Shown here one piece after another: positions 1-64,000 of a stretch of 64,000 nucleotides of DNA. This DNA is from Sycon ciliatum (Eukaryota > Porifera > Calcarea > Leucosolenida > Sycettidae). Location: assembly GCF_964019385.1 (NCBI RefSeq), contig NC_088653.1:17917389-17981388 (forward strand), written 5' to 3'. Numbering within the stretch: the stretch's first letter is position 1; the number at the start of each line of letters is the position of its first letter. The translations under genes were made by a program, and so were the position numbers. The notes beneath the pieces are model-generated. The model worked only from the letters and a program-made list of their open reading frames with translations, did no database searches and was not told the origin of the DNA.

Positions 1-1230
1 GCCGGACCAACTTCCTATCGAACCTTGATTGACGAAAACGAGTGAAGTGATTTGAGACAAAGCGAGTCAGTGAAATCGGACGTCAAAGAAAATGTATAAA
101 ATTCAATGTTGGATTTGCTGTTTCACTGGTGAGTAGCGTAGCCCGCTGCAGTCCTGGTCGCCAGGAAGTGGTGACGGTAGTTCATGATGTTCTTCTTCCA
201 TCAGTCTGCTTCCGACTCGCTGGAGTGGAGATACTACTAGCTCCATACGTGGAGATTCCCAATCGTCTTTTCTTGAACAGCAGGCGTGCATGAATGGAAT
301 GAGCTTAGAGTGGTTTGATTTTATTATGGGACGCGCCTACAACTTGAACAGAGGTGTAATCACGGTCATGAAGTGCAACTTGTTTCACTCTCTGATTGTT
401 AGTCGCAGCCGCGTGAGCATGTTGACTGCTGCTTGCAAGAAAAATAGCACTTCGAATCTAAGGCATCAGCTCAGATTGGGAGTGAGAGGGAGGCCATGTC
501 CACTAAGCCAGCTATTACAGTTTTTGTTTACGTTTCAAACGTGAGATCTCACGGCCAAAAAATTCGCCCCCTCGTATTGCAATTTGAAACTTCAACATGA
601 CAGAGCTAGAGGGCCAACTCAAGGCGATAAAACCGGTTGAGCGCAAGTTTTGTGCTCACATTCGAAATTGAAAAATCGTGAAACGTTAACTCCTCATTAT
701 TTAGGGGTGAGCAACACGCAGTGATGTGCTCCTAGATTTACATCTGCTGCTTGTGATTTACAGCAAAGAAGCCGCCTTTATTCACACCATCGTAAACCTA
801 GAAGGCTTGATTTACGTGCATGTACTCCGAAGTGGGGTAATTCTATTGTGCATTTCTACGAATAGTTTGCAGGTAAGGATTCAGAGAATGAGACTTTCGG
901 TCTCTGACCACTTTGTGGTGAGTCTTATCTACTCACCTCTGGAGCTGTATCTCCGCTTAGATGCTAAGGTGGTGGTGATCCTGCGAATGCGCAAAACTCG
1001 GTCTTCAGCCGAGTCTCACCCGAACCGTTTCTTCTTTTGCACCTACTAGTGTAGCATGACACGACTGCTTACATGTAACTGGTTCTTAGGAAACTATGGA
1101 AAGAAAGCGAGAAGTAATGCTAGCGACTTCGGCGATGGTTTTATAGGAAAGGTGCTTGCTCCTTGCACCGCTGCTCGCGGTTTTACGCCAAATTGACTTG
1201 ATTCTGCTAGAAAAGCAGTGCAATGGGCAC
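1..1230 (+). repeat. Complex repeat R, partial copy 1
   Basis: Noncoding repeat sharing ordered landmarks with copies at 1231-2520, 3625-5008, 8472-11262, 54240-57927 and 60418-62640. Landmarks are the string GAGTAGCGTAGC near 131, a TTTGATTTTATTATGGGA block near 315, and a CTCACCTCTGGAGCTG block near 935. Short open frames here are not conserved in frame between copies, so I see no coding capacity. The terminal structure of the family is not resolved. Confidence 0.6.
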
Positions 1231-2520
1231 TGAGTAGCGTAGCCAGCTGCAGTTCGTGTCGGAAGGAAGTGGTGACGGTCGATCAAGATGGTCTTCTTTC
1301 ATCACTCAGCTACCAGCCACCACGCTGCAGTGGCGATACCACTACTGCTCTAGCTCCAGAAGTGGAGATTGCCAATCGTCTTCTCTTCAACAGCAGGCGT
1401 GCATGAAAGGAATGGGCTTAGACTGGTTTGATTCTATTATGGGATGTGGCCTGCAACCTGGACAGACGTGTGACCATTGTCATGAAGTATAACTTGTTTC
1501 ACCCTCTGATTGTTCGTCGCAGCAGCCGGACGAACATGTTGACGGCTGCTGGTAAGAAAATAGCACTTCGCAGCCGCGGCATCAGCTCGGATTGAGATTG
1601 ATATGAAGCCACATCTACTGAGCCATGGATTCGGATGTTTACGCTTCGCATTTTTTTTCAATTTCGAACGTGAGTTCCCAGGCCAAATAATTGGCTCTCC
1701 TCGCGTTGCAACGTTAGATGTCAACACGACAGAGATAGAGGACCAACGCACAGCGATACATGTAATCCAGGGTACGTTCGGGTAGGGTTTTCTCACGCTC
1801 GATATTGGAAAAACATGAAGCATAATACTCTCCATTATTTATGGGAAAGCAACACACATTGATGGACTCGCAGATTCAGATCTGATCCTGGTGGTTTTAC
1901 AACAAAGAATCCGCCTCCATACACACCAACGTACAACTAAAAAGTACGATATACATAATTATTATGTAAAAAAATAAAAAAGGTAATTATCGTGTCCGTT
2001 CCCGAAGGGAACTCACGACGGCCGCTAACACCCGATAAACCCTACCCTAGAGGTACCTGGTTCAAGTCCTGCCCGGGAGCGGTTTTTGTTTTTGTTTTGG
2101 TTTTTTGGTTTTTCCAGTCGTGCTGCTACCCACAGGCACAAGGGGTACATGGATGCAGCTAATGGGGTCGTTTCGGCACTTGTGTCAGCGGTTGTGAGAC
2201 TTGTCCGCTCACCCCCACCGTTAGGCGCTGCATCTGCCGCTAGGGTTTATTATTATGTACTTCAGTAAAACTATGTGCATGTACAAGTAGTCCGAAGTAG
2301 TGTAATTTCTACGAATGGTTTGCACGTGTGGATGCAGTGAATAGGATTTTTCGACCTCTCGACCACTTTGTGGTGGGTGTGATCTACACACCACAGGAGC
2401 TGCATCTGTGCTTTGATCCTAGAGGGTGGTGGCGTTCCTACGGATGCGGAAAACTCGGCCACCAGCCGATCCGAGTGAACCGTGGTTTTGTTTTGCGCTA
2501 CCAGTTTTGCAGGACATGAG
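1231..2520 (+). repeat. Complex repeat R, partial copy 2
   Basis: A second copy in the same orientation restarts at GAGTAGCGTAGC and runs to the CTCACC/GGAGCTGCATCTG block near 2400. It is interrupted at about 1955-2265 by unrelated A/T-rich and GTTTT-rich sequence. That insert contains a tRNA B-box-like string, GGTTCAAGTCC, near 2060, so it may be a SINE fragment. Confidence 0.55.
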
Positions 2521-2689
2521 TGCTTATATTTTACTCCATCTAATGCCTGGCTCCCGCGATTTTCCCACCGATGCTCTCACACTGACTCCGACAAGAAATC
2601 GACGACTGTGTTGGATGAGTCGTACTAGCTGTTCACACACACAACGGTGGGCAATTTCGCTTGTACTATAGTTGTAGGCTGGGCTGTTA

Positions 2690-3060
2690 CACACGTTGGT
2701 TGGTTGGCTTTATTATTTCAGTTCGTTGCCTCAACAGTACAAAGTACAAATATCAAGAGGGACGAACGAAAAGAGAAAACGTACATGCGGTACACAGCCG
2801 CGCTAGACAATAGTAGACGCTAGACAGCAGAAAATGAGATTTTGCACAAGCTGCAAGGCCAAAGGCGTGAACGGCTAGCGTCTAGTAACGGTCCAGTGTG
2901 GCCAGATCACGGTCTGCCCCCACGTTCTCCGCTGTCACTGTCAGTGTGAACAGCCGTGATTGGTCCGATGCCCGCCCCAAGCAGGAATGTGCACTTCAGT
3001 ATATCGCACAAATAAACAAAATCAAAAATTGACTCTTGGTACATAAATCCATACCCAACG
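2690..3060 (-). mobile_element. Probable LINE 3' fragment, noncoding
   Basis: On the minus strand this ends in A-rich sequence followed by CCAACCAACC, a simple-repeat tail of the kind seen at non-LTR 3' ends. The same CCAACCAACC tail occurs at 48075-48087. No RT motif is present, so this is inferred only from the tail and from its position inside repeat R. Confidence 0.35.
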
Positions 3061-3109
3061 AGTCCACAGTTCTTCTGTGCCTGATTCGGCGTTGGAATGT
3101 CCAGGGGAC

Positions 3110-3616
3110 TAGGCCTCGACCAAAATTCATATGCTTGCGCATATTTCCGAATATTCTGTGAGACAGTTCATATTATGGCATATTGAGCGACAAAGGGAAT
3201 ATTGGAATGAAGCCACCATATAATTCAAATATTCTGAAGAAAATGAGGACAAAACACTCATATTATGAACAAAATGCGTTCAGAAATGCCTTTAATGGAT
3301 GGATTTGGAATGGTTGAAGCGTTTGCTACATTCCCCCATGGATGAACACTATCACTACGGTTGCTGCGGACACACCCCAGTCAAACTATTCCGCATATGT
3401 TTTGATTTGCACCATAAGCATGATAGCCGTGAAGCAAATGAATATTCCAAGGTTGTACTTTTACTGAAATGATTTGCACGTACTGCTTATGTCGAGCATA
3501 TTTTGGCATATCTTTTTGAATATTTTGCTAAGCCTTTGGCCTAATTATTATGGACGTTTTCCTGATATGCGACGAGCATAATAAGCTCCTTTTTTAGCAT
3601 ACTTGGTCGAGGCCTA
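3110..3616. mobile_element. hAT-like MITE, 507 bp
   Basis: Termini are TAGGCCTCGACCAA and its inverse TTGGTCGAGGCCTA. The element is flanked by the perfect 8-bp duplication CAGGGGAC at 3102-3109 and 3617-3624. An 8-bp duplication is the hAT hallmark. The interior is rich in CATATT and has no open frame of note. Related termini (TAGGCCTTGACGG) occur at 48432-49460 and 58506-58984. It is inserted in repeat R. Confidence 0.85.
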
Positions 3617-3624
3617 CAGGGGAC

Positions 3625-5008
3625 CACGTGACTTTCGTACAAAGCACTCGCCACTCAAACGCACACAACACATCGTCGGAGCCTGAACAATACTGATGGG
3701 TATCAATGGCCACGTGCTTCAAGGGGGGACAACCAAAATGAAATACAACAAGGGTGCAATGCGGTGAAAAACGTGATGTGAACTGCACAGTTGCCAATTT
3801 AAATAGAAGTATAGCAACTGGTACAATGAGCAAAATATAACGAATAACTGCCATTTCAAAGAGACAGTTTGTCATATGTCGCAAATATGGACAATAAAAC
3901 AGTCTCACAATGCGCCATGTGACACGTTTCCACAATTATGTCCACGTACTGGTCGGAATAGTGCCAGTGGAATCAGCAGCTATCCGTCCTCCCAGTACAT
4001 GCGTAAACAGCGTTAGCTAGTGATAAAACCTTTGTGGACGAGTTACACTCTAGTGTACAGGCAGTCCACCCCAGTGAGCAGTGAAGACTACCAGTACATA
4101 CAAAGACTTTAGTTTAGGTATGTCTAGAGTCCAACATCATCCACACCAAACTGACCGGCCAAGTGTTACTCCATACAGCATTCACGGCAGTTCAGCATGC
4201 TTGCAAGTTGAGTGACTGCTTTTTCAAAGGCGTACGGCCTGTTGGGCAAGTTCTTCATACAGTTACCACCTTTTCTCTCCACACGGCTACCTTTCTCTCC
4301 ATACAATGCTCGTATGCTATAGGGTAGCGTGATGCCTTAGTCGTCAATTTTCTCCCTTCGAAGCCACTGGTCCTCTCCGCAACAACGAGAATGGATTTCG
4401 CACACGTCCACGCGCCGCCGAATGCTATCATTGCCAGCGTAACATCTTGTGCCGGGCCAGCTTCCTATCGAACCTGGAGTGACGAAACGGACGAGGTGAT
4501 GTGAGACAGAGTGAGCGAGTGAAATCGGACGTCAAAATAATTTAAGTTTGGAAATTGGACTCTCTTCACTGGTGAGTAGCGTAGCCCGCTGCAGTCCTGG
4601 TCGGCAGGAAGTGGTGACGGTAGTTCATAATGGTCTTCTTCCATCAGTCAGCTGCCAGCCAACTCGCTGCAGTGGCGATACTACAAGCTCCAGACTTGAA
4701 GCTTTCCAATCGTCTTCTCTTCACCAGCAGACGTGCATGAAAAGAACGAGCTTAGACTGGTTTGATTTTATTATGGGACGCGTGTACAACTTGGACAGAG
4801 GTGTGAGGGCGGTCATGAAGTGTAACTTGTTTCATTCCCTGATGACTAGTCGCACCCGGGTAACAATGTTCGCGGCTTTTTGGAAGGAAAAAATAGCACT
4901 CCCCAGCTGCGGAATCAGCTCATATTGGGAGTAGAAGCTGGGAGGCCACGTCCACTCAGCTAGCGATTCGGGTGGTCACGCATCACATTTTTTTCAATTT
5001 CGAACGTG
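3625..5008 (+). repeat. Complex repeat R, copy 3 (left part)
   Basis: Contains the R landmarks in order: the CCTCCCAGTACATGCG block near 3990, TCCATACAGCATTCACG near 4170, and GAGTAGCGTAGC near 4573. The copy is split by the RTE-like LINE and resumes at 8472. No gene is seen. Confidence 0.6.
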
Positions 5009-5018
5009 AAATCTCACG

Positions 5019-8000
5019 AGGAACTGACATGCCCTCTGACTCCTCTGGAGTCCTCTGACTCCTTTGGAACACCCTATGTCTCAATTGCTCCAACCAGTAC
5101 CGTCTGTTTTTAGTGTAAGTTCGTTCAATGTTCGTGGTCTATCGTCCAACACGAAAAGCAACTGCTGGCCGAGGACCTGCGTTGCTATAAAATTCAAATT
5201 TGTTCTCTGCAAGAAACGAAAATTCAAAACGGCTACGACGGAGTTCACGGCGACTACAGGATTGTGTGCCTCTCCTCGACTTGCCGACATTATGGAAACG
5301 GCTTTGCTATACACCACTCGCTCCTCGATAGAGTGTATCGAATCTGGAGCGAGTCGGATAGAGTTGCCGTTCTGCAAATTCGACTGTCAAAAAATAAACT
5401 ATTGTCGCTCGTCAGCGTGTACGCGCCGACGTCGACTAGAGTTGCGCAGGACCAAGACTGCCTAGACGACTTCTACTCCTCACTCAACGCTGCAGTTGCC
5501 AAGGTAAAATCTTCATCTATCTTCCTCGTACTCGGTGACTTCAATGCCAAGCTCGGAACACAAAATAAATCACTCCATCAATGCATTGGGCGATACGGAA
5601 GAGGACGACAGAATTACTCTGGCAAGGTCCTTGCTGACTATTGTGACTCAGCTTCCCTATTCGCCTGCAGCACAGCTTTTCAGCACCCAGCACGGCACTG
5701 CACAACATGGACAGGATGGAGAAAGAATAATTCAAGTGGCGGAGCCCCCATTCCCATCTATAATCAAATAGACTATATCTTGTGTTCCACTCGTCAGCGC
5801 CAGCTCTTCACAGATGCCAGATCTTACGCTGGAACCCTGCTGGACTCGGACCACCGATTGCTCGTGGCACGAATGAAGCTGGACCGGTTGCGTGGTGTGT
5901 GGGGCCCAATAGAGCACGCTAAGAAACAGCGAGTAGGCATGAAAATTGCTGTGGATAGGCTGTCCGATCCACGCATACGGAAGGAATATCAGTCCGCTCT
6001 GGAAAATGATATTACCCAACACTGCAGCTGCAAGCCCGGAACAAAGCTAGCCCCTCAGGAGCTATGGGATCAGGTACATACGACTGTGATGGAAGTGGCC
6101 AGCGCTACCCTGGGAGCATCAACAAGACCGCCAAAAGGAAAATGGATACCTGACCCACAGCTGACGGCTATGGTTCAAGAAAAGCGGAAAATCCGGCTTC
6201 AACTGATGAATACCCCTGATGCAGCAGTAGCAGCACGTCTGAAACTCCACAAAAACCAGTTATCTCATCAAGTTCGCAGGCAAGCCAGAGACAATGCAAG
6301 CAGATTATTGGACGGTAAGGTGGCGGAAATTGAGAACCAGAAAGATGACGCGCGCATGTTCAAAGCTGTGCACCTGCTCCAACGAAAGAAACAACAACCC
6401 ATCACGATAAATGATGCCAAAGGACGACGGCTTTTGAACCCTCAAGACATAGTTGGCGGAATCACGAGTCATTTCCAAGAAATGTTCACTCAGCCTAACA
6501 CTACCATCCAAACAAAAAATACAGAAAAATTTGCAAAAGAAATCACACAGCAGGAAATCACATCAGCAGCAAGGCGCCTTAACAACGGCCGTGCGACCGG
6601 GCCAGACAACATGGCAGGCGAACTTATCAAGTACGGGCCTGCCCCTCTTCACCATGCTCTAGCTCGGATATACAATGCCGCTATTTCCAACAATGAGCCA
6701 CTCTGTATTGGCGACGGGACTCTTATCCCGCTACAAAAACCTGGCAAGGCCAGGGGGCCCCCATCAAACCTGCGACCAATAGTACTGTTGACGGTGTTGC
6801 GCAAGGTGTTGTCGCTTGTAGCATTGTCCCGCGTAAGCAGAAAAATACATAAATACTTATCTCCCACCCAGAGCGGTTTCAGGCCTAACAGAAGCACCTC
6901 GGACGTAATATGGTCTTACCGTTGGGCTATAGCCCGATGCCAACGCCTACAACAGAAGTATGACATTATCGGTATCGACATGTCGAAAGCATTCGATACC
7001 ATCTCGCGTCCGAAACTGATCAATGTTCTTGCGTCATTCCTTGACAACGACGACGTTACACTGATTTCATATCTTCTGCAACACACCACCTTGCAGGTTC
7101 GATTGCCGGGAACGGATGGCATTAAGTTCAAAACCGACAGAGGCACCCCACAGGGGGACTCATTATCTCCTGTGCTATTCATCGTGTATCTAGAAGCGGC
7201 CCTGCGGGACGTGCGAAATATCTTACCGATCCGGCCACAACTCGACATCGACCTGCACCTCCCAACTGACACATCATATGCTGATGATGTTGACTTTCTG
7301 TCATCTAGGGGAGCTGACCTCCAATCATGCCTCCCTGTTATTGGGGACACCTTAAAGCAATGGGATTTGACAGTTAACTCCGCCAAGACAGAATTCACCC
7401 ATATCGAGAGGTTCAGCGACTGCATTGCAGAAGAATGGAGGCTGACCCGGAAGCTGGGATCGCTACTGGGTGACAGGGAAGATGTATCTCGGCGTATGCA
7501 GCTGGCCACAGGTGCGTTTCAACGGCTTTGGGCACTGTGGGTGAGAGGCTCGCAGGTGAGAGAGAACAGACGTGTCAAGCTATACAATGCATTTATCACA
7601 CCAATACTTCTGTACAATTGCTCAACATGGGGAGTCCCAAGCAATGTCATCAAGCGATTGGAAGCATTCCACAGACGTCAATTGAGAACAGTCGTCGGGA
7701 TCAAGTACCCTCAAGTCATCAAAAATAGCGAGCTGTATAAACGCACCAACTCCCAGCCCCTTGGGGAAACCATTGTGAGAGCGAGGTGGCGGCTCTTTGG
7801 CCATGTCCTGAGACTAAACGACGATGTACCAGCACGCGTTATGATGGCAGCATACTTCGAAAACCCAAGTTCCGCTGCCACCTGGCGGGGCCGGCCACGC
7901 ACCACTCTGCCACTGAGTCTGCACCAGGACCTGCAGCGTATCGGGGGGTCGCTCAAGAAACGCGAGGAACTTGAGAACCTCCATGCCATCTCCCAGTCAC

Positions 8001-8461
8001 GACAAGACTGGAAAGACCTATGCAGCAATGTGATAAAAGCGTACATCAAAGCCTAATACTGCTTCCACCTGTGGCAGCTGCATGGCCGTACGGTGTACCA
8101 TAACATAACTCATTGACTAACATATTTTGTGAAAATATTATCCTGTAAAAGAATAGGAATGTAAACAATATACCTGTGAAAACACAACCTTGAATGCTAC
8201 TAACACAACCTGTGACTACAATAATCATGAGATCAACCCCAAAACATTTCTTGCAGTTTACTTTCGTAGAGTTTGCAACTTTGTGTTCCTCAACACAACT
8301 TGCAGCTTTCTTCAAACATATCCTCAACCTTGGTTCTGTCCTAGATTGTGTATACATACATTCATTGTTTCGTCTCATCATTATGGAGCAGCTTATGCGA
8401 AGGCTAGCCAAGCTTGCTTGGCGATGCCAACGCGGAAAAGCCTATAATAAATAATAATAAT
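5019..8461 (+). mobile_element. Near full-length RTE-like non-LTR retrotransposon
   Basis: A 3.44-kb insertion flanked by the perfect 10-bp duplication AAATCTCACG at 5009-5018 and 8462-8471. The leader is very short, one long ORF follows, and the 3' end is an AATAAT-type simple-repeat tail. Single-ORF organisation, APE endonuclease plus RT, short leader and microsatellite-like tail all fit the RTE group. It splits a copy of repeat R. The intact duplication suggests a fairly recent insertion. Confidence 0.85.
5076..8056 (+). pseudogene. APE endonuclease-reverse transcriptase of RTE-like LINE, one frameshift
   Basis: The long frame is open from before 5264 to the stop at 8056. Endonuclease motifs are visible: ICSLQETK just upstream, SVYAPTS, GDFNAKLG (Asp at residue 92 counted from 5264) and LLDSDHRLL (Asp196-His197). 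RT motifs are GTPQGDSLSP near residue 627 and YADD at 672-675. The C-terminus has the GHVLRLNDD...RGRPR tail common in RTE-type proteins. The first endonuclease residues, including FNVRGLSSNT, lie in another frame starting at ATG 5076. The frames meet at a run of four A near 5154, consistent with loss of one base. The rest is intact over 930 codons, so this copy is young but disabled, unless the indel is a sequencing error. Confidence 0.85.
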
Positions 8462-8471
8462 AAATCTCACG

Positions 8472-11262
8472 GACAATTTGGCGCTCCTCACGTTGCAACG
8501 TGAGATTTCAGCGCGAGAGAGCTAGAGGGCCAAATCACGGTTAGAAAAGGCGATGCAACGCACGTTTTTTTTCTCGTTCGAAATTGGATAAAAACATGTA
8601 GCGTAAACTCTCTATTAAATGCGAGTAACACGTAGAGATGGGCTCCTAGATATACATTGTAGATCTGCTGCTTGTGATTTTATGGCAAAGAACCCGTCTT
8701 TATTCCCAAAGGGTATGATTTACGTTCGTGTGCATGTACTTCAAATAAGGGTAATTCTATGGTGAATTTCTACGAATAGTTTGCACGTATGGATGCAGTT
8801 TTCGGTCTTTGACCACATTGTGGTGGATCCGATTTACTCACCTCTGGAGTTGCATCTGAGACTTGATCGTAGGGGTGGTGGCGTTTGTGCGGATGCAGAA
8901 AACTCGGCCTGCAGCCAAGTTTCACGCAACCCGTGATCTATTTCCATTTTTACAAGTACCAGTATTGCATGACACGGACTGCTTACAATTGATTCCTTCT
9001 TAGAAAACTTTGGAAAGGAAACGAGTTAGTGGTAGCGACGAAGGCGATGATTTGAGAGAAAAGGTTTTTGCTGTTCACAGCGGAGCTCACGCCTTTCCGC
9101 CAACTTGACGCTTTACGGACTCAAGACTGTCATCCAGAGCACTAGACAAGTCCAACGAACCTTTGAGTTCTTTCCTTTGGAAATTTAGCAGATGAGAAGC
9201 AGTGCAATGGGCAGAATAGTTATTTCGTGCCTCCTAACGAATATAGCGAAAGTTAATTCCAAAAGAAAATTTGCACTTATACGGTACGTCACGGCGATAA
9301 AAGCGATTCAGCGCAAGTTTTGTGCTCACGTTCGAAATTAAAAAATCGTGAAACGTAAACTCTATATATTAGCGAAACAGCTGTCTAAAGGAGTTTATCA
9401 ATATCGTCTACGGAAGTGTCCTCGCAATGGTGATGGTTGTGTGCAGGAGGGTCTAGTCGTCTAAAGAGCGCAGTTTAATGGTGGAGGTGACTCAACATTT
9501 TCTTCAATGGCCGAGAGCTCTGTCGCACCCTGTAATAATGAAACGTAAACTCCCTATTATTAATAATTATTTAGGGGCGAGCAATACGCATTGATCGGCT
9601 CCTAGATTTATATATGCTGCTTGTGATTTTACAGCAAAGAAGCTGCCTTCATTCACACTATCGTTAACCTAGAAGGTATGATGTCCTGTACTCCGAAATA
9701 GAGTTATTCTACGGTGCAATTCTACGAATATTTTTTACATGTGGATGAGGTGAAGGGAATTTCAGTCTCTGACCACTCTGTGGTTGGTCTGATCTACTCA
9801 CCTCTGGAGTTCTGTGCCTTCATACTAGAGGGTGGTGGCGTTCCTGCGAATGCGGAAAACTCGGTCTTCACCTGAGTCTCACGCCAACCGTTTTCTTCCT
9901 TTCCACCTACTAGTATAGCATGACACGACTGCTTACATGTAGGAAACTATGGAAAGAAAGCGTGACGTCATGGTAGCGACTTCGGCGATGACTTTATAGG
10001 GAAGGTGTTTGCTCCTTTCACAGGAGCTCGCGGTTTTCTGCCTGCTTGACTTGACACTTTATTGATTCGCGACTGGCCATTCAGAGCACAAGAGAAGTCC
10101 GTCGAACCTATTTCGAGAGAAAAGAATTTAAAAATTCTTTTCTCTCGAAAAATGCCAGATTCTGCTCGAAAAGCAGTGCAATGGACAGAACGATACAAAA
10201 CTTATGTCAGTTATGGCAGGCACTTCTTTGAATTCTGCTCCATTTCTTTACCCACATACCAAGCATGCATGAAACATAACAACAATTTTCCAAATTCTGT
10301 CGTCTTTTCCGCTGTTTTGTTAGTAACTCTTGGAAATACAGTACGTACTACTGTTCTGTAGTGTGCTGCACCGTGGCTGAAACTCTTGGTTCTCTTTCTG
10401 AAGCACTTTTTGGTTGATCATTTAAAGTTATCGACATCCAATATCAGTTGCCTGCTTTTTACTTCTCAACTCAAACGCACACAGCACATTGCCAAGCATG
10501 AACAGCACGGATGGGTATCAGTGACCATTTGCTTCTAGGATAACAACAGTGAAATATAACTAGGGTGCAATGCGGTGAATAACGTGTTGTGAACAGCACA
10601 GTCGCTTATTGAATAGAAGTAAAACAACTGGTGCAATGAGATAATTATAACGAAATACTACCATTTTAAAGAGACAGTTTGTCTTATGTCGCACATATGG
10701 ACGAAGAAAAGTCTCTCAATGCGCCATGTGACACGTTTCCACAATTATTTCCACGTACTGGTCGGAATAGTGCCTGTGGAATCAGCAGCTATCCGTCCTC
10801 CCAGTACATGCGTAAATAGCGTTAGCTAGTGATAACATCTTTGTGGATGAGTTACACTCTAGTGTACAGGCAGTCTACCCCAGTGAACAGTGAAGACTAC
10901 CAGTAAATACAAAGACTTTAGTTTAGGTAGCTATGTCTAGAGTGCAACATAATCCACACCAAACTGACCGGCCAAGTGTTCCTCCATACAGCATTCACGG
11001 CAGTTCAGCATGCTTGCCAGTTGAGTGACTGCTTTTGCAAAGGCCTACGGCCTGTCGGGCAAGTGCTTCCTACAGCTACCACCTTTCCCTCCACATGGCT
11101 ACCTTTCTCTCCATACAGTGATGGTATGCTATAGGGTAGCGTGATGCCTTAGTCGTCAATATTCTCTCTTCGAAGCCACTGGTCCTCTCCGCAACGACGA
11201 GAATGCTTGTCGCAGACGTCCACGGGTTGCAGAATGCCATCCTCACCACTGTAACATCTTGG
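8472..11262 (+). repeat. Complex repeat R, further copies
   Basis: From 8472 the copy split by the LINE continues to about 9235. Another set of R modules follows from about 9290 to 11262, with the CTCACCTCTGGAG block near 9800, CCTCCCAGTACATGCG near 10798 and TCCATACAGCATTCACG near 10983. The match stops abruptly at TAACATCTTG near 11262, where RT pseudogene sequence begins. No gene is seen. Confidence 0.55.
10111..10150. repeat. 40-nt near-perfect palindrome
   Basis: A 19-nt arm (TTTCGAGAGAAAAGAATTT) is followed by a 2-nt loop and its exact inverse. Other R copies lack it at this point. It could be a small foldback insertion or a local duplication. Confidence 0.8.
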
Positions 11263-13860
11263 ATCTGCAGGGTGACCCCATCGCCATGCCTATGTATGCC
11301 TTGGGTGTCACCCCGCTTATCGCTGATATGGCTTCTGCCGACCTGGTACAGGAATGGTACGAGGATGATTCTTCAGCTGGCAGGCGCCTATGCCCGCATA
11401 GCTTTGCAACCGATTGTCCGATTTACGCAAATGACGGCCCATTGGAAAGGTCTTGAGTGAGGCTATACATTGGGATGTGATTCAATTTGATATTTAAGTA
11501 AACTTCATTGTGAAATGGGGATGTTCATAAATCAGACTTTTGAACCCGATTTTTCGTGGCACAATTATCAGATTTTTCTAACGGATGTTTTGCTTTCCAC
11601 TCGCTGTCGTCACAAGGTGATCATAGCTCACCTTGACCTTGTGGAGTCTGCCGACGGCTCTCTTCAGCTCTGTGTTGGCCAACCGAGTGGGATCGAGGCC
11701 GCTATACACGCCATGAACGACACCTTTCACAATCCGGACGTGAATGGCGTGCTCCTTGCGGACGGCTCCAACGCCTTCAACCGGTTGAACCGCAAAAGCC
11801 TGCCTCCTGAACATACGCCATCTCTGCCCGGGACTGGCCCCAGTGGTCATTAATACGTACCGATCCCCCGCTCGTCTCTATGTCGACGGTGAAAGAATTC
11901 TATCATGTGAAGGCACCACCCAGGGTGACCCCATTGCCATGCCTATGTATGCCTTGGGTGTCAACCCGCTTATCGCTGATATGGCTTCTGCCGACCTGGT
12001 ACAGGAATGGTACGAGGATGATTCTTCAGCTGGCAGGCGCCTACGCCCGCTACGGCGATGGGGTAGTAGTAGTACATGTAGTAGTATTCTTTCACGAGGG
12101 CAATCCCCACAGACTGTGAGTCTTTTCACAGGGTAGCCTTGGTAAGTGCGTGAAATGAAGAAAGCCGTAAGTGCGTGAAATAGAGTAAAGAAAAAAAACC
12201 GGTGCCTGCATACTATGCCTTTACGTGTTGCAAAAGAGGCTGCGAAGAGTACTGTTGAACATTGCGAAGGAGGCTGCCTGGCGGCATGCTGCTGGAAGCG
12301 AATTCCACCTATCACGGTGGGATGACCTGAATGCAAAAGGGTCGGATTATGGGTACTTCCTGAATGCAACAAAGTCGATCCTGCTCGTGAAACCTGAGGC
12401 GTACGAGGAAGCCACTGTGATTTTTGCTGGTACTGGTGTGCGTATTGAGAAGGATGGTTGTCGTTATCTAGGAGTAGCCCTTGGCACACAGTCCTTTGTG
12501 GAAGAATACGTTGCTAATAATGTCACCGACTGGGTCCAGCAGATTCGTCGTCTGGCTGATTTTGCAGCGACTCAACCTCAGGCAGCCTACAGTGCCTTCA
12601 TTTAGGGACTACAGCCGCGGTGGTCCTTTCTCTCAAGAACCCTTGAGGATGCCCATGCGCTGTTTGGTCGTCTTGAAGACGTGATTCGGGATATCCTGAT
12701 CCCAGCTCTGACAGGCCACGCGCCACCGTCTTCTCAGGAGCGTGCACTGCTGGCCTTCCCATGTCGCCATGGTGGTCTTGGCATCACCGACCCGACATCT
12801 ATGGGCGGCAACTACCGCAATTCACGCAGGATCACGACATCCCTGTGGGAGATATTAATCACCCAAGATTCCTCCCTAGATGGCCCGCGGCGCAAGAAGG
12901 CAGAGTTACGTACGACTTTGCGAACCAACCTCCTGGCAGCCGTGAAGCCTTTCAAGGATGGTGCTGGAGCAGAGCTTGAGCTGCAGTTGACCCTCGCATC
13001 GGAGAAGGGGGCCTCTAGCTGGCAGACTTGCCGCCCTCTAGCCATTCATGGATTTCGTTTGTCCAGTGTTGCGCGATGCCCTCTGTCTCCGGTACGGGTG
13101 GACACCAGCACGCGTGCCATCAGGATGCGAATGTCACCATGGTAATTTTGACGTCACCCATGCCTTATTATTATTTTTTTACTGAATACCACAGAACCAT
13201 CAGATGCTGCACAGCGGGGGCGGTGGCATATTATCCTGCAGTACTGGGGGGCTTCCCCAGTATTCGCCACAATGAGATTCGAGACCTCACGGCTGATGTT
13301 CTGCGTCAGGTCGCGCACGGTGTCTGCACAGAACCGATGCCGCCAGTCATCGGAGAGAAATTCCGGCTTCGGTCCACAACGACCGCTGATCAGGCTCGTT
13401 TTGATGTTGCCACCAACGGAATCTGGGGTGGCCGATTTGAGCGCACCTTTCTTGATATAAGGGTTTTCAACCCCTATGATGCCTCAAATCGCGCTGCCTC
13501 AGTTTCCTAAGTGTATGCACGTCATGAGAAGGAGAAACGCCGGAGGTATGAGCAGCGTCTGCTTGCGGTTGACCGCGCCACGTTCGTACCAGTAGTGCTG
13601 TCAGCCACTGGTGGCAATAGCAAGTGTGCATCGGCCCTGTTCAAGCATCTTGCCAGCAAGCTATCTGACAAGCTGAAAGAGCCGTTCTCCGTCAAGATAG
13701 CATGGCTTCGCTGCAAGCGAAGCTTTGCATTAGTTCGAGCTAGCGTGATGTGCCTTCGTGGGGCAAGATCCTCATCCGCACACTGTGTCACCAGGGATCC
13801 CGCGTCTGTAGTAATAGCCGAGGTACGTGTTTCCTTGCAGGACTGTTGAACTAAAGACAC
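11263..13860 (+). pseudogene. Decayed RT element related to the 50.3-54 kb element
   Basis: Broken frames match, in order, the 1013-aa RT at 50783-53824. Visible pieces are LCVGQPSGIEAAIHAM near 11670, LADGSNAFNRLNR, CEGTTQGDPIAMPMYALG near 11910, a WYEDDSSAG active-site region, the GYFLNATKSILLVKPE block near 12350, PQAAYSAF near 12580, RHNEIRDLTADVLRQV near 13268 and FERTFLDIRVFN near 13437. At least four frame changes, in-frame stops and short insertions (about 12060-12225 and 13143-13230) disable it. The RT segment at 11922-12055 is also present as a detached duplicate at 11266-11400. The catalytic box reads YEDD instead of YADD in both. Confidence 0.8.
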
Positions 13861-14150
13861 ATATGTTCATGTGTGTGTCTCGAGCCCCTTGGCGAGCTTT
13901 TCGCCTCCATACAAATTACTTGCCCCTTATTATTTCAAGGAGAAGGCGGAGAGCCGGAACGTGCGCAATTTTATTTTTATTATTTGCCATGGCGACCCCG
14001 TAAGCCCTGGTAACTGGCAGGCTTGCAGGGCAGGGTTGGGCATTTTTTTCTTTTTTTCTTTGACATATCTACGTCTTGTTTTGTTCGCCCGTAAAAGAGG
14101 CTTACCAACAAAAAAGAAAAAAGTTTGAGTCAATTATGTGGTTATAAAAC
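13861..14150. other. Gap without recognised feature
   Basis: A/T-rich sequence with T-runs near 14045-14060. It may be 3' untranslated sequence of the preceding pseudogene. No gene, RNA or clear repeat end was identified. Confidence 0.4.
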
Positions 14151-14154
14151 AATT

Positions 14155-14480
14155 CTTCAACGTGAAGACCTGATGTGATGCTTTGCAAGCTCTCAAGACT
14201 AGTACTCTCAAGACTAGTACTCATCATACACTCTCCTGCCACTGTGACGTGTTAGTAAAGTGGTGATACGCAGGTGACCGGCTGCACTGATTGCCCCCGG
14301 ACGTCTGGTTTGATTAACCCCACCTGCCCACTCATAGCTCGACACACCACTTCTAATAGGACCAGGACCATGACGGACTGTGGTGTTGAAGAGAATTCAG
14401 ATATTGAATGAAGTACATGATGAGTAATGCTGGGATTACTGCAATGTACGTGACACACAGAACAGTGCATGCTTGCGTGA
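14155..14480 (-). pseudogene. Decayed copy of the CTHRC1-like terminal exon
   Basis: On the minus strand this aligns along its length with the last exon of the host gene at 16075-16509. A shared frame reads [14 protein letters not shown], then PGAISAAGHLRIT, against [13 protein letters not shown] and [19 protein letters not shown] in the intact exon. The copy then hits a stop and includes a short direct duplication of CTCAAGACTAGTA near 14192-14220. I infer a tandem exon duplication that later lost function. Confidence 0.65.
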
Positions 14481-14529
14481 AAGTGAATTAGCTTAGACAA
14501 AAGATATCATACTAAGTCCATATTCTTCG

Positions 14530-14860
14530 TGTTCCGTTGCATTCACCATATCTTTTTCGCCTCTCTGACATGTTCTCCCTTCGTCGTGACTGCGCTCACA
14601 CAGCTAGAGTAACCCGCGGCCAAGTCAATTATTCCCTTTCCTTACCCATTGTGCAAGCTCAAGCTGGATACAGATCTATTTCATTCCTTGGTGCTGACCG
14701 CTTTGATGCGCTTCCCGAATTCCTTCGCACAAATCTAATCCCCAATTCATTTCGCGAGGAACTTAACAATTAAATTTCATTCATCTTGGGCACCCCGTAA
14801 GAAGACCTTAAGGGTCTGTTGGGAATCCCCAAGTAAAATAATAAAATACAATACAAAGTG
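14530..14860 (+). mobile_element. 5'-truncated LINE, C-terminal tail and 3' UTR
   Basis: A 78-codon frame (14537-14773) ends in a segment reading YRSISFLGADRFDALPEFLR. This resembles the extreme C-terminus of CR1/L2-type LINE polyproteins (aromatic, then W/F-x-x-LP). It is followed by a short 3' UTR with a CACCCCGTAAG motif and an AATAAAATACAATAC tail. Only the last few hundred bases survive, typical of 5' truncation. Confidence 0.6.
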
Positions 14861-16070
14861 TGCATTTAGGCATGTGAACATGCTTATGTGTTTGTGTATG
14901 TCGTGCGGGGGAGGAGGGGGGGGGGGGAGGTGCTGGACTGGATATTATTGTAAAGTACAATAGTTCGTTAAGTTTAGACAGAGTGTGAATGTGTGATACA
15001 TGTATTGTGAAAGACACTAAGACATAATGGCACAGTAAGCGATGTAGCTCTACTAAGGAGACGGAGGGGAGACGAATAAAGATACATTTTTGCCAGCTAG
15101 CTGGCCTCTGCGTACACCGCAGACACACCCACACACAACAGAAGATACAGATCACAGTAGAAGGGTGGTCTTTGTTCACTCACGGTGGAATATGGAAGAG
15201 CTTAGCGTAGTGCATACATGAGCAAGAAGAAGGGCATGCCACCTCACACATATACATGTACACGTATGTACCAGACCAACATGATGCAAAAAGTGAACCA
15301 CTGTGGTGAATGGGGCCGCCAGATAATTAACCAGCCCGAAGCTGGCGGAAAAAAAACCAGGACTCCGGCGGAGGCACATCCCTGAGGAAAAAAACGGTGA
15401 GAAAATCCCCATCGGATAAATGAAAAAAAGTAGCCTGCAAGACCTATCCAGAAGTGAGAATAAAGGGGAGGGCGGGAAACTACAACGAAAAGAGAAAGAC
15501 CACGAGGAAGAGAAAAGTTTGAGAACACTGACAAAAAATCCAGCTATAGCAATCCTGGTGCCGTAACTATGGTGCAAATGCTGGCAAAAAAAAATACATT
15601 TTCGTTTCATTTGCTACGCTCAGCCAACGAAATATAACACATCTAAGTTGAAGCCTAAATCGAAGCGTGGTAACGTAACTACTCTATCCGTCTAGTGGCA
15701 CAAATGTCGAACGTCGGAAATAAAAAATGTACGAGCAATAGCAAAAGCGAAAGGATGAAGACAATGTGCAGACAGAGCATGGACATAGTCTGATAAACCA
15801 TTATCCAAACACCATTTAAGAAGAGGTACATTCAGGGCGACAGGACGACATTAATATCGAATAATTTTACACAGGCAGAAGAACGAGCAGTTGCGGTTTC
15901 GAAACTCTGAGTTTCACGAAGTGAATCGATCATCTGGCGAAAATTGGTAATGACCCTGCCCTGAGAGTACTGCTATATACATGTACTATGAATGTGGGAA
16001 GCCCAGCATAACAAGTACCTTAGTTATGATATCAATTAATCTTATATGCATGAATCTGGCTGCGAAAAGG
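14861..16070. other. Region downstream of the host gene, no gene seen
   Basis: Contains a G-run near 14915-14928 and no convincing coding frame. Open frames near 15176-15610 are compositionally simple and match nothing I recognise. It may include the 3' UTR and flank of the minus-strand gene ending at 16075, but no AATAAA hexamer was found close to its stop codon. Confidence 0.4.
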
Positions 16071-16074
16071 TGTT

Positions 16075-16509
16075 TTAGTTATTACTGTTGGGACACATTT
16101 CTTCAACGTGAAGGCTGGACGTGATGCGTGACGAACCGGATCTATAGTAACCTTCATACTTGTAACGGCCACTGTGGTCTGCTAGTTTAGTGGTGATGCG
16201 CAATGAACCTGCTGTATTGATATTACACACACCACTGATTGCTCCTGGAAGTATGGTGTAAACACTGCCACTTCCCGAATGATAACCTGACACACCACTT
16301 CTAATAGGACCAGGATCTTGACAGTCTGTGTTGTTGATGAGAATAGAGATAGTGAATGTAGTCCATGTGTAATGATATGATCCAAACGTTGCAGTGTACA
16401 TGATACGTAGCACAGTGTCTGCTCTGGTCTTGTTGTAAATTACATTCATTGGGTAAACAGCACTGGTTCCTGTTACTTGCCGGAATGTTTTCCATGCAAC
16501 AATGCCGCA
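16075..16509 (-). CDS. Exon 6: CTHRC1-like C-terminal domain
   Basis: A phase-0 exon after a good polypyrimidine acceptor ending TGTACAG. It encodes about 144 residues. Features recalling the CTHRC1 C-terminal domain are a W near the start, [11 protein letters not shown], the W-x-T-F-T-I strand, [13 protein letters not shown], then [14 protein letters not shown] and a final ITSSLHVEE before the stop. Apparent upstream ATGs in this frame lie inside the polypyrimidine tract and are probably intronic. An Ig-like fold was considered from the DHSGRY string but the Cys pattern does not fit. Confidence 0.65.
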   Translation of the reverse strand, partial: CGIVAWKTFRQVTGTSAVYPMNVIYNKTRADTVLRIMYTATFGSYHYTWTTFTISILINNTDCQDPGPIRSGVSGYHSGSGSVYTILPGAISGVCNINTAGSLRITTKLADHSGRYKYEGYYRSGSSRITSSLHVEEMCPNSNN

Positions 16510-19500
16510 CTGTACACACGACAGTAGAAATAAACACATATCCATTGCCATTAGAAATGCATTCTATTGTAAATGCTCATACACGCACCCGTGACTATTC
16601 CGCAATATGGCCACAATGTGCACAGCCTTAAAAGATTTTAATGCGAATATTTATAATGGTATCTAGGTACACACTACGTACCCGTTGAGTCCTCTCATTT
16701 TATTGTAAAAACACTAATCCATGAGCACCAAAGTGTAGCATACAAAATTCAACGGAGTACTCATCATCAGCAGATCGTGAGTTCGAACTGTTTGCTTTAC
16801 AATTGCCTGCGTATGAGTTATACACGGAGAGGTACAGGGTAAGAACGTCGTACACTAACAACAGGCCTCTCTTTTGTTTAAGACAAAGCCCAGGTTCGTA
16901 TTCAGTCCCCCCCCCCCAGCCGTATTCTATCATTCACGCCGGAACTGCTGCTGCATAGCCTGAAGTCTAAAGACTTGGCAACTTCACGGCTGCCCCTGAC
17001 TCTTGCGCTATGGGACCCCTCAGAATTTAGGCTTGGAATTGTAAAATATTCTTCTTTTCTCTTTTATGTGGCATTGATGGCTTTGTGTATAGTATGCGTA
17101 CAATTACGAAATAATCAGGTGAGTTTGGGCAGCTGTAGAGTGTAGTGGAAACGACCCTGATCCACGAAAACAGGTGGACAGTGTACAAACGACCCTGATC
17201 TACGAATACAGATGGACAGTGTACAAACGACTCTGATCCACGAATACAGATGGACAGTGTACAAACGACTCTGATCCTGTGTTCGGGAACTACGATTCAT
17301 TAGCCTCTGAAAGCAGGGCATCACTCTGTTTCCTGTTCTACAGAAAACAAATGCTCCACCTGGAAACGTATTGACTACAACATCATCTTTTCAAGTTTTC
17401 AGGGTCTCTTTCCATGGTCCACTTGACGTCTCTATGATACCTAGACCACATGTCGGCTGAGGACAACATGCCTCACGAACACTTTGCTCATATTTGGAAT
17501 TGTGTTCTTTTCCGCTCAACTGGGTGCGAAATTAAACCTCATCCAGTATGCTATCGTACAAACCAGCAATGTCATTTTACTGTTTTGTTTCTTCTCAGTA
17601 TAAGAGTGCCAGACCTACTTACAGTGGTGTTTTGCTTCCGTTCCACATTAGTCAGATGTTGATCAATTTGATTGAGATCGCTCCTCATCGCATCCACCTC
17701 CATGTTGAGGTGTTTCTTGGTAGTGTGCAGTTGGGATTTGGTGGCCATAGTGGAGATAGTGGAGAGAAGATCGGACTTGGTGCCATCCAACATTAACCTG
17801 GTGTCATTTGCTATGGTGACAAGTGATGTATCTACCATTGACTTGGTGTCATTCAACGTTGCTTTGGTTTCAAGTACAATAGCGGCGAGACCATCATCCA
17901 TCATTGCTTTAGCATCAATCAACCTAACCTTGTTATATTTCACCATTTCCTGTGTTTGAAGGAGATCCGATTTTGTTTGAAGGAGATCCGATTTTGTTTG
18001 AAGGAGATCATCTCGCAGGCGATCAGTTTCTGCATCGAGTGTGCTTTGCATTGCCTCCATGGTGTTGGAAGTGTCCTTGTGGTACCTCCTGAAAGCAGTG
18101 GCCATTGAGTGGACTTCAAACACTAGTCTGGAAATTTCGCGATCGCGCTGATCCAATTTCTTCTCCAGTTGCTTGTTTTGATGTTGGAGGTGTTTCGCCT
18201 GGTGGCAAAGATTGGAATCCAGGGAGGATGTGCAAATATCAGCTGTGGGAGTATAGCAAAATACAAAAATCCAATTCAGACTCTAAACAGTATGTGGAGT
18301 AGTAGATATACATAATTATGGCTCTATTCGTAATTAGTACAGGTGGTGGGTCGTCTTCATTGATCTTCTCACCAACCTTCGCCTACTGAGCCTTTTTTCG
18401 TCAAGATTCTTGACAGCGATGGTGTTCCTATCCGATCTGACTTAGTATCACGCAAGCCATTCAATAGATACTTACTACTTCTCAGTTGTAATATACTCCA
18501 TTATTTTGGATAGGGGTGCACGATGTGAGGGAGAACGGTAAAACGTATGGGAGAATTCTGCATTATTATTATGGTTAATGCTCATCGAAAAGAGCCTGGT
18601 GCATTGTTAGCTGCCAATACCCACGATCATTTTCTCATGAGCAGCTAAGCGGCCATAGTTCAATTCAGTGTGCAAGATCAAATTCGTGGCCCAAACGGTC
18701 TATTGTGCACTATACCTTCACAATGGAGACCATTTCCATGGAAACCACTCTTGCAAACACATGTAAACGATCCAATTGTGTTACTGCAGTTGGCATGCTC
18801 GTGACAGGGTGATGGTGTGTCAATGCACTCGTTGACATCTGTGGACAGAACATTCAACAAACGTGGAGCAAATAGGATTAATCCGAGGACACAATAAGCC
18901 TGAAAGTCCATACGGTTTGCGCTATTGTGATAAAACACTTATACTTGTCTCAGTTGCTGGTGCTCATCTCCGTTTGTTGCCCAGTACTAGAGGTCACAGT
19001 GCTTTTCTAGAATCTGAGTGACGTAGTACATGACAGAAATGAGTGATAGAAATGCGCATATTGGCAAACAAGAGTGATCGTACATTTCTGTATAAGTGTA
19101 TATCAACGCAATGACGATGTTTATTGCTTACTAGGTATATATAGTATTACCTGAAGCCGAAGTGAATATGGGCAAATATTCACTAGTATACAAACCGAGG
19201 CGAAGCTGAGGTTTGTATAACTGGTGAATATTTGCCCATATTCACCAGGCTGAAGGTAATGTTAGACCTATACCTCTCCATATTCACCCTATCGTCCCTA
19301 AAGCCCAACAAACGAGTCACGTTTGTCATACATGTACGTGTACGCAGAACTAAGGCTGCAACCACACTATGTACAAAATCAAGTACGCGTTTGCGTTCAG
19401 CTTTTAGATAACGCAAAGTCGCATCCACACTGCCATTTCATGCGCAAGGAATCCTTGCGTTTTGTCTACATTTCTGGGTCCCAGAAAAAATAGCGCTGTG

Positions 19501-22500
19501 AAAATGTATTGTACTACATGTAGTAGTAGTTTGAAAAAGAGTCGCGAGCGCCTTGACATACACGTTCAAGGCCTCGGTCATCTCCTTCTCTCGGATTGTC
19601 CGCTCCAGGATGTCATCTGGCCCTGCTTCGTCTTCATGGTACGCTGCCCCAAGCTGCATGAGCTTCTCAATTTGAGATTATCAGCGAAATACAATGTAGT
19701 TGCGCGGCATCTCGAACTAACAACAGCAGGCAACGGGACTGTCCGGAACTTATACTGAAAGCAAAGCCCTGGCAGATGAAATCTCAAATACTACAAACTG
19801 CACTGACAAGGAAGCCGTCTACTACCGACACAGTGCAAGCCTCAACAAGAAACATCTACCCGTATGAAGAACCGAGCGAAACGCAAGGAAAAGGCGAAAA
19901 GTTGCTTTCTACAGGGGTACCCGGTTTGCTGAAACGAAACGCAGTACGTTTTGCGTTTCGTACGCGTTTCCTTGACGACACAAGCAGAAAAGTTGCGTTT
20001 ACGCAGTTTTGTACCTAGTGTGGTTGCAGCCTAACGCAAGTCGTTGTTACTTCAGTATCGAAAACCGACTGGCGTGTTCTTGCATGAATCGGAGAGCGGC
20101 ATGTTCAGAATCTTGTTCAATCGATCGTGTACACGTACTGGTGCATGTGGCATGGGAGGTGACGACCTTGGAGAACACGCTCGCGCCAATCACCATGGAG
20201 AACACACTCGTGCTTGACGGGAGCCAATCATCGTCCGTTTCGATGCGAAGATTTGACCAATCCGGATCATCGCGCGAATTCGGCAGTCGGTATATAAACA
20301 GCGAGCCAAGCGATTCTACCCTCGCTTCTTTTCTTTTCAGGCAGCGCTTCGGAGCTGTTGTGTGCCCTAGGAAACTTCTACGCTAACGTCCGTGAACAGG
20401 GCTATTCTGAATACAAACGAATTTCCTGGCTTGCGGCTTGATCCGCAATCATCGGGCCATTGACATGTGGAGCGTCCAAAACCTTGTTTGCACGCTGGAA
20501 CGCTCCGTGTCTGTGAAGATGCTCACTGTTGGTTGATGACTTGTCAGCACCTGGTCACATGCGGATCCAGCGGCAATGGCAAGCAAGGAATTTCGTTTGT
20601 ACTCAGAAAAGTCCTGTTTACGGAAGTTAGCGTAAACATTTTCTAGGGCACTCGACAGCTCCGGTGCGCCAACTGAAGAGGAATGAAGCGCAGCACCGGG
20701 TACTGCTCTCTGTACAGTAAATATCGAAAAGTGGTGAATATAAGCGGTGAATATTCAGCAATATTCACCACTTCTGTAGATGGCCAATTGTATCTGGGTG
20801 AATATGGAATGAGGTATAACACGTTATACTGCTCATCATAATCGTCATGTTATCATAGAATCCAGCAGCTGCACAAGGAGGCTCCTGGCCTCGCCAACAG
20901 CGTGATTTCGTTCATCAGATGGGCCTCAACCAGCGAAAACAGCCGTTAGGGTCAAAATATTCAAAATCTCTTTTTGGTTAGAATTCTTTTGAAACACATC
21001 TCCTGAAGGACCTCAGCCGAGAAAAAGTTCAATTATTCCGATTCAAAATGTGTGTACACCAATATACAAGATGTACTCCAAATTGGTGTAATTTATGTAT
21101 ACGATTCATGTGTACAATAAATATTCAGCATTCTAAGGTGGGTGGGCTCTTGAATACCTTTGAAACAGTGCAGTAGGCAGCTAGAATGACAAAGAATAAC
21201 TAAATAGAGCGGAGACATGACCGACATATGCGCAGCTGCATCTTGCGTGGAGTCGTTCCGCAATCTCTTCTTCCATTTCTTCCTCAGCAACTGAAGACAC
21301 GGCGTCGCTGCTGTCACTAGCCCCAGACTCAGAATTATTTATTTCAGGTGACGACTCCTCATCTTCCGACTCTGACTCCTCATTGGCCACCTTGAGCAGG
21401 GCATGACGGCTGCGATTCCGCCTCGCTGTCGACATATTTGTCGAAACCAAAGAACTTCTCATCTTCACTCTTCAGCGGCTACTTCAGCATCCGCTCCCCA
21501 CCAGGCTCGAGCTAGCTGTACACAATGACAGCCGCGTGTGCTCGGCAAACAGCTCTGGCGTCCGCAGCCATCGCAACAAGATCAAGGAACACTCGAGTCG
21601 CAACTCGACACCACTTCAACTTCGAAAATAGATTACTTCAAGCAAGGAGCTCAAGAAGAACTCGTCGCGCTGTTCAAAAAATCGTTGAACGTCACAAATC
21701 GACCTTTTTCTCGAAAGAATTACGAAACCTCTAAGGGTCGTTTTCGCTGATTGCGCCTCAGATCATCATGAAGACCACGCACAGGTCTGGGCGGATAATG
21801 CTAGTTCCCGTAGCTATGCAGAAGACGTTACTTCAGTAACGTCTGGCGCTAGCCAGGGTCCACACAGCTTTAATTTGGTGTTTGTTTGTTTGTTTGTTTG
21901 TTTGTGTCACGGCTGGAGCTATCCCGTATCTGTCCCGTATCTGTCCCGTATCTGTGACTACAAAGGCTCTACAGGATTGTACATAACAGCTGTCCACAAT
22001 ATTTGCGGGCTCCTGTATCTGTCCCGTACCGTACCAATATTCGTCGTATTATGTATACGACTCCCTGATGTAGAGGGAGATTTGGAAAGAAATAGGGAGA
22101 CGAGGAGGAAATTAAATTAGAATAGACGCCGAATAGGTGATAGGATGCGTCATCATAAACATACTTTGGAAGAGAGATCCCGTCGTCTCCAAAATAAGCG
22201 TGAACGAGCGATTCAGCGCCGGTCACAGGAAACGTCGGAAGAGAGATCCCGTCGACTCCTAAACGCCCGTGATCGGCAGAGTCCGCCGGTCCCAGGCAAC
22301 ATCAGGACAGACATTCCGTTGAGTCCAGAACGCCCGTGATCGGCAGAGTCTAAGCCGGTCCCAGGAAACGTCAGGACAGACATCCCGTCGAGTCCAGAAC
22401 GCCCGTGATCGGCAGAGTCAGCGCCGGTCCCAGTAAACGTCAGGACAGACATCCCGTCGACGCGCAGAAAAACTAAATCTGCAGCCTCTTTTGCTGTCGG

Positions 22501-25500
22501 ACAGGATACGTATTTTAGGAGACTGTAAAGTTATGTAATGTCCAAATTTCGACGTGAGCAGCAGGTCACTCGCGTTGATTTTTCGACGTGCGAGCCAAAT
22601 AACGCGAGCTGAACTTTCGCGTCGCAGACATCCCGTCGACGCGCAGAAAAACTAAACCTGCAGCCTCTTTTGCCGTCGGACAGGATACGTATTTTAGGAG
22701 ACTGTAAAGTTATGTAATGTGCTCCACAGGCAACCATGCATTCGGCGTCGTCATTGGCTCAACAGGTCAATGTACATGTATTACTACAAAAAGGCCAGAA
22801 AATCCGATTACTGTATTAAAATCAACTAATTTTCGCTGGCGATTTAATTTCGCTGATTTCGCCGCTTGGTATCAACCGGCCAAAGTAAATCGGAGGCCAA
22901 AGTTTGTCGTATAGGCAAATGATGCATGATTGAGCAATGGATGCATGTGAGAGCAAAAATACCGATCGATTTCAAATTTGACGTGAAATGTGGAAACGTT
23001 TTTGCAATACAGTGATGTGGCCAATCAACGGAAAAAGACATTTCCATCAGTTCTTAAAACATGTACGATGAGCTAGGCAAAAAAGCATAAAAGCATAGCG
23101 TAGGGCCCTGAGCTTCCAAGCTCTCTCGTTATTTTGCGGGATAATGCTAATAGCAATGCCAGAAAAACTGTATCATAATGCTACTTGTAATGCTGCTGTT
23201 CCTCTGTAATGCCAGCAATTCACCAGTAGTAAGTATGGAAAAATGGCTTGGTTTGGGCAGTATTGTGCACGCTTCGTAGTTCTGCGTAGACGGCATGGAA
23301 AATTCTAGAAAATCATGATCATAATTTTATGCTGCTATTGCTCCATACAATCCCTTTCAGCTAACTGTCCAGCGAGGAAAGTCTCGAGTGGAGGAGGCCT
23401 CTCGATCTGCTCGCTCATTCGCCTGGCATTCAGTAGCACTTTATCGCCAAGGACTTCAATTCAAAACAGTTTTTCACACTGCGTTTCAAGCCTTTTTCCT
23501 GGTGAACTTGCTGCAAACGTATGAGCTCTGCTGCGCGTGTTCCCTTTGTATGAGGCCCAGAAACAGCTAGTATCTCCGTACTTCGATTGGCTGGATCGAT
23601 GTCGTCCAGGTTCTCCTCGCTATCGCCATCACGACTCTAACTGGACTCGATTTCTTCACCATTTCCGCAAGCAGCAGCTAGCGCAGAAATTTCGCCATCC
23701 CTGAGTGTAGGAGATGGAATCCGGCCGATCAGCTCAAAAACTCTTCGTTGCGACTAGAGGAGTAGCAGGGAATATTCTACCGGAAGCCCTTTGACCTCCC
23801 TGACTGCTGAAACACTTCCTGCCATGACTGCTGCTTCTTCAAACAAGCGAGATTCTCTTTGGTTCCACTTTATTTATTTATTTATTTATTTCTGCACCTC
23901 GTGGCTTCACTGCACTCGAGCGTCCACGCGACACAACTTTTTTTTACAAAACATCATTTTTTCTCAAAAGAGTGATTTTCACCCTAAGCCTGGTTTTCCA
24001 AGAGGTAAAGGCCATTTGAGTATAATGCCACTTTTGCGGAAATGTAGTGTTATAATGCTAGCATAATGCTCGTTGCAAATCGCACACTATAATGCTACTT
24101 ATAATGCTTTGGCTTCATACTTGCTCATGCTTTACGTCGCAGTATGGAACAAAGTGGGTACTATACATTGAAGGAAGTTGGATTCACGGTTCCTATTTAC
24201 CTTCACATAGACGGCCATCACCGTAGAATCCGCTGGTGCATTCACAAGCAAATGATCCATGTGAGTTGAAACACATGGCAATAGCAGGATCTGCACAATT
24301 GTTGAGTGATGCATCCGAGCACTCATCGATATCTGGAATACGAATTCAAACCAAATTGGATTACTGGATAATCTTGATTCAAGAAATGGGGGAATGGATT
24401 TGTACTGCGCATGTTCGTTACCGAGTGCCTGGTCTTTGTTAAGTGGGGGCCTTCAAACATTCAATAGGTGTTATAATAGGTATGTTTAAGAGAGCATGTC
24501 TGAGAAAACCAGAAAAACTGGGCTGGGCCATCTATCTTCATTTCGCTCAAATTTTGCAAGTAGGTCTCCTTTGGGGCCTACAACAACCATGCAAAAGGAC
24601 TCGTTCAATAACTGACGGACACCTTGGAGCTGGGGACCACCTCGAAATGGGCCCTAAATGCGAGAGAATATTGGGTCCAAAAACGAGCGCTGGTACAGCG
24701 TACACGATTGAGCTGAGAAGAAACCACCACCATGCCAACACTACCTCACCTGAGTAGTGTGGTGATATTATAGCACCTTTCTCGGCCTGCATGGGTCTTG
24801 GCACTTAGGCTGCTAGTGACGCTGTGCAGAGCCAGCTGTCCGACATGGTGGGCAAGGGCGTCATTGAGAAGGTGCCTGTCGGCGAAGAATACACTTGGTG
24901 CCACCCACTGGTGGTGGTCCCTAAGAAGAATTCCAGTGAGCCGCGCATCACGATGGACCTGACGGGACTAAATAAATGGGTCAACAGGCCGGCATACCCA
25001 ACCCGAATACCTCGGGAGGTCGTCGCTTCGACCCAATGGGGATGCAGTACTTCACCATCCTAGATTCTGGCCATGGCTACTGGCAGGTACCCCTCGACGA
25101 CGACAGCACCAGGCTCACAACGTTCATGACGCCATGGGGTGCCTACCGTTTCAAGCGGAACGTCATGGGCTTGGTGTCGGCAGGTGACGAACACAACCGG
25201 AGAGGAGACGAAGTGTTCGCCGGGTTTTCGAATCTTCAGAAAGTGGTAGAGGATGTCATCGTGTACGACACTGAGCTTGAGGCGCACACCCAGAGGGTTC
25301 GCAATGTTCTCAAGCTTTGCTGGGCGAACCAAATCACACTGAACCGCCGCAAATTCGTCTTTGCGGCACCCAGAGCATCGTACTGCGGATTCGTGGTGAC
25401 GCCGGACGGCTACTGTCCTGATCGTAGCTTAGTGGAGGATCTACACAACTTTCCAATCCCCACCAACCGCACTGATATCCGATTCTTCTGTAGACTCGTG

Positions 25501-28500
25501 CAGCAGTTTGACGCGTTCACTCCGCGCCTAGCGGAGCTTCTATCCCCGACCCGCTATCTGCTCTCTCCAAAGAATGAGTTCGTCTGGGAGGATCCGCAGC
25601 AGCAGGCATTTACAGCTATACTAGAGGAGCTGGTAAGCCCTCGAGTGTTGGCTACCTTCGACCCAGCACAGCCGCTTCGTCTCGAGACAGCCGCCTCGCA
25701 GCCAAACGGTCTCCGCATGGCACTGTGGCAGCAGCAAGTGGACGGGCGGTGGCGTCTAGTGCAATGTGCTTCACGGCACGTCACTGAGACCGAGGCCAGG
25801 TACTCTGCAACGGAGATTGAACTGCTGGCGGTAGTCTGGGCAGTCCACAAGGCTAGACTGTTCCTGGCCGGTGCTGATTTCGAGCTGATAGTCGATCACA
25901 AGCCGCTCATTCCTATCCTGAATGCTAAGACGCTGGATGAGTTGACGTCTCCACGAATCGGGCGACTGCGGGAGAAGCTGACGCCTTTTCGGTTCGTGGC
26001 TCAGTGGAGACCGGGTGCCGATCACAAGGTCGCAGATTGCCTGTCGAGACACCCAGTAAGTGCACCAGACCCTGACGATGAAGCTGGTTAGGAAGAAATC
26101 GAGCACTGCTCCTGTGTTCTCCGTCAGCTGTTGCAAGAGGACGAGGGAACAGGCCATACAGTCCTCCCCGACCTTGGCATTACGAAGGTGCGGGCGGAGG
26201 GCTCGACGGACCTGGAATACCTCAAGCTACTGAACGCCGTAAATAGCGGCTTTTCGGTGTACAAGGCTGTTCTGGACCTCGATCTGCACCCGTACTGGCA
26301 GGTTCGGCATGATCTGTCGATCGAGGACGGTATAGTGCTGTTGGGCCACCGTATTGTCGTTCCCAGAAGGTTACGCCAGACCACACTGGAGCAACTTCAC
26401 GCTTCTCATCAGGGACAGACCCGCACACTCTGCAGGGCCAGGCAAGCAGTGTACTGGCCCCAGATCTCCAATGACGTTAAGAACGTCGTCCAGACATGCA
26501 GATCCTGCGTCACGCTGCTCCCCTCCCAACCTTCTGAGCCGCTCCTCTCTGGCAGTCGTCCGTCCAGACCGTTCGAAGATGCAGCGGCGGACCTCTTCTC
26601 CTTAGGCGGCTTTGAGTACCTGGTTCTCACCCACAAGTTTTCCGGTTGGCCATTTGTTGGGCGTTGTGGGAGGTCGGCTACCACGTCTGATGTCACCAAA
26701 CATCTCGTTCAGTGGATGTCGGATGTTGGCGTTCCTACCCGCCTGACGACGGATGGTGGGCCGCAATTCAGATCTTCAGCGTTCGTTTCGTTCTGCTCAG
26801 AGTGGAACATTTGCCACGACCCCAGCAGCCCGTGCAATCCTCAGTCAAATGGCGCGGCTGAGGCGGCGTTCAAGGCCATGAAGCACTTGTTAATGAAAAT
26901 CGGCAAAGGAGACGCCTACGGCAGCAGTGCCTTCAGAGAAGGGTTGCTGGAGTGGCGTAACACGCCGGGTGCAGGAGGAGCAAGCCCGGCCCAGCTGCTG
27001 TTTGGAAGGCCAACGAGGACCAAGGTTCCCACACTCCCTGTAAATCTGCAGCAGTACGCTACCCACAGCCGCAGCGCTCCCCAGCAGGTCTCATCCCGGC
27101 TTGGCAAACCTCTGCCACCTCTGCACGTAGTCGATAAGGTATGGATCCAGAACCCGTCTTCAAAACGCTGGGGTATGGAAGGAACGGTCACAAAATGCAC
27201 AAGAAGAGGACGGAGCTACACAGTGCAGTCGGTAAGGGGGTCCAGCTTCTGGCGGAACAGACGGTTCCTCGGGCCACGTGCATAGATTGACTGGGAATGC
27301 TTCTCCTGCTTTTTCCTTGTTGGTTGTGCGCTACGCTGTGATTTTCGAATTTCAGTTTCAGGATTTTCTTTGTGTTAGTGCTCCAAAGTCGCACTTAAGC
27401 CAAGGGGGCACGTGGTGATATTATAGCACCTTTACCTGCTTGGGCCTTGGCACTCAGGCTGCTAGTGCTACTGTTCGCATCCTAGGCCCTGCACTGCTGG
27501 ACCTCTGGCGCGTTGCGCATAACACATTCACTTATCACCTTTCAAGCCGCCTTTCCAGCCAGCTTACCTTTAAATGCCATTGCGTTTCACTGATGATTCA
27601 ATCTCATCTTTCGAAGAATTGGTCTGCCTTGAGCAGGGCACAACAAGTAGTTTTCACATCACCACCACATAGAGCCATGGCTACATCCAGGAAATTAATG
27701 GCCATCATCTCCAAATATCACTAAATTGCATCGCTAAAATAGGTAAATTTCAAGGACCATAGCGGGAACCATTTATGACGTCTATTTTTCTGAACCATGC
27801 ACTGCAGGACAGTGGACTATCTCCACTACCACCCGGGACATGTCTCGTAAAAAGTGTTCCACGTTCTCTGGGAATAAACAAATTTGAATATTTTCACTTC
27901 ACCACATTCCAACACTGCCAATTTCCTACCTCACGACGGAAAGCGCCTCCTCAAGCTCCAACACCAGGTACCGCTCCAGACGCCAGCACGCCAAACACTG
28001 CAGCGTAGTCACCTCTACCGAGTCTGACCAGAAATTTGAACTGACAACCCTTGTCACTCCAAACAACAACCATTTCCTTCCCTGAACCACTCGAATTTCA
28101 CTAGCAGCAAAGCTTTGCAGAAGTTCCAAAAATATTGAACAAATCTAGATTTGTGCGATCGAAGCACGATATATTTGCGTCCTGAAACTGGCCGTGCGCC
28201 GACCACCGCGTGATCTAGCAGATCGACGGATTTGATCGACAATCAAGATCAGAATCAAATCTAGACGATCAGATTGATCAGCAACATGATTTTTACGATG
28301 CTATGATGTATGATGGCATGCTGCTTGAGTGAACCATGAAGAGGCACGATGCCCTGGACTTCACGATATGGGCCATATATGGGATCTAGCTGCAACTTGT
28401 TTTCCAGGCAACTCATTCGACATTTCGCAATTTTCGGCCACGTAGTCACCACGGGTTTGAGCACGTGCTTTTCAGGTGCACTCCGGAGAGATCGAACTTC

Positions 28501-31500
28501 TGGGTACAGAAATGCATCCACGGCTATTTCGTGTGTCTTGTAAGTTGATCGTGTGTTTCGTGCATTTTTTGAGGATGCCAACAGTAATTTTGTGTAGCGC
28601 GCATGGATGACATCTGTTGTCGGAGCGACACAGCTCGACAAAGAGAACACTGTTGAGTTCTATCGACATAATGTCTCCATTCCCACCAGATCTATATTCC
28701 TGCAACCAGATGACGTGATGGGCTCAACACATTATTGGTGTTTTGAGCATAGTCATCCGAGTCCTAGAAATCGAATTTTCATTACGAGCTGAATTTCAAA
28801 ATATCCTCCTTCTCAGGTCGATGAAGTCGCACTGAGGCCAAACGCTGCGTGGTCAACCAGCCCTGCATTGTCACTGATTAGAGGGTCGACCTTTTGGAGA
28901 CAAATAGTTGCTCGACAAGAAAATTACAACAAGCAGACTTACGCTCGCTCCTCACCGACCGTGAGGAAAACACACACCTCGCTGCGTGCTGCGAACTCCG
29001 GCAACTCGGGTAAATGTACGCAAAAATCGTGTTGCTGATCAGCCTTCGCCTTCGGCATCCAGATTTTGATTCTGATCTTGATTGTCGATCAAGTCGATCA
29101 AATCCGTTGATTTGCTATGTCACGCGGTGGTCGGAGCACGGCCAGTGGACCGTATGCGTGTTAAAACAAAATGGCGTCACGATTTATTGAAAGTGGTATA
29201 GTTGGTGGAACGAGTGTTCAAACCCATTTGAACTTCATACTGTTCGTCTTCTTTTTGACATGCTCTCTTTCCATCGTCCTTAGCTTTTGTTTGTTGAGAG
29301 CTGTTTTGGCTTTCTCCTATACCTCTGGGGGATGCCAAGTGATGGATTTGAGAGGCTGGTGATGGCTGTGAGCGAGAGTTTGCCGATCGGCGTCGTCCTC
29401 GCTATAGCGATGAAAATACTAGTTACTGCGCACCTGGCAGATATCACAACACGTCGGAGCGTCCAGGAGCAAAGGAATCTTGGGTTTTCACTGGAATCTA
29501 GTTCCTCCAGCATCGTGTAGCCCACCGTCGGTGAATGGCGGTCCAGAAAGGTCGAAACTGGTCTTCTGCAGCATCTCGCAGTCCTGCGAGGCACACTGAA
29601 TACGCCTGTCATGTATTCTACAAATAAAAATCACGAAGTAGTGGACTTTACAGTGATGAGTCTATCCTGTATGCTGCAAAAGACGCAGGAAATGTGACTG
29701 GTGTCCGTACACTGGACGCCAATATCATCCCAGTCTTCTCCTGCAGGATCTGTTTGACATTGACATACCGGTATGCAGTGGGTCGACATTGGCCTGGTTT
29801 GGCAGCTATCTGCCTGGGTGGATGTAGCAGGTTTGCATTGGCGCGTCGTCCAGTCCGACATTTTCTTGTAACTGTGGAGTACCGGCAGGGTTTGAGCGGT
29901 TGCTCGTGCTGTGAACACATCTCTACTGCCTGTCTCGTCCTGGAAGTGCCGTCTCGCCGCTTCCCTGCTCTACAGTCACGCCGTTATTTCGCTTTGTTTC
30001 GTGGTGCAGCTCAAAACCTGCCCAAACAACTGTGAGCTCGCAACATGGTATGGACAAATTGCACCACTCATGCTGGTTAACTAAAACCGGGATAGTCGAG
30101 TAAGCGAGTTCACTCCCTGGGCCATGGCAAGATCTGTTCAGCGCGGGCTATTCCAACCTCCAAGTGCATAGTCACCGATCGATCCATGCGATGGTGGTTG
30201 ACCTACAAAGAGCCAAGGTCTACGAGTACTACTATTGGATGCTGTCTACATGCAGTCAACAAAATCAAAGTACCTCAGTATGCCCCAGAACAGGGCATGT
30301 GCATCTATAGCATGACACAACAGGGGTTCTGGCGGCACCTGTCAAACAAGCAGTAGCGACTAGTGCCAGCTACCTATTGGAGGCTAGCCGCTACAGTCTG
30401 TCACTGGAGATAATTATTATGTTCACTGTTTAGACTGAGCACAGTCAATGATGCCTAATCAATCTGCCCAATGTGTGTTGTGTTCCACCTAATTATAACG
30501 TCCCATCGCATCAACCCTACTACACGCACATGTCGTCACTCTAGCACGACTTGTGTTATTATTGTTTATTTTTATTCGCACGATAAAATTTATCGTGCGA
30601 ATAAAAATAAACAATAATAACACAAGTCGTGCTAGAGTGACGACATGTGCGTGTAGTAGGGTTGATGCGATGGGACGTTATAATTAGGTGGAACACAACA
30701 CACATTGGGCAGATTGATTAGGCATCATTGACTGTGCTAATAGAGCACAATAAACGTTAACTTGACCGAAGGTTAAAGGCGACTGCAGATAGAGGAACAC
30801 ATCGAGGTACAGGTACCGGCATCAATACAGTATCAGAGAGAAACAAACAAAAATGAGAGGTACGCAGAAAAAACTCTCGTAAGCCCAAGGGGAAGTGGTT
30901 GATGAGGGATGAATGCACTCTCCACGCTCGTCTACACTGTTCGTGGAAATGCACACATACATACAATAATATACAACATAGCAATAGCATGCACAGAACC
31001 GAACAATTTCATGTTCACACATGCAAGCACAGACCTGAACATTAGTACCAAAAGCCGATACAGACAATATCCCCATACACACAGACGCACACACACACAA
31101 TGTCCCATGTATGCGCCCGTGGCGAGAAAAGCACGCAAATCTAAAAATGCACTGGATGTGAACCCACAGATTTTCTCTTATAGCAACGATAGCGGATCTG
31201 ATTCTGAATGAAACACACACACAATACAATCATTGAATGCCCATCCGCAGATGATGGCAGGTCCTGAAAGAACAGGCAGTGTTCCAGTGATGGGGAACAG
31301 AACTTCGAGTGGCGAGTGAGGTATACACACACACACGTGCGTGCGCGGGCACACACCAAAGTATGAAGAAATAGAATCGACATCGTAGTATTCATTGGTT
31401 GGGGGAATGGAAAGGAAAATGAAACATTGCTGTAGGTTATTGTTGTAAGGACACTGGGAGCACAACAGAAAGGTAAGCAACTTGCTTTGAAGCAAAGAAA

Positions 31501-34500
31501 GTTATTATTCCACGGATCTAAGAAGGAAGGAACGTTCCAGAATGCTGCACTGGCAACAGGCGGCCTGCATGTGCGCGGCCCCTGCAGTCGGTCCAGCTGC
31601 CGGCCTTGCAGTGCTGAAAAGAATGTGCAGTACAGCATGTCACATAGTGGCGCAGCCTGGACAAATAGGCGCTGGGAAGTCCTAGTTATGTGCTCACCTA
31701 CACCACGATGCACCAATCTTCTGAGCTACTTTGGCAACAACTTTGTCCACTTGAGACTCCCATGGGCTGAGCCAGTTGTTGAGGGCTGCATCAAGGTGGA
31801 CGGCAATGACCGCTGATGGCAAGGCAATCCATGACACACAGTCACTAGGGCATCGTCAACATGGCGCTGAGGCTGGATCGATAAAATCAACCTTTAGGCT
31901 GCCGCTGGGTTGACAACGAGGCCGCTGTCTCGAAGCTAGTCAGTCAGCCTGGTCACCGCCATTGACGAACCAGCCGCCACCGCCAGCAGTGGCGGTAGGT
32001 TGTGACAAGTGTGGTGCAATATTGTCAGCAAATTCAGTACTCAGGATAAGATGAGTGACAAAGGGAACGTTGTGTTTGATAATATTGAAGTGAACAGGGA
32101 TGATCACAAACCCTGCGCGTACTCTACCGTGAGTTACAAGAAAATTCCCGACTGGACGACGAGCAAACACCAACCTGCTACATCCAACCAGGCAGATACT
32201 ATTACGATAGCTGCCAAACCAGGTCAATGCCGACCTACTGCATAATGTCAATGTCAAACAGATCCTGCAGGAGAAGACTGGGGTGTTGGCGTCCAGTCAC
32301 TGAGCGTACAGACACCAGTCACATTTCCTGCGTCTTTTGCAGCATACAGGATAGACTCATCACTGTAAAGTCCACTACTTCGTGATTTTTATTTGTAGAA
32401 TACATGACAGGCGTATTCAGTGTGCCTCGCAGGACTGCGAGATGCTGCAGAAGACCAGGTTCGACCTTTCTGGACCGCCATTCACCGACGGTGGGCTACA
32501 CGATGCTGGAGGAACTAGATTCCAGTGAAAACCCAAGATTCCTTTGCTCCTGGACGCTCCGACGTGTTGTGATATCTGCCAGGTGCGCAGTAACTAGTAT
32601 TTTCATCGCTATAGCGAGGACGACGCCGATCGGCAAACTCTCGCTCACAGCCATCACCAGCCTCTCAAAACCATCACTTGGCATCCCCCAGAGGTATAGG
32701 AGAAAGCCAAAACAACAAACAAAAGCTAAGGACGATGGAAAGAGAGCATGTCAAAAAGAAGACGAACAGTATGAAGTTCAAATGGGTTTGAACACTCGTA
32801 CCACCAACTATACCACTTTCAATAAATCGTGACGCCATTTTGTTTTAACATGAATATCGCGGGTTTCAGGACGCAAATATAATCGTGCTTCGATCGCACA
32901 AATCTAGATTTGTTCAATATTTTTGGAACTTCTGCAAAGCTCTGCTGCTAGTGAAATTCGAGTGGTTCAGGGAAGGAAATGGTTATTGTTTGGAGTGACA
33001 AGGGTTGTCAGTTCAAATTTCTTGTCAGACTCAGTAGAGGTGACCACGCTGCAGTGTTTGGCGTGCTGGCGTCTAGAGCGGTACCTGGTGTTGGAGCTTG
33101 AGGAGGCGCTTTCCGTCGTGGGGTAGGAAATTGGTAGTGTTGCAATGTGGTGAAGTGAAAATATTCAAATTTGTTTATTCCCAGAGAACGTGGAACACTT
33201 TTTACGAGTCCTGTCCTGGGTGGTAGTGGAGATAGTCCACTGTCCTGCAGTGCATGGTTCAGAAAAATAGACTTCATAAATGGTTCCCACTATGGCCCTT
33301 GAAATTTGGCTATTTTAGCGATGCAATTAGCGATATTTGGAGATGATGGCCATTGCTTTCCTGGATGTAGCCATGGCTCTATGTGGCGGTGATGTGAAGA
33401 CTACTCAGGTGACGTAATGTCGGCAAGGTGGTGGTTTGTTCTCAGCTCAATCGTGTACGCTGTACCAGCCCTCGTTTTTGGACCCAATATTCTCTCGTAT
33501 TTAGGGCCCATTTCGAGGTGTTCCCCAGTTCCAAGCCAAGCAACGGTGTCCGTCAGTTATGGAACGAGTCCTTTTGCATGGTGGTTGTAGACCACAAAGG
33601 AGATTTACTTGCGAAATTTGAGCGACATCGGAGAGATAGCCCAGCCCAGCTTTTCTGGTTTTCTCAGACATGCTCTCTTAATAATACAGTTGATTGTTCC
33701 AACGTTAAAAGTCTCTGTAAGTTTGTATCCTTGGCGATGGTTTGGCCTGGAGAGCAGCATATAAAAGGTGCTTTTCAGGCACAATCTTCTTCATCCTACT
33801 CAAGCTCAACTGATGAGGGGTGAACTCCCCGAAACGCTGTGTATTGAGCAGGGAGTGGTGCTTTCTTGCAGGTTTGCTGAGTGAAAGGTGCGACGTGCTC
33901 CTTGTGCGCTAAGGATGGCAGTCGTGAGCCAGTCAAGTGTCAAGTTCGGCAAGAAGCATGTGTTCCTAGTTGGAACAACCAACTTCATAAGTTAAGTTAG
34001 TATGTATAATAATGAAGTTGAACACACCACTGCAGCTGTACTTATGGTTGATAAAATAATATGGTGGTAAATACACACCTGGCAATATGGCGGTAAATAC
34101 ACGCCTGCCCACACACGCTCTCTAGGCTGCTATGTCTTCTCCAGCCTGCTATGTTGGATACCACCAACCATGCATCGACTAGGCGCCAGGCGCGAACTGA
34201 TGGTGGTGGTGGTGAGAAGGAGAGCTCTGTGCCAGAACTTTGCAGCCTAGATAGTGTGTGTGGGCAGGCGTGTATTTACCGCCGTATTGCCAGGTGTGTC
34301 TTTACCACCATATTATTTTATCAACCATAAGTACAGCTGCAGTGGTGTCTTCAACTTGATTCTCCCGAGTCAAGCTTCGTATGAAGACATCCTGATTCCA
34401 AGAAGAAGATTGCCTGATGAGTCCAGCAGGGACGAAACGTAGGTCTACGTCGCAATAGAGCTATATCGTTGCTGTGTCGTCTTCTATGTGCCATGCGCTA

Positions 34501-37500
34501 CTTGATGTACCAGCCTGCTATGTCGGATACCGCCAACCATGCATCGACTAGGCGCCAAGCGCGAACTGATGGTGGTGGTGGTGAGAAGCAGAGCTCTGTG
34601 CCAGAACTTTGCAGCCTAGAGAGCGTGTGTGGGCAGGCGTGTATTTACCGCCATATTGCAAGGTGTGTCTTTACCACCATAATTATTATTTTATCAACCA
34701 TGTATAGTAAAGTTATAATATTGGAGAGATCTGAGTTAGCATTACTTGAATGTTCAGAAACTCACTAACTATAGCCTTCGCTTCCGCAGGCCATCAAAGT
34801 ATAGTGATTCTTTATACTTTTTCACCTTTGTGGCGAATGCAGACCTCACAAGTGAGTCAAGGGAGAGGAGGTGAGTCTCTCAATCAATCGGGCGTGTAAC
34901 GGCCCACAACCCTGTAAACTGCATCCTTGTTATCCTCACTCCGAGCTGTGAGTAACCAGTTGACCGTGGGCGTCCGCGTAGTCCACCACGCGTAAAAAGT
35001 TTTTTTCACGCTCCCTGCTACCAGCGCTGGTCTCGAACTCGGGAACTCATGATTCGCGGGCAGTCCTGCAAAACAATCGGCCATATGCGTTGGCCCAAGT
35101 AAGTATGTAAGTACGTATGAGCAAGAATAACTGAAGACTAGCGTGCACCTCCGCAGCTGGCTTTTACTTGTATATGGGATGATCCGCGGCGGAATCGTTT
35201 GCTGATATGTCATATCTCAGAACGCGTCTTGTATCTGGTAAACAAAACACGAAGATCCATGTGCTGGAAGACCCCCTTCATCTGGAACTCTTTTTTATGG
35301 CCAGTCCCAAGGAACATTTTCTCCTTTTCTCTCGTTTCCGCGGCTTTTGACTTGATGTGTATGATTCATGACCCTCAGAAAAGGTAGTATACGGAACAGC
35401 TTGAAAATGCATAATTCCTCTAGAAAAACTTTGTGGATCAGTGTCATTATTTTATTAATTGTATTGATTTATTTGAATTCGGTATCTCAACAGCACAATG
35501 TACAACTTGGGAATATCCAATTTACAGAATATGATGTTCTTGTATTACGTGATCCGTTGAATAAGCTACGAAACACTTGTTCATTTATTTGTATTTATTT
35601 GAATTCGCAACTTCAAACGGGCAAGAACCCAATAACATGAAAGCGAATGTGATGATGGCTACGGCCATGGGGAGAATAAGGATAAAAATTTAGGGGATGA
35701 TCTTCGTCCGGAACTGCAGGGCGTGATGAATGACACGGACGTTAAGTGAATTCCATAGCACTGCACCCCTGCAAGCAAAACTTTCTTCTCTTGCCATGGC
35801 TGGCTAACGCCCCCTCCTTTGCATTGGCTTCTGCCATTGGACGGTGAAATAAATAAAAACGCCCCTGACCTGCTGCAGAACGGGAAACTGGCACAGACAG
35901 ACCCATGGCCGATTGGGGCGAGTATGGCCAGGTGCAGCGGGAGTGAGCAGGGCTTGCAGTTCTGGATTTGCCAGGGCTTATCGACAGCGCCACACAAGGT
36001 ATACGAGCTTCTGGGTGAAAACTTCTGCCCAACGGAACACTTCCACGCACTCCAGCAGAGCGCGGGCGGAGCACAAGGGGGGGGGGGAGGTTGGCCGAAT
36101 ACCGCCCGAACCCCATTATTCTGGAGGACTTGAAGACGATCAAGGTACTTTTGTGGCAGGGAGCTCGAATACGCGTTGGAGGCAGACATCAGGTCAGACA
36201 TGATCTGCGACCAGCGACATGAAGTGCGTCATGCGGGACTGGTGGTTCAGGCAGCGACGCATTCTCCAGAGCGCCCCGATCTTCTGGGAAACGCGTGCGG
36301 AGCATTTGGCAATGTGAGCGTTCCAGGAAATGCAGGAGTCAATAGTTACGCCAAGATAGCGACCAGTGAGCGCACTAGGCAATGGAGTGCCATTGCAGAC
36401 GGCCTGTAAGTCTGCAGTGATCTGACGACCGGCAGGAATCGGCACGACCTGGCTCTTTCCAGCATTTAGGATCAGGCCTCGATCTTTCATCCAGTCAGTA
36501 AGGGTTGAAACCGAGGCAGATAAGTCATTTGATACGTACCGTGCTGACCTCCGGCTGCACACGAGCGCAATATCGTCCGCGAATTGACTCGATTCGGATT
36601 GGCCAACTACGGTGGGGACCTCCCGGGTATAAAGGCTAGCTGAATAGAATGGGACCCAGGACCGAACCCTGGGGGACACCACTTGTGCACGCTGATGTAG
36701 AGCTAGTCTGTTCACCCACACAGACGCTTTGGGTACGAACCGAGAGGTAGCTGGCAAGCCAGCGCAGGGCAATACCAGACACACCAACGGAATGGAGATC
36801 AGCAAGAGTGTTGTATTTTTGGACGTTATCGAACGCTTTGGACATGTCTAACAGACAAACACCTGTGAATAGTCCCTGATCTTTGGCTGTTAAAATACGA
36901 TCGGACATTAGGACTAGTGCGTCTTCGGTGGAGTGCCCACGCCTGAAAGCAAACTGGGCAGTCGGTAACGACGCTGTGAGGTCGAGGAAGGCGATAATCT
37001 CCTTCTGAACAAACCTTTTTTACCAACTTGGAGAGTATGGGTAAAAGGGACACAGGGCGAAAGTTGGTTGGCACGGATGGATCACGAGCTTTGTACAGCG
37101 AAACGACGTTAGCTAACTTGAACCCCAAGGGGACATGGCCGCGCGAGAGCGAAACATTGAATAAGATGGTGACAGACGGTGCCAAGAAGTCAGAGCAGAA
37201 CTTGAGGATTGTCCCTGGCACGCCATTGCTCCCTGTTGCCTTAGTGGGATTAACTTGCCGGAATAGCCGTTCAACAGCATTGATTCTGACATAGGAGAAT
37301 TGGGGAAGTGAAGTGCGCGGTTGAGGCCCAAGGGGAACAGACAGTGTTTGCGGTCGACAGTTGTCAGTAACCACGCGGTGGAAAGCTGAGGCGACATCTT
37401 CGGCGGTAAAAGTTGGTTCTACATGGAGACGGTCTCTAAAAGTAACGGTGTTTATGGTGCGCCAAATCTTCTTGGTGTTTCCAGCGTTGGCTGCACATTG

Positions 37501-40500
37501 CGCCTGGAAGTAGGTGTTGCGCCTCTGGCGGTATGCATTTCTAGCTTCCACACGGGTTTGCTTGAAGCCAGTGTGGAGTGCAGCATTTGCCTTGTCTCTC
37601 CGCCACCTCCTGTGGAGCCGATTTTTGCATTGGCCCGGATGATCAGCTGGAAGAGGTGCCGATCCGACCAGGGTGGGAACTGCTTCCGCTGGGCAGTGGA
37701 ACGCTGGAGAGGAGCATGTTTGTCGAGGACGGCCATGATTTTAGAGTGCCTGACTGTCCACATATCGTCAACTTTAGTGTTCGTGGGCCAGGTAGCAGGC
37801 ATGTGCATCCTCCGTAGGTTACGGAACGGTTTCCTTGAATTACATGCTCGCTGGGACACTGGAACGTGCAGGGAGTCTCACACGCTAAGCGATCATCAGA
37901 AAAAAGTAATGAGTGAATCTAAAATTGAGCCTCCCAAGTTGGGTGGTCTGTTGCTTTGCGTCATCGGGTTGTAGTGGGTCTGGTATATCCTATAGCCTTA
38001 TAGGCGTTTCACACTCACGTCTTTATTCGCGTCTTCGTCTTCGTTGCCTAGGCGATCCCGGGGAATCCCCAAAACGTGAGCTTCAAAACGCAGACGCGGC
38101 CCTATGGGCAGAGTCTTCGGCCACGTCTTCGTCTTTTTTGTCGTCTTGAACTCTTGTCTGGCCTATCCGCATGCGCATAGATCTTGGCGGGGAAATTTAA
38201 AGTGAGCATGCAGCCTGCTAGCTGCATCTGTCAAAAGAATTTTCGTCTTCCGTTCCGTTCTCTTCGAATTTGACATTGAGGTTCCGTTCTTTTCTTTTCA
38301 TACAGGTGCCTTTGTTCGTACCTTCACCTTCACCATGACGAAAACGTTTGATAATGAGGCCGAGGCTTGCCTGTTGCGGATTTGGTGCCTGCGCTTCTTT
38401 CTAGATGACCGAATTCCAGACAGAGGACATATTAGCATGTCAATAGGGACATGGTCAAGCTGTTCATATGCAATCGCTCGATCGGTAAGCAATTGCCCAA
38501 GGCCGCGCCACAAAAGCAAAAGGAAGAGCCGAAGCACGCGTGCTTCCATCGCAGGGCGTAATATTCTTCACCTACAAAAGGGAAATAATGATGACCACAA
38601 AACTAAAACTGAGAACTGTTTGGTCTTCCTCGAGGCTGGCTGTTACATGGTGTGGAAACTACAGAACTGCCCAAGATTTTATTATTTTGAATCTACTCGC
38701 ATGCCGTTATTTTTTTGGCCATGGACTGCTAAAAATGTTCCTGATTGTTGGCAAAACGATGTGTTCGATGTATGTGTGTGAATCGACTTGTGCAGCAAGT
38801 CGACGTTTTGGCTGAAAACGACGTCACAGAAAGACGCGAGTGTGAAACGGCTATTACTAGGTTCGTCATCATCCAGTGACTTTTGGGCATTCCTTTTTGC
38901 TCTGGGACGTACCTCGTGCTCTTTTTCGTCGCGGCTTCCTTCCCCTCTTGACCTTTCCCGACCTGAGCCTTCCAAGCTGGAAGGTGGTTGTTGGTTTGCA
39001 CCTCGGAGAAGTGTAGGAGCTAGGTTTCAGGTCGTTGAATGTCTCAGTGCTCTTTGTCAGTTTTATGCCATTTTATCGCACTCGCTAACTGTATAAAATC
39101 TGGTTGCGCGGGTAGACAGTTTATAGTCATAACTTGTAACATTATTTTTGTCCTTTCTTCTTATCCGTAAGAAAATTTAAATGAACTCGGATGGAGAGCC
39201 AAGGATTATTTTTATAAAGTGAAAAGGACTTAAAGGACTGATGATGCCCAATGGGCGAAATATTGGCAAACTTGGTTATTTATTTGGTGCAGCTGAGAGC
39301 CTGTTGCCGGAATGGCGGTGTTTTCAAGTGCAAGGACTTAGGAACTACAAGTAACACTATAATGTCCACTAACATCACCAGTTACTAAACAATCAGCTCA
39401 TGCGATAACATTGCACGACACTGACCGACGGTTCTGACGTTCTACAACAAACGAAAAAAGAGTGCTAAAGCTGTTAGCCAGTTAGTTGTAGAGCGTCAGT
39501 ACCGTCGGTCAGTGTCGTGCAATGTTTTAGCATGAGCTGATTGTTTAGTAACTGGTGGTGTTAGTGCACATTATAGTATTACGTCTAGTTCCTTGCTCCT
39601 TTTTTACTTTTTAAAGAAAGTTTACATTCATTTCTTTCACTCACCTGTTTGGCACTGCTGTCCGGTAAGGCCAGCTTCACAGTAGCATGTGGGTCTTCTC
39701 TGTGTAGAGTTGTGAAGACACGTACCGCTTACCCCACAAGGTAATGCGTCTGGTGCTAAGTCTGCAGGGCACGTTGCGTTGCGAGCTGAGGGTAAGAGTA
39801 GGAGAAAACGCACATGGAGCAAATATAAACAAGTGGACTAATAATTATTTGAGAATAAATTTGCAAGAGTTATGAAGTTAGTTTGCGCCAAGGTAACAGG
39901 ATGATAGGCAGTCATGCAGCACAGCACCAAATAAATCAATACCAAGCACCATTCGCCACAGTTCCATGCCCTTTGGGGCCAGGAAATTTTGTCAATTTGT
40001 ACACCATGATTCGCAGTAAAACCCATTGTGACTAGACTAAGAAGTGTGATAAATACGCCTGTCTGGTGCCCATTGAGGAATTCAAAGCATTTTATAGGGA
40101 ATCACACAGAACCAAGAAATACATACCCACGCAGGTTTTCAAACTATTCACCAGCCTCAAGTTGAAACCGAGCAGCAACTCCAGCACAATATCTCCGAGT
40201 GTTGATATTTTCAACTCGTCCAACTGGAACCTGGTGACAAGGGAAGCGGTGGAATAGGCCTGTGCCTCCGTTGGACTAGCACCTGCCAATATCAGCCATT
40301 GCTCTAGGCAGTTATATGGTGGGGGCGAGGTGGGATCAACTGAAGACACATTAGACACAAGACCAGAGAGGAAAGCAATATTGCATTAGAGGTGATTTGT
40401 TTGACGCCCGCAATCACAGTGGGGTCAATGTTATCTTGTGTGGTGGAGCGTTTCATTTGTCAAACTCAATCATGATTCAATGTATTGGATAAATTTGCTC

Positions 40501-41686
40501 ATGTTTCATTCGTCTCACCTAGATGGAGAACAGGCGTTCTCGAATCTAGGTACTGGTGCTGTTTTGCTTGGTGTACGTGGATCATAAGATTATTTCCTAT
40601 CGCCAATTTACAAGTGCAGGCCGGATCGGGTTGTGTCCACGATTTTCAATCTGTTTGCGTAGGGAGACAGTTGTATTTCCTGAAGGCATGAACCAACGCA
40701 TATGGCCGATTGGTTTGCAGGCCTGCCTGCGAATCATGAGGTCCCGAGTTCGAGACACGCGCTGGCAGCAGGGAGCGTGTAAAAAGACTTTTTACGCGTG
40801 TTGAACTGCGCCGACACCCACGGTCAACTGGGTACTCACAGCTCGGAGTGAGGATAACACGGATGCAGTTTAGGGTTATGGGCCGTTACACGCAGGATTG
40901 GTTGAGAGACTCACCTGCTCTCCCCTGACTCACTTGTGGAGGTCTGCATTCGCCACTAAGGTGTAAAGGCATAGTGGTGGCCTGCGGAAGCGAAGGCTAT
41001 ATCTTGTGTGTTTCTGAACATTCAAGTGATGCTATCGCGGATCCCGCGAATATTATTATTATTATGAACGATAGTCGCCTTCACAAAGAATGAAAACAGT
41101 TTCTGCCAGACTACTGTAGTTATTTTTTCCTAAATGCAAGGTTTAAAATCCATCAAATCCTCGAATAGTTGTTCACCCCGATCACTAAGATGGAGCACAC
41201 ACTGCAGGAGTACAAACCTCGGGCTCTTCTTCAACACCAACATCTTGAGAAAATCTTGTTGGTAGAGGGTCTACCGGAAAGCAAACACAACTCCTCCTGT
41301 GCTGTACTGATTCACTCTTTTTTCCGTTTTCTCCAGGACGGCGCCGCGGACCTACGACGTGCTAATGGTCTACAGGGAACAGCGTGACGTAAGCACGATT
41401 TGATCATAGTGCTATGGTGCATTCGTGATGAGCATTTCTATAATCAACAAACGGTGAGACTTAGATCTATGTGCCGTATTCCTAAAACTTGAACAACATC
41501 TATTCTACTGTCACTCATCACGACGAGACAATACATGGTATTATAAGACATACCTTGATTCTCACTGCCATTGACTGCAGTGGTGGGAGCAACGTCCTGA
41601 GCAGCTGCACCGTTCACAATGAATTCATGCCATTGCAGGATACCCAGAAGGCACAGTGTAATCGGGATATTCCCGAGTCTAACCAT
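16075..41686 (-). CDS. Secreted EGF / coiled-coil / CTHRC1-like protein, six-exon gene model
   Basis: The model joins complement exons 41554-41686, 39645-39785, 24201-24332, 18716-18838, 17623-18242 and 16075-16509. Lengths 133, 141, 132, 123, 620 and 435 sum to 1584 nt. Junction phases are 1,1,1,1,0 and every junction has GT/AG borders. The product has a signal peptide, one six-Cys EGF, two calcium-binding EGFs (DIDEC and DVNEC starts), a coiled coil of about 190 residues and a C-terminal domain resembling that of CTHRC1. A secreted, probably trimeric extracellular-matrix or signalling protein is the natural inference. Extra EGF exons (phase 1-1) could exist in the 15-kb intron between 24332 and 39645, which holds many mobile elements. 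Transcript evidence is not available here. Confidence 0.7.
17153..17290. repeat. 38-bp minisatellite
   Basis: GACCCTGATC or GACTCTGATC recurs at 17153, 17191, 17229 and 17267, giving an exact 38-bp period over about 3.5 units with few mismatches. It lies in the intron between exons 5 and 6. Confidence 0.85.
17623..18242 (-). CDS. Exon 5: coiled coil
   Basis: Opens in phase 1 after the acceptor TCCCACAG with [13 protein letters not shown], then a long heptad-rich, Ala/Leu/Lys/Asp-rich region without Pro or Gly interruptions. A 21-bp direct duplication encodes the repeated heptad LLQTKSD. The exon ends in phase 0 at a perfect GTAAGT donor. Coiled coils before a C-terminal globular domain commonly drive trimer assembly, which is inference here. 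CTHRC1 itself uses a short collagen stretch at the equivalent place. Confidence 0.75.
18716..18838 (-). CDS. Exon 4: calcium-binding EGF domain
   Basis: A 41-codon phase 1-1 exon. It reads [12 protein letters not shown], then [16 protein letters not shown] and GNGLHCEG, a textbook calcium-binding EGF with six cysteines. The acceptor is CTGTCCACAG and the donor GAAG|GTATAG. Confidence 0.85.
19354..20031. mobile_element. PIF/Harbinger-like MITE, 678 bp
   Basis: Termini GGCTGCAACCACACTA and the inverse are flanked by TAA at 19351-19353 and 20032-20034. A 3-bp TWA duplication is the PIF/Harbinger signature. Inverted repeats continue inward (GTACAAAA then CGTTTGCG-like strings). A block near 19884-19932 is repeated inverted at 62745-62800, so the family is present more than once. 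No transposase frame is visible. Confidence 0.7.
20320..20700. repeat. Long imperfect hairpin
   Basis: Sequence from about 20320 to 20440 is repeated inverted at about 20575 to 20700, for example ACAAACGAATTTCCTGGCTTG against CAAGCAAGGAATTTCGTTTGT. The loop is roughly 130 bp. It may be the internal part of the surrounding inverted-repeat element or a separate foldback element. Confidence 0.65.
20830..21180. other. Intronic interval, nothing recognised
   Basis: A/T-rich sequence inside the intron between exons 3 and 4. No terminal repeats, RNA or coding frames were found. Confidence 0.4.
21181..21468 (-). CDS. Hypothetical acidic frame, possible 5' exon
   Basis: Reading from the internal ATG, the frame starts [20 protein letters not shown] and runs into a Ser/Glu/Asp-rich stretch ([28 protein letters not shown]) before a low-quality tail. 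The composition looks like a real disordered acidic N-terminus, but I recognise no domain. It sits in an intron of the EGF gene on the same strand, so a transposon-borne gene or an unrelated nested exon is possible. I see no clear donor site. Confidence 0.3.
   Translation of the reverse strand: MKMRSSLVSTNMSTARRNRSRHALLKVANEESESEDEESSPEINNSESGASDSSDAVSSVAEEEMEEEIAERLHARCSCAYVGHVSALFSYSLSF
21868..22090 (-). repeat. Empty-site paralogue of the 50.3-54 kb RT insertion
   Basis: Minus-strand sequence GGGACAGATACGGGATAGC, then CAAA repeats, then ACACCAAATTAAAGCTGTGT and CCCTGGCTAGCGCCAGA. The same left part occurs at 50255-50315 and the same right part at 53983-54030, on either side of the long RT element. 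This copy holds an uninterrupted CAAA tract at the junction (GTTTG repeats at about 21882-21905 on the plus strand). Confidence 0.8.
22145..22460 (+). repeat. Arg-rich repeat frame with 67-69 bp minisatellite
   Basis: CCCGTGATCGG recurs at 22266, 22333 and 22402, with a more diverged unit before. The plus frame from 22145 reads [14 protein letters not shown] then [15 protein letters not shown]. Repeats of this type occur in N-terminal regions of Helitron-type and helicase-like mobile proteins, so this may be a relic of one. The frame closes at 22337, and no helicase or Rep domain follows. Confidence 0.45.
22449..22720. repeat. Direct repeat of about 90 bp, spacing 178 bp
   Basis: The block starting GACATCCCGTCGACGCGCAG near 22449 and ending GTTATGTAATGT near 22541 is repeated nearly identically at about 22627-22719. 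It may be a small tandem duplication or short terminal repeats of an unknown element. Confidence 0.75.
22985..23132 (-). repeat. Inverted copy of repeat at 48232-48362
   Basis: The strings ACGTTTTTGCAATACA, GATGAGCTAGGCAAAAAAGC and GAGCTTCCAAGCTCTCTCGTT appear in reverse order and complement at 48232-48362. Both copies end at AACGAGAGAGC, suggesting a shared element boundary. Confidence 0.7.
23133..24120. repeat. TAATGCT-rich stretch, possible unclassified element
   Basis: TAATGCTA/TAATGCC strings cluster at both ends (23143-23215 and 24022-24105) around an unrelated middle with a TTTATTTA tract near 23869. This could be a terminal-motif element, but no precise inverted ends or target duplication were established. 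No gene is seen. Confidence 0.3.
24201..24332 (-). CDS. Exon 3: calcium-binding EGF domain
   Basis: A 44-codon phase 1-1 exon. It begins DIDECSD, the calcium-binding signature, and contains [18 protein letters not shown], the Asn and aromatic positions typical of cbEGF modules, ending [11 protein letters not shown]. The acceptor is TTCCAG and the donor GAAG|GTAAAT. It lies only about 150 bp from the outer end of the large inverted duplication. Confidence 0.8.
24822..26091 (+). pseudogene. Ty3/gypsy reverse transcriptase-RNase H, mutated
   Basis: Begins mid-domain with [19 protein letters not shown] and [11 protein letters not shown], then changes frame near 25000. It continues as [19 protein letters not shown] through the palm and RNase H and ends with a tether reading [14 protein letters not shown]. 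The catalytic YxDD box is replaced by VVEDV (25243-25257). The RNase H position usually reading TDAS reads TAAS (25687-25698). With no gag, a frameshift and both active sites altered, it is dead. A TAG at 26089-26091 separates it from the integrase in the same frame. Confidence 0.85.
26131..27285 (+). pseudogene. Ty3/gypsy integrase
   Basis: A 384-codon frame, in phase with the preceding RT once the TAG is read through. It has an HHCC-type zinc region ([12 protein letters not shown]...CRSC), then a catalytic core with Asp in AAADLF, Asp in TTDGGPQF and Glu in NGAAEAAF, so the DDE triad appears present. PCNPQSNG is the family motif. The C-terminus has a short chromatin/DNA-binding region ([16 protein letters not shown]). 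It ends about 125 bp before the 3' LTR. Confidence 0.85.
27411..27645 (+). repeat. 3' LTR of the Ty3/gypsy element
   Basis: Aligns with the 5' remnant at 24758 over GTGGTGATATTATAGCACC and the following 40 bp, and ends in CAACA just before AGTAG. The first base is C where the 5' copy has T, so the usual TG start is mutated here. Confidence 0.85.
28188..29145. mobile_element. 958-bp element with 75-bp terminal inverted repeats
   Basis: Starts CTGGCCGTGCGCCGACCACC and ends with the near-perfect inverse. The inverted repeat extends about 75-85 bp, including GATTTGATCGACAATCAAGA, with one 8-bp indel. The other arm of the inverted duplication lacks it (junction near 32860-32875). No clean target duplication is visible, so the superfamily is open. 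No transposase is seen. Internal frames near 28261-28705 are unremarkable. Confidence 0.7.
30438..30738. repeat. Perfect 301-bp palindrome
   Basis: Two 150-nt arms are exact reverse complements around a single central A at 30588. I compared the arms base by base and found no mismatch. The outer ends are AGCACAGTCAATG and CATTGACTGTGCT. No target duplication is evident. It lies in the spacer of the large inverted duplication but is not centred in it. Confidence 0.95.
30739..32107. other. Spacer of the inverted duplication, no gene
   Basis: Contains CA-type simple repeats near 31077-31100 and 31328-31345, and a 117-bp block at 31096-31212 repeated at 42832-42949. Frames such as the one near 31141-31716 on the minus strand are Cys/Phe/His-rich from simple repeats and are not convincing. 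Confidence 0.45.
32108..33681 (-). repeat. Right arm of large inverted duplication
   Basis: About 1.57 kb complementary to the left arm with its two nested insertions removed. It preserves the pre-insertion site of the Ty3/gypsy element and a near-empty site for the 958-bp element. The match ends at TGCTCTCTTA near 33680 on the outside and near GATCACAAACCCTG at about 32102 on the inside. Confidence 0.85.
33790..33862 (+). ncRNA. Hammerhead ribozyme candidate A
   Basis: Core CTGATGA at 33810-33816. Stem II is GGGG/CCCC around a 6-nt loop and GAAA is at 33831-33834. The stem III segment C-GCTGT-G is very short, with UA at 33842-33843 as the cleavage dinucleotide. Stem I is GCTCAA (33804-33809) with TTGAGC (33844-33849), extended after an internal loop by ACTC/GAGT. 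Weak stem III is common in type I metazoan hammerheads that work as dimers. Confidence 0.7.
34012..34353. repeat. Inverted repeat around the first retrozyme-like unit
   Basis: Sequence at about 34016-34135 (CACCACTGCAGCTGTACTTATGG onward to GCTCTCTAGGCTGC) is inverted at about 34243-34350. The arms are about 110 bp and nearly identical. Confidence 0.75.
34142..34710 (+). repeat. Dimer-like repeat, 369-bp period, carrying a hammerhead
   Basis: CAGCCTGCTATGT at 34142 recurs at 34511. The copies match through CATGCATCGACTAGGCGCCA, a GGTGGTGGTGGTGAGAAG stretch, and on to TTTTATCAACCAT near 34343 and 34700. The hammerhead at 34405-34460 lies between them, so one full monomer plus most of a second is present. 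This fits a retrozyme or Penelope terminal-repeat dimer. Confidence 0.75.
34405..34460 (+). ncRNA. Hammerhead ribozyme B
   Basis: CTGATGA at 34414-34420. Stem II is GTCC/GGAC with a 5-nt loop and GAAA is at 34434-34437. Stem III is CGTAG/CTACG with a 2-nt loop (more loosely, a larger loop), then UC at 34450-34451 as the cleavage dinucleotide. Stem I is ATTGC (34409-34413) with GCAAT (34452-34456). All conserved core positions of the type I hammerhead are present. Confidence 0.88.
34742..35093 (-). mobile_element. tRNA-derived SINE, copy 1
   Basis: On the minus strand it starts CCAACGCATATGGCCGATTG, an A-box-like region, then CCCGAGTTCGAGACC, a B-box-like region about 45 nt later. A body of about 270 bp shared with 40691-41035 follows, ending near CTGAACATTCAAGT. 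The tRNA-like head and shared body in two unlinked, opposite copies support a SINE. Confidence 0.7.
35100..35440. other. No feature recognised
   Basis: No terminal repeats or convincing coding frame. The last part is A/T-rich and leads into the 3' tail of the minus-strand LINE. Confidence 0.35.
35440..37859 (-). mobile_element. 5'-truncated CR1/L2/Jockey-type LINE
   Basis: Minus-strand relic covering the linker between endonuclease and RT (DKHAPLQRS near 37700), the RT and its C-terminus, with an A/T-rich tail around 35440-35640 that contains repeated GTATTGATTTATTTGAATTC-like strings. The 5' endonuclease is missing, as usual for truncated insertions. It lies in the large intron between EGF exons 2 and 3. 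Confidence 0.75.
35700..37859 (-). pseudogene. Reverse transcriptase of the minus-strand LINE
   Basis: Pieces in order on the minus strand: [49 protein letters not shown], then a frame change near 37010. [15 protein letters not shown] (first catalytic Asp) and [15 protein letters not shown] follow, then a second frame change, FADDIALV (catalytic pair), and a thumb region reading [18 protein letters not shown] third frame break occurs near 36200. The catalytic Asp residues survive, so decay is by indels. Confidence 0.8.
38001..38853. mobile_element. PIF/Harbinger-like element, 853 bp
   Basis: Terminal inverted repeats TAGGCGTTTCACACTCACGT and the inverse of TAGCCGTTTCACACTCGCGT are flanked by TTA at 37998-38000 and 38854-38856. 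The 3-bp TTA duplication is diagnostic for PIF/Harbinger. An ORF start at 38335 ([19 protein letters not shown]) with a GTAAGC donor after 50 codons lies inside. It may be a remnant of the element's accessory protein, which I cannot confirm. No DDE transposase is present. Confidence 0.7.
38950..39110 (+). repeat. Dispersed repeat, copy at 46070-46230
   Basis: CCTTCCAAGCTGGAAGG, TTGGTTTGC and GTTGAATGTCTCAGT occur in the same order at both sites with about 80 percent similarity by eye. Length is about 150 bp and the class is unknown. Confidence 0.5.
39327..39600. mobile_element. Foldback (palindromic) MITE
   Basis: Arms of about 115 bp: TATAATGTCCACTAACATCACC and CAGTTACTAAACAATCAGCT are mirrored by the inverse at 39480-39590. 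The loop is about 40 bp. The arms differ at scattered positions, so it is older than the 301-bp palindrome. It sits about 45 bp downstream (in gene sense) of the exon 2 donor. Confidence 0.75.
39645..39785 (-). CDS. Exon 2: EGF-like domain
   Basis: A 47-codon exon with six cysteines in EGF spacing ([27 protein letters not shown]). The acceptor is TTACCCTCAG and the donor CAG|GTGAGTG, both strong. It lacks the D-x-D/N-E-C start of calcium-binding EGFs. Phase 1 at both ends makes it an exchangeable module. Confidence 0.8.
40092..40358 (-). CDS. Small frame with a SAM-like pattern
   Basis: The 88-codon frame reads [20 protein letters not shown] then [20 protein letters not shown]. Trp-Leu near the start, regularly spaced hydrophobics and an L-x-x-LG end recall SAM-like domains used in Ty3/gypsy-type gag and host proteins. 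The evidence is weak, and no partner frame, start context or splice site was confirmed. It lies in intron 1 of the EGF gene. Confidence 0.25.
   Translation of the reverse strand: MSNVSSVDPTSPPPYNCLEQWLILAGASPTEAQAYSTASLVTRFQLDELKISTLGDIVLELLLGFNLRLVNSLKTCVGMYFLVLCDSL
40691..41035 (+). mobile_element. tRNA-derived SINE, copy 2
   Basis: Begins CCAACGCATATGGCCGATTG with a B-box-like GAGTTCGAGAC at 40746-40756 and shares the whole body with the minus-strand copy at 34742-35093. The body includes GTCAACTGGGTACTCACAGC and CTCGGAGTGAGGATAAC. The copies differ by several percent. Confidence 0.7.
41554..41686 (-). CDS. Exon 1: signal peptide
   Basis: Starts at ATG 41686. The N-terminus reads [17 protein letters not shown], a short basic start then a hydrophobic core, as in a secretory signal, followed by a small-residue region ([10 protein letters not shown]). 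The donor is CAAG|GTATGT with the exon ending in phase 1, which matches the phase-1 start of every EGF exon downstream. Confidence 0.7.
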
Positions 41687-41947
41687 TGTGGAATTGTCCT
41701 TAATGATCGCTCGATTTCACACACAATTGCAATCAGATCACAGGGATAAAATCCAAGTTTGTTACAGAGGCTTGAAAGGCGACTGGAGGAAAATATTCGT
41801 CAACAGTTCCTTATCATTCGTGATGCTGCAGCGGCGACTGTTCAAGTCAGCATGCAGACATCGCTGCGGCACATAACCCCAAGTATAGCAAAATGTATGG
41901 TGACCTTGTGGGCACTAGTGCTGCTGAACGTGCATAGAGACACAGCG

Positions 41948-42364
41948 CTACCTCGAAACAATCCTGAACACCGTCCTTAGGGATATCAACTGATTTCCAG
42001 AACATTCTCGCACCCATTGATACAGTATGGCAGAGGCAGTAAGAGCAGCAAACATCCAAACGTCACTCCGTTCTGCCATGCAGCTCCCCTGTTCATGCAC
42101 AAACATGGTAGTGACCTCGGATGTGTTTACGATAGCAAATATTTGTGCTGACGTGATGTATCCTTGTTCACTGAGCCGAGAGTGCCAGTAACCTGGCATA
42201 TGCTTATGATAGCAACTTTCGTGTGTTGACGTAATATCCACAGGGCCAAGAATGTCAACAACGATCAACTGAATGTGCACATAGACAATAACATTCATTG
42301 ATGATAGGCAGCTGATTTGGATCCGTATGCAAGGTTGTGTTGCACGTTTTTTGGGATGTGTCAC
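41948..42364 (-). CDS. Hypothetical 138-aa frame upstream of the EGF gene
   Basis: A minus-strand open frame with no recognised domain. The middle reads CYHKHMPGYWHSRLSEQGYI and the end RTVFRIVSR. Composition is not simple, so it could be a real exon, but start and splice context are unclear. It lies about 260 bp 5' of the EGF gene start codon on the same strand and may be part of its 5' region or a separate relic. Confidence 0.25.
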   Translation of the reverse strand: MTHPKKRATQPCIRIQISCLSSMNVIVYVHIQLIVVDILGPVDITSTHESCYHKHMPGYWHSRLSEQGYITSAQIFAIVNTSEVTTMFVHEQGSCMAERSDVWMFAALTASAILYQWVRECSGNQLISLRTVFRIVSR

Positions 42365-42770
42365 ATCCTAGACTACAGATGTCAGGCTTACTCAAAACAG
42401 GGAGTGTGGAAGGGATTTTACATCTTCCGACGTCAGCAACTGGATTTCAGTATGTAGCTTAAACACGCCTAAAACCAGTATGTTATAATCTTAGTGTGCA
42501 CAATTTATCCCCGTGTTGGCGCTTTGAACGTTTGTACGAGTGCGGAATCATGCGTCTTCTTTTCAGTCTCCGTATAAATCGTGCTTTCGTTTTCAAAATA
42601 GTTCTCGGCACTCAGTTTTCTCTCTCTGATGAGATATTGGTGATGGGAACGGCGGTATGTGGAGGAAATTGTATTTACCCATATCTACGACTTGTAATCA
42701 TGTTTCTTTTGTCACTCACAGGCCTGCACCATTATACATGCCTGTGCACACACATCACATACCCCACCGC

Positions 42771-42783
<13 letters not shown>

Positions 42784-42831
<48 letters not shown>
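42784..42831. repeat. CA microsatellite
   Basis: Uninterrupted CA dinucleotides after a short CT tract. The 117-bp block that follows (42832-42949) is shared with 31096-31212, also next to CA repeats, so the microsatellite is probably part of that dispersed repeat. Confidence 0.9.
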
Positions 42832-42834
<3 letters not shown>

Positions 42835-43169
42835 ATGTACCATGTATACGCCCGTCGCAAGAGAAGCACGCAAATCTGCAAATGCACTGGATGTGCACCC
42901 ACAGATTTTCTCTTATAGCAACGATAGCGAACAAGATCTGAATGAGACAGCACGCTGCTTTGAAAGAAGCAGACACTAGATGCACTGGTACCTTGAAGTG
43001 AAATTGGAGTTACTTTACCAACCCGCCTCGGCTACTGAGTACTGGGAACCCAGAGCCAACAGACATACCAACAACCTCAGCCATGAAAGCTATTATAATA
43101 ACGACGCAATGGATTGACGGAGCCGAAACTAGTCAAACTTCCAAAGCTTTGGCAAGAAGGTAGCCTTCG

Positions 43170-43280
43170 AACAGGTTGGACACACACGCACACACGCACA
43201 CACTCACTCACACACGCGCACACTCACTCACACCTGCACACACACACACACCGCCATCTCTCTCTTTCTCTCTCTCCCCC

Positions 43281-43334
<54 letters not shown>

Positions 43335-43365
43335 GCACGCACACACACACACTCACTCACATACT
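43170..43365. repeat. Compound CA/CT microsatellite
   Basis: Mixed CACACTCA, CT and CA tracts of about 190 bp. Apparent His/Thr- or Ser-rich frames here are products of the repeat. Confidence 0.9.
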
Positions 43366-43369
43366 GTTA

Positions 43370-44965
43370 AACACAGACCCACTCACACAAACATACGCTC
43401 ATCACAGAACAAACCACTGCAGTGACAGCCACAGCCAGGCTTGTGGCACTCTTGTCTCCAGATTGTAGACAAAAACTCCAGCAAAAACAACACATCATAG
43501 GGTGACAGCGTTGTGCAAGGAGGATCATACAGAAAAGTACTACAATCCACAGATCACCCGCACATATCACTCCTTGCAAAATTTATAACCTATGCTGTAC
43601 CCTGACCTATACTGTAGCAGCAATATTGAGAAATTTATCAGACAGAGTAACCCAGCACTGTTACTATCATGACTCCGGTGAGAAATCATACAAAGCTCCT
43701 CATTGGGAGGGAGGGTTGGAAACCAGCTGGCAATGCAAGGAAACCAAAGGATGCGGAACTGCGGCGCACCAGTACGCCCAATACACAGTGTTTCTGATAA
43801 TTCGAAAACATCAGTTGAGCTTTAGTACGCGGAGGAAGATTGTGCCTGCAGAGCACCACTTTTACAGTCCATTCATTGGAAAATGGTACGCAAACATTTT
43901 GGTGTCTCCCGCGCATAGTTGTAGATATCGTGAAAACAACAGTACATCCTGCATTGTGTGAACTGTGCAATTACTCCTTGCCAAATTTGAGGCCAGGTTA
44001 TACAAAATCAGGACAGGTATGCCGTGGCAAAATGTACGGAAAAGCAGATCCCAAACCCAGATTTTTGAGATTAAAAGTGCGTTTTTATCCTCAATTCGGC
44101 GCAAATCGGACTTTCAAAAGCCTGCTGGACTGTTTCCGATGAATGGACGGTAGTGCACTCCAGATACAAGGAAATAACCAGTCCCAATTCATCAGCCCGC
44201 TACTCCGGCTCCCCGCTGTATTGTCATATCTGTCCCCTTGGTTCTGTCATCATTCATCACCCCTACAAGTTCATGTACGTTCTCTGCTGCACTATGCACT
44301 TAAGTATAGAACATAAAGAAGGATACAAACTTGCAGTGACTCTCCGCTTCCTTTTCGGCAAACAACTCGTGAACACCAGATAGCAGCTAGTGTGATGCCT
44401 GTCGTGAGTCAGCCAAATGTCAAATCAAGTAGGCGGAAAGGGACAGGGTCAAGCGTGGGGAGCTTTAATGATCACACTAAATTTTCCTAAAATCCGAACC
44501 TCAAGGGATGTTTGGTTTGCTGCCCTCGTTCATTCCACTATGTTACACTAATACAGAATGATGAGACTAGGGCCCACAACCATACACACAGTACTCCGAC
44601 GGAAAAATGTACTGGCCTTGTTGTACCGTGCGAGAGACACTCACAATTACACTTAAGACTTCCGCGGTATTTTTGTGGCCACTAAATCTGGTAGAGTTAT
44701 ATACTGCTCAATTAATCTAAACAACTTAGGCGGAGAATTGGCTATTCCATACGTATCATCATATATATCATCAAAAGCTTGGGAGGCTTACGTGTCGTAG
44801 TGGGCCAAATATCATGCTGGGTAGCTAACTAGAACAGTGATTGAAAACAGAGGACTTGTAGATGTACTGGGTGTAAGGAATTATCGTTAGGTTATAATTG
44901 TTATTATTTTGCACTACGAGCGTGATTGTGGGCTCAAAAAATTATATATACTTCAGTAATTATAA
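43370..44965. other. Interval without recognised gene
   Basis: Several short frames but none with a domain I recognise. The string CGTGAGTCAGCCAAATGTCAA near 44402 resembles sequence near 33920, just downstream of hammerhead A, which suggests a shared dispersed repeat. Confidence 0.35.
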
Positions 44966-45140
44966 TTATATTTCGCTCCTGCTCTTGTAGCAGTTGAGCA
45001 CTCTTGCGTGGGGTAGTGCCTTTGCTGTTTGCATTATGCAGAGCTCACTGACTAGTCAGTTTGAGCACTCTGGCAAGGTACGTTCGGGCCTGATTGGAAA
45101 TTTGTATTTCCATTGCTATCAGGTTCGGCCTCATTTTCTC

Positions 45141-45194
45141 TGTGCTGCGCTGATGAGTTCAAAAAGAACGAAACAGCATGCTGTCCGCAGATTG
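45141..45194 (+). ncRNA. Hammerhead ribozyme C
   Basis: CTGATGA at 45150-45156. Stem II is GTTC/GAAC with an A5 loop and GAAA is at 45170-45173. Stem III is CAG/CTG closing a CATG loop, or CAGC/GCTG. UC at 45184-45185 is the cleavage site. Stem I is CTGCG (45145-45149) with CGCAG (45186-45190). All core positions are intact. Confidence 0.92.
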
Positions 45195-45368
45195 AGTATT
45201 TCGCTCCTGCTCTTGTAGCAGTTGAGCACTCTTGCGTGGGGTAGTGCCTTTGCTGTTTGCATTATGCAGAGCTCACTGACTAGTCAGTTTGAGCACTCTG
45301 GCAAGGTACGTTCGGGCCTGATTGGAAATTTTTATTTCCATTGCTATCAGGTTCGGCCTCATTTTCTC

Positions 45369-45422
45369 TGTGCTGCGCTGATGAGTTCAAAAAGAACGAA
45401 ACAGCATGCTGTCCGCAGATTG
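45369..45422 (+). ncRNA. Hammerhead ribozyme D
   Basis: Identical to ribozyme C in every core and stem position, exactly 228 bp downstream, with predicted cleavage after C 45413. Cleavage at C and D would release a 228-nt RNA. Confidence 0.92.
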
Positions 45423-45485
45423 ATTATAATTATATATATATGCGCCTCCTTTGCACCATGGCTGGTAGCTCGGCCTATTTAGCTC

Positions 45486-45538
45486 GTAGCTGTACTGATG
45501 AGGCCTTTATGGCCGAAACAGCTTGCTGTCTACAGCAT
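45486..45538 (+). ncRNA. Hammerhead ribozyme E
   Basis: CTGATGA at 45495-45501. Stem II is GGCC/GGCC with loop TTTAT and GAAA is at 45515-45518. Stem III is CAGC/GCTG and UC is at 45529-45530. Stem I is GCTGTA (45489-45494) with TACAGC (45531-45536), six perfect pairs. Stems differ from C and D but pairing is kept, which indicates selection for the fold rather than recent copying. Confidence 0.92.
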
Positions 45539-45540
45539 TG

Positions 45541-45615
45541 GGTATATATATATATATATATACTCAATCTGCTATATCTGTGTGTGTGTGTGTGTGTCCG
45601 TGTGTGCGCGCGCGC

Positions 45616-45646
<31 letters not shown>

Positions 45647-45655
45647 CGTGCGTGT
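45541..45655. repeat. TA and TG/CG microsatellites
   Basis: A TA tract at about 45542-45562, then TGTG/CGCG tracts at 45580-45655. These directly follow ribozyme E and may mark the insertion end of the retrozyme array. Confidence 0.85.
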
Positions 45656-46069
45656 GAGGGAGGGAGGTTCACTGCACGTCAAAGCAACGAACAGAAATTC
45701 TCAACACGAAATTGACAGGCTAACTGCCCTGTCGTAGTTAATAACCAAGTAATTGACAGGGAGGTTTTGGCACGTGTCAGACAAACGCACACGCGTGAGT
45801 GCAGTTTAGTCCTACCTGGTGAACAAGCTACTACTCGTCTGGCTCATTCAGTACAGGCAGTGGAGGCAATCCATAGGCTCTGAAACTGTGAAACAGTGTT
45901 GGTTTAGTGACACCTATCTGTCACGCAGCAGCGTAGTAGCCCCATGGTCTGCGCGAGAAACGGCGGCTGTTCAATACGGTGCATTTCCAGTGTCCCCTGT
46001 AATGAGAGATGAATGCGTAGAATATAATAGGATCTCCAGTGCTATCTCCGGTGCTAACTCGGTGCTACG

Positions 46070-46230
46070 CAACCTTGAACCTTCCAAGTTGGAAGGCTGT
46101 TGGTTTGCGCACTGGAGATGTGTTAGAGCTAGGTCTCAGGTCGCTGAATGTCTCAGTAGCCTGTCAGTTTTGTGCCCTGTTATCGACGGTTCTGATTCTT
46201 TATCATCTTGTTACATTCGTGGGTAGTTGC
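46070..46230 (+). repeat. Dispersed repeat, copy of 38950-39110
   Basis: Shares CCTTCCAAGTTGGAAGG, TTGGTTTGC and TGAATGTCTCAGT in order with the copy at 38950. No coding capacity. Confidence 0.5.
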
Positions 46231-46767
46231 TGCATAACTCGTTCTCATGGGTTTCTTCTCTTGGTTTTGCATCTCATGTGATGAATGTTATAGCATAGCT
46301 TTGTGCAAGAGTGTCTGCGGGCTAAACCTAGTCAACACTGGATCGTGTCGAGTACTCCAGTAAATGTACTCTTGCGTCGGCTAGGGAGATGGTTAGTGAC
46401 TGTATTCAATAAGATATCGTTGGTGGTATGCGCATTCGTTCTTCTCTTTACCAAAGACCACTTCAATGGCAAACGTGAACTGCAGATGAGGGAGCACGGA
46501 GACCATGAATAGTGGGGTTGAGACTTCGTGAGCTCGGCTCGTCCGTTGTCTCGATTTCATGGCCGCCCTCGAAAGAGTGCTCAATGCACCGGGGTGCAGA
46601 GCTTCATACAAAAAGAATAGAATGGGATACGGAGCTTGGGTTGGCTGTGACTCAGAGTTTCTGGTGTACTAAAGGCGCACAACAATTCGGTCTTGCGGAA
46701 GAAGCAGAAAGATGATCAACAGAGAACAGAGAAAAGATGAAACTGCAGGGATAAAGTTAACTGCCCC

Positions 46768-47208
46768 ATGCATGGAAACTGCCAGATCAAGTCAATCGTA
46801 TACAAGGCCAGCGTGACAGAAACCGGAAAAGACGAGCGAAAAGAGTACATCGGCCTAACGGAAATGACGTTCAAGAAGGGATACGACGGACACATGACGT
46901 CAATGAGGCATGAGCGAAAGGAGAAGAGTACCGAGTTGTCCAAGCACATCTGGGACATGAAGCGCAAGAATGCTGGGGACAGCATCAGTTGGTCAGTTGT
47001 CGCTCAAGCACCTGCATGCTCCAATGCCACCAAGCGCTGCCCTCTCTGTCTGCGTGAGAAGCTGGAGATCATGCATGCTGACAGAAGGGTGAACATCAAC
47101 AAGCGATCGGAGCTAGTGGCCAAGTGCAGACATGGGAACAAATTCTACCTATCTAACTTCACACCTCCAGTTACATTAGCCAGGATTACACCTGATATCT
47201 GGCGCTGA
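46768..47208 (+). CDS. Penelope-like GIY-YIG endonuclease domain (truncated)
   Basis: An open frame of 146 codons. It reads CQIKSIVYKASVTETGK then KEYIGLTEMTFKKGYDGHM, the VYKA...YIGLTE form of GIY-YIG with the following basic patch and His. SKHIWDMKRKNAG and SISWSVV follow, then KRCPLCLREKLEIM and NKRSELVAKCRHGNKF, which are the typical C-terminus of Penelope-like proteins with the linked Cys pair. The RT that should precede it is absent. The family uses this nuclease to nick target DNA. The frame itself is intact. Confidence 0.85.
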   Translation: MHGNCQIKSIVYKASVTETGKDERKEYIGLTEMTFKKGYDGHMTSMRHERKEKSTELSKHIWDMKRKNAGDSISWSVVAQAPACSNATKRCPLCLREKLEIMHADRRVNINKRSELVAKCRHGNKFYLSNFTPPVTLARITPDIWR

Positions 47209-47325
47209 TCTTGCACGTACATGCATAGAACCACCGCTTGACCTTATTTGCGCTTAAATTCTCTGATACCACTAGCACCTTACCACACTATATCAAGAAC
47301 ATTCATTGAGTTTTTGTAATCATTG

Positions 47326-47366
47326 CTGTCTGATGATCGCCACAGTACAGGCGTGACTCTGAGTCA
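47326..47366 (+). ncRNA. Possible decayed hammerhead at Penelope 3' end
   Basis: CTGATGA at about 47329 is followed by TCGCC/GGCG as a possible stem II. The GAAA position reads GTGA, then GACT/AGTC could form stem III before a UC. Stem I does not pair well. I treat this as a relic of the hammerhead expected in Penelope terminal repeats. Confidence 0.3.
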
Positions 47367-47419
47367 CCGCCAACCCAAGCTCCGTATCCCATTCTATTCT
47401 TTTTGGGTTTTTTTGACAG

Positions 47420-48087
47420 AAGGAGACATATGTAAAGGGGGAGTGAAAGATAGAGAGTCATAGAGGAAGAGACAGAGAGAGATTTTTAGTAGTCTCTCCC
47501 TCCCCGTGCAGTTCAGTTATCCTCACGTACTATCACAGATACATCGTATTCCCTCCCCCCCCCCCCCCCACTGTTTACTCGCAATTATTAGTAGGCTAAA
47601 TTTGTATTTTGTTCATCGAATCTCTCTCTTTCTCTGTTTCCCCCGTCCCCGGTGCACATCCTCTCTCTTTTGCCTTTGTCATGTCCCTCGGTTGATTTTC
47701 CTCGTTAGTGGATGCTGCATAATGTAGTCTTCTGCCACTTTTCTCTTATACATGTATATTATCCGTGTTTGGTCTGTTCTGTTCCTTTATTTTGTCCTTC
47801 ATCGTTATTTTCCTGTTTTTTTGTTTTGTTCTTTTGTGTTTTTGTTTTTGTTTTGGTCTCCCCTCGCTCATTTTGTACGGACACGTGGCACAGTTTGGCA
47901 CAAGCGAGGTGGGCAAACCCGCCCACTACGCGGATGTGCTTATAATAATGATAATCTCTTACCATTTGCTTCCATAGCCTTTATTTTGTTCTTCCATAGC
48001 CACTTCTAGGCTAAGCCTTCGCCATCATTTTCTTGAGTCGTCATCCCGTTTGAATGTGCGAAGTATAATAAAAATCAACCAACCAAC
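47420..48087 (+). mobile_element. Probable noncoding LINE 3' end
   Basis: T-rich, pyrimidine-rich sequence with a C-run near 47551-47568, ending in GTATAATAAAAATC followed by CCAACCAACC. This is the same tail type as on the minus strand at 2690-2711. No domain is found in its frames. Confidence 0.4.
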
Positions 48088-48231
48088 CTTAGTAGTATGA
48101 GCATTCGCACGATCAGTGCATATCTAGAAAGTGTGCCAAATCAAGCAATTGTTTTTCACTATCGTCCCTGGCCAACACTAATATTCGTTTCAAGGTACAT
48201 GTACAACATTCCAACCAGTACAAAATCTGTA

Positions 48232-48362
48232 ACGAGAGAGCTTGGAAGCTCAGGGTCCTACGCTATGCTTTTTTGCCTAGCTCATCATGCATGTTATTAG
48301 AACTGATGGAAATGTTTTTTTCCATAGATTGGCTACATCATTGTATTGCAAAAACGTTTCAA
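48232..48362 (+). repeat. Inverted copy of repeat at 22985-23132
   Basis: Starts AACGAGAGAGCTTGGAAGC and includes GCTTTTTTGCCTAGCTCATC and TTGTATTGCAAAAACGT, the inverse of the earlier copy. Confidence 0.7.
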
Positions 48363-48431
48363 TCAGTTTGAATATGAGTTAGGCAAAAGTATTTGCAGAT
48401 TTATTGCGGATATTTATTTTTATCTCACTTT

Positions 48432-49460
48432 TAGGCCTTGACGGATTATGCTAGCATAATTTTTCGCATAATTCCTACCAAAATCGAATAGTCGCATAAT
48501 TCGAGGCAAATTGCATACGAATCGCATAAATTGGAATAATCCGCCTGTTCGCATCAACTTCCATACAGTTGTACATGTTCTACAAGTACAAGTACAAGTT
48601 GTTCACCAGGAAGTCGTAGGTTTACGACTCCCTTAACAACATGTCCAGTCCACTACAACCAGTGACGGTCGTAGCTAGGTCGGACGGTGCGTTGACCCCG
48701 TTGAAGTTTTGCTACTACAGTACAGCGTCCTCTACAAAAACATTCCCATGTTATTTTGCACAGAACCATCATTTACATTAGCAGCATATGTGAGCATAAT
48801 GCGGCATAATTATTGATTGATTTTTATTTCACGGATCCTCCAGAGGCAAATAGATGCCTATCGAAGGGAGTCTCCTATATAAGTATGGAAAATGAGAAAG
48901 TATGTTCGTAAGGGAGAAGAGGTAGAAGATACATTAGAATATAGAGTACAGAAGAAGTAAATTCAGTACTTCGGGTAGTACATTGCATGCTAATCATAAT
49001 GAGAATTAGAAAAGCAGCATTGCGGACTACTATAACTGACATATACACAAACTATTGAAACTATCATAGATGTGGTTAGCCTAGACACAAAAGTCAGGAA
49101 TACCTTTCAAAGAAAACATAGATTGCGAATGATACCGACGAACAGCAATACTAAATTTCGCTGTTGTAGAGAGTGAACGAATATCTTCAGGAAGTTTATT
49201 CCAGGCAACACTCAAAGAAAAAAGGGTTGATTTACGAAAGAAGGTGCCAGCTTTAGGAAGAATTATGGATGAAGGGTGACGACTGCTTTGGGAAGAGGGT
49301 AGTTGGAAGTGAGACAACAAGGAGGGGTATTGGGAGAATACATGGTGGAAGTAGACATTATGTATAACGTTTAGCATAAACATAGCATAATTCTGCAATT
49401 TTTTCAGCAATGCGAAAAGCATAATTTCACGAAAATATTAGCATAATCCGTCAAGGCCTA
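48432..49460. mobile_element. hAT-like MITE with nested LINE tail
   Basis: Termini are TAGGCCTTGACGGATTATGC and GCATAATCCGTCAAGGCCTA. The perfect 8-bp duplication CTCACTTT lies at 48424-48431 and 49461-49468. The sequence matches 58506-58984 along its length except for a 550-bp insert at about 48811-49362. The interior is rich in GCATAAT and noncoding. Confidence 0.9.
48811..49362 (-). mobile_element. 5'-truncated LINE nested in the hAT MITE
   Basis: A minus-strand frame at 49081-49368 ends in LPKAGTFFRKSTLFSLSVAW and NKLPEDIRSLSTTAKF, the C-terminal WN-x-LP signature of CR1/L2-type LINEs. It is followed by an untranslated tail ending AATAAAAATCAATCAATAA. It is absent from the sister MITE at 58506, so it inserted later. 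Confidence 0.75.
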
Positions 49461-49469
49461 CTCACTTTA

Positions 49470-50200
49470 TCCAATTTTGGTTTGCTCCTTCCTTTCCTTT
49501 TTATCTCCTTATAATTGGATTTTTAATCGGATTTTCTGGCCTTTTTGTAGTAATACATTGGCCTGTTGAGCCAATGAAGTAAAATTATATTCCGTGCAAT
49601 ACGATACAATACAATAATAAAAAATGTCCTTACCTTGATAGTGTACTTGTGCTTAACTGTTGCTGACGGCCGAATGCATGGTTGCCCGTGGAGCACATTA
49701 CATAACTTTACAGTCTCCTATAATACGCATCCTGACCAGGTACCTCTCGTATGTCAATCATGGTCTTTGACCAACCCACAGGCCCTGAGCGAAAGAAATA
49801 AACTTTCTCTTCCCATTCGAGGGTAACACAACACCGCCTACCACATTGATGACCTAGGCAAAAAACCATAGGGATGTTATAAAATTTTCACATTCCAAGC
49901 CGTACCGCTTATCGAGACAGATCAAATGCGGTAGAACCCTGGATATGAAATGGCAGCCATACTTCACAGCATACCGGTGCATGCAGATTTCTCTCAGGAT
50001 GCGACGCTTGGCACGCGGCGCGCTATCTGGACACTCGTAAACAGCCAGTTTGACAGTTCAACTTTGACTGAGGCCTTGTTCGACAGACTTGACGACAAGG
50101 ATCGCTGTCTTAGCTCGCTTGACCAGTAATGGCAGTATCGTGTCTACACTACGCAACTCTTGAATGCTCCATGCACTGCACTATCGGCCTGCATGCATTC
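49470..50200. other. No feature recognised
   Basis: Mixed sequence with AATAAT-type A/T-rich runs near 49605. No domain, RNA or terminal repeats found. Confidence 0.35.
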
Positions 50201-50412
50201 TCCCGATACACTTTTGCATACATACTCATTCTGTTGATGGTACGGTACTCTTGATGGTACGGGACAGGTACGGGATAGCGCCAGGCATGCCGTTGGCACA
50301 AACAAACAAATAAACAGCAAATCATTGGAATTGGGAATAGGATTGGTCTTTCGAGCTCTGTAGTTTTCTGTGGATTTTCAGGCCTCAGCGCGTCTCTCCT
50401 GCAAGCCCACTG

Positions 50413-50782
50413 ATGCAGAGTGCCACTTGTTGCCGGTGCAACGGCAATGGCACCTGCGTTCGGTGTGAATGCAAGAAGGAGGGCCGCGAGTGTCAGAATT
50501 GTCTCCCGGGAAAAAAAGCAGATGCCGAAACAACAGCCCCTCGACATCCCAACCGTCACCCGTACCCGTAGCAGTGACAGATACAAGCACATGTACCGAC
50601 AACCAACCGTCATCCTCAGTAGCCACCCCGGAAGAGCTGGTAGCTGCTGCACTCACTGAGAAGCCCTGCTCACGGAATGCCGAAACCCGACATCCACAGG
50701 ACCACCAACGGCACCATGCTCACAACCTGGTCAGGTAGCTGCCACCACCGCCAGTGACGTCAATAGGGTTGACCTGCATGCC
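50413..50782 (+). pseudogene. N-terminal Cys-rich region of the RT element, frameshifted
   Basis: From ATG 50413 the frame reads CCRCNGNGTCVRCECKKEGR and CQNCLPGKK, a dense set of Cys pairs that probably binds zinc. At the seven-A run 50511-50517 the sensible reading moves to another frame (KKSRCRNNSPSTSQ), consistent with loss of one A. A second shift between about 50659 and 50738 is needed to join the main frame, which is open from about 50659 and whose first ATG is 50783. Confidence 0.65.
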
Positions 50783-53700
50783 ATGCCTGTGTCGAGCTCT
50801 CAACAACTAGCATGGGACATACTGGACCAGCAGCATGCAGCAAGCACCAGTGCCACAGATCGAGTTGACAGTAATGACGACACCCTAGGGCATGATGCAG
50901 AGTTGCTGGCCAACCTAGCACAAAGCCAATCTGTTACTGAGGAGCCCCAAGCACCGGATCCAGCCCAGCTCCCCCCATATCTGGAAGCAAATTGCAACAT
51001 CACAGTTGGGACCCACGATTCAAACTCGTCTGCACAAATTGTAGATGCTGCATATGAAGAAGTGGTGCATTTTAGGCCTAACCTACTTTTCCTCCCTTCC
51101 GGGTCAGTCGGATCAAAGTTTGTGAAGCTCCTTGCAACACTCTACAAACAGTTTGGTGACAAATGTGCAGGTGAAGGCAAGTCTCTGAAAGCAGCTGCAG
51201 TGGCCACTCAGCTGCTCCTGCAATGTCCGCACCGCTCTGCAACCAGACAGGAGCACATCACCTGTCTACAGCGCCGCATGCTACTCTGGGAGGAAGGCAA
51301 CATCAACGAACTGATGATAGAAGCCCGGACTATCCAATCTCTAGTGCAATCTTCCACAGCCTTCCAAGGCAAGGCTCAGCCGCAGGACCAAGCTCGTACC
51401 TTTGCCAACCTCATCACCACAGGCAAAACCAGTGCTGCAATCCGCACGTTGTCTGAAGACCAGAAGGGCGGAGTACACTCCGTGGGCACCACCATCAATG
51501 GCCAGACAGTTCTGGACATTCTCAAGAGCAAACACCCTCCCGCGGCACCAGCAAATGCGACGGCGATGATTACAGGAGATGTCCCTCCGTCACCGCATCC
51601 AGTTCTCTACTCCAGCATCACCCGGGAGGCCATACGCGAGGCAGCCCTCCACACACAAGGTGCTGCAGGACCCTCTGGACTAGACGCTGCGTCGTGGCGC
51701 AGAATGTGCACAGCTTTTCACGGAGCATCTGATGACCTCTGCGATTCACTGGCCAGCTGTGCCCGCCGCATCGCCTCGTCCTATGTTGACCCCACAGCAT
51801 TGGAAGCTTTCTTGGCCAGCCGCCTCATACCACTAGATAAACAACCGGGTGTCAGACCGATTGGGATCGGAGAAGTGGCCCGTCGCATCATCGGGAAAGC
51901 CATCCTGCGATGCGCCTCATCTTCAATACAGAAGTCAGCTGGCTGCCTACAGCTATGTGCGGGTCAAGAGTGTGGCATAGAAGCAGCAATACATGCTATG
52001 CAAACAGCATTTCAGGAAAACGAGGCGGAAGGCGTTCTGTTTGCAGATGCGTCAAACGCATTTAACTCCCTTAACCGTGCTGTCTCACTGCACAATATCC
52101 AGCACACCTGCCCCACCATTGCTCCGGCACTGATCAACAGCTACCGCAGCCCGACTCGGCTGTTTGTGGATGGTGAATGTCTCCTGTCTTGTGAAGGCAC
52201 CACGCAGGGAGATCCACTAGCCATGGCTATGTATGCCCTGGCAACCGTTCCTCTCATCCAGGAAGTGTCTCAGAGCGGAGCACTCCAGTCGTGGTATGCA
52301 GACGACTCCACTGCCGCTTCCACCATTCGAAAGCTGCATCACTGGTGGTCACTGCTTAAGCAACGAGGCCCAGCATATGGGTACTTCCCCAATGATGCCA
52401 AGTCGGTTCTTGTTGTGAAGCCGGAGCATCTTCAGGAAGCAGAATCCCTGTTTGCTGACACGGCAGTCCAGATTCGCACGGATGGCTGGCGGCATCTCGG
52501 TGCAGTACTTGGGTCTCCCGAATTCTGCAAGCAATATGTCACAGAGAAGGTAGAGACATGGGCGCTAGAGGTTGGACGACTGGCTGACTTCGCCACCACT
52601 CAGCCACAAGCGGCATACGCTGCTTTTATTCATGGCCTCCGCCACAAGTGGTCGTTTGTGGCCCGGACGGTCCCAGGCATCAGCGGACTGCTAGACCCGC
52701 TGGAGCACTCCATCCGACAGCGGTTCATCCCTGCTCTAACCAGTCGCCCCGCACCTGGTGACGAAGAGCGCGCCATACTGTCCCTCCCGTGTCGAGAAGG
52801 TGGTCTTGGTCTCATTGACCCGAGGTCTTTGACGGACCAATACAATATGTCTGTCGCTGTCACCAACATCCTCGTGAGCCGGATACTGGACCAAGACACC
52901 AACATGGACGAAGTGCCCACCACCATCCATGCTGCCAAGCTAACTGCAGCAGCAGCAACCAGGAGAGCCTCTCGAGACCAAGCCAGTCAGCTCCTGGCCA
53001 CATGTGATGTGCCCACCCAGCGAACCCTGGGGATGGCGGCCGAGAAAGGAGCGTCCAACTGGCTCACTTGCCGGCCCCTGAAGCAGTTCGGGTTTGTCCT
53101 CCACAAAGGCGCCTTCAGAGACGCACTCTGTCTGCGGTTCGGCTGGGTCCCTCACCGCCTGCCATCCACTTGTGTGTGTGGCAAGGCATTTAACACCAGC
53201 CATGCTCTTTCGTGCCCAACTGGTGGATACCCGGCTCTCCGTCATAACACGATCCGCGACCTGACAGCCGACCTACTGCGTGAAGTGGCAACGGATGTGA
53301 AGATAGAACCTCCTCTGCAGCCCCTGGAAGGTGAAAGGCTCCGGTATCGCTCTGCCATCTTGGAAGATGGCGCTCGTCTTGATGTGGCGGCATCTGGTGT
53401 CTGGGGAAGTCGTTTTGAGCGCACGTTCTGTGATGTTCGGGTTTTTAACCCTCATGCGCGCTCGAACACTTCCTCAACTCCCGCGTCCACCTATGCCAAG
53501 CACGTACAGCAGAAGAGAAGGGCCTACGAAGAACGCGTCAGGGAGGTGGAGCATGCTTCCTTTCTCCCACTGGTATTCAGTGCATCTGGTGGGTGCGGCA
53601 AGGTAGCCCACGCTTTCCTGAAGCGTCTTGTCCATATGGTTTCGGAGAAGCGGCATGAACCCTACTCCTCCGTCATGTCCTGGATCCGCTCTCTTGTCTC

Positions 53701-53824
53701 CTTTGCTTTGGTTCGATCCTGCAACATGAGCCTCCGTGGTCACCGTGCTTCTCCCTACCGCAGTCGTTTGGATGCTGCCACTCCTGTTGTGCTGGCAGTC
53801 AACGACTGTCAGTTGCGTGACTGA
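50783..53824 (+). CDS. Reverse transcriptase with CCHC knuckle and putative restriction-like endonuclease
   Basis: An intact 1013-codon frame. RT motifs: GPSGLDAASWRRM near residue 296, RPIGIGEVARRIIGKAI near 357, FADASNAFNSLNR with Asp at 422, TTQGDPLAMAMY with TQGD at 474-477, and WYADDS at 504-509. After the thumb comes a C-x-C-x7-H-x3-C knuckle (residues 797-811), then RHNTIRDL at 820, DGARLDV at 862-868 and CDVRVFN at 883-889. Acidic residues before a hydrophobic strand and the preceding knuckle recall the restriction-like endonuclease of R2-type non-LTR elements. No APE domain is present. The clade is not certain. The ATG at 50783 is the first in this frame, but upstream coding sequence suggests the native protein started earlier. 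Confidence 0.8.
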   Translation: MPVSSSQQLAWDILDQQHAASTSATDRVDSNDDTLGHDAELLANLAQSQSVTEEPQAPDPAQLPPYLEANCNITVGTHDSNSSAQIVDAAYEEVVHFRPNLLFLPSGSVGSKFVKLLATLYKQFGDKCAGEGKSLKAAAVATQLLLQCPHRSATRQEHITCLQRRMLLWEEGNINELMIEARTIQSLVQSSTAFQGKAQPQDQARTFANLITTGKTSAAIRTLSEDQKGGVHSVGTTINGQTVLDILKSKHPPAAPANATAMITGDVPPSPHPVLYSSITREAIREAALHTQGAAGPSGLDAASWRRMCTAFHGASDDLCDSLASCARRIASSYVDPTALEAFLASRLIPLDKQPGVRPIGIGEVARRIIGKAILRCASSSIQKSAGCLQLCAGQECGIEAAIHAMQTAFQENEAEGVLFADASNAFNSLNRAVSLHNIQHTCPTIAPALINSYRSPTRLFVDGECLLSCEGTTQGDPLAMAMYALATVPLIQEVSQSGALQSWYADDSTAASTIRKLHHWWSLLKQRGPAYGYFPNDAKSVLVVKPEHLQEAESLFADTAVQIRTDGWRHLGAVLGSPEFCKQYVTEKVETWALEVGRLADFATTQPQAAYAAFIHGLRHKWSFVARTVPGISGLLDPLEHSIRQRFIPALTSRPAPGDEERAILSLPCREGGLGLIDPRSLTDQYNMSVAVTNILVSRILDQDTNMDEVPTTIHAAKLTAAAATRRASRDQASQLLATCDVPTQRTLGMAAEKGASNWLTCRPLKQFGFVLHKGAFRDALCLRFGWVPHRLPSTCVCGKAFNTSHALSCPTGGYPALRHNTIRDLTADLLREVATDVKIEPPLQPLEGERLRYRSAILEDGARLDVAASGVWGSRFERTFCDVRVFNPHARSNTSSTPASTYAKHVQQKRRAYEERVREVEHASFLPLVFSASGGCGKVAHAFLKRLVHMVSEKRHEPYSSVMSWIRSLVSFALVRSCNMSLRGHRASPYRSRLDAATPVVLAVNDCQLRD

Positions 53825-53982
53825 GACTCTTGCGGAGTAGCCGTGTCTAGCCACGCTTTTATTATCCGATGATTTTGTTTTGTTTGCTATGATTCCGTGA
53901 TTTTCTGTTGGTTGCTTTTCTGCTGTGCGAATAAATGCAGTGTGAATGGTAAAAAAATAAATAAATAAATAAAATAAAAAAA

Positions 53983-54035
53983 TAAACACCAAATTAAAGC
54001 TGTGTGGACCCTGGCTAGCGCCAGATGTTGGTCAA
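53983..54035 (+). repeat. Right flank of the RT insertion, shared with 21841-21885
   Basis: ACACCAAATTAAAGCTGTGT and CCCTGGCTAGCGCCAGA are identical to the inverse of 21849-21880. Similarity ends just after GCCAGA, so this is the edge of an older dispersed repeat that served as target. Confidence 0.8.
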
Positions 54036-54239
54036 ATTGAGTTAGATGACATACCTAAAACTCAAATTCTCACTGATTCAAATGCAGAAAACCGTGTTGA
54101 AAAATCTCGAAGTATTTAATAGTTACGGCCACAGATGTGAAGGCAACTTTACAGAGCGAAGGTCTGTACCCTGCTTTCAAGTGCCCTTTTCTCAGTTGTG
54201 CGCGTGAGGCCAATAGCACCCTTTTTCTCAGCCTGAGGC

Positions 54240-54590
54240 TCAAATAGAAGTACAGAAACTGGCACAATGAGAACATTATAATGAATTACAGCCATTTCAA
54301 AATGACAGTTTGCCACATGTCGCAAATATGGACAATACAAAAGTCTCACAATACGTCGTGTGACACGTTTCCACACTTCACACACTGGTCGGAGTAGTGC
54401 CTGTGAAATCAGCAGCTACCCGTCCTCCCAGTACATGCGGTAATAGGGTTAGCTAGTAATAAAAGGGGATAATGATAATTATCAGTACAATCCTCCATCA
54501 CTGAGCAGATAACCACTCACTCGCCAACGAATGTCGCAGTATTTTCGGGAATTTCCAAGATTAGAGTTTGCCACAATGACAAACCCTTCT
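54240..54590 (+). repeat. Complex repeat R, partial copy
   Basis: Contains CAAATATGGACAATA, GTGTGACACGTTTCCACA and CCTCCCAGTACATGCG (near 54423) as in other R copies. It is cut at GAGTTACACTC, where a LINE fragment follows. Confidence 0.6.
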
Positions 54591-54619
54591 GGACGAGTTA
54601 CACTCGTACAAACAGCTAG

Positions 54620-55434
54620 ACATCAACTCTGGGTGTGAAACCCTTTGGATCAGTGTTGCTGCACCGTCAGGCATGAAATTTGCCATCTGTGCTGCCTACA
54701 GACCTGGGACGAGTGCAGACAGCGACTGCAGTATCTTCACCCAGCTGGAATCTGACGTCGACAAAGCCCGGCAGTCCTGCTCACAATAATTATTGTGGCA
54801 GGGGACTTCAATGCCCACAACCGGGAAAGGTTTGGAAACCCACGCACTTCAGCTGCAGGAGAAGCTGCAGAAGACATGTGCTGTGTACATGGTATCCGAC
54901 AACACGTCACCTCATCCACTCGTGGAGAAAACATCCTTGACCTTGTCATGTCGGATGTGCCTGGAACTGTGTCTACCACCACCCAACCACCTCTTGGCAG
55001 ATCAGACCATGCTGTTGTCATAGCCGACTTCCAGCTTACTGCATCTGTAGACCAACCCACCACTCGTACAGTATGGCGATACCAGCGGGATGACTGGCCC
55101 CGCCTCTCTGCCTTCCTCCGGACTACTGACTGGGACACAATAATCGGCGACGACCCAAACATATCATGTGAGCTTCTGACCATGCGAATCACTGAGGGAA
55201 TGCTGCGCTTTATACCTTCCAAGGTCTTCAAGACCAGACCGCGGGACCCAATCTGGTGGACGCCAGAATGCTCTGCAGCAGTTGACAGAACGCGCAATGC
55301 CTGGCGGAAATTCCGCAATGACCCCAAAAATGGAGCGCTCAAGTGTACATACAAGCTTGCATGCCTTGACTCAACAAGATGTCTAGCAAGAGCCAAAGCC
55401 AGACATCTCGACCATGTCAAGTAACGGCGCCAGC
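54620..55434 (+). mobile_element. LINE endonuclease fragment
   Basis: Begins in a frame reading LWISVAAPSGMKFAICAAYR, then shifts near 54785 to MAGDFNAHNRERFGN. It continues ILDLVMSDVPG and LGRSDHAVVIADFQL (catalytic Asp-His), then the linker PIWWTPECSAAVDRTRNAWR. This is the APE endonuclease and post-endonuclease linker of a CR1/L2/Jockey-type LINE. A stop at 55424 and then loss of similarity end it before the RT. Confidence 0.8.
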
Positions 55435-55569
55435 AGGACAGAGAGTGGTGGAGCGTGATTAAACGAGTTGGAGGGCATGGCCGGGACAGCTCCATCCCAG
55501 TCCTGGTTGACCCCGATGAAACATGGTTGAACAAGTGGTCACGTGCTCCTGGATGCCCAAATCACCTGG

Positions 55570-56020
55570 TCACCACGCCAGCAGGCGACAACTTTCACAC
55601 CAAGGTTCAACTCGAGTGACAGGACTGCACCCAAAAAAGGTCAAACAGGCTAGTAAGTTGTACCCTGCAGGCACGGTGACCAGCTGACCATGTTCGATTG
55701 GGAATAAAGGAGGAACGCTGCATCGCAGCCTTTTCGGACCAAAACCAATCGACTCAGCGTCCAAAAGACTACAACATATGGGCCAATCGCGGTCATCCGT
55801 GCTTTTATAAGAACGAAATGGCGCTTTTAGTGACATTTTGCATACAAATCCCCATCTAGTAGGGCGCAGTCACCCAGTTTCGGTGGAAGTGCGCGAGTTC
55901 GATTGGGATTCAAGTAGGAAGGAAGCGTCTCAGCTTTCTCGGACCAAGACCATTCGACTCAGCACCCCGAAGACTACAACTGGTGAAATTTTAATTTTTG
56001 CCTTAACTTCCCCTTTAAAC
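55570..56020. repeat. Two related 140-bp blocks
   Basis: Blocks at about 55660-55790 and 55860-55985 share GTTCGATTGGGA, AAGGA.G.A.GCATC-type sequence, TTTTCGGACCAA and CGACTCAGC. They look like a diverged tandem duplication. No gene. Confidence 0.5.
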
Positions 56021-56159
56021 AAATAAACAAAATAAACAAACTGACTCTTTGCACACACAGTCTATACTCATCCAGACCACAGTCCCTACTGTGCATTTGC
56101 ATCGGAATTGGATTACCCAGGAGCAGGCAACCAAGTGACTTGCGTACAAAACACTCACC

Positions 56160-57927
56160 TCACAACCGTTGCATATTCAACTCAAACACACACAACACAT
56201 CGCGGAGCCTGAACAGTACGGATGGGTATCAGTGGCCACTTGTTTCAAGAACAGTGAAAACTATATATAGGGTGCAATGCGGTGAATACCGTGACGTGAA
56301 CTGCGAAGTTGCCAAGTTAGATAAACGTACAGCAACTTGTCCAATGAGAAAATTATAACAAATTACTGCCATTTCAAAGGGACAGTTTGTCACATGTCGC
56401 AAATATGGACAATGAAAAGTCTCACGATTCGCCATGTGACACGTTTCCACACTTCACACACTGGTCGTAGTAGTGCCTGTGAAATCAGCAGCTACCCGTC
56501 CTCCCAGTACATGCGGAAATAGAGTTAGCTAGTAATAAAAGGGATAATGATAATTATCAGTAAAATCCTCCATCACTGAGCAGATAACCACTCACTCGCC
56601 ATATGGCGAATGTCCCAGTATTATAGGGAATTTCCAAGATTAGAGTTTGCCAAAATGACAAACCCTTGTGGAAGAGTTACACTCTAGTGTACAGACAGTC
56701 CACCCCAGTGAACAGTGAAGACTACCAGTACATACAAAGACTTTAGTTTAGGTAGCCATATCTAGAGTCCAACATCATCCACACCAAACTAACCGGCCAA
56801 GCGTTACTCCATACAGCATTCACGACTGGCCAGCATGCTTTCCAGTTGGGCGGCTTCTTTATCAAAGGCGTACGGCCGGTCGGGCAAGTGCTTCCTACAG
56901 TTATCACCTTATCTCTCCATACGGCTACCTTTCTCTCCATGCATTGCTCGTATGGTATAGGGTAGCGTGATGCCTTACTCGTCAATATTCTCTCTTTGAA
57001 GCCACTGGTACTCTCCGCAACGACGAGAATGCTTGTCGCAGACGTCCACGCCCCGCCGAATGCTATCATTGCCAGCGTAACATGTTGTGCCGGGCCAGCT
57101 TCCTATCGAAACTTGAGTGACGAAAACGGACGAGGTGATGGGAGACAGAGGGAGCGAGTGAAATTGGACGTTAAAGAAATTATATGTTTAAAATTCATCT
57201 TGATGTTCCATCCTTCACTGGTGAGTAGCGTAGCCAGCTGCAGTCCTGGTCGGCACGAAGTGGTGACGGTAGTTCAGGATGGTCTTCTTCCATCAGTCAG
57301 CTGCCAGCCATCTCGCTGCAGTGGTGATACTACTAGCTCCAGATGTGGAGCCTTCCAATCGTCTTCTCTTCAACAGCAGGTGTGCAAGATAGGAATGAGC
57401 TTAGACTGTTTTGATTTTATTTTGGGATGGGGCTACAACTTGGAGAGAGGTGTAACCCCGGTCATGAAGTGTGACTTGTTTCACGCTCTGATTGTTAGTC
57501 GCAGGCGGTTAGCTACGTTGACGGCTGCTGGCAAGAAAAGATAGCACTTCACAGCTGCGGCATCAACTCAGATTGGGAGTAGAAGCTGGAATGTCACGCC
57601 CACTGATCTAGGGATTCGGCTGTTTGCGCTTCGTAATTTTCGAATATGAGATCTCACAGCCAATTTGGCTCCTCATGTTGCAACGTCAGATGTCAATGCC
57701 AGAGAGCTAGAGCCTTAGAGGGCCAACTCATGGTAAGGAAATGCGATGGAACGCACGTTTTTTTTCTCCCGTTCGAAATTGAAAATAACGTAAAGCGTAA
57801 ACTCTATATAAGGTGCGGGTAACACGTAGAGACGCGCTCTTAGATATTCATTGTAGATCTGCTACTTGTGATTCTACAGCAAAGAACCTGCCTATATTCA
57901 CACCTTCGTGAAAACTAGAAGGTATGA
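56160..57927 (+). repeat. Complex repeat R, long copy
   Basis: The R modules run in the usual order: GCAATGCGGTGAATA near 56273, CCTCCCAGTACATGCG near 56500, TCCATACAGCATTCACG near 56810, GAGTAGCGTAGC near 57226, TTTGATTTTATT near 57410 and a TAGATCTGCTACTTGTGATT block near 57855. It is split by the LTR element at 57932. Confidence 0.65.
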
Positions 57928-57931
57928 TTTA

Positions 57932-58252
57932 TGTTGAGTTCGAAACAGGACGACTGACAACGTATCCAGACATTACAACGGGAACAGGTAGGTTGGGGGA
58001 ACGACATTTATTATACTAGTAGACGACGAGAGAAGAGACCAAGACGAACGAAACGACTACATGGTGATTATTGACGAGTGAGAAAAGAGAGAGAGAGATC
58101 AAGTCTAAACGGCAAGATAAAGGGCCTGGGTAGCTATGGCAAATATGGGCGCGCAAGTAGCTACCCAGGCCAACGGAGCAAAAGGAGACAAAAGGTGCGT
58201 ACGCAAGTGCATGCAGGCCAGCTAGAAAATGTACGGGAGGTGGTACCTAACA
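57932..58252 (-). repeat. 3' LTR (minus orientation)
   Basis: 321 bp. It shares CGAAACAGGACGACTGAC, CGACATTTATTATACTAGTA and GGGCCTGGGTAGCTATGG with the other LTR. It contains an inner self-complementary segment, GTAGCTACCCAGGCC against GGCCTGGGTAGCTA. Confidence 0.8.
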
Positions 58253-58505
58253 TACCACCCCTCCATGAAAAAATCCCGCGTCCTCGCGGAGAGAAAAAAA
58301 AAGAGAGAAAAAGATTTTTTTTTAAACGACTGAAGGAGAAAAAACACACACACACACACACAACGCACGGGCCTCACAAAAGTGTGTACTAAAAAAAAAA
58401 ATGCACTACAGATCATTACAACCGTCAACGTTCCTGTACTACTCATACTATAGTGTGTACAAGGCCAATAGACACCCTTAGCAAAAAACGTTATGTTGTA
58501 ACGGT

Positions 58506-58984
58506 TAGGCCTTGACGGATTATGCTAGCATAATTTTTCGCATAATTCCTACCAAAATCGAATAATCGCATAAGTCGAGGCAAATTGCATACGAATCGCA
58601 TAAAATTGGAATAATCCGCCTGTTCGCATCAAATTCCATACAGTTGTCATGTTCTACAAGACAGTAGATGTACCAGGAAGTCGTAGGTTTACGACTCCCT
58701 TGATAACATGTCCAGTCCACTACAATCAGCGACGGTCGTAGCTAGGTCGGACGGTGCGTTGACCCCGTTGAACTTCTGCTACTACAGTACAACGCCCTCT
58801 ACACAAAAATTCCCTGCTATTTTGCACAGAACCATCATAATACATAATACATTAGCAGCATATGTGAGCATAATGCGGCATAATATGATAACTTTTAGCA
58901 TAAAAATAGCATAATTCTGCAATTTTTTCAGCAATGCGAAAAGCATAATTTCACGAAAATATTAGCATAATCCGTCAAGGCCTA
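58506..58984. mobile_element. hAT-like MITE, 479 bp
   Basis: Termini are TAGGCCTTGACGGATTATGC and the inverse, flanked by the perfect 8-bp duplication GTAACGGT at 58498-58505 and 58985-58992. It is the uninterrupted sister of 48432-49460 and is nested inside the LTR element. Confidence 0.92.
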
Positions 58985-59078
58985 GTAACGGTATTATCGT
59001 AAGGGGGAAAATACCGTGATTTGGGTTCGACCTTTAGCAAGATGCACGCTATTTTTAGTACGCTGTTGCCACGAGAAT

Positions 59079-59440
59079 AGAGAGGTTAAGTTACACGTTT
59101 TTTGCCCTTTTTCAAAACGCGGTGCAAATCTCACGTTACGTGTAATCTTTAGAGGTTAAGTTACACGTGAGACGTGACGTGAAATTTTGCCTGGCAGGAT
59201 TCGGGTTTAGTTCGCACAAATATCAAATCTTCCGACAAACTTGATAAATCTCGATAAAATTCCGGAAACTCACACAAATTCGGTCGGGATAACCAAGCGA
59301 AACTTCCAAAAACTCACGTCATGAACTTACGTGCGGGACAGTCAACTCACGTAAAACACGTCAAATTTTACGTGAGTTTTTTCACTTTTTGACGTAAAAG
59401 TTCACGGACGTAAGACTTTTACGTGAAACTTAACCTCTCT
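59079..59440. mobile_element. Possible MITE with AGAGGTTAAG termini
   Basis: AGAGAGGTTAAGTTACACGT at 59078 and the inverse ACGTGAAACTTAACCTCTCT ending near 59440. A further inner copy of the left end is at 59151. The interior is rich in ACGTGA and TTTTACGTGA strings. No clear target duplication. Confidence 0.5.
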
Positions 59441-59959
59441 AATAGCTTTGATTTCGCGCGGTACAACCATTGTTGTCACCATATACGCGATACAAGGTGA
59501 AATGCGTACGGACTATGCAGTATTTGGCCAAAACACGTACCGTTGGTCACAACGATAAATCAGCCCCCATAACGTTTATACGCTGCAGCTTCAACGCTAT
59601 TTGGGTGATCAAGGTACGAGTACCGTAAAAAATAGCGTTACCGTTGTTTGCTAAGGGTGTCTAATAACAACGGGCCCAAACGCCCCTTCAAAACATGGCA
59701 CAAAAAACAACTATTGGAGTTCGACGAGGGACTTCAATTGTATTCTGATGACTAGTATTTTGCACGGCTAATAGAGCCTAGTTACACTTTAATATACGAC
59801 ATAAATAAGAGAGCGTGGCTCACCATGATCGGACCCCTAATATTAATGAAGGACACCCGCGCGCACACACACTAACAAAAAATTCACGAAAATAAATTTG
59901 ACGAAGAAGGAACGCATACAAAAAAAAGAAAGAGAGAAAGGTAGCTGACCTGCATGGCT

Positions 59960-60095
59960 TGAACGACACGAGGTTGATATAGACGAGACGAGGTTGGCGT
60001 AGGAGAGACGAGGTTGATAGAGACGAGACGAGGTTGGCGTAGGAGAGACGAGACTGACATGGACGAGACGAGGTTGACATAGACGAGACGAATGG
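59960..60095. repeat. Minisatellite of GACGAGACGAGGTTG units
   Basis: Units of about 18 bp (GAGACGAGGTTGATAGAGAC and variants with GGCGTAGGA) repeat about seven times. The minus-strand Ser/Leu/Val-rich frames here derive from it. Confidence 0.85.
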
Positions 60096-60141
60096 TGGTT
60101 GAGGACGGCTGGGCATGGGATGATCTCAGGGTCGTGGGTCG

Positions 60142-60159
60142 ATCAATAATCGGGCGCCA
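60142..60159 (-). other. Putative tRNA primer binding site
   Basis: On the minus strand TGGCGCCCGATT follows the 5' LTR end after one base. TGG at the start and the GCGCCCGA run are typical of tRNA 3'-end complements. Only about ten bases match a lysine-type primer. Confidence 0.55.
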
Positions 60160-60160
60160 A

Positions 60161-60413
60161 TGTTGAATTCGAAACAGGACGACTGACGACATATCCAGAC
60201 ATTACAACGGGAACAGGTGAGTGGGAACGACATTTATTATACTAGTAGACGACGAGACAAGAGACCAAGACGAACGAAACGACTACATTGAAGAGTGAGA
60301 AAAGAGAGAGTGAGATCAAGTCTAAACGGCAAGATAAAGGGCCTGGGTAGCTATGGCAAATATGGGCGCGCAAGTAGCTACCCAGGCCAACGGAGCAAAA
60401 GGAGTACCTAACA
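60161..60413 (-). repeat. 5' LTR (minus orientation)
   Basis: 253 bp, beginning on the minus strand TGTTAGGTACTCC and ending ATTCAACA. It lacks 65 bp present in the other LTR between GCAAAAGGAG and TACCTAACA. Confidence 0.8.
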
Positions 60414-60417
60414 TTTA

Positions 60418-62640
60418 CATACATGTACATGGACATGTACACTGAAGTAGGGTAATTCTATGGTGCATTTCCACGAAAGGTTTGCAGGTACTTGAAGTAT
60501 GTGTGCAGTGAATGGGGTTTTCCGTCTTTCACCACATTGTGGTGGGTGTGATCTACTCACCTCTGGAGCTGCATCTGCGCCTTGACCCCAGGTGGCGTTC
60601 CTGCGGATGCGGAAAACGGGGCCAACAGCCGAGCCTCACACGAACCGTTTTCCTTTTTTGTACTTACTTATAGTGCTTGCCATGACTGCTTATTATGTTT
60701 CTCTTTATTGGGAAACTATTGAAAGAAAATATGTACTACTGTTCTGTAGTGTACTGCACTCGGGCTGAAACGCTTGGTTCTCTTTACGAAGCACTTGTTG
60801 GTTTTTGTTATTTCAAGTTACCGACCTCTGATATCAGTTGCCTCCTTTATCACCTCTCCGACGAAATCTACATCTCACCAGTAAACCTTGATTCCAAGAG
60901 CCTATCAAGTCCCCAGCTCTTAATCTGTGGCTTATTCGGCGTTGGAGTGTCCAGGGGACAAGGAGACTTGCGTACAAAACACCCACATCCGTGCATCATC
61001 AACTCAAACGCACAAACACATCGTCAAACCTGAACAGTACGGATGGGTATCAGTGGCCGCTTGTTTCAAGGACAACAACAGTGAAATAGACCAATGGTGC
61101 AATGCGGTGAATAACGTGATGTGAACTACACAGTTGCCAATTTAAATAGAAGTACAGCAACTGGTATAATGAGCAAAATATAACGAATAACTGCCATTTC
61201 AAAGAGACAGTTTGTCATATGTCGCAAATATGGATAATAAAACAGTCTCACAATGCGCCATGTGACACTTTTCCACAATTATTTCCACGTACTGGTCGGA
61301 ATAGTGCCTGTGGAATCAGCAGCTATCCGTCCTCCCAGTACATGCGTAAACAGCGTTAGCTAGTGATAAAACCTTTGTGGAAGAGTTACACTCTAGTGTA
61401 GAGGCAGTCTACCCAGTGAACAGTGAAGACTGCCAGTACATACAAAGACTTTAGTTTAGGTAGCTATGTCTAGAGTGCAACATAATCCACACCAAACTGA
61501 CCGGCCAAGTGTTACTCCATACAGCATTCACGGCAGTTCAGCATGCTTGCCAGTTGAGCGACTGCTTTTTCAAAGGCGTACAGCCGGTCGGGCAAGTGCT
61601 TCATACAGCTACCACCTTTTCTCTACATACGGCTACCTTTCTCTCCGTACAGTGCTCGTATGCTATAGGGTAGCGCAATGCCTTATTCGTCAATATTCTC
61701 TCTTCAAAATCACCAGTCATCTCCGCAACGACGAGAATGCTTGTCGCAGACGTCCACGCGTCGCCGAATACTATCTTTTCCAGCGTAACATCTTGTGCCC
61801 GGCCAACTTCTTCTATCGAAACTTGGGTGACAAAAACGAGTGAAACGAGCTGAGACAAAGTGAGCGAGTGAAATTGGACGTCAAAAAAATTTAAAAAAAG
61901 GGTGAGAATTCCCTCAGCACTTCCTTCTCTCACTGATTAGTAGAGTAGCGAGCTGCAGTCCTGGTTAGAAGGAAGTGGTGGCTGTAGATCGTGATGGTCT
62001 TCTTCCATCACTCAACTGCCGTCCATCTCGCTGCAGTGGCGTTTCTACTAGCTCCAGACGGGGGGGGGAGCTTCTCAAGCGTCTTCTCTTCAACAGCAGG
62101 CGTGCATGAAAGGAATGAGCTTAGACTGGTTTGATTTTATTATGGGATGTGGCTACAACTTGGACAGAGGTGTGACCCCAGTCATGAAGTATAACTTGTT
62201 TCACCCTCTGATTGTTAGTCGCAGCCGCCGGGTGAGCCTGTTGACGGCTGCTGGCAGAGAAGATGGCACTTCGCAGCCGCGAAATCAGCTCAGATTGGGA
62301 GTTAGAGCTGGGAGGCCACGCCCACTGAGCTAGGGATTCGGGTGGTTACGCTTAGCGTTTTCCAATTTCGAATGTGAGATCTCACGGCCAAGTTCGCGCT
62401 CCTCGCGTGACAACGTGAGATTTCAACGCGACAGAGCTAGTGTGGGATAGGCAACTCACGGCGAGAAAGGGCGATGCAACACACGTTTTTTTCTCACGTT
62501 CGTAATTGAAAATAACGATAAGCGTAAACTCTATACTAGATGCCGGTAACACGTAGAGATGGGCTATTAGATATACATTGTAGATCTGCTGCTTGTGATT
62601 TTACAGCACAGAACCCGCCTATATTCACACCAATACACCA
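60418..62640 (+). repeat. Complex repeat R, most complete copy
   Basis: Runs in order through the CTCACCTCTGGAGCTGCATC block near 60560, a TACTGTTCTGTAGTGTACTGCAC block near 60730, GCAATGCGGTGAATAACGTG near 61090, CCTCCCAGTACATGCG near 61332, TCCATACAGCATTCACG near 61517, CGACGAGAATGCTTGTCGC near 61728, TTTGATTTTATTATGGGA near 62128 and TAGATCTGCTGCTTGTGATT near 62580. Useful as the reference order for the family. No conserved frame. Confidence 0.65.
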
Positions 62641-62644
62641 TCGT

Positions 62645-63050
62645 CAAACTATAAGGTCCGTTGCACACTACGTACAAAAACTCATATAAGCTGCGCATAC
62701 TTGTATGTTCCCATGGAAATCAAAGGAATGTGGCGGGAAAATCAAGAAATTGCTTTTTCCTTTTCAGCAAGTCGCGTACCCCTGTAGAAAGCAGCTTATA
62801 TCCTGCTTTTTGCTTGTTTGGCAGCTTTCCTTCTCCGGGTGAGTAAACTTGTCCTGAATCTTCTAAAGCAATGACTTGGAGCGGGGAGCTGGCATCTGCA
62901 ATACAATCGCTTTGCTGGTCTTGAAAGCTTTTGAACAAGGACACAGTGGCGATGGCCACCTTCCGCCTTCCAGTGCTGCCAACCTTCCGTATTTTCCGTA
63001 TTTGTACGGAAAATCACTCCTTCGTCCGCAGTGAGGAATTTGAGCAAAAA
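62645..63050. repeat. Partial PIF-like copy related to 19354-20031
   Basis: The string CGCGTACCCCTGTAGAAAGC and neighbouring TTTCCTTTTCAGC match the inverse of 19884-19932. The left edge, GTTGCACACTACGTACAAAA, resembles that element's terminus. The right end is not found. Confidence 0.45.
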
Positions 63051-63099
63051 TGGTACGGAAAATTGAATAGGATCGATCAGCTACAGGTATGTACATGTA

Positions 63100-63776
63100 C
63101 AGTAAGTATCGTTTATAAAGTGACCGGATATAATGATATACCGGTTATAGTGATAGAACACGTCAAAATCAAAATCAAATCTGAAAAAATACAGCTAAAA
63201 TATCACTATATTATACACTATTATCGGCTATACCGATATATCGCTTATTGTGATGGCCTTCAGGAAGCAAACCATATCAAATGTACAGGAAAATATCGCA
63301 TATAATGATCAAGAGTGATCTTTCTGCATGCTCTTGTCCGTTTCTGGCTGTGTTGCCTCTCACGATGATGTTGCCAACTCACGTACACAGCCACTCATGT
63401 CTATTTCTGGCTCTACGCACTCGTTGGACACCGAGTAGATCTACGATCTACGTGAGCACGGATCCAGCTCAGGCTTTTTTTGGAGAACACGCTGAAGAAG
63501 CAGCCATGCCACATGATGTACTAGTATCGAAGTTCTAGTACATGTACAGTCTGTACTCGTACTGCACTGCCATGCACTGCTCTGTGTCATGCACTGGTAC
63601 ACAGTCCGCGGAGCATGCATGCACTTTCAGCATGCTTTTTCCAGCGTGTACGCATCATTTCATGTGCAGTCATGTGCCATGTGTCGGTCAAACATGCAAA
63701 TCGGCTATAGTGATGCACCGGATATAGTGATACATTTTCGAAAATCAAAGGGGCACGTTATATCCGATATTTACTG
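63100..63776. mobile_element. pogo/Tigger-like MITE, 677 bp
   Basis: Ends CAGTAAGTATCG and CGATATTTACTG-like (actual right end TCCGATATTTACTG), flanked by TA on both sides (63098-63099 and 63777-63778). Sub-terminal sequences are rich in GGATATAATGATA / TATAGTGAT repeats, typical of pogo-type short elements. TA duplication and CAGT termini fit Tc1-mariner/pogo. No transposase. Confidence 0.7.
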
Positions 63777-63778
63777 TA

Positions 63779-64000
63779 TGTAGAAGCATGGCAAGCGCCA
63801 ACTGAGCGATGAATATCCCTGTGCCAAAGCGAGTCTGCCATGCTTCGACTAGATGTAGCACAAAATAACACGTCTTGGTACAAGTCACACATGTTTTGCA
63901 CTAGCAAATTTTGCCACCGACAAGAATGCGAGTGTCAAAAAAGCACAATACAAGCCAGGGAGTAGTACAATACTCCCTGATAGAAGCAATGCACAAGGCA
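63779..64000. other. Window end, nothing recognised
   Basis: Short stretch with no gene or repeat boundary identified. A small palindrome, GGAGTAGTACAATACTCC, lies at about 63958-63975. Confidence 0.4.

Follow-up and report, generated by a model that had tools for sequence, protein, structure and literature searches.

Architecture of the locus

The window, that is, the whole 64,000-nucleotide stretch of Sycon ciliatum DNA analyzed here, contains two tandem 228-bp units at 44971-45426 (Table 1). TRF placed the repeat at 44969-45427 with a period of 228, 2.0 copies and 99% matches, and both TRF and the hammerhead core pattern agreed with the initial annotation of this DNA, in which tandem 228-bp repeats, each with a complete hammerhead, had been described. 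We refer to this unit as R228. Exact copies of TTATAATTATAT were found on both sides of the array, and therefore the inserted piece corresponds to 44972-45423; on its 3' side the insertion ends at position 45423, at which reverse transcription would have started. The GC content of R228 was 47.8%, every reading frame contained a stop in each lap, and the longest open stretch comprised 75 codons. When folded as a circle, the unit gave -74.0 kcal/mol, compared with -63.5 ± 4.8 kcal/mol for shuffled sequences (z -2.2), and is thus modestly more stable than the shuffles.

A second element, carrying ribozyme E, begins 20 bases downstream of the R228 array. The initial annotation had described E as a third, diverged ribozyme. 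E as a diverged third copy was ruled out; it is the 3' end of a separate family with a 237-bp unit, which we call R237. When E was used as the genome query, at least 51 scored matches were obtained from 1,472 candidate places (40 candidates scored), and complete E copies formed the end of the 237-bp unit, itself also tandem, with up to three complete ribozyme units seen per locus. The single R237 unit measured had a GC content of 52.7%. The TA tract was also considered as a part of the element and rejected, as it is the insertion target.

The window is rich in mobile elements elsewhere (5114-8056, 24976-27285 and 50660-53824), where the ORFs are of the LINE-type EN-RT kind, of the RT/RNase H plus integrase kind found in LTR elements, and a further RT.

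Table 1. Features of the R228, R237 and Penelope-like element insertions in the window.
Feature	Position	Strand	Basis or remark
Left target-site duplication, TTATAATTATAT	44960..44971	.	Exact 12-bp match to 45424-45435
First 228-bp unit	44971..45198	+	Search reference; 96-99% in full-length dispersed matches listed
R228 retrozyme insertion (452 bp in two laps, from unit position 2 to 225)	44972..45423	+	TRF, junction analysis
Hairpin 1, R228 unit 1 (GCTC-stem-TT-GAGC-ACTCT)	44975..45004	+	Genome pattern match, fold
Hairpin 2, R228 unit 1	45043..45071	+	
Type I hammerhead ribozyme C, predicted cleavage after C45185	45145..45190	+	Rfam lax scan, core pattern
Second R228 unit; target sequence from 45424 onward	45199..45426	+	
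Hairpin 1, R228 unit 2	45203..45232	+	
Hairpin 2, R228 unit 2	45271..45299	+	
Type I hammerhead ribozyme D, predicted cleavage after C45413	45373..45418	+	Rfam lax scan, core pattern
Right target-site duplication, TTATAATTATAT	45424..45435	.	Exact 12-bp match to 44960-44971
5'-truncated R237 copy ending CATTGGG, in TA tract	45444..45542	+	
Type I hammerhead ribozyme E, predicted cleavage after C45530	45489..45536	+	Rfam lax scan, core pattern
10-bp R228 3'-end stub (GCAGATTGAG), opposite orientation, other side of TA tract	45563..45572	-	
Hairpin (R228-type) in inverted pLTR fragment of Penelope-like element	46575..46602	-	
Penelope-like ORF fragment, GIY-YIG-type C-terminus	46741..47208	+	51% identity over 146 aa to C-terminus of 749-codon frame
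3' end of Penelope-like element, ending TTCTATTCTTTTTG, with degenerate hammerhead region that lacks the GAAAC part	47330..47405	+	Corresponding end in L076-L078

Hammerhead ribozymes

A strict hammerhead core pattern matched four sites in the window (34414, 45150, 45378 and 45495), all on the + strand. Shuffled windows contained a mean of 0.01 matches and none of 100 shuffles reached four, and the core matches are not due to chance. The ribozymes C and D share the same 46-nt sequence with a short stem III, as had been claimed for their core and stems, and the predicted cleavage sites of all three ribozymes coincide with those originally proposed. The claim that E keeps every pairing with other bases holds for stems I and II (GCTGTA/TACAGC and GGCC/GGCC), while the stem III pairs are the same as in C and D.

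At gathering scores, the scan of the window with the Rfam covariance models yielded no match. At a lax threshold, C, D and E were the three best matches within 43500-46500, with two scores for Hammerhead_HH9 (29.3 bits, E-value 1.4e-4; 26.8 bits, E-value 8.8e-4) and one for Hammerhead_3 (25.9 bits, E-value 0.016), none of which reaches its curated threshold (52, 52 and 48.5 bits, respectively). As judged from its sequence, each R228 unit has a type I hammerhead with an intact core. The retrozyme reading implied further genomic copies with a conserved core, and these were found: a joint R228/R237 core pattern had 2,253 exact matches in the genome and none in the reversed control.

Genomic copies share a 3' end and AT-rich targets

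The 538-Mb assembly was searched with R228, which gave at least 116 scored matches among 386 candidate places (40 candidates scored). The host is an animal, with 55 exon-level Wnt matches; the Wnt family was found in none of 14 prokaryote controls. We examined the window (its region being locus L046) and 37 further loci around R228 copies (L009-L045), and parsed 55 R228 array segments. In two of these, the 3' end lies beyond the sequence retrieved. Among the remaining 53, 50 (local duplicates included) have their 3' end at unit position 225-226, with some latitude where element and target have bases in common. This end lies 10-11 nt past the cleavage site (...GATTGAG|TA or one base less). The three exceptions were a segment of L038 (506-1486), which ended at position 98, and fragments of 27 and 29 bp, which ended at 122 and 163.

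The 5' ends, by contrast with the fixed 3' end, were spread over unit positions 25 to 227 in the 46 of 55 segments retained for the junction analysis (of the nine dropped, seven were shorter than 60 or had an unexpected 3' end, and two lay near the edge of the locus). The recurrent 5' points at 39, 53 and 65 belonged to flanks ending in TA-type sequence or to locally duplicated loci. Array sizes ranged from under one to about nine units. In R237, CATTGGG was followed by the next unit or, as a rule, by an AT-rich tract, as read off the sequences without a model; the two families are alike in the placement of the 3' end, the targets and the hairpin described below.

For the analysis of target-site duplications, nine of the 46 arrays were removed as duplicates, including some that merely shared a TA flank, and 20 of the remaining 37 were informative in that the target contained C or G. 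Thirteen of these 20 showed duplications of 9-15 bp (nearly pure TA in three of the 13), a range reached by 2.4% of 380 mispaired flanks, and the other seven showed duplications of 2-8 bp. The contrast was weaker when all 46 arrays were used with TA tracts included, as duplications of at least 10 bp were then found in 59% of arrays and 18% of mispairs. The AT content of the 20-bp flanks of the 37 arrays was 82-84%, compared with 58.5% at a distance of 40-60 bp.

Neighboring insertions within 80 bp of each other were arranged tail-to-tail in nine, head-to-head in six and in the same direction in seven of 22 cases, a count that omits nine overlapping loci (L046-L054). In seven of the nine tail-to-tail pairs, the two insertions were separated by 8-39 bp of AT-dominated sequence, and four of these seven paired R228 with R237. 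This layout is suggestive of priming at nicks in either strand of an AT tract.

One locus (L049/L059) contained a chimera, in which an R228 piece (positions 65-207) adjoins an R237 array through a short sequence common to both (microhomology), inside one TA-bounded insertion. A jump of the enzyme between two RNAs, both then in one complex, would explain this structure; a deletion between neighbors, perhaps a later one, would explain it too. We also observed very short stubs (AGATTGAG or similar) between TA runs in L037, L022 and L067. One stub form, of a kind related to the stub in the window, had 11 exact cases in the genome and none in the reversed control. These short stubs look like aborted insertions.

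A conserved hairpin next to the 3' end

The motif TTGAGCACTCT or a near-match to it occurs twice per unit in both R228 and R237. In R228, it belongs to two hairpins of the form GCTC-stem-TT-GAGC-ACTCT at unit positions 5-34 and 73-101, which are 68 nt apart. In R237, the outer stem is retained by the first hairpin, whose inner stem is irregular, and is missing from the second. On their 3' side, the insertions stop 6 nt short of hairpin 1 in R228 (GATTGAG|TATTTC-GCTC), and the spacing is likewise 6 nt in R237 (CATTGGG|TATCAC-GCTC).

The pattern GCTC-N8..24-TTGAGCACTCT gave 9,471 matches in the genome and 11 when reversed, a count in which nested matches are included twice; R228 hairpin 1 is such a case because GCTC recurs inside it. 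The inner stem covaries. In a set of 42 hand-picked variants collapsed to 28 dissimilar ones, the mean number of inner pairs was 3.54, compared with 1.48 ± 0.21 after the 3' halves had been exchanged, and none of 10,000 exchanges gave a value as high. At least three inner pairs were present in 19 of the 28 variants and fewer in nine, three of which had none. An unpicked set of 58 hairpins gave 3.10 pairs, compared with 1.09. Five of six folded examples adopted the same shape, and R237 hairpin 1 was looser. In addition, 808 of the 1,817 matches closed by T-A have GTA at a spacing of exactly 4 nt upstream of GCTC, where about 28 were expected. The hairpin copies are related, so that the match counts are not independent events.

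This UU-bulged GCUC/GAGC hairpin followed by ACUCU appears, on the basis of sequence from one genome, to be newly described. In the viral_contigs collection, at least 120 stretches matched the hairpin pattern, with one match each in the 80 listed, as chance would give in a collection of that size. A full-text literature search for GAGCACTCT had no PLE or retrozyme paper among the matches listed, as judged by title or start of the abstract. On the same basis, and with subscription papers outside the scope, no paper on such a hairpin was among those listed for retrozymes, hammerheads and PLEs.

Penelope-like elements carry the same arrangement

Downstream of the retrozyme insertions, the window contains a fragment of a Penelope-like element (PLE), a copy that is truncated on the 5' side and preceded by an inverted pLTR piece (46575-47405). 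The sequence at 46609-46645 is the reverse complement of 47369-47405, and the PLE stops at 47405, a point at which the inverted fragment continues towards the hairpin at 46575-46602. The ORF fragment had at least 150 scored matches in the genome among 2,593 candidates (150 scored). No Pfam, NCBIfam or PHROGs profile identified the fragment, and the PLE ORF, including a 749-codon frame found at locus L211, had no convincing match in Pfam, NCBIfam, PHROGs or PDB. The identity of these elements was assigned from motifs and layout. The ORF contains FDIVDFYPSI, YRDD and a GIY-YIG-type tail, which we take to be PLE motifs, and these, together with the hammerhead/pLTR layout and the tandem form, suggest that the ORF elements are Penelope-like. 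Hammerheads and pLTRs are present in tandem or inverted copies, as in the 2475-bp tandem of L211 and the inverted pLTR piece of the window.

L211 is a tandem PLE with a period of 2475 bp and the same kind of ORF as the window fragment. Its features are ordered as follows: the hammerhead, hairpin 1, hairpin 2 (62 nt on) and the first ATG of the 749-codon frame, which opens within hairpin 1. The layouts of L211 and R228 agree, and so the order of hammerhead, start site, hairpin and hairpin is common to the PLE and the retrozyme. The distance from the cleavage site to the start is longer in PLEs than in retrozymes.

We examined 16 PLE 3' regions, 12 of which contained the CTGATGA motif (L080 is one of these and is without the GAAAC part). 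In two lineages, PLE copies stop 4-6 nt short of the hairpin. In one of them, CCTTTTG is the last sequence of L076, L077 and L078, and L075 continues from this point with TATGAA and the hairpin. In the other, the 52% lineage, L089 terminates 4-5 nt ahead of the hairpin that is present in L090 and L211. Common stop points were also found within the 70% and 66% lineages (L079, L080, L081 and L084; L082 and L083), and no hairpins of their own were seen in the sampled 3' regions. In the four copies of the 58% lineage (L085-L088), neither CTGATGA nor a hairpin was found in the stretch fetched; there, the ORF is followed by long GT/GA microsatellites in place of hammerhead and hairpin. The longer copies with the hairpin resemble the optional 3' tail of published PLEs, which is given as 30-40 bp (PMC11167929) and as 31 bp in Adineta (PMC3846280) in the parts of these papers available.

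Peptide patterns for the PLE ORF revealed no relatives in the viral and prokaryote collections. A degenerate DNA pattern matched 1 and 16 stretches in these collections, one of which (L232, JAAEPJ010000379.1) encodes a relative. L232 contains two head-to-head PLE-type ORFs that are 48-52% identical to that of L211, and neither the hairpin nor CTGATGA was found in it. It is filed as a bacterial metagenome bin and is probably host contamination.

Comparison with known retrozymes and PLEs

Metazoan non-LTR retrozymes are described as small tandem units with a type I hammerhead and RNAs of about 170-400 nt, dispersed and without LTRs, with duplications of more than 4 bp when present and with coral units of about 225 and 245 bp (PMC7229834, available part). 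R228 and R237 are similar in their 228- and 237-bp units, occurrence as dimers to multimers, dispersal and type I hammerheads, and R228 also in its 9-15 bp duplications. The animal retrozyme reading of the initial annotation is thus supported by tandem type I hammerhead units, dispersed copies, insertion duplications and an animal genome. In contrast, the fixed 3' end and the hairpin found here are unmentioned in the available part of that account. Plant LTR retrozymes are likewise non-autonomous elements with hammerheads and circular RNA (PMC4918200, in part), the last of which would be shared by R228 and R237. However, they have type III hammerheads, LTRs, a PBS and a PPT, form circles of 600-800 nt, make 4-bp duplications and are likely Gypsy-dependent (PMC7229834, available part). 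As far as checked by description, R228 and R237 appear to be new metazoan retrozymes.

The available text on an anole PLE reports that it begins reverse transcription at an internal position of the RNA, by a stem-loop, and that AT-rich DNA is cut on both strands, which is the pattern that the model for R228 needs; an "AC-rich stem loop" is also named there (PMC11167929). The elements of this genome resemble published PLEs, as far as the accounts consulted extend, in the hammerhead, the stem-loop by the start of reverse transcription, AT-rich targets, tandem or inverted copies and the optional tail; unlike PLEs, the R228 and R237 retrozymes are non-coding. PLEs were named a strong candidate partner of animal retrozymes in 2020 (PMC7229834), and a review of the same year described the retrozyme repeats, in the part available, as lacking a conserved motif that reveals the mobilizing autonomous element (PMC7761336). 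The partnership was therefore suspected in print without a motif, and the shared start-site hairpin is what is new.

A model for retrozyme mobilization

We propose that R228 and R237 are non-coding retrozymes that borrow the reverse transcriptase and endonuclease of PLEs, a reading to which we assign a probability of roughly 0.8. Tandem copies would first be transcribed, and the hammerheads, whose cores are intact, would cut the RNA into 228-nt units. By analogy with other animal retrozymes, for which circles exist and tRNA ligase can close them (PMC7229834, available part), the units would then be closed into circles. The conservation and position of the hairpins suggest that a PLE protein would recognize one or both GCUC-stem-UU-GAGC-ACUCU hairpins. 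After a nick at an AT-rich site, reverse transcription would begin 6 nt before hairpin 1, at G|UA; the common 3' ends show this start site, and the PLE protein is the presumed enzyme. The enzyme would go around the circle for a variable distance, a step that appears in the arrays as a pattern of under one to about nine near-identical units with a variable 5' end. Repair would finally leave the duplications, which are seen at 9-15 bp in 13 of the 20 informative arrays.

The fixed 3' ends, variable 5' ends, AT-rich flanks, duplications and alike units fit target-primed reverse transcription rolling around one RNA circle. A more specific reading, towards which we lean with less assurance, is that the retrozymes are SINE-like parasites of PLEs, that both share a module of the hammerhead, the G|UA start and one or two UU-bulged hairpins, and that the arrays arise by target-primed reverse transcription running several laps around one circle. 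The covarying hairpin at a set distance from the start, with the same placement in two PLE lineages, is consistent with this module.

It is also conceivable, and in our view unlikely, that the PLE enzyme starts internally on linear multi-unit transcripts and copies several units, with no circles involved. An internal start is known for a PLE (PMC11167929, in the part available), and long transcripts would yield multi-unit arrays. Such copying predicts that differences between units are inherited, but the arrays are mostly uniform. In 27 multi-unit arrays with 102 units (five locally duplicated loci left out and three columns masked at each end), units within an array differed at 1.30 sites per pair, compared with 3.83 when permuted (lowest of 2000 permutations, 3.05). 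In nine of the 27 arrays, variants that are rare elsewhere (at most 5%) were fixed in all of the units, as exemplified by a one-base deletion in five of five units of an L037 array and four changes in three of three units of an L044 array; L030 and one L038 array have most of their fixed variants in common. Copying of one circular template for several laps directly explains this uniformity. A few arrays do have mixed units, as the linear template would predict: two L035 units differ at seven sites, and those of L040 differ at 6.7 on average, a heterogeneity that could stem from either age or a mixed template.

We consider it quite unlikely that a LINE, another kind of non-LTR element, mobilizes the retrozymes and that the likeness of the PLE hairpin reflects common descent only. 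LINE-type reverse transcriptases do occur in the window, and Cervera and de la Pena left LINEs open as partners (PMC7229834, available part), but the 3' end, the hairpin spacing and the AT-rich targets match the PLEs of this genome. Finally, it is very improbable that R228 is ordinary satellite DNA, with single insertions expanded and homogenized by unequal crossing-over and the hammerhead as a relic: local duplication is apparent at L019, L020, L021, L036 and L039 and homogenization could yield the likeness within arrays, but the loci are dispersed, whole arrays lie between duplications in 13 of the 20 informative cases, the 3' end is common and the 5' end free, private mutations stay unspread in arrays such as L040, the joint core pattern has its 2,253 exact matches, and later homogenization accounts for neither the fixed 3' end nor the duplications.

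In the cited papers, as far as they were available, the enzyme that moves animal retrozymes was left open, and the hairpin makes a PLE role testable. If PLEs mobilize R228 and R237, the fixed start and the covarying hairpin shared with PLEs would provide a concrete target for in vitro tests of the mobilizing enzyme, and the hairpin would offer a way to seek retrozyme partners in other genomes. Should the module recur in other phyla, it would represent a general PLE recognition element. The arrays would also provide evidence, from the genome, for reverse transcription that rolls around a small RNA circle at the insertion site.

Other hammerhead motifs in the window

The remaining core match belongs to an additional type I hammerhead at 34408-34456 (CTGATGAGTCCAGCAGGGACGAAACGTAGGTCTACGTC), in which stem III is long. 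A 26-bp repeat (34058-34107) lies nearby, as does its inverted copy (34265-34314), and the hammerhead is possibly part of another mobile element. We also observed a hammerhead-like motif at 33805-33850 (CTGATGAGGGG...CCCCGAAACGCTGTGTATTGAG), in which GUA seems to replace GUC at the cleavage site.
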